This document shows, one piece after another, positions 1 to 64,000 of a stretch of DNA of 64,000 nucleotides (positions are counted from its first letter, which is position 1; every line of letters begins with the position of its first letter). Source of the DNA: Tetrahymena thermophila SB210 (taxonomy: Eukaryota; Ciliophora; Oligohymenophorea; Hymenostomatida; Tetrahymenidae); NCBI RefSeq assembly GCF_000189635.1, contig NW_002476013.1:186001-250000 (forward strand), read 5' to 3'. A program made the translations under genes and the position numbers. The notes under the pieces were generated by a model, which was not told the origin of the DNA, made no database searches, and saw nothing but the letters and a program-made list of their open reading frames with translations.

Positions 1-745
1 TGTTGGCTTTATAAGTTCTCTTTATTTTATTGAACAAGCTACAGAAGATTGAATATTTTCTAATATAAAAATAATCATTTACTCATAAATCTTTTAAATA
101 ACCTAGTTAATTCTATTTATCAAAACATTCTCTGAAAAAGAAAACTTATTAAACTTTTGAAAAAACCATATAATTCAACTTAAATTATGAAAAATATTTA
201 ATATAAACTCCTCAAAAAATGAGTTAGTTTATAGATTTAAATACTCTAATTTTCCAACAAATTATTTATGATAAAGTCAGTAATTTCATGTTTGATTTTG
301 TTTCATTATTATCTTTAATTTTTAGAATATTTAATTAAATTCCCTTGATTAATTTGCTTATTTCATAACTAAAATATATTTATTTATTATTAAAAATTAT
401 CTTAATTGAAATAAAAAAGCAAGAAAATAAATATCTAACTAATTTTATTTTATATTATTTTTTTATTATAAATTTATATGATTAAGTCTTCTAAATAAAC
501 AAATAATTTAATTTATTTGATGATTTGATAATTTATAATATATTTATTTTTGTTTTTTTCTTAAGTTAAACAGACATCTATTATTAATGTAAGTATTTAT
601 ATATCTATCTATCTTAATAGTAAATAATATATATATACAAACAAATACAAAATGTACAAACAATCTTAAAATATTTTATATCAAAAATGTCTTTAAACCT
701 TTATAATTCATTCTTACTTATTTAAAAAAAATTCCTATTATAATT
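1..745. other. AT-rich spacer (left edge)
   Basis: No coding frame that I can support on either strand. The stretch is very AT-rich, with short A/T runs and TATC-like simple sequence near 600-630. It lies downstream of the minus-strand gene ending at 746, so it probably holds that gene's 3' UTR and polyadenylation region. Confidence 0.6.
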
Positions 746-1558
746 TCAGTTATGACCATGCATAGAAGTCTATAAAGAATTAGGTTGACTAGGTGAAGAA
801 TATTTTGCATTTCTAATTTTCAAAAACAAGAAGAAATACAAGCTCATGGCTATGCCTGCACGCATTCCAAAGGAAACCAACATGAGACCAATTGCTCTGT
901 TATGCTAGTGAATATAGGTAAAGATAAAATGCACTAATATAGCATAGATAAAACCTATCAATCCATAAATAGGATGTCCAAATATTGAGTAAAGAATAAC
1001 AAAATTCATGAACCCGTACATTAAGGATATCATAATATAAGATTCGATACTTATAGAGAAGCTTTTTGGGATGTATATTCTCCAAAAGCTTTCTTCTACG
1101 ATAGGCATAACAATTACAAAAACAAGATAAAAAAGAGTCATGTAGGGTGACTTATCAATGTGTACTGGAACAGGAATAGATAATATATCTCCATCATACA
1201 AATTAATCAACTCCTTCACTAGGGCCAATGATATGAGGAAATTTAATCCAAATGAGACGAAACTCATGACAATAATAGTTAAGATATTATTTTTATTAAT
1301 TTTCATTTCTCCAGTTAAATAATATGTGAAAGCCTTATTAGTAGGAGCTATAAATAGCATGAAAATAACTGGAGATATAATTAAACATAAGAAAAGATAT
1401 ACCATCATATCTCCTAAAGCATCTTTGACCCAACTAAGGCATATAAAATGAACTAAAGAGCAAAAAAGCATGCTTAAAACTAAATATGTCCTAGATAGAG
1501 TAGTCTCGCCCAGAAGAGGTGCATCTTCGTAGGTCTTTCCTTCCAAATTTATAATCAT
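746..1558 (-). CDS. CPBP/Rce1-like multipass membrane protein
   Basis: Single exon, 270 aa, ATG at 1558-1556 and TGA at 748-746. Under the standard code it stops early at an in-frame TAG (codon 218), read here as Gln, so about 50 residues follow. The protein is almost wholly hydrophobic with about seven or eight membrane segments. Residues 155-160 read EESFWR, the EExxxR signature of the CPBP family (CAAX protease Rce1 and bacteriocin-processing enzymes), and lie at the end of a helix as expected. In that family two later histidines complete the active site. Here the matching places read GFMNF (about 182-186) and SFGMRAG near the C-terminus, so those His are not obvious. It may be an inactive or very divergent member. 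ER membrane location would fit. Family assignment is inference from one motif plus topology. Confidence 0.62.
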
Positions 1559-2809
1559 TGTCTTTAAAACTAAAATTTATTAGTAATTCTTGCTTAATAT
1601 AATATTTTCTATTAATTTATGGTTATATTCAATAGATTATTTTCATAATTAGTTAACAAAATTTTCACTGAAAAATAAGAAAACAAAAAGATATTATTTA
1701 TTTATCTATATTGCTGACATTATTTGTAATTTAATTTTCTTATTTAATTTGATTTTAAATATTCGTTATATATAAACTAATAATTGAGTGCTAGATTTAG
1801 TTAGATAGATCTATTTCTTCCAATATCAAATTCATTTTGTTTATTTATTAAAATTAATTTTAATTGATAATTATTTTAAATTAAATTTAAGGTAACTGCA
1901 TCGGAGATTAAGGTACTTAGGATCTGGTTCAGCTTTTGGAAAATATTCAATTTGAGAGATTTAAGTTTGAATTTAAATTGATATATTAAAATATATAAAA
2001 AATATATCAAAGAGTAATTATTCTTTAATTATATCTTAATTATTCAAATTTTACCACTCCATTTTTCTAAAAAATTTTAAAATTTAAACTTTTTTAAAGG
2101 ACTTCAGTTTCTTAAGGAAAAAATTTGATTTTTTAGTAGGGCTTATCAAAAATAATTACAATACATTAATTTAAAATATTGTGTCAGATCAATAATATAA
2201 TCTCAAAACTAAAATTAAATTAACTATTCTTTAAATACAAATTTAACTTACTTATTCAATTCAACGATACATCTATCATATATTTATTGATTAATATTAA
2301 TTCAAATAGATGCTTTTTTTGATAAAGTCTAAACTAAAGTTTAAATAATTAAAAAATAAAGGTTTAAGAGTCCATTTATTTGTTACTAAAATATTTTTTA
2401 ACAATTCATAAACTCATTTTTTTTAATTATCAAAAATTTTTTGATTCAAATATTATTTATGAGAAAATAAATATATGCATTTCTCAAAAATAAAAATGTA
2501 ATCTTAATTCAAGAAAGGATTTTTATATTAATTTATGAAGTGTAAGATATATATTTTTATATAAAATTAAAAGATTAAATATAGCTCATTTTTAATTAAA
2601 ACTACCTACCGCCTTCTTTCTGGTAATTATATGAGAAGGTAATGGTTTTATTTGTATAATTTTAATTAATAAATAAATTTATACAAAAACAGTGAGGATT
2701 TTTTGAGAAAATAAAATATTTATCAATGAATTAAAGAAAATAGTGATAACTTTAATATTAATCAATATATTTTAAATAATAATAATGATAAGGAAAACAA
2801 TTCAATTTA
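1559..2809. other. Spacer between divergent genes, with an LRR-like patch
   Basis: Upstream regions of the minus gene (start 1558) and the plus gene (start 2810) meet here. Mostly AT-rich filler. The exception is a denser patch at 1891-1980, listed separately. No other coding frame is supported. Confidence 0.55.
1891..1980 (+). pseudogene. Isolated leucine-rich-repeat-like exon fragment
   Basis: Read from 1891 with TAA/TAG as Gln, this stretch encodes about 30 residues beginning GNCIGDQGTQDLVQLLENIQ. That matches the unit pattern N-x-I-x-D-x-G-x3-L-x3-L of the LRR gene at 20.7-23.9 kb. It is preceded by TTTAAG, which resembles a 3' splice site, and its G+C content stands out from the surrounding spacer. 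I found no neighbouring units that would make a whole gene, so a relic exon is the simplest reading. A chance resemblance cannot be excluded. Confidence 0.3.
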
Positions 2810-3370
2810 ATGGAGGACAAAGATACTTAAACACCTATTTTATAAATTTAATAAGAGTAAGAAACAATTGAAATTAATCTTAATGAATGTGATAGTTAGA
2901 ATAATTCTTTAAAGAAAAAAAATGCTATGATATTAGTCTGCTGCTATTATATATTAACAATCTTTCAATTTTCCTTTTCAACAACTTTTGGATTTTTATT
3001 TTATAATTTTACAAAAGATAATGAACTAACTAATTAATGTTAATAGGAACCATTTAAAAAATGGTCATTTACCTGCAGTATATTTTGTTTTATTAGCACT
3101 AGCTTTTAAATTTTAAGGTTCATAAACAGGTGCAGAAATAAATCTGAATCTGATGGCTAAGAAATGAACTGCTCCAAATTTATTGATTTACTAGAGATAT
3201 TAGCAATAACTGGATTATTAGTTTGCTCGTTTGGCTTATATATAACGTGTGATAGCAATTGTGGAATTCTTTATAAGCTATCAATAGCATTTAATATTTT
3301 GACTTTTTCAATTATAGCTGTAATTATCTTAAGTGTTTGTATAATTTTATGCAAATCGAAATCAAGCTGA
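2810..3370 (+). CDS. Small four-helix membrane protein, unknown function
   Basis: Single exon, 186 aa, ATG 2810-2812, TGA 3368-3370, with about nine in-frame TAA/TAG codons read as Gln. The N-terminal 40 residues are polar and Gln-rich. Four hydrophobic segments follow, at about residues 43-70, 85-105, 120-140 and 150-180. Cysteines recur in the helices. The chosen ATG is the first in the frame, and the frame runs without any TGA across the full length. I do not recognise a family. The pattern (polar N-tail, four short helices, short basic C-tail ending KSKSS) resembles many lineage-specific ciliate membrane proteins. The function is not known from sequence. Confidence 0.65.
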
Positions 3371-3921
3371 AATTGCTAAAAAAAATTATAATAAAATACT
3401 TATGTTTAAAAACTAATTATTTATCCCTCTAATCCATTTCAAAATAATTAATTTAAAAAAAAAGCATTAATTATTTAAATTAATTTACACTTCAAATCAA
3501 ATAAAATTTAAAACTTGCTAATTTATTTATCTTCATAATTAACCATCATTTAATACTAATTACTAAAAATCAACCTTTATATTTAATTAGAAATTATATG
3601 TGATTTAATTTGATTAAATTAAACCAATTCAGAACTATTAAATAAGAACATATTAAATTAATAAATCAAAAAAATTTTAATTAAAATTATATGGTATGTT
3701 TGGAACTGCTTACTTATTTTTGTATAAATCATAAAAACTCATTAAAATAACATGATTCATAATTATTAGCATTATATTTCTTTACATTATGAAAATATAG
3801 AGCTCCATTTTAGTCTAAAACTTTGAAATAAAATTAGATAAATTAAAATATTTTTTCACTTATTTATAAATGATTTAGTTTTTGATATTTTTGAAAGATC
3901 TTTTAAAAATTTTTCTGTTTC
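3371..3921. other. Spacer between convergent genes
   Basis: AT-rich 3' flank shared by the plus gene ending at 3370 and the minus gene ending at 3922. No coding frame or repeat that I can support. Confidence 0.6.
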
Positions 3922-6900
3922 TCATTAAAGAAATCCTGCTACATCTTTAATAATATCAGTAATAAAAGGTTTAGTTTCTAAATCAATTATATAATGTCTC
4001 CTGCTTTTTTCACAGAGTTGAATAATTTTACTCTTTTGACTTCCGTGGTTTTTTATATTTTACTTAATAAGTAGTAAATGGAAAAATCCATCTGTTAATT
4101 CTTTTTAGATACTATCAAAATCTTCATCGCCTTCAGGCCTATTCATTTTATCTTTCATACTAATTATTGACATGCTTATATTACTATTTTCTTCGTTATT
4201 ACCTGATGAATAATTATCATCATCTAAGTTGCTATTCATGCTATTGGACATATTTACAGCTAGCTTGTGTTCATTTTTTTCATAATTAACCTCCTTCCTT
4301 GTAGTATTTTCACCGAAAGCAAAAATAATAATGTATTTGGAAATAGCCTTCTCTTCTTTTTATTTTGCCTACTCTATGCACTACTAGAATGCCTTATATA
4401 GACATCTGGAACTTGAAGTAGTCTAAAATAAATCTTTTCTATTTATATAAATTTAATTAAAATTTAATTAATAAAAATATTTTATTTACTCAATTGATTC
4501 AATTGTAAATTCATATTTCTTTTTATGCACCTCCTTTTCATATAAATCTAAAATATTGTCTACTTTATCTCCATATTTTATTATAGTGATTTTATCTTTA
4601 TCTCCCATATACTCATTATATATCTATTAAATAATATTAACTCAAATAAAACAAATTCAACCCAAAATATAAATTCTAAAATAACTTTTAAAAAAAAAAA
4701 TAAGTAATTAAATGAATAAATAAATAATAACTTTGTAAATTATTGTGGCAACTTTATTTTTATTATCTTAAATCTAGCGAGAGCAATCAACTAAGATGTA
4801 AAAATTTCTTTTATCTTTACGGATAAAAGCAGATAAATCTTTAAGAATTTCTTTTTTCTTTCTATAAGCTGGGTTTCTTAGAATATTGGCCATAAAATTT
4901 AGTGTTTTTACTCTGAGTCTGTTAGAGTAGTAATTTCCATAGTCCTAAAAATTATTTTGAAATTTTTTAATTAATTTATTTATTTACTGAACAAAATAAA
5001 TTACTAAACTAGAAACCAAAAACTTTAAAGCTTCTGAATCATTTCCATAATGCTGAGAGGCCACTCCTTTGTGGAATAAAACTTTTTATCTTAGTACAGT
5101 TATATTCTTGATTTGAAAATTGTCGTCTTTATCATTTTATTTTATTTCATCTAATAATCTCCAAGCATGATCAAGTTTTTTAGCAGAGTTTTTAAACAGA
5201 GCTGTATTATTTATTACAGCTCTTTTATACAATATCCTAGCATTTTTTAACAAAAGCTTCACTTTTAAAAAGTCTTTGAAGTTTAATTCTTTAGATATTT
5301 TAATAATTTCTTAATAGACATTATTGTATTCTTCAAGTTTTTTCTCGTCAAATCTAATGTTTTGGGTAGTTAATTAAGTATTTTAAATAATATTTATAAT
5401 TAATACTCCTGCTTGCTGTCTTATTGTTGCTTAATGAAAGAAAGTAGTTTTGCTATTAAATTAAGTATATTGTTGATATATTAGCATATCTTATTGCTAA
5501 TCTTTTGCATATCATCATCAGCAATAGACTATCTATCCTTTTTATCTAAGATTTCGTTTCTATAATCTAATTAAACTAAAAAAACATCATATAAATAAAT
5601 ACTCATTCTCATACTAAATTTACTTTAAAGAATTTCTCTACAATGATTCATTGCTTCTTCTATACTTTTTACATCATTTGCATTCTTTTTGTAATTTGAT
5701 ATGAGTTTATCATATACAATCTCAAGACCTTCATATGAATTTATTTTCTTAAATATGAATATACCTTTTTTAAGCATGATATTTTCGTGCTTTGCTTCTT
5801 TTGCCCTAAAAAAAAAATTAATTTAGAATTAAAAAAACAATAATTTTATTGAGCTTTACTTAGAAAAGAAATCAACAACCCAAACAAAATGATCTAAATT
5901 TTCTGTTAATACAATAATTTCTTAAGGAAGCATATTTTATTTAGAAAAAATAGTGAAATCTTGAATTTCATCTGAATTTTTGTCAAAATTTTAATCTATT
6001 TTTTTGACAAAGTTACAGAAAAACTATTTTATAAACATTTTTTTAATTTAAACTAAAAAAAAAAATTAAGTAACTTACGATAATAGATTATGCAATCGTT
6101 ATCAAGAGTCTCTTTAAAACGAATGATAAAATGAAGAAGAATATCATTATAAAAACTACTTCTATTGAGGTAAAAATAAAGTAATAATAGGAAAAAATAT
6201 CAAAAAAGTCTTTCTATTCTTAGAATTTATCACTTGAGGTCATCATAAATACTCCATAATTCTAAGTTGTTGGATCAGTTTGAATAGATTCAGCATAAGT
6301 AAGCTACAAATTCAGAACATCCATTGACATTAAAATTTTACTTTAAATAAATTTGAAATAAGAAATAATTTATGATTGTGTAAAGAAAATACATTGAATC
6401 ATAGGACTAACTAGAATCAATATTGATTATTATTTGATTAGTGGTAACGTTACTGTTAATTTAGGATTATCCATTAAATAACTAATTAATTTAGCTTGCA
6501 ATTGTAGAAGGAGAGTAATTACTTTCTGCATTTAGTTATCCAAGTTGCATTATCTTATCTTAAAAGGTTTCTCTCTTAAAAAAATTTACTTTATCAAAAT
6601 TATTGTAAATGATATTAAAATTTTAATCAGTCAAAATAAATGAATATCTATTTTAATCAAAGACAAATAACTAATTCAGTAGGCCAAATAAATTTATTCT
6701 ACTACAAAAACTAAGTTTGTTAACAATAATTGATAAGCATACATGATAGTAATTGCTTGATATCTGTAACTTAGTATTAAAAATCTAATAAGGATAGTTA
6801 TTAATTTAGTCTTCTTAAATACAGTTCAAATTATAGCCATTGCTTGATGTCCCACCTTAATTCTATGATATTTATTTTTTAATTTTTTAAATTATTTAAA

Positions 6901-8153
6901 AATTTTATTTTAACCAAAATTCTTTAACAATTTAAATATTTAAAATAATTTTTCATCATTTTTTTAATTATTTTAATACAAATTTCATTTAATTTTTTTT
7001 CAATCTATTGTTGGTTGAACATTAAATTTAAATGTTTTTGTTAATTTTTTAAATTAGATTTTATAAAAATAAATTATTTTTTTCATAAAAATACTATTTT
7101 TAAATTAAAATTTTAAAACTTACATTAAAAATATTTAAATTTAATTAAAGGGAATTTAATTTGAATCAAAGCTTTACATCTTAATTGCATTTGGCATAAT
7201 ATTCACAGTCTTGCTTATAAGTTTAACACTCTTCTTCATCTACATCAACTAAACACTATTCATAACGGATACAATTCTAGTAATTTGATAAAAGAGTTGC
7301 AAATTAAATGCTGGCAGAATTCATTCCTACAGAATCAAAAATAAACATTTAATCCTAAGGCAAATAAAAAAAGTAAACCAAGCCTTCTTTGTTTGGGGAA
7401 TCATTATCGATTATACTCTTGAAAACAGCTCTTTATAAATCAATAAACTGTATAATATTATTTATGCTCGCTTATTATTAGGCACTTAGCTAGCTGTATG
7501 AATTTATATTATATTTATAAAATAATAGCTTATTGCTATTAGGATTTGTTAAAGCAGATTCTATATTAGACAACGTAAAGGGTATAACACAATTGCTTGC
7601 ATTATCAATTGTTGAACCAGATTTTTGCAGATTACAACTTTGATCAAGCACAAAAGTTTTCAATTAAGTAATTTAATTTTAATAAATAACCCCTGTGTAG
7701 TTCAGTCTTAAATAGATCTAAATATAATTAAAAAAAACACATTTTTTTATCCTAATTTTGGTATTTTTTTTGAAATTATTTAAATAATTTTTCATTTACA
7801 CTATTGAATTGCTGAGATAAATTATCTTATATTTAACTATTAATATATGCCAAATTGTTTGTTTGTCCTTCCTCAATATTTTGTAGGATTTCTATTTTAA
7901 TTAAAAATGTATTAAGAATTCAATATAAATTTATTTCATAAAATCATTTTTATTATGGTTTACCTTGAGTACGAATGCTAGTAGAAATTAAAATGATAAG
8001 CATTAAAATCACATATCCTAAAAAGATATTCCTAATAGTCAATTTGAGGACTCTCTTCTTAAAATAGTGGTAAATTCCGCCATGATCTAAGCTAAAAAGC
8101 TAACTATATTAAACGTTATCGTATCTTTCTTGTTCTTTACTCTCTTTCTGCAT
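3922..8153 (-). CDS. Two-pass membrane protein: Cache-like ectodomain, helical-repeat and VWA-like cytosolic part
   Basis: Eleven exons: 8153-7964, 7891-7800, 7717-7178, 6862-6308, 6261-6079, 6023-5860, 5805-5407, 5353-5005, 4944-4732, 4623-4490, 4438-3922. They sum to 1,112 codons with consistent phases (1,111 aa). Segments: short N-tail; helix 1 at about 42-60; large ectodomain at 64-480 with many Cys, in which VFDQNRYSFILTDQNFNIIY looks like the second half of a double-Cache fold; helix 2 at about 486-507; then cytosol. Residues about 560-830 are helical and TPR-like. From about 870, ILVDCSRQ followed by KYIIIFAFGE looks like a VWA domain with a changed metal site (D-x-S-x-S is not kept). 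This suggests a surface sensor, by inference. The exon 4/5 junction (donor GTAGCT) is the weakest. The divergent neighbour starts 373 bp away. Confidence 0.72.
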
Positions 8154-8526
8154 AATTTTGATGATAATATCTTGAAATTCTATATCTTTATTGTATTTAA
8201 TTTTTACAAAGATTTGATTTTTACTACTAACTTAATTTAATAAGATAACTTTTTGTATTGGAAATGAATAAAAAACAAACATTATATTTATTAAATTGAT
8301 AAGTTAGAATTGATTAAAATTTAATATTTTTGTTGTTTTGAATTTACAAAAAAAAATTAATTATTTGGTTTCAAAGATAAATAATATTTTGTAAATTGTT
8401 TATAGTAATTATTGATTTATAAGATATATTAAGTAATACAAAACAAAATACACCTTTTCTTGCCATTCATCAATTATTAATAATTTCTCATAAAAAAATT
8501 AATCATAGCACAATTATAAAGATAAA
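8154..8526. promoter_or_regulatory. Shared upstream region of two divergent genes
   Basis: 373 bp separates the start codons of the Cache/VWA-like gene (minus) and the IQCH homologue (plus). It must hold both 5' UTRs and promoters. It is AT-rich with A and T runs. No specific element is recognisable by eye. Confidence 0.45.
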
Positions 8527-11500
8527 ATGAATTCAGAAGATTTAGGAAAAATAATTGTAAATGCATAGGATGAAATTCAAAGTTTAAAAAAGAAGCTCGA
8601 CTTTATAGCCACTGCAAAAAATACTCAGCAAGGTTTTTTTTATTATCATTTAGCAGATTTATCATTAATTTACTCAATATAGCTAAAAAATATGATTAAA
8701 TATATTTATTTTGTGGTAATTAATTAAGGAAATGGAAATGTAGCAGAAGCTTAAGATATATAAAACATTTATCAAAGATTAACCTATACAATAAAAAAAT
8801 TTGAGAACTCAATATAAACCAACGTTGATAGGCTTCTCACTCACGTAATTATGCTATGCAATCTTTTTTTATATTAGCAATTTTATATCGTTAAAATTTT
8901 ATTAAAAAAATTATGTTTTTTGACTTTAGAATATGGCTCGACCTGATTCAGTCCCTTAGAAATTTCCTTCTATTAACAAAACAATAGATTCATAGTAGCA
9001 CTTTTAATCGACAGCGAAAAATCAAAGCGTTTTGGCAAATACAAATAACTTTTAGAGCTTAAATGAAAATAGTGAATATCAACCTTTTTATTTACCTTAA
9101 CAGAAACGATACCAAAAGTAGCCTTTAGGTTAAGGTAGTAATTCAGTAATTAAGCAAAATTAAAATGTAAAAAAACTAAAAAATATTTTAATATAAAATA
9201 ATTATTTAAAATTTTAAATAGAAGTCTTTTGAATATAGTAGAAATTAAAAGGATTTCTCCTTTTAGAAAGTAGCTGATAAAAGCTTTGAAATAGGAAGGA
9301 GTTATCTGAATAAAAATGTTATGGATTTACCCAGATAAAAAAGTATGAGTATGCATAATACAAATGCTATAACTACTGCTAAGGACAAATCTTCATACTA
9401 AAAGCAAAAGCTAAAGCTTGGAAGATTTTCAAAACCAGCCTCAGTTTTACCTCCTGAGATTAGAAACAACCCTTTTGCTGATGCTGTTGCAATTACAGAA
9501 TCTGAAATATATAATGGTTTATACAATCTTATAAACAAAGGAGTCGTTCCTAAAGATGTAGATATTATGCCAGCTTTTTCGAGAGGTGTTCCACCACTTA
9601 TAAATAAACCAATGATGTAATTTATATATTTACCATAAATGAGATAAAATATATTCACAAATTAAAAGAATAATTTTCAATTTTAATAAAATTATAATTT
9701 GATATTATTTAATTAACTAAAAAATTTAGCTATTAGAAATATATTTATTACATTATATAAATAGTTTTCTTTATAATTTATTATTAATAGAATGCATGAG
9801 TTTAAGGAAAAGCTGATAAAATAAGAAATTAATATAGAACCTAAAATAGATTTAATAAATATAAAATTAGATGTTTAGGCAATTCAGCCAAAGCCTAAAT
9901 AAGATCAAAAAGTGTAAGAATAAGCCCAAGCATCTTAAAACTCTTTTTAAAGAAAGAGCTTTAAATTTAAATAATTTGTTCCTTCAAATAAGCTACTTGA
10001 CTAAAGTGCAAATCATGATTTAAATTAATCAAAAAGATAGGATGATTTTGAACTTACATTAAAAGAGACCTAAGCAAAAACATATCCTGAAGTTCTTGAT
10101 GCGTATTCTTTGCATCATTTAATTGTAAGAAAGGCAAAAGTTTTAGAAGAGACTCCTGAATATGCCTCTTATAAGCGTATTTATTAACTTTAATGGGGAT
10201 AAATAAATTAGCTACTCAAGGAAATTGAATAAATTGCTAAGTAATTTGATTTTCCTATGTTTTATCTAGATGGTAAAAAAGTAGATTATTGCTTATAATA
10301 TTTTTCTTATTGCTAACCATTTTTAAAATTAAATTTAGCTTGCTTAATTAAGCGAAAAAATAACCAAACCTACTCTAGAAGAGCTATTAAATTGTATAGT
10401 TAATTAAGATATGGTTGATGAAGTAATTTTTATTTTTCAAAGCTTAGTAAAAAATTTACAATTTCTAAAATAATTAAAAGTTTGTCAAGTTGCCTAAGAG
10501 AAAGTATAAAGGAGAAAAAGGAAAATTACTTGCTGTTGTAAAGATTTAGTCAATAATTAGAATGTTTCTTTAATACAGAGAATACAAAAGGATAAAATAA
10601 ACTATACAAATAGTTAAGATAATATAAAAGTATGCTAGGTTATATCTTCATAAAAAACAAACTAAAAAATTGATAAAGCTAAAAAATGAACAGCTATTTG
10701 ATAAATTTAAGCAAACATTACATTAGTTTAAATTAGATTGGCCAGAAATAAAACTCAAAAAGAGGTTCGAAATTCATATTAACTCTTTCTCAGTTGATGT
10801 AAATGATCAAATACTTATTTATTTACAATTTAAAAAAATTTAACAATTTTATAAATAAAAAGTTTTGTTTGAAATTAATTTAATCCTCAACAACCTTTGT
10901 AAATTATATTTAAAATTATCTATAAAATAAATTAGGAGTTGAAGAGACTAACGATGGATAAATAGTTACAAAGAGAGAATATTTAAATAACAAGAATATT
11001 CCAAATAAAAGATCCTATGGTTTCTATTATTTATGTCTGCCCCTTTGGAGTAAGTGACGACATTACAAATTATTATTACAAAGTAATTAGATGATATTAA
11101 TTAGAAAGAAAATTTTAACTTTATTTGTAATAATTAATTATTTTTTTATTAAAATTTAATATTCAAAATTAGATTCTTGAATTAGGAGATGTATAAAACT
11201 TTAAAGATAGATTGTATTTCATTAAACCTGAAAATTGTGACACATTCCCTTTTCACTTTTCCCTTTCTAAAAAATTGTTATACTCTCCTTAAGCACTAAA
11301 AAGAATCAAAAAGTTAATTAAAGGAAAATAAGGCTACATCGTTCCAGGATATCCTTCGAATGATGACATAAAACTTGCCACCGAACTTAATATACCAATT
11401 ATGGGAGGAGACCCTTAAATTTCTTTTGTTAATTCAACAAAATCTGCAGCAAGGAGAATATTCCATTCTTGTAAAATAGATGTTCCTCCTGGAGCATTTG

Positions 11501-13037
11501 AAATTTATGATGAAACCGAATTCATAAATACTCTAACAGTACTAATAGCAAATAATCCAGAAATAAGCACGTGGGTACTTAAAATTGATGATGAGTTCTA
11601 AGGAAGAGGTTTAGCTTATTACAATGTTGATTCTATAAACCAATTATCGGACTTGCTAAAATAATACTCTGAGGTAATTAATTAATTAACTATAAATTAA
11701 TCCTTATTTTAAGATAGATTAGTTTATTAATGTTTTTGATAATAAGATAAATATTAATTATTTAACCATTTAAAAGGTTACTGAAGAAATCATATAAAAA
11801 ATAAAGTAAATAGTAAGTAAAACTTTAGCTTCAAAAGTAAAAATTGCAATGCCTACTCTTTACAAAGACTACAAAGAATATTTGTCTTGCTTTTTAAGAA
11901 GAGGAGGAATAATTGAAGCCTACCCTGTTTTATTGAATAGAACTGTTATTTCTTCTCCTTCTTTATCATTTTTTATAGAACCAAGTGGTGAAGTTAGTTT
12001 AATTACTGCTTATGATAAAATTCAAGGGAGCTTATTTATAAATATAGGTATGTATTTCTTTAATTAACAAATAAAAATTCTAAAAATATTTTATTTTAAA
12101 GGTTGCTCCTTTCCATAAAAGTCGATTACATCTAACATAAATCTAACAAATTTGTGTTCTGAAATAGGCTCTAAATTGTATGAAAAAGGTAAATAAATAA
12201 ATAACTAAAAAATTAATAATTTAAAATAATTAATTAATAAAAAGGTGTTTTTGGTTATGTAACTGCTGATTTCATAGTATATGGAGATACAATACAAGGT
12301 ATAGGCTTAGATTGTTATATGAATAATTACTAAGCATCTTTCTTTTATTTTGACTATTTAATGAGAGGAAAGCTAAATAAGGAAAATGGAAAATATTTTG
12401 CAAGTTTGACAGAAAATTTGGATAATTATTAATCCCTATCTGTTTTGGGTAATTTTATAAAATTTCAATTTTTTATAAAAATTTTTTTTTTTTTGAATGA
12501 AGAAACAAGCAAACTTGAAGAGAGAACATATTTTTATTGCCCATTCGTTAATCATCCTGGACTTTAAAATGTTAAGATTAAAAATTTCTTCTAAATGTGT
12601 AGATTTGAAGCTATATAATTTGATCTTGAGAAGAAATATGGGGCTACATTTTTATTAGTTGATATACTCTAAGCTGGTGGTTTGGGGGTTTTGACTATTG
12701 GTAAATAATATTTTGTTTTTAGAGCTTTAATAACTAAAAATATCATATAAAAAAGGCGATGATTATAAAACTGCACTTAAACTTATGAATTTATCCCTTA
12801 ATTTCTTAATGAAATAAGCTGGAAGTGTTAGTAAGAGCTACTCTGATGCTTATGGATAATCAAGGTAATTAAATTTGTTTGAAACTCTAATTAAGCTTAC
12901 AATAATTATTTAAAAAAAGAACTGATTGCATTAGCATTGTAGATGTTATTAGCAGAATCAGAATAATGACAAAAAAAATAGAAAAAGAAAATTTATACAA
13001 TTTAAGCACAAAAATAAATTATCAATCTCAAAAGTGA
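8527..13037 (+). CDS. IQCH: IQCH homologue (IQ motif-containing protein H)
   Basis: Fifteen exons: 8527-8632, 8729-8844, 8930-9166, 9222-9616, 9791-10280, 10339-10422, 10481-10798, 10936-11082, 11173-11673, 11777-12047, 12102-12188, 12245-12448, 12503-12700, 12756-12864, 12920-13037. Total 1,127 codons, all phases agreeing (1,126 aa; animal IQCH is about 1,000). Two IQ-like calmodulin-binding stretches lie at about 495-515 and 520-540. The C-terminal half carries the conserved IQCH blocks: GDPQISFVNSTKSAARRIF, VPPGAFEIYDE, the ATP-grasp-like LKIDDEFQGRGLAYY, and later NHPGL with MCRFEAIQFDLE. In animals IQCH is a ciliary/sperm protein linked to calmodulin. A ciliary role here is inference. 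The N-terminal 260 residues are low-complexity and Gln/Ser-rich. Confidence 0.85.
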
Positions 13038-14541
13038 ATCCTTTAATCTGATTTGATTTATCAAAAATAATTAATAATGAATGTAAATAAGAAAATTAAT
13101 TTTAATAAATTAATTAAATTAAATTAAACTATTATAACATAAGTATCTTAATATTTAATCTATAATTTATAGCTATCTATTATAATTCAAATAAATGTAC
13201 TTACTTATTCATCTTGCCACGCTTAAAAAATATAAAATGATATTAAAAATACCTATTTAATTTTACATAATCTAAATTATTTTTTCATCAATTTTTTATG
13301 TTATTCTATTTATCTCAAAATTATATAATTTTAAGTTCAAATAGTTTTTTATTTAAATAAAGTATTTAAATCATTAAATAGGCTAAATTTATTAGTATTT
13401 ATGTTTTTAATTTGATAAATAAATCAATTTCATTAGCAATTATTAATATTAATTTTTATTTTGTTAGATAAATTTTCATGGTTGAAAAAATAACATAAAA
13501 ATTGGATTTTTTGTAAAGAAGGAATAAATTATTCCAAAGATAGAAAATCTTAATTTAAATTTTATTAAAATAAAGTAAAGCCTTGGAAGTAATTGCTAAA
13601 AAGTGAATCACAACCATTTAAATTTGTTCATCGATAGACTAAAATTAATATTTTTTGAGAAATAAATTATTTTATAGAATTGTTATTTTTTGAGAAATAA
13701 ATTATTTTATAAAATTGCTATTAGCTTAATAAACATCTTACTCTTATAGGTTAAAAATAATTTTATTAGTTTATTGACTAAAGTTCATATGTTTGGCTTA
13801 TACTAAGGAATTGATCACATCATAAAAGATGTATTAACTTTGTAATTAATGTTTCAGAAAATTTTAGCACATTATAAATATAACTACCAAATAATAAGCA
13901 AATTAAAAGAAATTTGTTTGTAACATAAATTTTATTTGAAAAAGAAAGTCACAAAAGTAGTTAGTTATTTACAAAAATTGTTTACTGATTATTTTAATTA
14001 TATTCCTTGATAGAAAAAACTAAAAATAAGAAAAATACGTATTACAAAAACTTAATTTTTTCCACAAAACTTTTTATTACTTTTTAAAAATCTGATAAGA
14101 TTTAAAAATTCTTATGAATTATTTTGAAATTCATTTAATATTTAAGTAAACTAATTAGGAGGAAAAATAAATTGAGGATAAAATTTCTTAAAAACTTTTC
14201 TCTAATGAAACTTTTACAAAAAGCATAAATGGATAATAAAATATTTCTTTATATTTTTTTCTTTCAATAAAATGTTAAATTAAATAAAACACAACATTTA
14301 TATGAAAGTATTTTCCTTTTAATCGCTTATTTATGTAAAACTATTCAAATTTAAAATTATGTATTTCTATTGGTAATAGTGAGCTCTAATTATACATTAA
14401 TGAATGTGTATGAATTATTTACTTAATTATTGATATTTTGCAAAAGTATAAACTATCTATGACGTGTTATTAAAGGATTAGTGACAAATTTCAAAATATA
14501 AATAATTAATAAAAAAGTTTAAAAACTGATAAAAAAATAAA
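13038..14541. other. AT-rich spacer
   Basis: About 1.5 kb between the IQCH homologue and the first paralogous membrane-protein gene. I see one short tandem duplication (13650-13719) and no supported coding frame. Confidence 0.55.
13650..13719. repeat. 35-bp unit, two tandem copies
   Basis: Two near-identical 35-bp units, 13650-13684 and 13685-13719, each beginning ATTTTTTGAGAAATAAATTA. They differ at two positions. This is a recent local duplication in spacer DNA with no evident function. Confidence 0.85.
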
Positions 14542-16055
14542 ATGGAAAAGTGCAAGCTAAAGACTTAATTACAGTTTAGCTTATTAGTAATTAATTACTA
14601 TATTATACTTGGATTAGCTATATATTATAAAATAGTTAAATAAGATATACTATTTCACACATTAGCTGCATTCATAGTAATAGAGAGGATTGTATCTTAC
14701 TTAAAAGGAATATATTTTTACATACTTTACAGTGGGCCTATAGGAGTGATAAAATGCCTTCTTTTTACTTTACTTTTTTTTGACTAGAGTATTAAGTATG
14801 GAGTATATGAAGAAACTATTTACTTTAATTATAATCTCTTTATAAAAAGATTAAATGTTCTTTCTCATGCTATTAATATAATCCCCATAATTTCTAACTG
14901 CTTGATTTTATTAAACGCTGATAGCTTGGATTGGCTTTGCTTGATAACAACTGTCTATAGTTTATTTCATATCAATCTCACTAATTTCATGAATGCCTAA
15001 ATAAAATAATAAAGGAGCTCTCATTTCATTTTGATATTTATAGAATCTTTGTTTATGCTAGTAAAAATATAACCTACTTTCTCATTTTGGCCTAATTGAT
15101 ATCTTACAATTTTGGGTTTATTTCTATTTATGCCTTCTTAATTTTACAAGAAATACTTTTTGTTTGGAAAAAAATTTTTACTAAAAATTTACATGGAAAG
15201 TTGATTTTATAGATTTAAATGATTTTCAGCTACAAAGCTTTACAATATTTGGATCAAGAAGCTGATACCTAGCTATTTAACAATTTTATATAATACACAA
15301 TAATCGTAATACTCTTTTTTATGAAATCTTGTTTGCTTAATATAGACACAAGTGTTGTAAATATTATAATTTACAGTGCTATGCTTGCAACTATTTTAGA
15401 GTTCGCTTTGAGTGTTTATAATATTTACTAATACAAGACAAAAGGGCCATATGAGATTTTTTATTAAAATTAAATTGATTACTAAAATCACTAATAAACT
15501 ATGGAAGAAATAGTTAAAAATATTGAGAGAGCATCTTTGTCTCATTGTGTTTCCGTTGAATTAGAAATTAAAAACACTAATATAGAAATAAGGGAGCATA
15601 TTTATTCATTTGTATAATATTTTTTAACTTTGCAAAAAAAAGAAAAAAATGTATCAATACTATTAAGCTAAAAAGATGAAAGTTATTAAGATGAAATTAA
15701 AATTTTTAGTTTCTCAAAATAAAATAATATTCAGATTAACTCACATTAATTAGACATTTTCAAATAAAATGTGGAATTTTTTATAAAAATGATCCAAGAT
15801 CACAAGCTGAATTACTAAAAATAGCAATACAATTTTATTACCAATGAAAAAAAATAATAGGAACTTTTTTTGCAAAGAAGTATTTTAAATTAATGTAAAA
15901 TATTTTATCCCAAAAGTTTTCAGACTAATCATAAAAATATTCCCTTTTTAAGCTATTTTCATAAAATTATTATTCAGTGTAAAGTCATTTAAAATGAATT
16001 ACAGCCACTAATACCAATAAATATTTTGTATATTTTATATGATTTATATGATTGA
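14542..16055 (+). pseudogene. Multipass membrane protein, tandem paralogue A, apparent frameshift
   Basis: This aligns along its whole length with the gene at 18438-19949. ATG 14542. The first frame encodes about seven hydrophobic segments and matches the paralogue up to the IKQQ motif. The match then continues in another frame (SKNITYFLILAQ against the paralogue's SKKVSFYIILSQ) through YKTKGPYEIFYQ to TGA at 16053-16055. The shift falls at 15022-15031, where CATTT is doubled. Counting CATTT once gives 503 codons against 504 in the paralogue. No GT...AG pair explains the jump without removing conserved sequence. The C-terminal 190 residues are polar and Gln/Lys-rich and end ILYDLYD, as in the paralogue (VLYDLYDY). 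Either a young pseudogene or a sequencing error. Function unknown. Confidence 0.65.
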
Positions 16056-16880
16056 TTAAAAACCAAATTGCTTAAAAGGTATTTTTTTTATTTTTAAATT
16101 GATATAATTATTTGATATTCATACTTATTATTGGCTACAACTATGAAATATATTATTTTATTTGTAGAATTTAAACATAAATATTCATATTTTTTCTTAT
16201 TAAAAATGATAATAATACAATTTTAAACATAAAAAATGATTTATTATAATCAACTATTTATTAAAATAATAATTTGGATTTAATATTTTAAACAATAATT
16301 TTTTTATTGATTAAGTAATTTTTCTGTATATTTTATATAATTGATTAAAAACCAAATTTCTTTATAAGTTATTTTTTTATTTTTAAATTTATATAATTAT
16401 TTGATATTTATACTTATTATTAGCTATAACTAAGAAATATATTATTTTATTTGTAGAATTAAAACATAAATATTCATATTTTTTGTTATTAAAAAAGATA
16501 ATCAAACAATTTTAAACATAAAAAATGATTTAATTATAAGTATAAAAAACAAAATTCTATCAAATATTTTTTTATTGATTGAGTAATTTTTCTGTATATT
16601 TTAATTGATTAAAAACCATTTTTGCTTTATTAGTTTTTTTTTTTTAAATTTATTTAATTATTTGATATTCATACTTATTATTGGCTACAACTTGAAATAT
16701 AATATTTTATTTGTAGAACTAAAACATAAATATTCATAATTTTTGTTATTAAAAAAGATAATCTAACAATTTTAAACATAAAAAATGATTTATTATAAGT
16801 ATAAAAATCAAAATTCTATCAACTATTTTTAAAATAAAAATGTGGATTTAATATTTTAAACAGTAATTTTTTCAATATTT
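16021..16880. repeat. Three-copy tandem repeat, unit about 260-290 bp
   Basis: Copies begin near 16021, 16310 and 16574. Landmarks recur in the same order: TGATTAAAAACC at 16053, 16342 and 16606; TTTGATATT at 16111, 16400 and 16661; then ACATAAATATTCAT and TTTTAAACATAAAAAATGAT. Spacing is about 289 bp, then about 262 bp. The copies have diverged by substitutions and small indels. The first copy overlaps the last codons and stop of paralogue A, so the repeat was apparently seeded from the 3' end of that gene. No coding capacity is seen. Confidence 0.85.
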
Positions 16881-18437
16881 AATTAAAAAAATAAAATGAT
16901 AATTTATTTTCAATGATAAATATCATAAGAGCATAACAAAATAATTTAATCATGAAAATGTTGTGAATAAATATTTTAGGATAAGAATTACAAATTAAAT
17001 AAAAAGCAAGATAAAAAATGTTCAAATTAAAATTTTTTTCTTTATATATTTCTTTGATAATTAATTAATTTATTTATTATGATTTATTTGAAGTTTCTTA
17101 GAATATTTAGTTTAACGTAGTATTTATTGGCAGTAATTTTAAAAAGTATTATTTTATTTTCAAAAATGATTTAAATTTTAAGTAAAAATACTTTTTTATA
17201 AATAAATATTAAAGTTGATAAAAATATATATATATATAATTTACAGTTAAAATAAATAAAACAAAAAGTTTTATGATATTAAAAATAAAAAAGAGTAATC
17301 ATTTAATTATAAAAATTTAAAAATATTTATAATTTCAGAGTATTTTATTTGAAACTTTAAATTTAATTAAATATTTGATAAATTCAATCCTAATATTGAT
17401 ATCTGCTCATAAAAATTTATTCAGTAAATTATCTAATTTAGCTTTTAAAATTTAAAGTTAGTTAAAAAATTATCTATTACTTTAGCTTTTTCTCCATATT
17501 TTCAAATTGAAAATTAAAAATTTAAAGATTTTTTTATTAAATAATATATTCTAATTTAGCTTAAAATTGTTTCTATTTATAAGTGAATTATTCTTTTTGT
17601 TTTGTTTAAAAAAGAAAATATAATAATTTTTTTATATTTTTATGATTAGAACTCTAAAGCCTAAGATTATAATATAGTAAAATCAGAATTTGTAGTTTAT
17701 TAATTATAATTTTTAGTTTGAATTAATTATGGAAAATTTTATTTGGTACAACTTAGCATTTGTATTATATTTAGGTTTCTTTTATTAATTTTGATCGATA
17801 ACAAAATAAATTAAAAGATTTTGATTGTAAATATGTCATTAGAGATAAATAAATCAATTTCCTAATTACCTCTTTTTTTATAGTGGATATTAATTATTAA
17901 TTAGATTGACAAAATTAACATTAAATAAGAATATATGAAAATCAAAAGATATTTACTGCTCAGGTTTTATTGGAAAGGGAATTTGATAAGACAAATTTTG
18001 TCAAAAGAAATATTATTTAAATATTTTTTTTGATAAAAAAAAGAAAGTATAGAAAAGAGGCTTATCCGCTTGCTATCTTTTTTAAAATATTTTTGAATAT
18101 TTAAAGTAGAGACCTAGAGATTACTCATTTTGACTAGAAAACTTAAAAATTTCAAAATAAGTAATCAAAATCCTTGAGAATGCAATTTTAAAATAGAAGA
18201 AATCAAAGAGATTCTAAAAGATCAATTAAAATTTATCAGAAATTGAAAGATAAATTATTAATTATTTTAATTTCTCAAGGTAATGCTTATTGCTCGTAAT
18301 AACTCACTAACTAACTAAATCACAAACTAGATAATTAAGACTGTTTTGGTGAATAAAGGCTAAAAATTAGAAATTAATATGAAATAATTAAATATATTTA
18401 AATACAATCTAAACCAAAATATTTAAGAAGCGAAGAA
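16881..18437. other. AT-rich spacer between paralogues
   Basis: About 1.5 kb after the tandem repeat and before paralogue B. It contains a short AT dinucleotide run near 17225-17238. The part at 18010-18400 is slightly less AT-rich and may hold the 5' UTR of paralogue B. No supported frame. Confidence 0.5.
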
Positions 18438-19949
18438 ATGATTAAAGGAGAACATTTTAAGATTTTACAGTTTTCTTTATTAGTTACCAATTACTACATA
18501 ATTATTCTATTGACCATACTTTATAATCAAGAAAACTTAAATATCATGTATTCTATACTGGTTTCTTTTATACTTACTGAGAGGCTCTCATCCTTTATAA
18601 GAGGATCTTAAATTTATATACTACAATCTGGTGTTTTGAGCATTTTGAAATGTCTCATCCTAAATGCTCTTTTTCTAGATTATAGTATTTGGTATGCTGT
18701 CTATGATGATATTACTTATTTTGACCAGAAAGTCTTTAATTACAAATAAAATATATTATCAAATTTAATCAATATTATTCCAATAATATTTAATAACTTA
18801 ATAATACTAAAAGGACATAGCGACTATTCTCACATTTATATCATCTCAAATATTTACTTTTTTTTCCACATGGCTTTTACTGAGGTGCTAAATAACTAGA
18901 CTTTAATAAAATAACAGTAAAATTACCTAATAAAATTTTACAAATTTATGGTTTATCTTTCTAAAAAAGTTAGCTTCTATATAATTTTATCATAAATAAT
19001 CAACGAAAATATAGCATTTATTTCTATTTATTTACCGTTTATTATCTATGATTTTTATATGATATGGAATATAAAGTTACCTAATTCTTTGATTGGACTT
19101 TTAACACTTTATATACAACCCATTTTTAGCTTTCAAGTGCTTGAAAAAGCAGAGTCTCATATTGAATATCAATTATTAAATAATCTAATTCAATACATAA
19201 TGATAATTATACTCTTTACGATAAAACTAGTTCTTAAGGTAGACACTTCAAGAGATTTAAATTTAATCCTTTTTGCTTCATTATTCTTAATTTTGATTGA
19301 GCTATTTTCAACTCTTTTCGCAATATTCTAATACAAAACTAAAGGCCCACTTGAAATATTTTATTAAAAGTAAACGAGCTTTCATAAATTTGATGAAGAT
19401 TTTTAGTAAATAGAAAGCTAAATAAGTAAGGCTTCTTTATCCAGATCTGTGAGTATCTAATTAGAAGTGTAGCAAGCAAATAAAAATTAGATCTAAATAA
19501 TAAATTAATTAATTAAATTTTATTTACTTTTAAAAAAAAGATCAAAAACTCTTATATTAAAATGCAATCTTGAAAATAATAAGTGTCTATGTGATTTTGG
19601 AATTAGTACTTTTTAGGATACTACAAAAATATAAATCAACGAGTAGAGTAATTAAGAAATATTAAATCTTTTACTAAATACAATCTAATAAAATAAATTG
19701 GATTACTAATAATAAAAATTCGATTTTATTACAATCAAAAACAAAATTAGAGATATTAAATTATAAAAAATTATACTAAATTAATTAACTTAATTCTATC
19801 CCAAAAGCTTCTAAATTAATGCTTAATAAATTCCTTAAATTAACTTTCTCTATAAAACTATATTAGAAATACAAATATTTTAAAACCAACTATCCAATCT
19901 GATACCTCTTAACATTTCCTATGTATTATATGATTTATATGATTATTGA
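18438..19949 (+). CDS. Multipass membrane protein, tandem paralogue B
   Basis: Single intronless exon, 503 aa, ATG 18438-18440, TGA 19947-19949, with dozens of TAA/TAG codons read as Gln. The N-terminal 320 residues hold about eight hydrophobic helices. They begin with FSLLVTNYYIIILL and end just before the motif YKTKGPLEIFYQ, which is shared with paralogue A. The C-terminal 180 residues are polar, rich in Gln, Lys, Asn and Ser, and end VLYDLYDY. Paralogue A lies 2.4 kb upstream in the same orientation, so the pair arose by tandem duplication. I do not recognise the family. It looks lineage-specific. The whole frame is open here and is used as the reference for the frameshift call in A. Confidence 0.75.
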
Positions 19950-20744
19950 TCGATTAAACTATCAATAAATCAACCTTTGTATTATATATTTTCAATTAAA
20001 ATGAAGGATTTTATAATTACTTTTTTATTTCTTTTAATTGAAAAATTAAAAAAATTTGTTTATAAATGAAAATGGTACTTACATACTACTTTATATTTTC
20101 TAAAAATCACAAATTCACAAAAAAGATATGTGGGTTTTAAAAATAGTAAAAAAATTTATCAAAAGTCATAAAAGATTGTCTATGATGATTATGATAATTC
20201 TAGACTCCTTTTTTTGTTTTTTAGAAATAATAACTAATTATAATAATAAAACTTTTATCATTTATGAATTATTATTAGTATTTTTAAATTATTATTTTAA
20301 ACTTAAATATGTTGAGAAATCAAAAAGTTTAATTTTTGTAATTCTTTTAGGGAAGTAAAGTAAGTGAGTGAGGGATTAGTGTTTTTAAAATTAAAATAAT
20401 ATTTTCTCAAAAGAAAAAAATATTTATTTTTTGATTTTGCAATTTTATGATTTTTTATTTGCTATGAATTTGTAAAAATAAAATGAACTATATAAAAAAA
20501 TAATAAAAAAATTTATTTAATCCTGTTATTTAATTAAAATAGCTTCTTACCATAATTAAAAATATAAGTTCTAACATTGAAATCAAATATTTTCTTCAAA
20601 TAAAACATACACAAAAAAAATCGATTCAAAGATACTTCAAAAAAAATATTAATAAAAACAAAAATAATTATTAATTCATTTTACTATATTTAATGATATC
20701 ATTCAAAAGAAAAGTCTAAATTCATAAAGCATATCTTATTATCT
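19950..20744. other. Spacer with one weak small ORF
   Basis: 3' flank of paralogue B and 3' flank of the minus-strand LRR gene. It contains one possible small ORF (20128-20367), listed separately. The rest is AT-rich filler. Confidence 0.5.
20128..20367 (+). CDS. Possible small membrane protein
   Basis: 79-codon frame from ATG 20128 to TGA 20365-20367, reading one TAA as Gln. The N-terminus is basic (KKFIKSHKR), followed by two hydrophobic stretches. In DNA this AT-rich, with only TGA as a stop, frames of 60-100 codons are expected by chance, so the support is weak. It is not preceded or followed by anything that suggests a larger gene. Confidence 0.22.
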
Positions 20745-23700
20745 TCATTTATATAATTTAATTCTTAGAAATTATACATGTTGAAAGATTTTTCTCAATT
20801 TTTAATGTAGAATTGGTAATAATTAAAATTATACACATTTTTAGTTGCATTTTTATAAATTTTTTGCAAAAATTATCAAAATAAATAATTTACTTAAATA
20901 ATAATATATTAAAAGCTTTAATTAAATAAAAACAATTTCATTTTCAAGTTAAATTTGTAAGTCTAAGCATCTTAAGGAGCTTATTTTTTGTAATTTAATT
21001 GATAGAGTTTCTCCTATATTAAATTTAAAAAATATATAAATTATTGTAAATTTGATTAAAAATTAAATAATTTACTTAGCAATATTTAAAGCAATTAATT
21101 ATTTGCTATTTTTAAGATTCGAGAACATTTAATTTTTACCAAAATCAGTTAATTTATTTGCTCTTTTATAAAAAAATTTTATATTATATTTTATTTAAAA
21201 ATATAATTTTACCCTATAAATAACTATAAAATCTAAAGACTTTTACTTAACCCCAAGTTAAACCCTAAACTAAATCCTCCTTTATCTTCAATATTGTTTC
21301 CACTAAATTTAAATGTAAATTAATCAAAACATACTATTAATATCTATTACTGTAAATGTAGTTTTAGTTGTATAAGATTAGAGTGATTTCCTAAGTTTAA
21401 AGCTAATTATTCTATTCCTTAATTACCTAATTAAACGTTTCTTAAAAATTGATATATTTTTAATTATTTTAAATTTTAGAATAGAAATTTCTACTTTAAA
21501 TCTAAGGAAAGATATTGCAAATTTTGTATTTTTTTTATGTTAGAAGTCAGTCCTATTACACCTTAGTCTCCAATTTTATTTTATCTTATTAGTAATAAAT
21601 TATATTAAATAAAATATATAAAAATTTATTACTCTAAGTTTAAATTCAATTCATTTAGATTTTAGCATAAACTTAAATAATCAGCTAAATGGCAAACTCC
21701 AACATATTCAATAGTATTGTAGCTAATTTTTTATTAAGTGATTAATTAAATTGATTGATTAAAATTTAAATATAGTATAAAGTATTATAAGTTCTGCTAG
21801 CATTATTGATTTTATAACAATTACTTAAACTGCTATGCCAAAATAAAATAATTTTTAAAATTTACAATTAATTTGCCAAAAATTTAAAATAATTTCAAAT
21901 TAAGGAATATATTTAAAGAATTTATTTCATTTAAATTTTAAATTATCTAGTCTAACTCAAACTTATGCATTTTTATAAAAAGATAAATTTACTTAAGTCT
22001 AAGGGTCAGTTTTTTTAGGTTAAATAATTAACTCAATCCTTTTCCTATTTTAGCAGCAATCTAAGAATCGATTTAACAACTACTAAGCTCATTAAATAAT
22101 TTAATTATATTTATAAATAAGTTTTTTTTAATAAATAGATAATTACTTCAATTCAAGTTGCAACTTATTTAGATTTTTGTTTGATGCAAGACAGGAAATT
22201 AATTCAAAATTATTTTCATCAGACAATAATTTATTAAACCTTAAATTTTAAATTTATTTTCAACAATTTAAGTAAAATAAATAAAAAATATACCCAAAAT
22301 CGAGGATTAAACTTTACATATTCTCACATTAACCAATACAGTTCCCCAATTAAGAAACTCCTGCATTTGTAAAATAGTTATATCTATTAAAAAATATTAA
22401 GATTATTTAATTTGATAATTTAGAAACTACTGAAAAAAAAAAAAAAAATAAATAAATCAACTTTTAAAAGTATAAAATGAATTTTCTAAATAAACAAATA
22501 ATCTAAAGTAAATCAGTAAGAAATAAAAGGCTCTATTTAATTTATTAAAAATAATGATAAATTTATTGATACCTTAAAAATAAATGTAGCACAACCAATG
22601 ATTTTATTTATTTTATTCCTTCACCTAAATTTTTAATGCCTTCATCTCTGATTTAATTAAAGCTAATTAAAAATTTGTAATAAAACACTTGGTTACATTT
22701 TTATTGAATTAATATACTTTATTTCTAATACTAAAATTTTAAGTTGCTTAAGCTAAGCCAGGTTTATACCTATATCAGTAGCTCCTTAGCATCCTATTTA
22801 GTTGTGACTTTACCATAAAAAAAATTCAATTTTTAAAATAATTTTGTATCAACTTAAATAATTATGATGTTAATATTTTTAAATTAAAATAAAAATTAAT
22901 TTACTCAAGATCTATTGTTAGCGAGGTTAAGTTTTTATTTTAGCAAATACCTTAAAAAATATCAGCTATTCCTTTTTCTGAAATCCCTGCTCCTCTTTTA
23001 AAAAAATAAAAATCTCAAAGATTTAAAGATTAGAAATAAAATCTAAATACCTTAATAATAATTTTAGAGTTTAAATATTTTGACAATTTTCTAAACTTTT
23101 TACTAAGCATAAGGCTCCATTATTTGAAATCAAATGATTGCTAAAGAAATAAAATGAAATATCCACTAAAAGTATTATTGAAATCATTTAATATTACGAT
23201 AAGTTTAAATCTAAATCTGTAAGATTATACATAAATTATAAGTTAAATCCTAACTCTAAAATTCCATAGCTTTGTGAACAATTTAAACTAATAAAATTTT
23301 TTATTAAATAAGTTATTAATATCTTTTTAAAACTAAAAAATTTGCAAATTACTTTAAATCAAGCTGTAAATTTTTTAACAAGGTTAATTTTTGTATACCT
23401 GTCAGAAATAGTTTGATATTTTGATCATCTATAGCAGAAGGACTGATATATAAATATATCATATTTTAAGAAAGAAAGAAATATCATTAAAACTAACTTT
23501 ATTTGGATTGAAAGATATGTCAGCTTAGAGCACTTTTCAAAACAATCTACTAGGTTTTGCATTTCTTTATCATTAAAAGTTGCTTAACTTAATTAATAAA
23601 ACTCATTTAGAATATTTGACAGAATTTAAATTTATTAAAGTACCTTAGTTTCAAAGTTATAGATTCTAAATTAGAAATTTAACAACTAGCAAACTATTAA

Positions 23701-23909
23701 CATTAGAAAGTTGATATTTGATACTAATTCAATTTAAGTTAAATATACTTCACTAACGGAGTTCACTGCTAACATAGTTTAACAAGTCTACTTTTTAAGC
23801 TTTAAATATACTAAAAAGTTATGAAGTTTAATTTTGGATTTTGAAATATTAATACCTATTTAATATAAATATCTTTTATTATTTCTGATAAAAGAATTTT
23901 TTACCACAT
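20745..23909 (-). CDS. Leucine-rich-repeat protein, about one repeat per exon
   Basis: No long frame exists, but about 17 short exons, spaced about 145 bp apart, each encode one LRR unit close to N-x-I-x-D-x-G-x3-L-x3-L-x4-N-L-x2-L-x-L-x-L. Clear units lie near 23503-23585, 23352-23440, 23196-23280, 23052-23150, 22907-22995, 22713-22808, 22573-22665, 22298-22372, 22148-22235, 21990-22068, 21640-21710, 21498-21575, 21335-21410, 21215-21295, 21068-21150 and 20950-21015. Examples: EKGIADIFQGICQNKNLTSL and GVIGLTSNIKKIQNLQYLSL. Most junctions I checked join in phase 2, so units could be gained or lost without changing frame. The last exon appears to end at TGA 20747-20745. The start (ATG 23909) and the first two exons are uncertain. 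LRR proteins of this kind bind other proteins; the partner is unknown. Confidence 0.7.
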
Positions 23910-24709
23910 AAAATTAAAAATAATTGAAAGGAGCTTTAATGATCAAATATTTTTTACTTTTATATAAAAACTATCTTAATATTTGAAGTGATTTTATTTC
24001 ATTATTTTTACATCTTAACGATAGATAGATTAAATAAAAAGATATTTCTCTCAGTAAAAATTATTATAATTAAAAAAAACTTTATTAAATTATTTAGTTA
24101 AATTAAATATCACAAAATTTTATAATTATAATTTTAATTATTAAAATATAAGTTAAAATTAAAAGTATCATAGTTCTTATCAAATATTTTTACTTTTAAA
24201 TAATTTAGTATTTGAAGCATTTCATAAAATCATTTTCTCTCTTAAATATAAATTTAAATAAAAATATAATTCTACATGTAAAAATGATAGCAATTAAAAT
24301 TGAAAAAAACTAAAAAACTTTAATAATTTATAAATCTAGCTTTTAACATTATAAAATAATTTTTTTATCATATTTACATTTTAGTAACTAAAAATTAGTT
24401 TAAATTTAATTGAACTCATTAATTTTTAAGATAGAGAGACGTCAATTAATAAAATTTATATAATTTATCCAAAGTAAACTTTAAGAAAAGATAAAAACTC
24501 AAAAAAGCATACTAAAAAATATTATTTTAAAAATACTCTTCGATTTGCTATTTTTAAGCTTAATAAATTTTCTTAGCATTCTTTATTTGATTGTCGTACA
24601 ATTAGAGTATATTATTAAAATAAACACTCTCTTAATATTAATCAAGTAATTATTATCATTTATAATATTTTTATTTAAAATTAATTTATAAAGTTAAAAA
24701 TATTTTTGC
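23910..24709. other. AT-rich spacer between two minus-strand genes
   Basis: Upstream region of the LRR gene and 3' flank of the gene ending at 24710. No supported frame and no obvious repeat. Confidence 0.5.
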
Positions 24710-27397
24710 TCATTAATTATTTTAAGTTAAATAAATTTGATTTAAGCCTTCATCTTTTTCAGCTTTAATTTCTGTTAGTCTTTAAATAAGTAGATCTCTA
24801 AGGATATGTCTACTTTATATAATTCTTATTTTAGCTTATGTGTTCCTTACTATTTCGAGTAGGTTCCAGTCTCTGTTATCTAATTTATATTTAGTATCAA
24901 ACTGACTGTATTTCTAAGTTAAACTATTTTTTTAATCATGATCAATTTATTCATTCATCTCAGCATCATCGGCTTCTTATTACTTTTTTTCTAATTCTTC
25001 TTTTTTCTTAACTTCATCCATAATTTCTACAGCTTCATAAACTATCTCTTTCCTGTTGACTACCCTAATATCTAACATATCTGCAACATCTTTCTTCATG
25101 GTTTTTGCTTCTATTTCCATAAATTTTAAGTCTTCTTCTGTAATAGGGGGTCTCTTTCCCGTGCTTAGTGATAAATAATGCTTAAATTTTTCCTTTACAA
25201 TCTTCAAGAATTCTTTAACTAAAATTTGTTTGTCTTTTCTTTAATAAAATTAAATTTAAACCTTTTTTACAACGATAAAAGTTTTATTACTTTTTAATAA
25301 AATTTATGTAATATGATAAATCAGTTGTCTAAGTTGCAGATGTAGCTAATTATTTCTTCTTAAAATCTTCATCCTTAAGTTGCTCAAATAATCCATCTAG
25401 CATTTTCATTGTAATAAACTAATGTAAGTTTACAGTTTAGCGGCGCTTTTTTTGAATTAACTGAACTATTTATTTTTTTTATATTCATAAATAAGTTAAT
25501 GAATTTAATGAAATTTAAGCAATTAAATAAAAAATAAAACCTTAATGCAACATTTTTTTGGATAAAGCAACTATTGTGTTGAGAACACTATTTTGCTTTT
25601 AGTTATGTACGAAGTAGATAAGTACTTTTGCAGCCATTTTCTTTTTTATTTTTTTAATTTACTTGGCTTTTACATTCATAGATCTATTTTTTAATAAGGA
25701 AACTATGAAAAATAAAAATATTATAAAGTAATTTACAATAATATGTCAGACATGAGTCTCTATTTATCGTTCATGTAAGGTTTTATTTCAAACTTTTTCC
25801 CTTTAAATGTTCTAACTAGCTCTTCAAAGGCTCTTACTCTTCTTCCTTTAAAAATACTAGCAAGTTTACTAACCTATTTTTTATTAATAAAAATAAATAA
25901 TTTTCATCTAAATTTACCATTTAAATTATCTTTATTACATATATTTTTTCTTATAATTTGTCACAAATGATAGCAAGTTTAATAAACGGTATCCAATTAA
26001 ATGCTAAGGTATTCACTTCTTGTTAGAATTTTTTTCTTGCAACCTTTTAAATTAAAATAATATTTTATTTCACTTTTAAAATAGGTAAAATTTATTTAAC
26101 TTTTTCGAGATTAATCCTATGATTTATCACTTTTGAAAAATATTTTTAGTACTTTTCTTAGTAATTTAGTAACTATTAAGAGATACTTCTACGAATAACT
26201 TCCTCACACCTTTATTTGTGAAGAATGTGGTCAAATTCTTTCTTTTTCTGCAATAAATGATAATTTGCAGCTAGCTCTTTATTTCTGTCGATGATTTGCT
26301 GGTCTTGCATTTTTAATTTCTAGAATTTCTTTTGCTTTATTTACACTTTAAACAATAGTTTTTAAATTTATTTTATCAAAATAAAGATTAATATTACTAA
26401 CTTCTAAGTAAAGAGCTTTCTTTTCTTATTCACTCAGTTCTATTTTAAGTTTTTCTTTCAGTGATAATGATTAATTATTAGCAATCTTATTAGAAGTTGA
26501 CTTAAATTATGATCTGAATTTCTCAAGTTTCTGGTCTTTTATATTTTTTATAGAAAATGTTATTCCAAATTTAGTTTTATTAAGTAAAAAATGCCAATAA
26601 ATTTATTTTAATTACTTGTAAACCACACTTTCAACTCTATTTTAGCTGAATCTTTTGATGTCAAACAAAAATATGCCCATTATGAAAATTATTTTGGTTT
26701 TAAAAATTTATAAAGATGCTCTTTTCTTTAAGGGAATTCTTCTGATTGCTTCTCTTTGTCAGGAAATGGTTCAAAGAACGAAAAATGAAAGTCATATGTT
26801 CCCTCAGTAGCTGTTACTTTCACTTTCAAAGGGAAGGTTTTACCTACTGTGCTTATCTTAGCATAAACAGGTTTTTTTTCAACGTTAAAATATGTTTTCA
26901 GATCATCTTGTAGCACTATTTTGGATTAAAAATAAAAATAAAAAAATCTCTACAATAACTCTTTATTCATAATAAAGAATTTATTTAAATAATTCCATAC
27001 TATAATGTTATGGTAAATTTTTGTTGTCTTTTTCATTTTTGCTTAGAAGAAAATTAGCTAAATCAAAATCTGTTTCTAATTCAGGTTGCATAATTTTCTT
27101 TTGCTCATGAAGATTTATGTATTCCATTTTTTAAGCGATATCTTAACCAGTTTACTCAGATATAATCGAATTATCTAAAAAATATTTTGCTCTTCTAAAT
27201 TTAGAAGTATTATTTGTCGACATAGACCCATTTAGTATAGAAGCATTCATGCTAAATTATATTTTAGTAGTATCTCCATTGTTAGTGTTTCTATTAGATA
27301 TTAAATCAGAGCTATTGTTATTTAGTAATCTTGGCAGTTTAAGCTCTGATTTATTATTAATATCCCTTTTAAAATCGCTCTACTGCTTGCTTAGCAT
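24710..27397 (-). CDS. Charged, partly coiled-coil protein, unknown function
   Basis: Nine exons: 27397-27001, 26915-26616, 26535-26402, 26319-26101, 26043-25939, 25873-25737, 25683-25541, 25465-25291, 25238-24710. Total 713 codons, phases agreeing (712 aa). The acceptor of exon 4 could be 15 nt earlier. The N-terminal 130 residues are polar and look disordered. Residues about 133-230 (starting MLQDDLKTYFNVEKKPVYAK) could be a small beta-rich domain. From about 240 to the end the chain is Lys/Glu/Gln-rich and helical, with long coiled-coil-like stretches (LQKKKEFDHILHKQRCEEV; EIMDEVKKKEELEKKQQEAD). No transmembrane segment. I do not recognise a family. A cytoskeletal or ciliary part is possible from composition alone, but that is a guess. 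Confidence 0.68.
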
Positions 27398-28165
27398 TTT
27401 CCTTATTCTAAATTGTTAAGTTCAAATAGTTTTTTTATTATAACGCTAAATCTAATACAATATAACTAAACGTTATTATAATAATTATTAATAACTCCTA
27501 AGTTTTAAATAATAAAACAACTGCGAACAAAAGATTAATAAATATTGATTTAGTTAGTAATAGTGTTGATTCTTTGTTTCGATAATCAAAAGATTAATTA
27601 AATATTAATAAATTGAACTATATTTATAAAATTTAATCTGATTACTTTAAACATAAAAATCAATCAGTTTTTATAAATAATGTCTTAGGTTTTAATTTTT
27701 TTATTTAAAATTTCCTTCTAAATAAAAAATCTAATCAACCAAGAAAATTCAATAAATCAAGTTACAAAAAGTGATAAAAAATAATTATTTTATAATTTTC
27801 ATAATCTTGTTTGTTAAAGATATTTATTTATTTATTTTAAATGTATCAAAAAACTAACTCCAATATCAGGTTAATCTAAGAATAAATCATAACATTTTAA
27901 AATGAGATAGTAATTTAAAATTTATTATTTAAACTTTAAAATTTATTATTTAAACTTTAAAATTTTAAATTGAAAACAAATATGTTTGTTTAAACAAACA
28001 TTAATTATTTTAATTTGTTTTTCAAATAACAAAATTAATTTTTAAATGATAAAATAAACTGAATAACATTTTTCTTCAAAAAACTTTCTATTATAAATAA
28101 ACCATATAATTTTATTTGAATATTAATATTTGTTAGGTTATTTATTTATTTAACAATTAAGATAA
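27398..28165. other. AT-rich spacer with a 21-bp tandem duplication
   Basis: Between two minus-strand genes. It holds two tandem copies of a 21-bp unit (27917-27958, AAAATTTATTATTTAAACTT plus T) and otherwise AT-rich filler. Confidence 0.6.
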
Positions 28166-29455
28166 TCACTTTGGTGGTAAAACAACTGGTGCATTACTTG
28201 CAGGCATATTTCTCACAGGCTGCTTTTTATTCATTAAACTTGGAGGCTATCTTCCACCAAAAGGAGTTGGCCTTTGAGGTGGAGGTCTACTGAAAGCAGA
28301 TTGAGCTGCAAAAGGATCATTAACATGAGGATGCTAATCTTATACTTCATTAGCATTTTCAACTTAAGGTACTGTAGTAGTTGGAGGTAATTAATTTTAA
28401 TTAGTAATTTCTGATTAGTTTGCAAGAGGAGGGTTTAAAGTCTTTAAGTCTTAATTTTACTATAATTATTATTATACTGGTTTTTCTCTTTCTTCTTATT
28501 ATTATTATTGTTATTAGGCTTGTTCTGTGTAAATTTTCTATTAATTTTATTGCATCTATCTTTGCTAATTTAACAGTTGCTATTATTATAAAATAGCCTA
28601 CTTTTCTTGCTGTTGCTATTGCTGCTATATAACTTATTCAGCTGCCATTTAATGAAGTTTATTTTCGTTTGACTCCTCCAAAAAAGATGTAGAACTCTAT
28701 CTGCTATTACTATGACCTGTCTTTTATTAAGAAGAGTCAAGTTGAGAACTATGAGGCTAACCACTAGCTATTTTCTTTACAGGCTTGTTAGTTCTAACAG
28801 CTTGAATATCTTAAGCTACTTCACGTTAAGATTCTACGATTGATTTTTATAGATCCTACTAAATTTCAACAATCTTCATTAGATTCAATTTTAATGAATC
28901 AATATTTTATTAGTTCTTAATTATTCTCTATTCTACTTGAGGGTCTAATTACACTTAAACGTTTTAGGTGGTGGCTTGCTAATGTTAAAATTAGTTATTT
29001 TGCCCAGCCATTTATTAGACAGGAATTTCTCCAGACTAGTGCTTTAATGCTTGCTATTTAAGATAACTAACTGCCTCTCTTAAAGATCTTATTTGTTTCT
29101 AAAGCTACTTTGAATCTTTAGGGATATCCTAATTAGCTACGAACTTTACTTTCTTATTGCTTTTAAAAATGTGGTTAAAATTACTTAAGATATTGAACAC
29201 GCATAGCATAATGAGAAGAGTAAAAAACATGTAATTTAAAACTGTATGAGATTTTATATATTGATATGCAGGAACTATGAAATCTAAAGCAATATCTTCA
29301 ATTAATCCCATTATAGAATCAATGAAATCACTATAATAAGTGAGTAAAGTAACTTTTCTATGAGGGCTTGTGTTGATTGCGCATTCTATACCCTATATAA
29401 GTAAAGATAGCACTATAACTAATCCTATGATATTAAATTTAATAGATCCTTTCAT
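28166..29455 (-). CDS. Single-pass membrane protein with Gln-rich coiled-coil tail
   Basis: Single exon, 429 aa, ATG 29455-29453, TGA 28168-28166. The N-terminus is a classic signal peptide (about residues 1-26, ending IQGIECA). A short lumenal or outside part of about 45 residues follows, then a transmembrane helix at about 74-94 and a cytosolic tail. The tail starts with a heptad-like segment (IRSLREAVSYLKQQALKHQS) and a second helical part near 185-220. It then passes into a Gln-dominated low-complexity region, and finally a Pro-rich C-terminus (RPPPQRPTPFGGRQPPS). Most Gln codons are TAA/TAG. The layout is type I. Function and family not recognised. Confidence 0.75.
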
Positions 29456-31929
29456 TTTCTTTATAATTCAATTTTTTTTACCTTTAATTAAATCTTTCTG
29501 AAAGGGAATTTATTTTTATTTTAAACGTGGAAATTCTTATTTTCTTTATTGATCAAATATATCCTTTGGAAGGCATTATATTTTAAAATATATATTTTTT
29601 ACTAATCAATATTTAAGCTTGATAATCAACCACAAAAATTATTAAAATCAATTCTTTTTGTCATTAGCTCCAAAATCATAAATTATTTTATGAAACTTAA
29701 TATTAAATTATGTCAGATATTCTAATTCTTAATTGTTTAAGACATCCTTTAATCATTTTTTTTTTCTTAAAATCTATCTTAATTACAATTTGTTATTAGA
29801 TAGAAAAAGGTTCTTAATTTAAATATTTTGATTTCAATTTAAAAAAACTGATATCAATATTGGTACTTTATATTTAATTAAGTTGTGGATCAATCAATAT
29901 TTTGCTGTTATTTAATAAGTATAATTAAATTATGAATTATTATATACTATTGATTCTCATATATTAAGGTCCTCCTTCAACTTTTAACCCCTGCTTAAAT
30001 CAAATTTCTAAAAAACAATTTTTTTAATTAATTCCAATAAGATTTTAAGCTAATTAAAAATTTTTTACAGTAATAATATTTTATAAGTAGAAAATATAAT
30101 TTACTTATTTAAGGTTAATAATATGGTTTCTATTAATTATTATTTTATTTATTCAAAATTAATTAAAATATTGACTTCAATTAAGTTATTACATTTTAAA
30201 ATTCTTCTTTGTTAAGTATTATGCATTTTTTATATTTGCTACATATATTTTTTGTAAATTTATCATTATAATTTCTGAGCTGTTATAAAATTTTGAATTC
30301 ATAAATTATTTTTAAGATAAAAAATTAAAATGCTTTAATCAAACAAACACTAAGCCTAAAACTTTTAAAAAATAATTTATGTTTGGTGAAAATTCAAATT
30401 AAAACTATCAATAATATAATTAAGTATGTATTCATTATAATAAATTTTATTTTAATCTATTAAGAAAATAGAAACATTTAATTTAGAACTTAAAATCGTT
30501 ACCTAAAATAATTTGTTGTTTATTTTTTTAACAAATACAATTCATTTTTTCTAATAAATCTAAAAATATAAAATAATAAATAATTTCAGTTAATTTAGAA
30601 AAAATTATTGAAAGTTTATATTTAAAAAGGAATTAAAAAATTAAACATAAATTGATAACTAACTTACTATTTTAGCACAATCCTCTAAAAAATGAAGAAG
30701 AATATATTATTTAAAATTAAAACTCTTTTAAGAAAAAGAATGAAATTATTGTAACAAATTATTTGGTTTACATAATTAAAAATTTGATTTGTAAAGTAAG
30801 AAAAAATAACCTGAAAATTAATAACTTACATCCTATTAAGATAGCTATTTTTTATATAATCTAATCATTGAATTTTACTATTAATAAATTTAAAATTTGT
30901 GATAATGGTATAAAATTTGAATACAAAATATTTTAATTGCCAATGATATAAATGAATTTATAGATATAATATTTATAATTTAGATAGAAATCAATATAAA
31001 TACAAAAAGCAATAAATAAATATTTGAAAAAAATTATAATTATACATTTAGTTATTAATTTAAAAAAATTATAAACTAAATTCATGAATGAGCAATAAGT
31101 TTCTTAACTACCACAAACACTCCTTCAAATATTCAAAAATTTGAAACAATAGGTGGTTGATATTCATACATAGAGGCATTCATTATAAATTTTCTAATTG
31201 ACTTATAATGTGTTTTTTTATAATTTTATGTTATGTAATATATTTTCGAATCAAATAACACATTAAGTAGTTTATATTATTTATAATGATTGAGTAATTT
31301 GGTATTATAACTTATAAATGAGCAGAAAATATTAAAAAATTTTAATACAAAACGAATCATCTTTATAATGAATTAATAAATCAATTGAGAAACAAAAAAA
31401 TCTGATGATAACCTAATTAATATTACAATAATTAATTAATATTTCAATTTTTAATAGAAATTAATATAAGTCTATATTCCTTAGATTAGTTAAGAAAATT
31501 AGGTCAGCATAGGTTTAATATTTGAACCATTTTCTAATTAGCTAATCATATTAAATTAAAATCATATTTAGCTTATTTGAAAACATAAAAAATTAATTGT
31601 TTCAAAGCTTATTTAATGAAGAAATCAATATGATTTATGATAAAAAAAATGTTTGATGGAAAGGGTAACAATTTTAACATTATTATTTTTCTTATTTATC
31701 AATTCACAGTTTATTACATTAGTTTTCTTTTGTAAAAATTTAATTTACAATATTCAAAATTTAATAACTTTAAGATAATAGTTTGAATCTTGCTTGTTTA
31801 CATTAATAAATAAATTATTAGAATAGAAACATTTGATTTTAGAATTTGTAATTTATGCAAAATTTATAAGATAATTGAGAAAATAATTAATTAGATTTTA
31901 TATAAAAAGCTAAATTTGGAATTGGTATT

Positions 31930-32390
31930 AAGAAAAGTAATCATAATTATTCAATTGCATTAAAGTATTTTAGATAAGTTTATATGGATTTCACTTCAAA
32001 ACTCAACTAATTATGATATAGTTAAGCAAAAAATAGTATAATGTTTAAAGTAATGAAATAATCTTGCAAATTCTGAGAAAGATCCATAATATAAAGTGTA
32101 AGTTATTAAAAGTGGGATAAAAAATGCTGAATTGCTTGCATAAAGCAACTAATTAGTCGCAGAATTTAAGTTTTTTGAAAAATTTAAGTAAAATTTTATT
32201 TTAAATATCTTTCTTTAATCGTAACAAACATGACGAAAGAATTCCTCAATACAAAGTTTAATAATATGGATTTTAGATTTTACCTCAAAATCAATAAGAA
32301 TCAATTAAGATAAGGGAAAAAAAATTAATCAGTGTTTAAGGGAAATTAGGTTTTTGTTAGGAGATCAAACAATTCTGATTGATTTAATAG
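31930..32390 (+). pseudogene. Coding-like patches, possible gene relic
   Basis: Three short open stretches on the plus strand have protein-like composition. Near 31945-32012 one reads SIALKYFRQVYMDFTSKLNQ. Near 32057-32190 another includes IKSGIKNAELLAQSNQLVAE. Near 32232-32385 a third includes NNMDFRFYLKINKNQLRQG. The second and third can be joined by a GTAAAA...AAAG intron with matching phase. No convincing start or family. Either a decayed gene or a real gene whose ends I cannot place. Confidence 0.22.
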
Positions 32391-32872
32391 GATACTTTTA
32401 ATTTACACTGTATTTAAACTGGAAAAAAAGCTGTGAATTATATTTTTCTTACTTGTGCCAGTCTTCGAATATCTATTAAGCTATTATTTATTTATTCATT
32501 TTTTAAACAGAAGAAATAAATAATAGTTCACTATCATTCTACAAAAAATAAATATAGTTCACAAAAAAATATGTAAAAGCAAATCTAAGTTAAGATTTTT
32601 TAATATCTATAAAATTTTTTGATATTACTTATGTAATTTGTAATAAATATCCTGGTTTTTTTAGTAACTTTAATTTCCTCCACAAAAAAAATAACTAAAT
32701 CAATTAAATAATCAAAAAAAAAAGATAGAAGAAAATTAAAGAAGAAAGAAAACAAAAATAGTTAAAGTTATTTGCAAATATAGATTTTGGAAAGAACGAA
32801 TATATATTTTCATTCTATTTTTTGATTATTAAAATTGACATCAAAATTGATTAATTTATTAGACAAATCATA

Positions 32873-32919
32873 AGATAGATAGATAGAAAGATTGATTGAC
32901 TGATTGATTGATTGATTAA
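32873..32919. repeat. GATA/GATT simple repeat
   Basis: Imperfect tetranucleotide run (GATA units followed by GATT units) in spacer DNA upstream of the gene at 33197. It is a microsatellite, with no function implied. Confidence 0.8.
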
Positions 32920-33196
32920 AAAATAAATAGATAAATAGAAAGACTGATAGATATTGGTTGATATTACAAATTAACATTTAAGTTTTTATACATAATTAAT
33001 AAATAACTTAAACATTTAATTTTTGCTTTAGATCATAAACTATTATCATTTAATAGTTTTCATTATCACTATAGTATACACAACAAATTCGATAAAAAAT
33101 CAACTCTAAAATCAAATTGAATTTAGAAGTCTCTCCTATTTAGCAACTAATTAACTAACTTAAAGCTTATAGCATCTAAGTCTCATCTTTAGAATC

Positions 33197-36157
33197 ATGG
33201 AAGAGGAAATCTATCAGCAACAAGATGCGATTAAAATGGAATATAGGCCAAAAGATTCATACTTAATTCTAAAAGGTTATGATTTACATTATAATTTTAG
33301 CAATGGAAATGTAAGCAGTACAGAAACAATAGTAAATAATGCTGGAATCAACTACAACTCTTTATTATAAAATAAGGCTAATTTTATCAGTTAGGGGTAA
33401 TTAAATCAGAGAAATTTAGCCCAGGATAGCTCTATCAAGCCATAATATAGCTTATAAGATGATTTGATGCAATATTTATGTATTTATTTTATATTTTCTA
33501 ATTATAGTTTAATGTCTTATCATAATTTTATAATAAAATAAACAGGTCTTGAAGGGTAAAAAAAGTAAACAAATGGCTCGCAAACAATTGATTCTCAATA
33601 TTTAAATTTAATGAAGCAAGAATTGAAAAAAAGAAATGATAATTAAAAAAATTATTAGTAATCCTATGATCAATAAGACTTAAATTTATAGGGAATGACA
33701 CCTATGCAATTTGCTGTAGAATAATAATAGCAATAGCAAATGAATAACAAATCTATCATTGAGGATTAAACAAAAATAAATTATTATAAAAAAATGTAGG
33801 AGTTAAGTTAATGTAAAGAGGAATAAATTTAAAAATTGTAAGCTGATTTTTAAAATAATTAAAGTGCTTGGGATGAAGAGTGTAAAAACAGAGATGATAA
33901 ACCATCTTTAAATGACTATCACCTTATCCACTAGTAACAATAACAAAGTCTCTAGCAGCAGTAAAATCTGTTATGTAACTCAATAAATTATTTTAACACT
34001 GCAATAGAAGACATCAAATAAAATAATGACATTGTTATGCATTATAATAAGAGCAATCAAAATGTTTATTAAACTTAAAAAGAAGAAGAAAATTTACCTG
34101 CCATCATCTAAGTATAACAAAAAAATTTCATGGAAGCTAACAAAAGTATTAATGATGCTAATCAATTAAGTGCTCTTAAATAAATTAATGAATAAAGAAC
34201 TATTCCATATTAATATCAGCTAAATCAAGTAAATTAAACACAAAATTTTAATAACGAAGATGTTAATTTTATGGATGAAGAACAAGGAATTGCTCACAGT
34301 TAAAAAGAAATATACTAATTTAAAGAATAAAATAATTAAATTTAGTTAGAAAAACAAGATTTTCAGTAGATTACTCATAAAATCAACAAATAGAAATAAA
34401 AAAGAAAGTTGAAAAACTTAGATTTTGATGAAGATTCATAAATGTAAGAAGAGTAAAATATTGGCAATAATATAAGTAAAAACACTGTCAATGGAGAAGA
34501 AGTAGAACGTAATAATATGAATAGCAATGATTATAATTGTGAAAAAGAGTAAAATGAGAATGAAGATAATTAATTAGGAACATTATCATTTGAAGAATTT
34601 GCATTTTCTGAGAATGCTTTTAAATTAGATGAATTATAGGAAGAAAACAGATTGTAAATTAAATATAGAATTCATCCTACTCTCAAACCTGTTGAGGCGT
34701 TTTTGATAAATGGGGAAATCATAGTGAGCTTTGATTTATTTTATTAAAGAAAAAACTAAGAACATGATAAAGTTTCTTTGTGGAATATGTTCCGTCCTAT
34801 AAATACAATTACTGTAAAGAGGACTCTTGTTGAGGTTAGTATGCATAAAAGTTAGAATACTCTAACTAATTTCTAACCCTTGATATAGCGCTTAATAGAT
34901 ATGCATGACTAGCAAGCTTATGCTTCAGCACAAATGCTTTAATAACATTATGTGAGTTTATAAAGGGAATAAATGATCAAGTAGTAAGTATTTGATGTCT
35001 ATGGATCACACATTACTCAGCTACAGTGGTAGTTTGAGGAAAATTTCCATAAGTCAAAGCAAATGGCTTATGAAATGATGGATCAGTTACCTGAAGATGC
35101 ATTCTTCTTATATAGTATTAGAAGAACAGACCCAGTTAGCTTAGATAGTATTTTTTGTGCATTGGGTTATTCTAAAGGATTAATAAGATTGATTGCGGGA
35201 AACGAATCAAATTACTAATAATTCTGCTTTAGGTCAGGACTTGCTGAAATCTTTAATGCCTAAAGCAGATTATAAATATTATTGATGAATTTATTGTTTA
35301 GCAATAAAGTTCATATTTCAATAACTACTTTGGATGACATAACCATCCCTATTGAAATGAGAGTTCATTACTAGAAACTAATGCAAACAGAGATCCTTCC
35401 TGGAGTGTTTAAAGAAGACTATATGAAAATATATTAAATACTTGTTGACTAAAAATATCTTGACGAAGTCTACTAAATAAGAGGTTTCTCTGCTACTGGA
35501 AGTGGAACTGTTGGAAATGAAGCGAGAATAATCTAACCAGATTACACTTACCAAATGCAGTCCCACCGTTTTATTGAAAAATTTTATTCTGAGGCATTAA
35601 AAGAAAAGAAAAACGCAATAAAGAAAGCTTCTGAAATAGATCAAAGAAACTTTACTGCAGAGTTCCAAAGAATTTTTGGAAAATAAAATGAGGGATAAAA
35701 CTTTTTACACAATGTATTTAATACAACAATTAAATAAAGCCAAAATCAATCAAGCTAATTTACTAGCAGCGAGAATAATTCTCTAGGATAATCATAATCC
35801 CAGCATTCAATACAATAAAATAAAATTTCTAACTAAAGTCAAGTGCATTCAAGCAGTAATATTTTAAACTAAAGCTAAGAAATCAGATAAAAATAAGAAA
35901 GTTCTCACAGCTGCAGCCTAGCAAATTCCTTATCATCATCACATATTTCTTCTACTTCTAAAAAATCTAATAGTAATAGTAACAAAAGCAATAATAACAA
36001 CAGCAACAATAACTAAATAAGTAAAGATTCTAAGTAATAAAAAAGCACTACAAAAGATGAAGATATAAGAAGCAGAAATTCCTCTTCGCATACATTGAGC
36101 TAGTCATCATAGGCACCAATTAAAGAAGTAGCACAACCTAATTTAATTCATTCTTGA
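33197..36157 (+). CDS. Large Gln/Asn-rich protein with a folded core, unknown function
   Basis: ATG 33197-33199, TGA 36155-36157. The frame is open for all 987 codons. A 66-nt GTATTT...ACAG stretch (33480-33545), in frame and AT-rich, is probably an intron, giving 964 aa. The first 450 residues and the last 180 are low-complexity, rich in Gln, Asn and Ser, with most Gln from TAA/TAG. Between them, about residues 450-800 look folded, with conserved-looking segments such as HPTLKPVEAFLINGEIIVSF, DQLPEDAFFLYSIRRTDPVS, HISITTLDDITIPIEMRVHY and GVFKEDYMKIYQ. The core could be a divergent PAS-like or regulatory fold, but I cannot show that. No transmembrane helix. A nuclear or RNA-related role would fit the composition; that is a guess. 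Confidence 0.72.
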
Positions 36158-39011
36158 GTGAAATTTGATAACTCGTCAATAAAATATATAAAAATACAAA
36201 CTCAAAAACATCCAAAACATAAAGTGTTACTAAATTAATAAAGAAGTGTTAAAAAAAAATCAAATAAATTTGTCTAAAAGGGAATCTTTAATTAAAAAAA
36301 ATACATTAATCTTAAAGTTGCAGGCTAAAAATAAATTAAGTGGTATTATCTATAAATTAAGATTAAGCTTTCATCTTCTTAAAGAAGATGGTAATTCATA
36401 CGCAATAATTGAAATTAAATTGTAAATTGATAAAATTAATTAAAGTAATTAAAAAATATTAAACATTTCTTGCATTCTAGAAGTAAAGCTTTATTAAGCT
36501 AATACATACGTACATACGTCTAAGGATGCTTTCATTTTTAAAGAGTAGTTTATCCACCTAAAATCAAAATTAATAATTTATATATATCATTTTCAAATAT
36601 TTACATCAATATTTGAAATTTTAGCCTATATAAAATATAATAATTACTTACTTGATTTGTTTGTTTGTTTGTTTTCCACAAACATTGCAAGCCACAAACA
36701 AAATTATTGAAAAATGAAAGATGATTTCATAACTTTAAACTAATTAAATTATATCAAGAATATCATTATGAAATATATCTATCTACACTCTATATTAAAA
36801 TTATAATTAACAAATACTTCTCCAAACAAAAAATAAATAAATACTATTTTAATTGATAAAAAAAAATCTTTCTATCACTCTATGTATCTATCTAAAAATC
36901 TTTTTCTGTTCTCTATTGAATATTTGTTTTATTGTTGATTTATTATTCCTTCTATTTCATACAATTTTAAAAATACTACTTTTTACTATTAAAGTGTTTA
37001 TTTTATTTAATTAGTTTTTGATTTCATGGTAGAATAGTAAATAAATTCAAAATCTCTCGCTACTTGAAATTATTTTATTAAAATTTAAGTATTTATTTTA
37101 TCCTAAGATGCCTTTGGAATTTATGATTAATATTGACAAAAGAGTAACGTGAAAAAATTGATAATTTTAGATTATAATCTGTAATTTATTAAAAAAGAAA
37201 ATTAATTTTATCTTTTTCATATTTCATCACATATTTATAAAGTTCAATTTTTCTGATTAATTTTAAGATTTCTGAGATAATTTTTAATTGCGTAATTTGT
37301 TTCTATTTTACAACTTGATAATCAAATAAAAAATTAAATAACTCCTTAATTTAATTTGAAATGTTCCTAAATATTTAATTTTATGAGCAATTATGTATTT
37401 ATTTAAGATATAAATCCTAACTATTACATCTATTTTTGATCAGAATTTAATAAATAAAACATTATGAAATTTAAATTAGTTTTATTTTTACACAATAGAA
37501 AAAATCATTCAAAACAAACTGAAAATTGTTGAATTCAGTATTTAAAAGAGTAATTAGCTTTAAAGTTAATTTTAAAAATTTTTTGTTTATAATTTATAAA
37601 AAATATTAATCTAATAACTAAAATTTCCATTTCAAAACAATACAAGAAACTTTATAATCAGTGATTAGATGAACTCTTAAAATTTAGAATTCGCAATCTT
37701 TTAAGAATATTAATGATGATTTATTTATAAATCAAATAAATTTCACAAATTCTTATTGAACTGATCTGAATCTTTTTCTACTTCTAAATCATTTAATTAT
37801 GAAAATTTTTCATTTTATTTCAAAAACCTTTGTTAATCTAAAGATTTTCCTAAAAATATAGTAATTATATTTATTCAATAAATTTTTCTAAAATAAATAA
37901 TATTTTTTTAATTATATTTAACACAGCATACATTTAAAAAAAATAAACAGACAATTTTTTTTATTCAAATTTTAAGCTTACCTACTGACTTAGTTGACAT
38001 TCATGAACTAAATTTGTAGATTTTGTCTCATTCACTGTTTGTATACATAAATTTTTATGATAAAAAATATAATTTCTTTAAAAAATACTTTTAATAATCA
38101 AAATTTTTTATTTATAAATAAAGAGTTAAAATTACAAATTGTTTGTAATGAATTAATTATGTTAAACTTTTTAATAAAAAAGTAAATTTTTTTTGTTTAA
38201 ATTATAGAATTTTTACTTGATGAGCTTAAATGTATTTATTTAAATATATTTTATAAATAAAATTTGGAGAATTAATGATAAATATTTATGTAAGTTATAA
38301 GGATTAAATTTTTTCTTTAAATTATTTTGAATTTTGTAAAAAAATAAATATTTCTTTTAGAATATGAAAAATCTAAATTAAACTATGAGCAAATTATTTT
38401 AAAAATAATCAAATACAATTATTTGATTTAAAAAAGACAATATTCTTAAAGATATAATTTATTAATATATTATTAGTTGTTTGTAGTAATATTTTAATTT
38501 AATAGTTATACCATTAAATTGATGAATATTTATTTTGATGATATTATTTTTATAATTTCTTATAAAGTTTTCTAAATTATAATATTTAAACACATGAGCA
38601 ATAAATGACAAAAATTACTTGAAATAGCACTTTATTTTCATATTTTAATTAAATGAGATAATATTTTAATTTTATGGTTATAACATATTTAATTTAATGA
38701 TTTTACATTCTTATTAAATAAAGTTGTTTGAATGAGTTCAAATCTATAAAAGTTATATAATAACAATGAATTTAAAACATTTTTGATATTGCTAGTTGAA
38801 TGAAATAATATTAAAATTTTTTTTAACATTAAAATAAAACATATTTTTTTGCTTATTTTATTTTTATATTTTTAACAAATTAATTTATCAAATGATAATA
38901 ATTAAATGTATGAAGTATAAATGATTAGATTTATTTAAAATATTTAATTACTTTTTATTTAAAACAAGAAGAGAACTTATAGAAAAATCTTAAAATAAAT
39001 TTAAATAATTA
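36158..39011. other. AT-rich spacer between convergent genes
   Basis: 2.9 kb with no supported coding frame. Small simple repeats occur: alternating ACAT/ACGT near 36505-36520 and a TTTG run at 36657-36674. Otherwise long A/T-rich filler. Confidence 0.55.
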
Positions 39012-40165
39012 TCATTTTGTCTTTTCAGAACACATTTTTTTATGTAAATCTGATTTAAGCTCATGAAAATCTAACATTTCTTTAGAAGAAAACTTGCGCT
39101 TACAAGGAGTGCATGCAAAAATTTTAGATCTTTCTTCTATAATTAATTCTTTGACTTTTTTAAGCTCTAATCTGCAATTCAAAAGTTCCAAATCACTCTC
39201 TTATTTATTTTTTGATTCTTCTTCATGCTTTTTGAGTCTTTGTAGCTTGTCGCCAAAATATTAATGTCCTGGTTTATGCAATCTTGAATGATTTGTATTA
39301 TTTTCATCTTAAATATAGCTGCTTGATGTAAAACCTCTATTATTTTTCGGTCCTCTGAAATTATATTCTCTTTTTTACTATCCAGAAACACCTTATGGCA
39401 CGTGTTAAATAACAGTATCATCTTGATCATCGTCATCATCAATATTTCCAAATACTAAAAATGTTAATTTAAACAAAAAATTAGTATTCTTATGAATATT
39501 TTTATTTAAAATTTAACCTGATTAAACTTTTTAATTTTAAGTTTGAGAATTATTGCTATTCGCTGATGCAACGGTAGATGAGCTACTACTGTTAGCATTT
39601 AATGACCCACTTCTGGCTTTTATTGCTTTTAAGGCATCATCTAATCCCTTTATAATAGAATCATAATTATAATTTAGGTGGTTTGATTTCCACAGCTATC
39701 AATATATGCATTATCTTTAAATAGAAATGAATTATTTATTTATTATGTGTTCAAAACTCTACTTTTTGACTCTTTGAAGTTAAATTATGAGACATTTTAG
39801 ATTTGTTTAAACTCTTGTCTTAAATATTCCTATTTATCAAAATATTTCTACTACCTTCTTTACTAATAAATTCCTAAATCAAGAAAATAAATTAAAAGCT
39901 AACATATAAATTAATATAATTAAAAAACAAACTCAATATTAATTACATAAATAAATAATAAAAAATAAATAGCTATCTTGTCTCTTTCTTGAGACACATA
40001 ATTTATTTTTTAAAATGAAAAATTGAATATCTCAAAAGATGTTTTGATCTGTTGTAAATAAATAAAATCTATTGAAATAGTAAATATACTAATATTATTT
40101 TATAATTTAAGTTATATTTTATTGGTGTTTAAAGAAATTTTAAACATCAATTTTTAAATATTCAT
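39012..40165 (-). CDS. U1-type C2H2 zinc-finger protein
   Basis: Four exons: 40165-39947, 39873-39763, 39695-39518, 39454-39012. Total 317 codons, phases agreeing (316 aa). The start is uncertain: the first exon is AT-rich, and other start points are possible. The middle is Ser/Asn-rich, then an acidic DDDDDQDD run and a Lys/Glu-rich helix. The C-terminus holds one zinc finger, C284-x2-C287-x12-H300-x6-H307 (core ACTPCKRKFSSKEMLDFHEL). That long His spacing is the U1/matrin type, which is common in RNA-processing and double-stranded-RNA-binding proteins. In the standard code this gene is invisible, and a longer frame on the same strand in its last exon is only a shadow. A role in RNA binding is inference from the finger type. 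Confidence 0.68.
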
Positions 40166-41769
40166 TTTTATTATAATCAAGCCAATATCTTCAAACGTAA
40201 ATATTAGAGTTTCTTGATATTAAATTTTCTTTATTTTGATTGGTAAGGATATTTTAAAAATAAAATATCTAGATATATCTAAAATTATGACATTATTGTT
40301 TACTCATAATGAATGAGAAATAAGTAAAAATAAATATAGATCTAAATATTTTAAAAATATAATATCGAAATTAAATTTACAAACCTAATAAATAAGCATA
40401 TGGTAATTAAAAATTTATTAAATTGACTAAATTTTCAATTAATTTTTCAATTTTTGAGAAATATATTTTATTGGTGGGTCACATTGTAAAACTAGATAGT
40501 CATTTTTAACATGATGCCTACCCTAAAAATAATACTACTCAAAAGAAAAAAAAGCTTTAAATAAGATATAAAGTTATATTCAATAAGGGAATCGCTTAAA
40601 TATAAATATTTAAAATCATAGAGTATGCTTTTAAGAACATAATCCATAAAAGAATTATTATTGGCTTTAAATTATTTATTAATTAATTAATTGAACTTTT
40701 TATTTTTCATATAATAAATTTAAGAGTGTATACTAAATTATTAAGAATATTTTTTTAGTAATTGTTACAGTAGATTCTTTTTATTTATTTAATTTATTTT
40801 AAGATGCGCTGAGTTTAAATCCATTGATATTTTTAGTAAAAGAATTAGAAAACAAAAAAAAATTTCAATATGTATTTATATTGATAAGCAATATGTTTTT
40901 AATGATTTTATTAAAATAATTTACATTCATTACCTATTTATTATTAAGTTAAAAATAACTTTTAAATTAAATTATGTATTTAGACTGAAGAAATTATCAT
41001 ATTAAACTCAAACAATTTTCTCATTTTTTTTTTAAATGTGTTGATGATAAAAAATACAAAAAAAAAATTAAATATTCGAGATATAAGTGTAATCTTTTTA
41101 ATTTAAAATTCACTCGATGCCTTAGCTAATTTTATTTATATAGCTCATATATTTATAAAATGTTTAAAATTTATAGAAATAAATTTAAGCTTAAATAGTT
41201 TAAGTTTTAGACAGAATATCTGAATTCTAATTGAGTTTATTCTATAGAGAATTATTAAATTTTTTTAAAGATATTTAGAAAATTTAGAATTAAAAATATA
41301 AATTCGTGTTTTTTCCTTTAAACTGATGATCCTCAATTAAGATAAATTAATTAAATAGGATATTAAATAAATATCTTCAATAGTACGAATAAGCTAATAA
41401 ACAAAAAAAATCAAATCAGCTGTTTTCATAAAAATAAATTCTAAAAAGTTAAAAAAATATCATACGAAAAAATTATATAAATAAGCTTTTATGGATAAAT
41501 AAATAATGTAATAGCTTGAGATATATTTTCGCATTAAAAGTGTCTCTATTTTTTGTTAGAATATTATTTAAAAAATCATACATTATATTGTAATTATTAT
41601 GATAACTACCTGATTGATTAATTAATAAATAAATAGATAAAAAGGTATCTTTAAACAAAAAAGGTAAGAACTTTATACAAATATTTATATATAAAAAATA
41701 CTTTACAAAAAAGAATTATAATTAATAAAGACTCAAAAGATATTTTATTAAGTATAGGTTGTTGGTAAT
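40166..41769. other. AT-rich spacer
   Basis: 1.6 kb between the zinc-finger gene and the kinase, which are divergently transcribed. No supported frame. It probably holds the two promoters. Confidence 0.55.
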
Positions 41770-43838
41770 ATGATAAGCTTTGAGGATTAATACATTATTT
41801 CAGAATAAAAATTAGGAGAAGGAGGCTTTGGAACTGTTTATTAAGGTATAGATGTCATAAACTAGAAATTTGTAGCTTGTAAAGCTGTCTCAATAGCAAA
41901 GCTTGCTTAAATACCTAAGCTTGTGGAGTTATTTGCTCAAGAAATAGCTTTACAGTAAAAGTTAAAGTCTCCTTTCACTGTTGAGCTCTATAAAGTTTAT
42001 AAATGCTAAGATCATTTCTATTTGATACTTGAATTTTGCGAAGGCGGAGATCTATCGTAATATGTTAAAAAAAATGGACCTTTACCAGAGCAAAAAGCAA
42101 TAGGTTTTCTTATGCAGATATTAGCAGGTTTCAGAGTATTGCATTAAAACTCCATCATCCACAGAGAGTAAATTTTTCTAAATTTAAAGCTATTAACCAA
42201 AAAATAATAATTTAGTTTAAAGCCTGCAAATATATTGATGAGTGGCAATGTTTTGAAGATTGCAGATTTTGGAGCAGCCAGAACGGTTGATTTAGAAAAT
42301 TAAGCTGCTACTAAGATAGGAACTCCTCTTTTCTTAGCACCTGAAATCCAAGAAGATAAAGAATATGGTTTTGAAGTAGATATCTATAGGTAAATATCAT
42401 TTAATTAGTTAATTACGATTTACACTTTAATAGAAATTACTATTAAAAATGCTACAAAAAAAAACAAAATTTTAATAAAATTACATTTAATAAAGAACTT
42501 TTCTGAATCCAACTTTCTAAGAATGGATGCACTTATTATTTTTTAGATATCTTTTTTCAATTTGATATTTCAAAACATAATAATTTTTTTTAAAACTTCA
42601 TTACAAAATAAAGACTTAGTTTGAAAATTAGATACAAATGAATTTTTAAATAATATATTTATAAATTAATATATTTAGTTTAGGAGTTTTACTCTATTTC
42701 ATGCTCTTTAATGATTACCCATTTGGTGGGTCTGGCATTTAGCTCTATAATAATATGAAGAGTGAAAAGATAGATTTCAAGAAAAATGGAGTCGTTATTT
42801 CAAGCTAGTTAAAGGACTTGATAGTGAGACTTCTCAAGTATGATAGAGAGCAAAGAATTACTTGGGCTTAAATTTACTAACACCCAATTGTTAGTAAAAA
42901 CTTAAAAAATGATAACATATCTGCTGAAATCATTTTAGCTCCTTAAGCCTCAGACATTAAAATGTATTAGGACCCAAAGTTTAGTAATAAAAAAGGTTCT
43001 TTAGATAAAAAACCATAAGGTGGTTAGTTTATTCCAGAATAAAAATAACCTCAAAAGGTAGATCCTTATGTAGAAGCTTAAAAACGTTAGGTAATTGAAG
43101 AGAAAAAAAAGCTTGCTTTAGAAATAGTTTCAGCTATTTAAAAATATGTGCATAAGAAAAATGTAAATTTTTGAATTTTTCTTTTTAAGTTTATTTATTT
43201 ATATTTTATTTATCTATTGTCTTTATTTCTTACAGGTTTATGGAGTATTGTTGGTTTTAGCTATTTCGTTTTCAAAATTGTAAAAGTTAGGAATTAATTA
43301 TCAAATTCCTGCTTATTTAGTACAAAAAAAACTCAGAGCACTGAATCAAGAAATGCTTTAAGCTATTGTTCAGAAAAAGAATATTTTTAATTTAAGCTGC
43401 TTTAACATTTTTTGCAAAACTGAGTATTACACAAAAATTGAAGACTTGGTTAAAGGAGACTCTGTATAAATTGAAAATTACATGAGTTCCACTTAACAAG
43501 CTGCGCTTTAAAGTATGGCAAAGCTAGGCTTAAATAATTAAAGTTTAAGAGATGAAATTAATTAAATAGAATTAAGCCCTCGTTTTAATGAGCATTTAAT
43601 TGGATCACTAATGAGTTATGCAGAGGGCTTAAAAAAGATAATGTTTTAAGCTTAAGATAAAGATGTTAAACTAGCCCTTTTCTTCAATATTGCACTTGCT
43701 TATGAATCTTGCTGTATAGAAAAACTCTTTAAGGATTAAAACTTCGATTTTGAAAAGCACAAAGTACAATTATTATAGACTTCTCCTGATTAATTTGGAA
43801 AAATATTAGAACAAAAATGTGCTCAAATTTTTGATTGA
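41770..43838 (+). CDS. ULK/ATG1-like serine/threonine protein kinase
   Basis: Four exons: 41770-42167, 42216-42389, 42679-43162, 43236-43838. Total 553 codons (552 aa). The kinase domain opens the protein: glycine loop GEGGFGTVY (16-24), catalytic Lys38 in ACKAV, HRDLKPANIL with Asp133 (split by intron 1), DFG at 150-152, and the activation segment GTPLFLAPEI. All key residues are present, so it should be active. A linker rich in Gln and Lys follows at about 290-350. The C-terminal 200 residues are mostly helical, like the MIT-type tail of ULK/ATG1 kinases. In other eukaryotes ULK/ATG1 starts autophagy, and ULK3/Fused-type members act in signalling or cilia. Which branch this belongs to is not settled from sequence by eye. 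Confidence 0.83.
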
Positions 43839-44860
43839 AAATTTTAATAATTAAAATAAATTTATGTCAATTTATTATTATTTAAATAAATATTTTTTTT
43901 TTGAAACAAATTTAACCAAAGAAATAAAATTGTTAAAAAGGCGTAAAATATATTTATTTTTTGTACATTGTGCGAAGCTTTTTTTAAATCAACTATCTAA
44001 TTGATTTTCTAATTAATTAATTTTCTAAAAATTGATAAACATATATCATAATTTTTTTGATATTAAAATTAAAATAATTTTTTACTTGGAATTTATTTTT
44101 GTTTTTTAAAATTGAAATTTCTTGAAGAACTCCTCAGTTTTCAGTGGACTTTAAAACACTAAATTATGGTAATAAATCTTAATTTAAAATATTACAAAAA
44201 TAAATATTTTAATATTTTTCTAATAATTTTAATCAATTATATACTTTCGATTGATACGTCTACTACATAAAATTTTTAAATCTGTATTTTTTTAGAATAG
44301 ATTGTGAATAAATGAAATATTTTTAAAATTAAATATTGAAATATATTCTTAAATGTAATTTTAGTCTAAAGAGCATTAGTAAATAAATTCAATAGATTTA
44401 AACAGATGGTAAATTAAATTTAAAAAAGTTACAAAACTTATCATATTTCATTGCTTTTATTGAACGGGATTTTATCTTTTTAAAAAGAAAAATAAGCTCA
44501 TCAATTAGAAAATCAAAAATAAAAAAAGATTATTTATCTAAAATATTTTCATATAATAAAATTATTCAATTTTGCTGCAAACTTTGTTTCTAAAAAAATG
44601 GCATTTACAATTTTATTAGAAAATTTTAATTTTTATATTTAGGTTTAAACAGAATTTTTATGAAATTTTAAGTGTTTACTTTTAATATCATATTTTATTG
44701 CTTATTTTTAAATCAATTACTTGCTTTATATATTAAAATCCTTGTTAAAAAACAAAATATAATTAAAGAAAAAATTAAATTTAATAAATATTCAATAAAT
44801 ATGTTTTGCCACAGACAAAAGATCATTTTTTTTTTGACAAACTGTACTTAAAAGTATAAA
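43839..44860. other. AT-rich spacer
   Basis: 1.0 kb between two plus-strand genes. No supported frame or repeat. Confidence 0.6.
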
Positions 44861-45478
44861 ATGATAGGAAACAAATACTCAAATCTATTAAACTCTAAAT
44901 TAAAAGAAAATATAGAAGTTAGAAATATTCAGGAAGGATGGAAAGAAATATCTAGCAATAATCTTATCACTATGTATTCTACAAGTTATAAAGGTCACTA
45001 AGTTTAACTTAATAAATTTGAAGGAATAGTCCCTGTAAATTTTGAAAAAGCTGCTCAATTTTATTTTGAGAATCTAGATGATCAAAAAAAAAATAGAGAC
45101 ATCTGCGAATAGTTTTTTAAAATAGAAAATGTAGATGAAAACACATTTGTAGCTTATTATTAGTCTAAAGGTAACCAAATAGTGAGTTCAAGGTATGTGA
45201 TTGGAGTATAGCATAGGATAAAATTAAATGATAATGAATATTTAATTACAAGAGATAGTATTGATGAACACCCTAATTCTCCTAAAACTGATGCCATTCA
45301 AGCTGACTAAATAATTTCAGCTACATTTTTAAAAAAAGTTAGTTAATTTACAACTAAATTAGAAATTTATTCCTTATTTGATCCTAAGATTAATCTTCCA
45401 ACAACCTCATCAAACTTTATTAACTAAAAAAAACTTGAATCAATAAATAAAGATTTAGATATTATAAAATAAATGTGA
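44861..45478 (+). CDS. START-domain lipid-binding protein
   Basis: Single exon, 205 aa, ATG 44861-44863, TGA 45476-45478. The whole length matches a lone START (StAR-related lipid transfer) fold in order and size. There is a W-x-E region near residue 30 and the strand FEGIVPVNFEKAAQFYFENL. FVAYYQSKGNQIVSSRYVIG stands in the place of the usual 'vvY...k...pvs.RD.v' block. The later part has ITRDSIDEHPNSPK, QIISATFLKK, and FDPKINLPTT in place of the usual 'DpkG.iP'. There is no signal peptide or membrane anchor, so it is probably cytosolic. START domains bind sterols, phospholipids or ceramide; the ligand here is unknown. Flanks are AT-rich spacers, with no neighbour that suggests a pathway. Confidence 0.72.
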
Positions 45479-47444
45479 GTAATAACATAAAAGTTATTTT
45501 AATATTTCTCTTGTTTATATATTATCTTAAACAAAGAAGTAAATCTATATTATATATTTTTATCTTTGAATATACTTCATTACTTATTTATAATAAATTT
45601 CATATAAATACATTTTTAGAATTTAAATGACAATTTTTTCTTTTTAAATTTATGAAGTAAAAATCAGTGATCAATCTTACAACATATATTCTATTCAAAA
45701 ATGTATATTTTTTTTGCTTTTATTTCAAAAGAATAAAATATATTAGAATATTTAAATATATTTTGGCATTTTTTATTCAAATTAGAAATATTTTGCTATC
45801 ACTGATAAAATTATTTATTTTGCAGTTTAGAAAAAATTTTTAGGCACAAAGAAAACAAAAAAATTGATGAAAGTTTAATTGATTTTAAATTTATTAATTA
45901 TTAGTAGTAAATCTTTAATTATCAAAGTTATTTTATAATTTTAATCTGAATTAAGCTAAAACAAATCAGATATCAATATAATAATATCAGACAATTATTT
46001 TAAATATGAAGAAAAAAAGTGCTAATCAAATGCATTTTTTTGCAAAAACTCAAAAACTTTACAAAATATAATAAATATTGAAATAATTTGAATAAGATTT
46101 TAATTAAAGTATGATAAATAAATAAGAATTTATTAAAATGAGTTATGAGTTTATTAAAGATTATTTATGTTTTATTTTAAAAAATCCATAATTTTCTTTA
46201 AATTAATAATAATTCTATTTCTTTTATTTATTTCAACTAACTTATAATAAAATAATATTATGATTTTTATAATTAAAGATTATTAAAGATTTATATCTTA
46301 CTCAAATTTAATATTATATTCTTTTAATTTTAAATGGTAACAGTAGATAGATATTAAATATTACTTTCAATAACTTAATATGAAAATTTTTTAAAATTGT
46401 TTTAACAGTTAGAAAAATTGCAAAGATATCTGGCTTTCATAAAATGTTTATATAATTCACTTAAAGGAAAATTATAATTTTATTATAAGAATATTAAATC
46501 TAATATAGAATGTAAAAATAATGATTACGCTAATAGCCTTCGCTTTGAGTTTTGAATTTTAAGAAATTCTTAATTTACTTTATTTGAGATGAAATAAAAA
46601 CATTTAAAAAAATAGAAATAATTAATTAGAATTGTTTAAATAAATTACTAATATTTAATTAATTTGATTTGAGAATAGATTTTTTTCTAAATAGATATCA
46701 AAGCTTTTAAAAAATTGTATCGAAAGTAAACTGTCTTAAAGTTTTTAATAGTAGAATTCATATTTAATTTTTGGCTTTAAGTGCAGAGTAAGCCAAAAAA
46801 TAATTTTGATAAATTGAAAATTTTCAAAAGAAGAAAGGAGTTTGTAAATATTAATTACAGATGCTTAAATTGCTATTTAAAATGAGCTAATCAAACATAC
46901 GAATATATAAAAATAAATTAATAATTAGCAATTAAAAATTTAAGCAATACCCCGAATAATAAACTATAAATTTTATAAATGAAATAATTAGAGTTTTTAT
47001 TGTTATAATTATTCATTCGAAAATCAAAAAGCAATCAAATTCATTTGCTTATAATTTTTTTAATATTTCAAATTAAAATTTTGGTTTATCAATGAAAAAA
47101 GAGTTTCTTATTTCAAACAAATTCATTGATTGATTAACTCAGTTTATAATCAAGTCTATTTCAATTGTATAGCTAATTTATATTTTTTTATATTTTAAAT
47201 AGTAAATCCAGTCTGAATTATCAAACGGAGTCAATCAACCATACAAGAGGTAAACCTTATTATTAGATTTGATTGAAAAATTTGTAAGAATTATTGATAG
47301 CAATCAAATTTTTTAATAAAAAATAGTGATTGATAAAATTCATATAGAAAACAACTAACTAACAAACTAACAATCATAATAAGCTCATAAATAAAGAAAC
47401 AAGCAAATATTCATAAAAAATTAAATAAATAATCATCAAACTTA
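45479..47444. other. AT-rich spacer
   Basis: 2.0 kb upstream of the TTLL gene. No supported coding frame. A-rich sequence with ACTAACAAACTAAC repeats just before the ATG is probably 5' UTR. Confidence 0.55.
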
Positions 47445-50400
47445 ATGTCTTAGAGCGATTTTAAAGAGGAGTAATTAGACTCTAAAAAGAGCAGTAAGCA
47501 AGTTGCTGATAAAAAGGAATTGGTTTTAGGTATCAATTTTGATCCTGATAAAGAGGAATACGATGGAAACTACTCTGATTCTGGAGAAGAATCCGAATCA
47601 GAATAAGCATAAACAAATTATGACGATGATATGGCAGAAGATGAGTAACTAGTGCCAGAAGATGGTGTTTCAACAAAATAAAATAATAATAAAAAAGGAA
47701 ACGGTGATAAAAAAACTAAGAAAGTAAAAAAAGCTCCTGCAAAATAGGCATCTTAGGCTAAAAGAAAGCCACAAACTTTGGTTATGAATGTTGCTGGTTT
47801 GTTATTTTTTGATTTCTTTTAGCTTTTTTTCCTTTAAAATTATATAGTTAGATTTTAACTAACCTACTACCTACCTACATACATACATACCAAGCTATTT
47901 CTTATTCATTAAGTATAAATAAATCACACAAGCAAAAATCTTTAAAAATATGTTAAAAAAATATTGAATTTAAGCATTCGCTGTCCTTTTCCCATTTAAA
48001 CATAAAATGAATTTTAAAAAAGCATTATTTTAGTCATTTTAAAAGTAAAGCAGGAAAAATAAGCTCAAATTGTAAAGTTAATCACTCCTCAGTTGCAGAT
48101 TTTAAAAATTTTTTATAAGAAATGAAATAAAATTTCTGCACAAATAGAGCAAATTTAACAGATATTGAATAATAAATGAGTAGCAGGTGTAGTATTAATG
48201 AGAGTATTAGCTAATATTATGATTTAAATTACAATTATTAACAAATATAGATACATAGTATCCTGTTGTTAAATTCGTGGGCAAAAAGATTTTCAAATGG
48301 AAACTTTGTTATGATGCAGAAAACACTGATTGCGATATTACTTGGACTGATAACGCTGTTTAACCAGAATAGCTAGGAAAAATGCAGCCCCATTAAAAAA
48401 TTAATCACTTTCCTGGCATGTTTGTGCTAGCTAGAAAAAACCACTTAGCTAGAAATCTAAAAAAAATGAAGAAACAGTTCCCTGATCACTATAAATTTTT
48501 CCCTTAAACTTGGTTATTGCCTGCTGAATACAACGAACTTCGTACTGAATTCGATAAGATCTCTAAAGGAAAATGCAAAACATTTATTGTTAAACCAGTA
48601 ACTAACTAATTATTTGATGATTTATTTTTGAAATGACAAAAAAAATAAGCAAATGGAATTATTCGTTTATTATTAATTCTCAAAGAGTAGATTTACAATT
48701 TTATTAAAATTAAAAGCAACAACAGCTTTTATAAAATTTGACCCAATTCTTTGGACATAAAAATTTTAAATAAACAAATTGTTTCATTTAATATGATAGA
48801 ATTAAGACTGTTAGAAATTTCATCAATATTTTAAATGCAAATTAAATAAACAGATATTTGCTTTTAGATGAATAGAATATTAGAAATATATTTTTGCAGT
48901 TTAAATATTTATATTTTCTTTATAACAGGAAGCAAGTTGCTAGGGAAGAGGTATCTTTTTGACTAGGAATTTAGATGATTTAAACAGTACCGATCATTAT
49001 GTAGTTTAAAGGTAAAATAAATAATTATTTTCTCTATTAAAAATAATATTATTTTTTATAGATATTTACACAAGCCCTATCTCATAGATGGATTAAAGTT
49101 TGATTTTAGAATTTACGTTTTGCTTGCAGCTTGTGATCCTATGAGAATATATATTTTTAAAGAAGGATTAGCTCGTTTAGCTACAGAAGAATATGAAGCT
49201 CCACATCGTGATAATTTAGATAATCTTTGCATGCACTTAACTAACTATGCCATCAATAAAGATAACCCTAATTTTGAATTTAATGAAGATGAAAATTAAA
49301 TGGATGTAGGTCACAAAAGGTCTTTGACTTCAGTAATGGAGGTAAACCTTTTTAATCAAAAAAGCTCAAAAAATATTAAACCAAAAAAATCTCATAGCAA
49401 TAAAAATTTAATCTAATTTTTTATCGAAAAAGCTTCTTAAAAATTAAGGACATGATATTTAAAAGTTATGGGATCAAATTAAGGACATCATAATAAAAAC
49501 AATAATTAGTGCTTAGCCTACTCTAAGTCATCACTATAAATCTTGTCAACCAGATAACTACATGAATAATATGTGTTTTGAAATATTGGGATTTGATGTT
49601 TTCTTAGACGCCCATTTAAAACCTTGGCTATTAGAAATTAATCATACTCCTAGTTTTACTACAGATACTCCTCTTGATAGTTTGATCAAAAAGAATTGTA
49701 TCCGTGATGCATTAACATTGATGAATTCGACTGTTAAAGCTAGAAACGAAATTGTTTCACAAAGAAAGGAATAACTTTAAAAAAGAGTCCTAACTGGTAA
49801 AAAATAAAAATTAACAGCTGAAGAAAAAGCAGCTGAAATAAAAAAAGCTATGTAAAAGAGGGATGAGTACGAATCAAAGAATTTAGGAAACTATGAAAAG
49901 GTTTATCCTCTAGAAGTAAATAAATTTATTTAATTAACCCTAAGTTAATATTCTAAAAATAAATAAAAAGCCTGATGTTGAAGATATTTACATTGCTTTC
50001 CAACAACACTCTCAATAGCTTTATGAAAACTGGACGGGAGCAAGTAATTAATATAAATAGATGATTTTGGATTTAAATTTATTTTGATAATCTAAAAAGA
50101 TATTAGAAGAGTCTCAAAGAAAGACAGTTCAATAGGAGGTAATACTATCTAAGGAACAACAGCGAATAACAGTGTCAAAGGAGTACCAAATTAACAAAGA
50201 AATTCGATAAATGATAAAAATAAACCAAACTTACCTGCAGCTAAGGTACCAATTAAGCCAGTTGCAGCCACCAAATAAGTGATTCCTAAAGTTGTCTAAA
50301 ATAAGACTCAAGTTCCCACCTTCTCTTCAAGCTCGAAAATTAGATCAAATGAAAATGTAACAAAATTTTTAATTTGAACATAAAAATGATTAGTACAGGT

Positions 50401-51589
50401 TTGAATATAAATATATATATGATATTTATATAATATTAAGATTGAAGGAGAAGATGGATAATTTAAACTCCCTAAATAAATAAAATTATAGAGCCAGCAG
50501 ACATCCAGCAACTTGAGTGCTAGCCAAACAGGTGGCTACTCTGAGACTTACTAAATTAATGAAACACCTGGAAAGTTTTCTGATAATAATAGTGGAGTGT
50601 ATTAGAAACCTCCCAGCCCATTTACTTTGGGAAGTACCGGTTAAAGTAAATATTTTAAATATTGATATATGGCTTTAAAAGAACTTTTGTTTAACTTATT
50701 TAGTCAGTAGCTTAGATGCAAGAAAATAGTACGCTATTCCAAAATAAATAGGCTCATCTCTATAAAACGAAGAAGAAAGACAGTAAATGGTAAAAAAATA
50801 TGCATAGTTTGCAATAGATCTTAATTCCTAATCAAGTAATACTAGCAGCTCTTTGAATAATGTCTAAATTTAAAAGAAATAATAGTAAGTTATTATTTAT
50901 TGATGTTAGTTTATTAATCATGATAATTAATTACTATATTAAAAGCGAAAACACTAATTAACTAACCTAACAATACAATACCGATATAAATGCTTAACAA
51001 TCTCCATATCAGTATATCAGATAACAAAGCCAGCAGAGCTCAATTTAACCTCCTCAGAATTTAAATAGCACTGGTAGACCCTAATTTCAATAAATTAATA
51101 TGCAGTAATACCCAGTTAAAATGCTTCCTGGACTTGTAAGAAACGGTATGAATAACGATGACTATGTAGCATTGACTCATCAAAAAAGAATGTAAGAAAT
51201 GAATAAGTACTCTAAACCATTATAGTAAATATTTTACATACTAAATTGATTTATTTATAAATTTAATTAATTTATTATAAATATAAAATAAACAAACTCT
51301 TTCTTGATAAAGAAATGAATAAACTTTTAAAATAGCTATTTAATATTAACATTTTTTTATTGATTAAAAAAGAACTTCAAATAACAATGGACTTTATTTG
51401 TAGCCAAAGCTATTTGATCTAAATGTATTAACCAAAATGAATGATGAAGAACCTATAAGAAAAGATTAAATAGTTAGAAATAAGTAAGTGGTATACTCAA
51501 ATATCTCCTCAAATAACTTTGGTAATAACTATGATATAAATTCATAAAAGCTAATAACTAATAATAATTACTATACAAGAAGAAAATGA
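47445..51589 (+). CDS. TTLL6-type tubulin polyglutamylase
   Basis: Eleven exons: 47445-47796, 48251-48597, 48929-49011, 49062-49341, 49433-49915, 49971-50043, 50100-50356, 50441-50645, 50704-50884, 50946-51224, 51373-51589. Total 919 codons, all phases agreeing (918 aa). Residues 1-117 are an acidic then basic disordered leader. The TTL domain follows at about 118-480: KWKLCYDAENTDCDITWTD, FPGMFVLARKNHLARN, KTFIVKP, GRGIFLTR (ATP-grasp), GLKFDFRIYVLL, MHLTNYAINK and WLLEINHTPSF. LEIN carries metal-binding residues. The order and spacing fit TTLL6/TTLL13-type enzymes, which add glutamate side chains to tubulin, mainly on axonemes. The last 350 residues are low-complexity and Gln/Ser/Asn-rich. 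Which substrate chain it prefers is not visible. Confidence 0.88.
47869..47893. repeat. CTAC/CATA microsatellite in TTLL intron 1
   Basis: Short run of CTAC then CATA units inside the first intron of the TTLL gene. Length variation here would not affect the protein. Confidence 0.75.
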
Positions 51590-52912
51590 AAATTAATTTA
51601 TATTGCAACCATAAAAAAAATAAATTAATAAACATCTAATATCCACAACAATAAAAAGAAAGTGAACATTTTTCTTATTTTAAATATGGGGCAATTTATA
51701 ATAGCTTTACATGATGCAGCCATTTAAAAAAGAAAAACTTTTATTTTGTTGAATGTTATCGAAATAACTAACCAATTAATTATCTATCTAACTAAATAAC
51801 TTATAACAATAAATAAATAAATAAATTTATTTTAAAAAACATTTAAAATAAACAAATAAATTAATTATAATTATATTTTAAATTTAATTTAAACTTATCA
51901 ATATAATAATATTAATATATTTTATACTCTCAATTTGATCCATTTGTTTGTTCTTCTTTTATTCATTCACTTGTCAAAAATAATAAATTATTCTTCACGT
52001 TTCATTTAAAAATCGTTTATACAAGTAACAGTTTTTGTTGCAAAAAAGCAATCAATATATAAATTTTTTGTACATATTTAATCTATGATATATTTTATAA
52101 AGCTATTTTGTTTTTTATGATATTACTAATTCAATATTCAAAATTTGTTAGTTTTATTATATTTATATTTAGAATAAATTTATTTTTAAATGAGTTTGCT
52201 TTTAAGTCAAGGAGTTTAAAATATCTGTGGACTATATATAATACTGCTTACTTAATTACTTATTTTCTATCACAAAATGTTAACAAATAAAATTTAATAA
52301 AAATTAAAACTATTAAAGACCAGAGATAATTAAGACTAATTTCTATTAAATTGATTTTAATTTCATTCTTTTAGAATTGGAATAAACTAATTTTATTTAT
52401 TTGAATTTTACATTTTTTGTTATCTATTAAATATATCTATAACCCTAGCACCTAAAACTATTGTGAGTTTTATAAAAAGTATTATTTAGTTGATATAAAA
52501 ATATTAAAAAACAATTATTATTTAAACTAAGGAGAATATTTTACAAATATTTTCTATATCTATTAAGCAGATAATATGCGATACATATTAAATTAATAAA
52601 ATATGTCATACTTAAATTAGTTATTTCTATTAAAATAAATAGTGCCATGAGTTATTATTATTGCATATTTAAATTGTAAATATAAATTATTATTTCATGC
52701 AAATATTATTAAAGGGTCTTTCGTTTTTGCTTTTGAGATTTATATTACAATTATTATATTATAGGAAGAGTATCTTAGTTTTGTTGTTTTGATGGATTTA
52801 ACAGCTTATTTATTTAGAAAACATATAACTAAAAAGAAAAAGCAAAAAATACTATAATAATCAAATTTTTTCAACTTTTTTTTTTAATTTAGAATATATT
52901 AGCTGATAATAA
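51590..52912. other. Spacer with ambiguous membrane-protein-like frame
   Basis: One frame from ATG 52117 runs to about 52860 and is interrupted by only two TGA codons (near 52401 and 52654). It encodes hydrophobic, Ile/Phe-rich sequence. Towards the end it reads FEIYITIIILQEEYLSFVVL and then a basic tail. This could be a decayed or multi-exon small membrane-protein gene, but in DNA this AT-rich such runs also arise by chance. I do not call a gene. Confidence 0.3.
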
Positions 52913-55900
52913 ATGGATTTTTTTTAAGGATTAAGTGAAAAATATAATGAGATATGGAAAAATATTATCTCTCCATAAAGGCAAATTTATTTTTTAAACG
53001 ATTTAGGTATAACTTTGAATGATTTTAAATTATTAAATGCCTTTATACTAATTTTAGCTAATATGTATTATAAATAATTTAATTAGGACCTAAAGTTTAA
53101 ATAGTAAGAAATGTTCCAATAATAAGATATGATGTAGATCTAATAAACTCTAGGGAATAAGTATTAAGATGCACATATTATGCACCAGATTCATATGATA
53201 AATCTAAAATAGGTTGTGTTATCTATCTGCATGGAAACGCAAGTTCTAGGATAGAAGCATTAACTACATTTAATTATGTACTACCGCGTTCAATTTTATT
53301 TTGTTTTGACTTTGCTGGTGCAGGGAAAAGCGATGGATAATATGTAACATTGGGTATTAATGAATCAGAGGATTTATCACTAGTTGTAGATTATATCAGA
53401 AACAACATTGGCGTATAAAAAATTGCTCTTTGGGGAAGAAGGTAAAGTTATTAATATCAGAGTAGCTTACTCTTTTTTATATTATAAAGTTTTAGTAAGT
53501 AATTCTCCTTTACTATTTAAGAACTTCTAAAATTATAAAAAATTTTGAATTTTCAGTTTAACATAAATAACATAGACAATATGTTTGTTTTTAAATGTTA
53601 ATGCTGAGCTATTTATTATCAATAGAAAAGTTTTTATTTATTTTGAAAATGATTTTATGAATTTTCTACTTGATAAAAATTCAATTTTATTGAAGAAAAA
53701 TAAATCTAAGATAATTTAATTATTTATAATCTATTATGATTTTAGTTGATTAAATAGCAAATATTTGTTTTTAAAAAGTATGGGAGCATCAACAGCTATA
53801 AATTATTGTGCTAATAATCCTAATAAAGTATCTGTAATGGCTCTTGATTCAGGCTTTATAAAGCTCAGCTTTATTCTTGAGGAGATTGGGAAGCAAAGGA
53901 CAAAAATTCCAAATATTTTGGTTGATGCAGTTCTTCATTTTATAAAGAATAAAATAAAAAATGTCTTAAATATGGATATTTTTTAGTTAGATTTATTGGA
54001 GTAAATAAAAAAGATAAATAATTGTGAAGGCATCATATTTTGCAGTGCCTAAAATGATTCTATCATTAATTCCTATCACACTCAAAAACTCTTTGAGACA
54101 TATAGAGGTGACAAAAAAATAATCAAATTTGAAGGCGATCACAACACTTTAAGGCCTCCCTAAGTGCTTCAATAAATAGTTTAATTTTTAGAATAAAGAA
54201 TGTACGGATGTGATTTATCACCTGTTTCTTATTAAGCATAAGATGAATAAAATAAGTATTAATTTAAAGAATAAAATTACGTAAATGACGAATTGTTTGC
54301 TTAAGCATTTTAGTAAATTCCTTAGGCTCTAGATAAAACAGATTAATTAGTAGATATTTGTATCAAATAAATGGAATTTCTAGCTTGTCCTTTTTAATCT
54401 ACAAATCTTACTCCAACACATACTAGTTAAGATAAATATATGAACTTGTCTGTGTCAAACTAACAATAATAACAACAACTACTACAACCAGAAAGTCCTA
54501 TATCGAAAAAAGTAGTTGCAGATAGTGATACAGGATATACTTATAGAGATAATAATAACTATTAAAATATGAACAAATCTTTAAACAGTACCAAAAGGAT
54601 AAAACAAATATGTACAAACGCTAAAGTGTTAAACGAGTTAAGCATAAATTCATTTTAATAAATTCCTTTCAATTAAAATTTCAGTAATTAAAACCATATT
54701 GCAAATACAAATTCTAATTAATTTTAAAAAAATCCGCCATCTCCATCTGATGAAGCATACATACAAAGCTAGTTTTCTGTAATTAACTTTAATGATGCAA
54801 CTAATACTATTTAACAAGTCAGGAAATCAAATAATACCTTTTCGAAAAAACCTACAATATCTATATAAAAATAAGATAAGTAACAAGGTATTCATCTAAT
54901 TAGTAAACCAAATATGACCTAAATTAGCACTAGCTGTGATACAGTCCTTGATAAAAAGAAAGAAGATATTTTGAAGAGAATTTTTGATGAGTTAGATAGT
55001 AAACAATCAAACTAAACAAATAAATCACAGCCTCAAATTCAACTTTTGCATCCTCACTTTTAAGCTTTTTCTCAAAGCAGTGAAGCTTCTAATAATTAGC
55101 CATATATAAAAAAAGAAAAAATGTAGCTTTCAACCTCAAATTGTGCTATGTAATATCCTTAGCAGCAAAATAAAAATTAAAATAGTCTATCTCATTCTAG
55201 CAGACCACATATGCACCAAGCTAATATTAACCAATAAAATGAAACCAAAATACTTAATACTACCAGAAGAGAAGCAAGTCAAGAAGATTTCTCCTAAATT
55301 CTGTTCTAAAATAGGGTCTAAGAAAAACTACCATCTTAACATTATCCAAAGTATTATTTATATTCATTTCTCTACATTTATAATTTAAATTTATTTGTTT
55401 TAGAAGATATGTTTTAGTTATTTCCTTTTATCCTTTATGACAATTTATTTATTAATTTTTATAATTTTAATTAAGATAGAATTTAAAAATTTATTTAATT
55501 TTTTAATCTAATATTTTTTAATATCAATATTTATAAAATTAGTGAAAAGACTAATAATTATTAGTATAAAGATGAAAAAGTTTAAGTATAATGTGTTAAT
55601 TACACCTTAAAATATCCTTAATAATAAAATAAAGCTCAAAATATAAATGTTTTAAATAACTCCAGTAGACCACTATAATCTTAAGGTAATACCACATATC
55701 AATTATAACATGACATCAGAACTTAGAATATGATAAGAAACGAAATAAATTAAGAAGATCACATTTAAAGATTGAACTAAAATAGAGCTTAGGAAAGAAA
55801 TACTCCTTAAAATTTAACAATGTAAATTATTTTTTACTATTAAAAAAATATTTATTTAAAACCTTTAAAAGAATTTTACATTAATCTAATTTTTGCAAAA

Positions 55901-56187
55901 AAATATTTACAATTTTGTACAATAGTTAAATAGAATGCAAAATTAATTTAATAAATTAATATAATGTTAGGTCATAAAATAATTAAAGAAGTTTTGCACA
56001 AACATAAAATATAGATTTTAGTAACTCTTTCAATAAAAGGGATAATTCTTTAACAAATAAAGATTTAAATGATAGATATAAATTCATGACTCATTGTAAT
56101 AGTTCTCCTATTAATTATAAAGCTAAAAATTATGATATCAATTAGTAATTTAACATTTCAAGTAGCTAATCAGTTTTAAGAAAATGA
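52913..56187 (+). CDS. Alpha/beta-hydrolase (serine hydrolase) with long Gln/Asn-rich tail
   Basis: Five exons: 52913-53006, 53087-53441, 53779-55350, 55543-55821, 55971-56187. Total 839 codons, phases agreeing (838 aa). Residues about 30-290 are an alpha/beta-hydrolase domain: oxyanion strand YLHGNASSR, FDFAGAGKSDG, nucleophile elbow GRSMG with Ser150 (split by intron 2), Asp243 in QNDSII and His271 in GDHNTLRPP. The triad is complete, so it should be catalytic. It resembles ABHD17-like or S9-unassigned hydrolases common in ciliates; possible substrates are acyl-proteins or lipids. Residues 290-838 are low-complexity, Gln/Asn/Ser-rich. Within that tail, exon 4 repeats the end of exon 3 (QYPQQQNKNQN against KYPQQQNKAQN, then SSRP in both). 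This is an internal duplication separated by an intron. Confidence 0.82.
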
Positions 56188-56803
56188 TCATTCACTAAAT
56201 TGCTTAATGCAAAAAATTTAATTCAAAATTATTATAGCTATTTAAAATTTAAAATAAATTTGTAATAAGAATGTAACATATATAGAGTATAATTGTATTG
56301 TTATTAAAATACCTTAATTTATAAATTCAAAATACCATAACTTATAAATTCAAAATAATTTAAAATTGATTTACTTTCATTTTTTCTCAAAATTTTTTTT
56401 TTTTTCACATTACTCCTCAGATATGAAAGAGCTGGGTAACTAAAATTTTATTTAAAAACGGAAATTTTTTAAATTTTAATTTGAATTAACTTATTGTTAT
56501 GTAAAAATATTAAGTAATTTTAGAAATATAATGAAAAAACTTGTTTCCATAAGATTTCTTTTAAATATTTGATAAACTTTTAAAATACTATAAATAGTTA
56601 ATATATTAATTATTATGTAAATTAAATATTACAAAAATTTAAATATGTATCTTTCTCGAATGAAATAACTCAATTTAAAAGAAAACAACAAAAATTTTGT
56701 AATATAATCCTTAAATATTTTTTAGTAAGACGATGAATAATTAAAAAATCAAATAACTTAACAAAATTTAATAATTATATATAAAAAACAATTAAAAATA
56801 AAT
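56188..56803. other. Spacer with 23-bp tandem duplication
   Basis: 0.6 kb between two plus-strand genes. It holds two tandem 23-bp units (56306-56328 and 56329-56351) that differ at two positions. The rest is AT-rich 3' and 5' flank. Confidence 0.65.
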
Positions 56804-58195
56804 ATGATAGGGTTTAGAGCTAGTATAATATATTTTAAAGAGGATCCATATTTCTTAGAAGTTTAGGAAGATAGTATTTATTATTATTAGGATGGTATGC
56901 TTATTGTAGATAAGGAGAGCGGATTAGTTGTTTAATGTGGGTAATACAATGAGCTGGTTGAAGAGTATCCTGATATAGATATTGATGAACAGTTTAAAGG
57001 TCAACTTATTATGCCAGGATTTATTGACTGTCATACTCACTATCCTCAGACAGAAATGATTTGTACTTTTTCTACAGATTTATTTTCTTGGTTGAACACA
57101 TACACATTTCCTACAGAAGATTAATTCAAAGACTTATCATATGCAAGGAAAATTAGCTAATTCTACTTAAACCAGTTATTGAAAAATGGAACCACAACAG
57201 CTTTAGTGATGGCAACTATCCATCCTGAGTCTGTTTAAGCCCTTTTTGAAGAGGCTACAAAGCTAAATATGAGGATAATAACTGGCAAAACTTTAATGGA
57301 TAGGAATGCTCCAGAGTTTCTTTGCGACACTCCAGAATCAGCCTATTCTGATTCTCTTAACCTTATAGAAAAATACCACAATAAAGGGAGATGCTTGTAT
57401 TCAATAACTCCAAGGTTCTCACCTACATCAACGAGGGAGTAGCTTCAAGCTGCTGGAAAGCTAAAGCTGAGATACCCTGATGTTTATATGCATACTCATT
57501 TAAGCGAAAGTATAGAATAAGTAGAGTTTGCTTAGTCTTTGTATCCTGAAAATCAATCAGATATTTAAATCTTTGAGTAGTCAAATTTAGTTGATAAGAA
57601 ATCAGTGTTTGCTCATTGCGTAATGTGCCCAAAAAGTGAATCAGATTAATTAAGCAGACTTTAATGTGGGGTTGCTTTCTGTCCTACTAGCAATTTTTGT
57701 TATGGAGCTGGTATATTTCCATATCACGAATTCGTCTAAAAAAATGTAAATTTTGGGATTGGCTCAGACGTAGGAGGCACTACTGATTTCAGTTTACTTA
57801 AGACCTTGTAAGATGCATATAAGGTAGTAATGATTAGTTAGAAAGATACAAAAAACAGAAAACCAATGTCATCTTTTGAAGGGTTTTACAGGGCTACACT
57901 TGGAGGATGCAAGGCTCTTCACTTAGAGGATAAGCTTGGAAAATTTGAGCCAGGATATGAGGCTGACTTTGTAGTGTTAGACTGGTTTACAAATGACATA
58001 TAAAAACTAAGACATGAAACTATTGAAAAGAGATCTGGAAAAGCCTAAAGGCATTTGAACAGCTGTAAATCTGATTCCTAAAGTGATAAATTCATGCTAG
58101 CATAAAGATTATTTGGAATTATGATGATGGGCGATTAGCACAGCATCAAAGCAACCTATATTTCTGGAAAGTAATGTTATCTAAGAAAAAACTGA
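56804..58195 (+). CDS. GDA: Guanine deaminase
   Basis: Single intronless exon, 463 aa, ATG 56804-56806, TGA 58193-58195. It converts guanine to xanthine and ammonia in purine salvage and breakdown. Amidohydrolase metal and active-site motifs are all present: PGFIDCHTHYPQTE (His77, His79), MHTHLSES (His230, His232), FAHCV (His271) and GSDVGG (Asp322). The order and spacing are those of the guanine deaminase family, and the length fits animal and bacterial enzymes (about 450 aa). No signal peptide, so cytosolic. The coding DNA is clearly richer in G and C than its neighbours, and there are no introns, which may reflect strong expression or older transfer. Gln codons include many TAA/TAG, so it is fully adapted to the ciliate code. 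Confidence 0.93.
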
Positions 58196-59004
58196 AATCC
58201 GCTTTAATTATTTTACTGATTAATTTTGAATTAATAATCAATAAATTAATAAATTAACATAAAATGAACAAGATGAAATTATCACCAAATTAATATTAAT
58301 AATCCTTTATAAATTATATTTAAGACTCTTTTAAAAAGTACATAACTATTTACATGGAGATATTTTTAAGAATAAAAAAACTTATTAAAATTATGAATTT
58401 TTAAAATTAAAAAATTAGCAATATTTATTAATAGTAAAATTTTAAATATTAATTTATCTAATTATGAAAACAATGAATAATATTGTAGTTTGTTATAAAA
58501 GAAACAAACAATTAAAAGAAATAAATAAAAATTAAAGTATTTTGCTTAAGTATAAATATTTGTTACATTCATTACATTTAATTTTTTTTATTATAAAACA
58601 AATAGACAATTTATTAATAAATGATACTGGTAAATTTATTATTTTTTTTTAGCTTAGGCAATCAAAAGTATAATTCAAAGAATATTAGATATATGAGTAT
58701 GAAAAGGGCAAGTGAGAACAATTTAATATATATATTTATGAATGAATAATTTGGATGCTAAAAATTTTTTGTATTGTAATATGCAAATAACTCAAATATA
58801 TGGGAAAAAATGTAAAGAACCTCACACTTAATTTCAAGTTATTTGTATATTGTTTTTTAGAATGCATGTAGATATATAGATGTATGTATTTATTAACATT
58901 TGCAAAACTTTCCTTATATTTTAAGATTGAAGTTAATCAAATTTTAATTTTTAAGTGTATTAATTATTAAGTAGAAAGAAAGAAACTATCAATTGTATTG
59001 AATT
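58196..59004. other. AT-rich spacer
   Basis: 0.8 kb between guanine deaminase and the channel gene. It contains short ATAT and GTAGATAT-type simple sequence near 58720 and 58866. No supported frame. Confidence 0.6.
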
Positions 59005-62000
59005 ATGTCTGTTTCTTAAGAAATATAATCAAAAGATTTTTTAATTTCTCCGAAAGTAACTTCCCTAAGATAGGGTGATTCTACGAGGCGGAAAATGTTT
59101 TAAGTTGGAACTAACTCATTTTAAATGCTACAAAAGCAGGGGGATGATAATAATCCTTCTTAGTACATTTACTCAGATGATCGTTATTAATAAGAGCAAG
59201 ATTCTGTAAATTAGACAAACAATTAAATGAAACTAACTTCTTAGAGCATTATGAATAGGTCTGATTTTAAATTTTAATTGAATCGACCATCTTTATTATC
59301 TGTTGAAAGAGCTATTGATTAAGGACATTTATCACCAAAAGGATTTTTTAGTCCTAAAGAGACAATGAGAAGTTATAGTAATATTCTTTCTTCTTCGTAG
59401 TAGAATATAACTTCAGAATATGGCTTTAGAAATAGTGGAAACATTTTTATGAAATCAAAAACAGTAAATCAATTTAAGCGATCTTAGACGAGGAAGGAAG
59501 AATTTTTCGAGTAATCCCCTAAAAAAAAGCTTCGAAAATCAAAGACTTAGAAAATTTGTGATGATACAAAAACTGAGAATATGTAAAAATCAGATAGTAA
59601 AGAGGATATATACTTACCAAACTTCACGGCTTAACAAAAATCAAATGAGTAAAGTTAAAAGTAAAGTGATGATTTAAAACCAGAAAAGGGTTTGAATTAA
59701 AATTGGAAGAAGAGAGGTATCTCAATTATTACACAGGTATAAAAATTTTTAACGAGACTATAAAATCTTTCTTTTATAAGAAGATACGATAATCAGACCT
59801 TACATTAATTTTAAGTCATTAATGATTTATCTGCTTTTTATGATGAAAATAGAAAAAAGAAATCATACTAAAGAAAGGGTATAGTTTAATCAATATTAAG
59901 TCTTCTCAAATAGGGCATAAATACAAATAAAATGATATAAAAATTAACTAACCTAATTGATAAAAAATTTAAAGTTTTTGAGCCTGATTAGCTTATAATT
60001 ATCATCTGGATGCTTATCACCATAAATTCATCGTTCTTCCTTCTATTTCTTAATCCTCTTTTTATGGCTTTTTAAGATGAGTAATTATTTTATTTATTAA
60101 TTAATTATATTTCTTTTTAAGAATTTAGAAAATTCAAGTGGTCAATATTTTACCTTTATTTAAGTAATCTAAAAAATATTTGGGTCTTCTCTACCAAAAT
60201 CTTGATTAAGCAAGAAAGCACTTTTAGATTACAAAATTAAATTTATATTATCGTTAAATTAATATTTATTAATCTATAAATATTTCTAATTAATTTAAAA
60301 AGGATGATTGATTACAAATATAATAAATCACATATTATTTTTTTTTGTATGAGCACTCTGCCATTGATTGTAATGTTTGTGGATGTTATAATAAGACTCA
60401 ATACAGGGTATTATAAGAGAGGTTTAATTGTTGTTAAAAGGTGGAACATCGCCAAGCATTATATAAAGCACAAGCTATGGCTAGATATTTTTTTAATTTT
60501 CTTGTTTGCTATTTATGATAATACTAACATAAATATTATGATGTTGATAACTATACTTTTGATTGGAAAGATTACATAAATAATTAAAGAATTAGAAGAC
60601 GCAGTTACACTAGATAAAAGATAAATGGCTTATTATTAACTTGTAAAGTTAAGCATATTAGTACTTTTTATTGGACATTTCTGTGGTTGCATTTTTTGGT
60701 CAGTGGGAGTTCAAACAAAAGCACACTTAGATTAATCATGGGTAGCGAATAAGTTTGATAATAAAAGTTTCTATGAGAAATACATAAGTAGTCTCTACTG
60801 GGCCACCGTTACGATGCTTACAGTAGGCTATGGAGATATTGTTCCTTTAAATAAGATAGAAAAGTAATGTGTTATCATTATTATGATATTTTCATGTGGT
60901 ATTTATGCCTATTTTTTAAATTAAATTGGTTTTCTAATTGAAGAAATTACATATGAAGATAAGGAGTTCAAATAAATCTACTCTTAAGTTTCTCTTTTTC
61001 TTTAAAAAAGAAACTTAGATGTAAAGCTTTAAACTGAGGTATTTTATTCAACTTCTAATAAAATCTTTCTAATTTTATCAAAAATTTCAAATCTTAGTAA
61101 AAATTTAAAGCTTTATTGGTATTGATTTATTTTATTAAAGATGTATCAAATATTTAGTCTTTTGTGTATTAAGAAAGGATATACTTATTTTTTTGTTTTA
61201 ATAGGTAAAAAGATATTATTAATATCTGCATTATGAAAAGCACAACTACACAGTAAATGGAGAAGAGCTGCTTTAACCATTAAAATAATCGTTAAAATTG
61301 AAGGTTATGTCTAATATAAACTAATAACTTTTGATAAAATATAAACTTTTTAGGAATTAGTTTTCTGAGGCATTTTTGCAATAATTAGCTCTTAAAATGA
61401 AAGAATCATAGTTTAATTCAGATGATAAAGTCTGGGATTCATCTGACTTACCTTTGAACAATAAGATATTTTTTGTTATTAGAGGCTAAATAATATAAAA
61501 AGTCAATGATTAGTTTTTAGTAAAAACAATAGAGGAAGGAGGGTTTTTCAATGAAAAATGTTTTATGATTGATGAATCTCCAAATATTTCTTTTGTTTCT
61601 ACTTGCTTGTCATCTATAGTCTACTTAGATAAAAAAGATTTCTTAGAAGTTATTAAAAATTTTCCTGTTGATTACGAGAGATACTGCAAGTTACGTGATG
61701 GCTCAAAATTTTCTAATTTTTTTAACCTTGATTCAAAATGCGAAACTTGCAATCTTTTTACTCACTGTTTCAATAACTGTCCTCAAGTGAATATTTTCAT
61801 TAATAAGGCTAAAATAGTCTACAGCTTAACTCAATGGACTCCATAAAAAGATAGAATTTTTTAACAGAGAAGATAATATTAAGATTATCTTTAACAGAGT
61901 CAAATAAGCAACAATCTTTAAAATAATAGTTAAAAGAAAGATATGCGATATAAAAGAGGAAATAATGCAAGAAGTTAGCACTATTCTATATTAGAAAGTG

Positions 62001-64000
62001 TGATTGACTATTTGATAAACAGAAATCCCTTTTAATTAGATGAAGATAATCTAATTGAGTACATGAAAAGTATTTTTGAAAACAATGATAATTTAAATAA
62101 TAATGATCCAGCAGCAGCAGCAGCAGCTTCATCTCCAGAATAGGGAGGAGCTAAACTATAAGTACTTCCTTTGTAATTATAAAATGCTGATCAAAAGCTT
62201 AGATCATTGATACATCCATATTAAGTTTTAGGAAGTAGATTAGTTGATGAAATCAACTCTAACCCTAAACCCAATTATAAGCCTATTCTCTATGCTGACG
62301 ATTATATAAAGTAAAACTCTGGATAAGAAAGTTAACAGGGAAGTATTTACTAGCCATATACCCAGCAGTACTCAAAGACTTCTACTCGAGGAAATCAGGC
62401 CAGCATAGGTGGCGCACATTACTCTTCGCAGGGTATTAATACTCCATAGCCATCTAATTAATCTGGTAATTATGGAAAGAGATTAATATAGACCAAAACA
62501 ACTAGCTAAACAGAAATTCCATCAAATGAGAATTTAAAAGATTTACCTAATGAAATTGACATTAGACATCATGATAAATACAGAGAAGCTACAGATGGTG
62601 GCAGAAGAAGAGTTTCTACTACAACGAGATCTTAGAATAAAGTTACACATAGCTTAACGCATAATAGCTACTCTCCTTTTCCTTCAAATAATCAAATGGC
62701 TCTCTCTAGTGGCGCTCATAGTTCTTATTCAGCTCCTCCTCCTTTAGACAGAAATAACTCTGACATATCAATCGAACGCAGTATAAATTATGATACCATG
62801 CTGCTCCAATCAAATGAATAAGATGAGTTAAATGTGTCAGAGGCTTTAAAAAATTTAAATAAAAAGAAGCAAAATAAGATAAACGCAAATTCTGGAAACC
62901 CAAACAACAGCACTTTTACTATACTTGAAGAAGAAACGTAAGAAAATCAAACTAACTTCTAAAAAACATTATTTATGAACAACACAAATATAGAAAGAGA
63001 TAATACCTTAACATTATCAAACAACTAAAACGAAGGTTCGAGTATATAACAAACGGATTTATACCCAAAAATAAAAGATGAAAATTCTCTACCATTTATA
63101 CTTAATGGAAAAATAAATTTCGATACTAGTATAAACATAAATATGAATAATATAGTAAGCAGTTAAAATAATGTAATGTCTTAACAAAATAATATCATTT
63201 AAAACTAAGTTAATACTCCAAACACAATCACTACTCCTAATACAACTCATATGACAAAAAGAAATTCGATTTCGAACAAATATTTAAATTACATAAGGAC
63301 TAGCAGTAACAGCATTCCAGCAAATCCGATTTCACCTATAAATAGCAATAACAAAAGAAATGGTTTTCCAAATAAAACGTTCGTTTATCCTACTGTTACT
63401 AAAACAGAAGAAGGAAATTTTATTCGCTTAAATTCTAATGTTAATTCAAAAGGAGGTGGTAGTCAATATGGAAATTAACCAGTAGGTGAAGAAGCACCTA
63501 ACTCAGTTAGAAATAGAAAGAAAACGGAAAGTAGTTTTAATAAATAGCATTCCTATCTTAAATACTTAAACAGGATTAAAGAAGACGCAACACCAAAAAA
63601 TAATTCCAAACCTAAGCTTGGCTCAAATAATTTTATACCTTCACTTTAAAATTTGCATGCATAACTATATGAAGAAGAAGTTATATTCGTTTCTCCTCTA
63701 ACTCATGAATTCTCAGACATACCAAACTTAGATAAATATCATATCTACTCTGATTACTTTCCTCATAATAACATTGATAAAGTCATGAATGTCCTCAAAT
63801 AAAAATATGAACTTATCGAAAAAGAAAGAAATAAGAAGAAAAGCGAATCACATCTATCAAAACTCGAAAAGTTTATGTTAAAATTCAACACAAAACGAAA
63901 TAGTAGCAAAAAAACAAGATAATCGATGGCTCCTATACGTTCAAAAACAAAAAAAAGAACAGTATAAAATTCTGGTATTTTCTTGTAAAAATCCGCATTC
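59005..64000 (+). CDS. Six-helix K+ channel with CNBD-like domain (3' end beyond window)
   Basis: Exons 59005-60080, 60303-61038 and 61205 to the window end: at least 1,536 residues, no stop reached. The intron after 60080 might instead end at 60121, which stays in frame and adds about 60 residues. The first 300 residues are disordered, Ser/Gln/Lys-rich. S1 is near 325-352, S2 near 370-390 with the LNTGYYKRG motif typical of CNG/EAG-type channels, S5 near 470-492, and the pore LYWATVTMLTVGYGDIVPLN with K+ filter TVGYGD at 532-537, then S6. A C-linker and a CNBD-like beta region follow (FFVIRGQIIQKV, EEGGFFNEKCFMI). The usual FGE and PR-T/S-A phosphate-binding residues are missing, so cyclic-nucleotide binding is doubtful. 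The remaining 700+ residues are low-complexity Asn/Ser/Gln with a small Ala run (62110-62127). It would sit in the plasma or ciliary membrane. Confidence 0.85.

Follow-up and report, generated by a model that had tools for sequence, protein, structure and literature searches.

Does the stretch between positions 20,745 and 23,909 of this 64,000-nucleotide window (the whole stretch of Tetrahymena thermophila SB210 DNA that was analysed) encode a leucine-rich repeat (LRR) protein split over an array of very short exons and, if so, what sort of gene is it? The original prediction, made from the letters of the DNA, had proposed such a gene, built from about 17 repeated phase 2 modules, and had named a recognition protein as one possible use. 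We conclude, with a probability of roughly 93%, that the locus is a protein-coding macronuclear gene of the 90-bp-exon LRR family, in which each exon would encode one repeat of a predicted solenoid and the product probably serves in binding or recognition.

We take the window to be a macronuclear chromosome of T. thermophila, an assignment drawn from the sequence, because the telomerase (TERT) gene, translated with TAA and TAG as glutamine, yields a protein with long stretches of identity to the PDB 6d6v chain, presumably a T. thermophila entry, and because contig C398 opens with CCCCAA (C4A2) telomere repeats. The TERT and LRR frames both run through TAA and TAG as glutamine.

Results

A 16-exon model of the locus

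Thirteen segments of the minus strand are exactly 90 nt long, are bordered by AG and GT and are free of TGA when read in phase 2, which means here that an exon opens with the third base of a codon interrupted by the intron before it. The 13 aligned units share the motif xNxIxxxGxxxLxxxLxxxxNLxxLxLxL. Together with one 93-bp, one 87-bp and one probable 71-bp terminal exon, they make up a 16-exon LRR array that extends on the minus strand from 23587 to 20943 and is open under the ciliate code (Table 1). The 15 introns of the model are all GT–AG and have a median length of 56 bp; 12 of them measure 48-65 bp and the remaining three 97, 189 and 270 bp. The GC content in the model is 0.25 for exons and 0.125 for introns, and the 13 exact 90-bp exons fall in runs of eight and five.

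This architecture bears out an LRR gene of short phase 2 exons, which had been described with no mention of its strand. The 15 firm exons, with one short terminal exon and one probable upstream exon, come close to the predicted number, and the limit of about 95 nt per exon is true of the model. The expectation that most junctions would be phase 2 agrees with all 15 introns, a count to be read in the light of phase 2 having been presupposed while the model was built; the independent support for the phase is the LRR register. Near-regular spacing of about 145 bp was partly borne out, as start-to-start distances are 138-157 bp in 12 of the 15 steps and depart from it in the others (187, 279 and 360 bp). 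Open reading frame callers are indeed blind here, as the minus strand read under table 11 has no stop-free run above 52 aa.

Table 1. Modeled and probable features of the LRR locus
Feature	Position	Strand	Length	Remarks
Probable upstream LRR exon	23644..23762	-		ISNLESITLKL before GTACTT; phase 2, then 56-bp intron
LRR exon 1 of firm array	23498..23587	-	90 bp	both junctions phase 2, AG/GT, donor GTTAGT, unit QATFNDKEMQNLVDCFEKCSKLTYLSIQI
LRR exon 2	23353..23442	-	90 bp	lowest leave-one-out score, 4.1 bits
LRR exon 3	23198..23287	-	90 bp	
LRR exon 4	23051..23140	-	90 bp	
LRR exon 5	22905..22994	-	90 bp	
LRR exon 6	22718..22807	-	90 bp	preceding intron 97 bp
LRR exon 7	22573..22662	-	90 bp	
LRR exon 8	22294..22383	-	90 bp	preceding intron 189 bp
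LRR exon 9	22147..22239	-	93 bp	one codon more, AG/GT, phase 2, 30-aa LRR unit
LRR exon 10	21993..22082	-	90 bp	
Intron (preferred model)	21723..21992	-	270 bp	without convincing LRR unit
LRR exon 11	21633..21722	-	90 bp	
LRR exon 12	21495..21584	-	90 bp	
LRR exon 13	21351..21440	-	90 bp	
LRR exon 14	21213..21302	-	90 bp	
LRR exon 15	21076..21162	-	87 bp	one codon fewer, AG/GT, phase 2, unit ANKLTDFGKNQMFSNLKNSKQLIALNIA
Probable terminal exon (inferred)	20943..21013	-	71 bp	AG acceptor; phase 2 frame ends ...NLT*, stop TGA

The exon number is uncertain at the 5' end and around the 270-bp and 189-bp introns. A 29-mer of the probable upstream exon scores -6.3 bits, within the top 0.2% of background, and inspection of 23644-23950 (minus strand) by eye gave no clear canonical-splice solution for the 5' limit of that exon, the start codon or the first exon. 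The 270-bp stretch could alternatively be coding: the 450 nt from 22082 to 21633 are open in frame.

Seven introns have lengths that are multiples of three, and six of these lack an in-frame TGA. Over the whole model 12 of the 15 introns lack one, which is unremarkable with a single stop codon in AT-rich DNA. Four successive introns (270, 48, 54 and 48 bp; 21992-21303, minus strand) are in frame and TGA-free, and the stretch from 22147 to 20879 on the same strand reads open even without splicing, such that intron retention there would be invisible to the frame. Spurious long frames also arise under table 6, e.g. frames of 338 and 423 aa that cross introns.

The long introns were searched with the unit profile for remains of lost modules (22572-22384, 21992-21723 and 22904-22808, each with 60-nt flanks). 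Their best 29-mers reach -12.2, -3.8 and -8.5 bits, respectively, versus at least 4.1 for accepted units, and those of 22572-22384 and 22904-22808 sit partly or wholly in the adjoining exon. Although the -3.8 29-mer of the 270-bp intron ranks within the top 0.2% of background, a scan of about 300 positions is expected to give up to 0.6 such matches by chance. Two LRR-like runs picked out by eye in the same 270-bp stretch score -31.4 and -37.5 in the hand-set register; the second rises from -37.5 to -3.8 when moved by one residue. None of these candidates was supported.

Exon length and unit scores against background

On the minus strand between 20745 and 23909, 15 phase-2-open AG..GT segments measure 90 bp, against 0 to 6 (mean 2.5) at the other lengths from 70 to 120. 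A Markov null gave a mean of 3.4 and a maximum of 12 at 90 bp, and none of 500 runs reached 15. The 15 segments comprise the 13 LRR exons and two non-LRR segments, at 22429 and 21793; since these two share the borders, borders alone can occur by chance. The stricter AG..GTA pattern is found 13 times at 90 bp, in 12 LRR exons and the segment at 22429, the exon at 23587 escaping this count through its GTT donor. Other lengths yield 0 to 4 AG..GTA segments, and the null has a mean of 1.3-1.4 and a maximum of 5-7 (500 runs each).

Scored against a profile from which each was left out in turn, the 13 units obtain 4.1 to 32.2 bits. Ten of them beat every one of 76,025 stop-free background 29-mers from the rest of the window, the highest of which reaches 13.8 bits, and the other three (4.1, 7.7 and 11.3) lie within the top 1e-4 of background. 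The 93-bp exon scores 22.0 bits on the unit profile once its first residue is left off; the 87-bp exon was left out of the scoring owing to its length. The units differ from one another in their DNA, and no repeat family with the period of the unit was found.

Outside the locus, the window holds no second LRR array and four isolated unit-like matches above 8 bits. The best of these is GNCIGDQGTQDLVQLLENIQFERFKFEFK, at 1891-1977 on the plus strand (13.8 bits), which lacks AG/GT borders at 90 bp and lies in a frame without a Pfam match. In very AT-rich DNA at 16298-16830, a 260-bp segment is duplicated in tandem, its two copies having 90% matches. Among 20 neighbouring frames scanned, six match Pfam (11095-11736, 41614-43171, 49328-49972, 56573-58192, 59002-61122), the matches being to protein kinase (two frames), tubulin-tyrosine ligase, amidohydrolase, an ion channel and an IQCH-like ATP-grasp protein; these neighbours are ordinary gene content.

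The same module elsewhere in the genome

We searched the genome (101.0 Mb in 445 contigs), in which the locus lies about 207-210 kb into its 684-kb contig. One LRR unit as the query gave 208 candidates, of which the best 150 were scored; one of these is the locus itself and 149 are non-self matches. The 20 best non-self matches all measure exactly 90 bp from AG to GT, and none does when the same AG/GT spacing is shifted by up to 20 bases in either direction (40 offsets). Because some are near copies of one another, the 20 are not all independent, and many carry the recurrent sequence GDEGxxGLGSGLxKCTNLSNLTLDL.

Whole-protein and Pfam searches gave a different picture. The 28 LRR loci recovered with the whole protein have 23 AG..GTA segments open in this phase at 90 bp versus 11-43 at other lengths from 80 to 100, which is no excess (L005 and L030 were excluded, both being the window's own locus). 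The 30 loci of the Pfam search have 41 at 90 bp versus 12-40 elsewhere, a slight excess to which a single locus, L037, contributes 12. When two of the Pfam loci were examined unit by unit, L037, an independent locus, proved to have 12 LRR exons, each exactly 90 bp long, and L050 none. Both searches probably pick up LRR genes with a long unbroken frame by preference, such as L007, L008 and L009 of the same genome, whose repeats of about 31 residues are similar.

The DNA matches listed include no close copy of the locus: the best of 16 non-self ones is 71% identical over 155 bp and none exceeds about 210 bp, in a search that skips common words. At the protein level, identity is 28-32% for the ten strongest non-self matches and 23-47% across all of them.

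Predicted fold of the repeats

Among solved structures, the 13-unit profile best matches 5irm (E 6.6e-12), which we take to be NOD2, and it also matches the DRC5 chain 8j07_5 (E 0.005). The spliced protein gives weak matches to solved LRR chains, the best being 9y6s_8O (E 3e-7), followed by 9e5c_0u (E 5.4e-6), both named merely leucine-rich repeat protein, and by the DRC5/TCTE1 chains 8glv_Ez (E 8.1e-6) and 9fqr_Qx (E 9.9e-6). Its Pfam LRR_6 match (20.5 bits, E 4.5e-4) falls under the curated cut-off of 23.4, and the translated part contains neither NACHT nor any further Pfam domain. We nevertheless regard the assignment to LRRs of the RI/NLR type as firm, because the 13-unit profile reaches E 6.6e-12. 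LRR proteins of the NLR/DRC5 type (5irm, 8j07_5, 9fqr_Qx) have a similar motif, NxIxxxGxxxLxxxLxxxxxLxxLxL; unlike them, the locus has 30 residues per repeat, with one repeat per 90-bp exon. Animal NLR genes probably also have LRR exons of repeat size.

Discussion

A known exon family and the place of this gene

According to Xiong et al. 2019 (PLoS Biol 17:e3000294, PMC6564038), thousands of Tetrahymena LRR genes contain arrays of exactly 90-bp exons, and more than 98% of the family's introns are in phase 2. In T. thermophila, 1,500 of 1,874 LRR genes are described as having at least one such exon, with 1 to 51 per gene, and the structure is ascribed to exon shuffling via ectopic recombination (PMC6564038). 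The paper divides the family into three age groups. The older group II combines introns near 56 bp with a lack of intragenic DNA repeats, and the young, repeat-masked group III has introns that peak near 257 bp and units that repeat in DNA (PMC6564038). Expression is reported for many members of the family, and purifying selection for most of those with 90-bp exons (PMC6564038).

The locus resembles this family in its species, its runs of exactly 90-bp phase 2 exons, its LRR units and its introns, most of which are near 56 bp. Two proxies are in line with the published traits of group II: no repeat at the unit period was found, and none of the 16 non-self DNA matches listed exceeds about 210 bp. 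It shares the 90-bp phase 2 module with group III and differs from it in its median intron of 56 bp, against about 257 bp, and in that no such DNA repeats were found. What sets it apart from the published account is one module each of 93 and 87 bp and three longer introns (97, 189 and 270 bp); no other departure was found in the sections of PMC6564038 consulted. To judge from its sequence, the gene is most likely a member of the older group II, and we infer that many of the 20 best genome matches belong to group III. The architecture is already described in T. thermophila (PMC6564038), and the locus adds one worked example.

Competing readings of the array

That the array reflects non-coding or chance periodicity in AT-rich DNA, where a code with one stop leaves most frames open, is almost certainly wrong. 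Such DNA does yield spurious table 6 frames through introns (338 and 423 aa), and the null supplies 3.4 segments of 90 bp and up to 12, but no run in 500 matches the 15 observed, the unit scores stand outside the background, and the same 90-bp structure recurs at other genome loci, in L037 and the 20 best unit matches. A decaying pseudogene of the same family, with modules lost, ends eroded and three introns lengthened (97, 189 and 270 bp), is a more serious contender that we still consider quite unlikely. It would account for the two units that are off by one codon (93 and 87 bp), for the three unusually long introns and for a clear start codon and complete first exon not having been found. 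However, the splice borders are intact and the frames open in 15 LRR exons, the odd exon lengths are still multiples of three, and the long introns hold no convincing lost unit, with exons and introns keeping their distinct GC contents (0.25 vs 0.125).

The array could also encode a ciliary or structural LRR protein resembling DRC5, the LRR subunit of the dynein regulatory complex, instead of a recognition protein, a reading that we rate as improbable. The weak matches to 8glv_Ez and 9fqr_Qx by the spliced protein and to 8j07_5 by the unit profile speak for it. Yet this similarity is generic to RI-type LRRs, as 9y6s_8O and 9e5c_0u score better than the two DRC5/TCTE1 chains; the unit profile fits 5irm far better than 8j07_5; and the species is credited with 1,500 genes having such exons (PMC6564038).

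How the gene may work and vary

For the preferred reading, a protein-coding gene of the 90-bp-exon family, we propose that each 90-bp exon between phase 2 introns, having 29 whole codons and split junction codons, would specify one 30-residue repeat of the RI/NLR type, and that splicing would join at least 15 such repeats in one solenoid. The anatomy is read from the sequence, and splicing and the solenoid are predicted from it. Unequal crossing over, or the skipping of a 90-, 93- or 87-bp module, may alter the number of repeats while keeping the frame, because the modules share the same phase and have lengths in multiples of three. That symmetric modules can be gained or lost without frame damage had been put forward in the original prediction, correctly, and it matches the genus-wide account, including its variation in exon number (PMC6564038).

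The product is most likely a putative intracellular protein-binding scaffold or recognition protein. Bacterial recognition and neutralisation of digestion products have been proposed, as hypotheses, for the family (PMC6564038). Judged by the titles listed, a thin literature search found no later functional study of these 90-bp-exon LRR genes. A putative housekeeping or structural scaffold is a tentative proposal, at somewhat below even odds, and putative recognition of food or foreign material is rather doubtful. A putative cytosolic binding role is likeliest, because the translated part has no other Pfam domain and most of the family's genes lack a transmembrane domain (PMC6564038). It is a long shot that in-frame exon skipping or intron retention, combined with germline shuffling, would produce solenoids of varied length, the roughly 1,500 genes then forming a recognition repertoire diversified by splicing.

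The locus illustrates that a reading of the raw sequence can recover a real and unusual gene architecture that standard-code open reading frame callers miss. The wider puzzle is why about 1,500 genes whose LRR exons share one length and one phase are maintained in a single ciliate.
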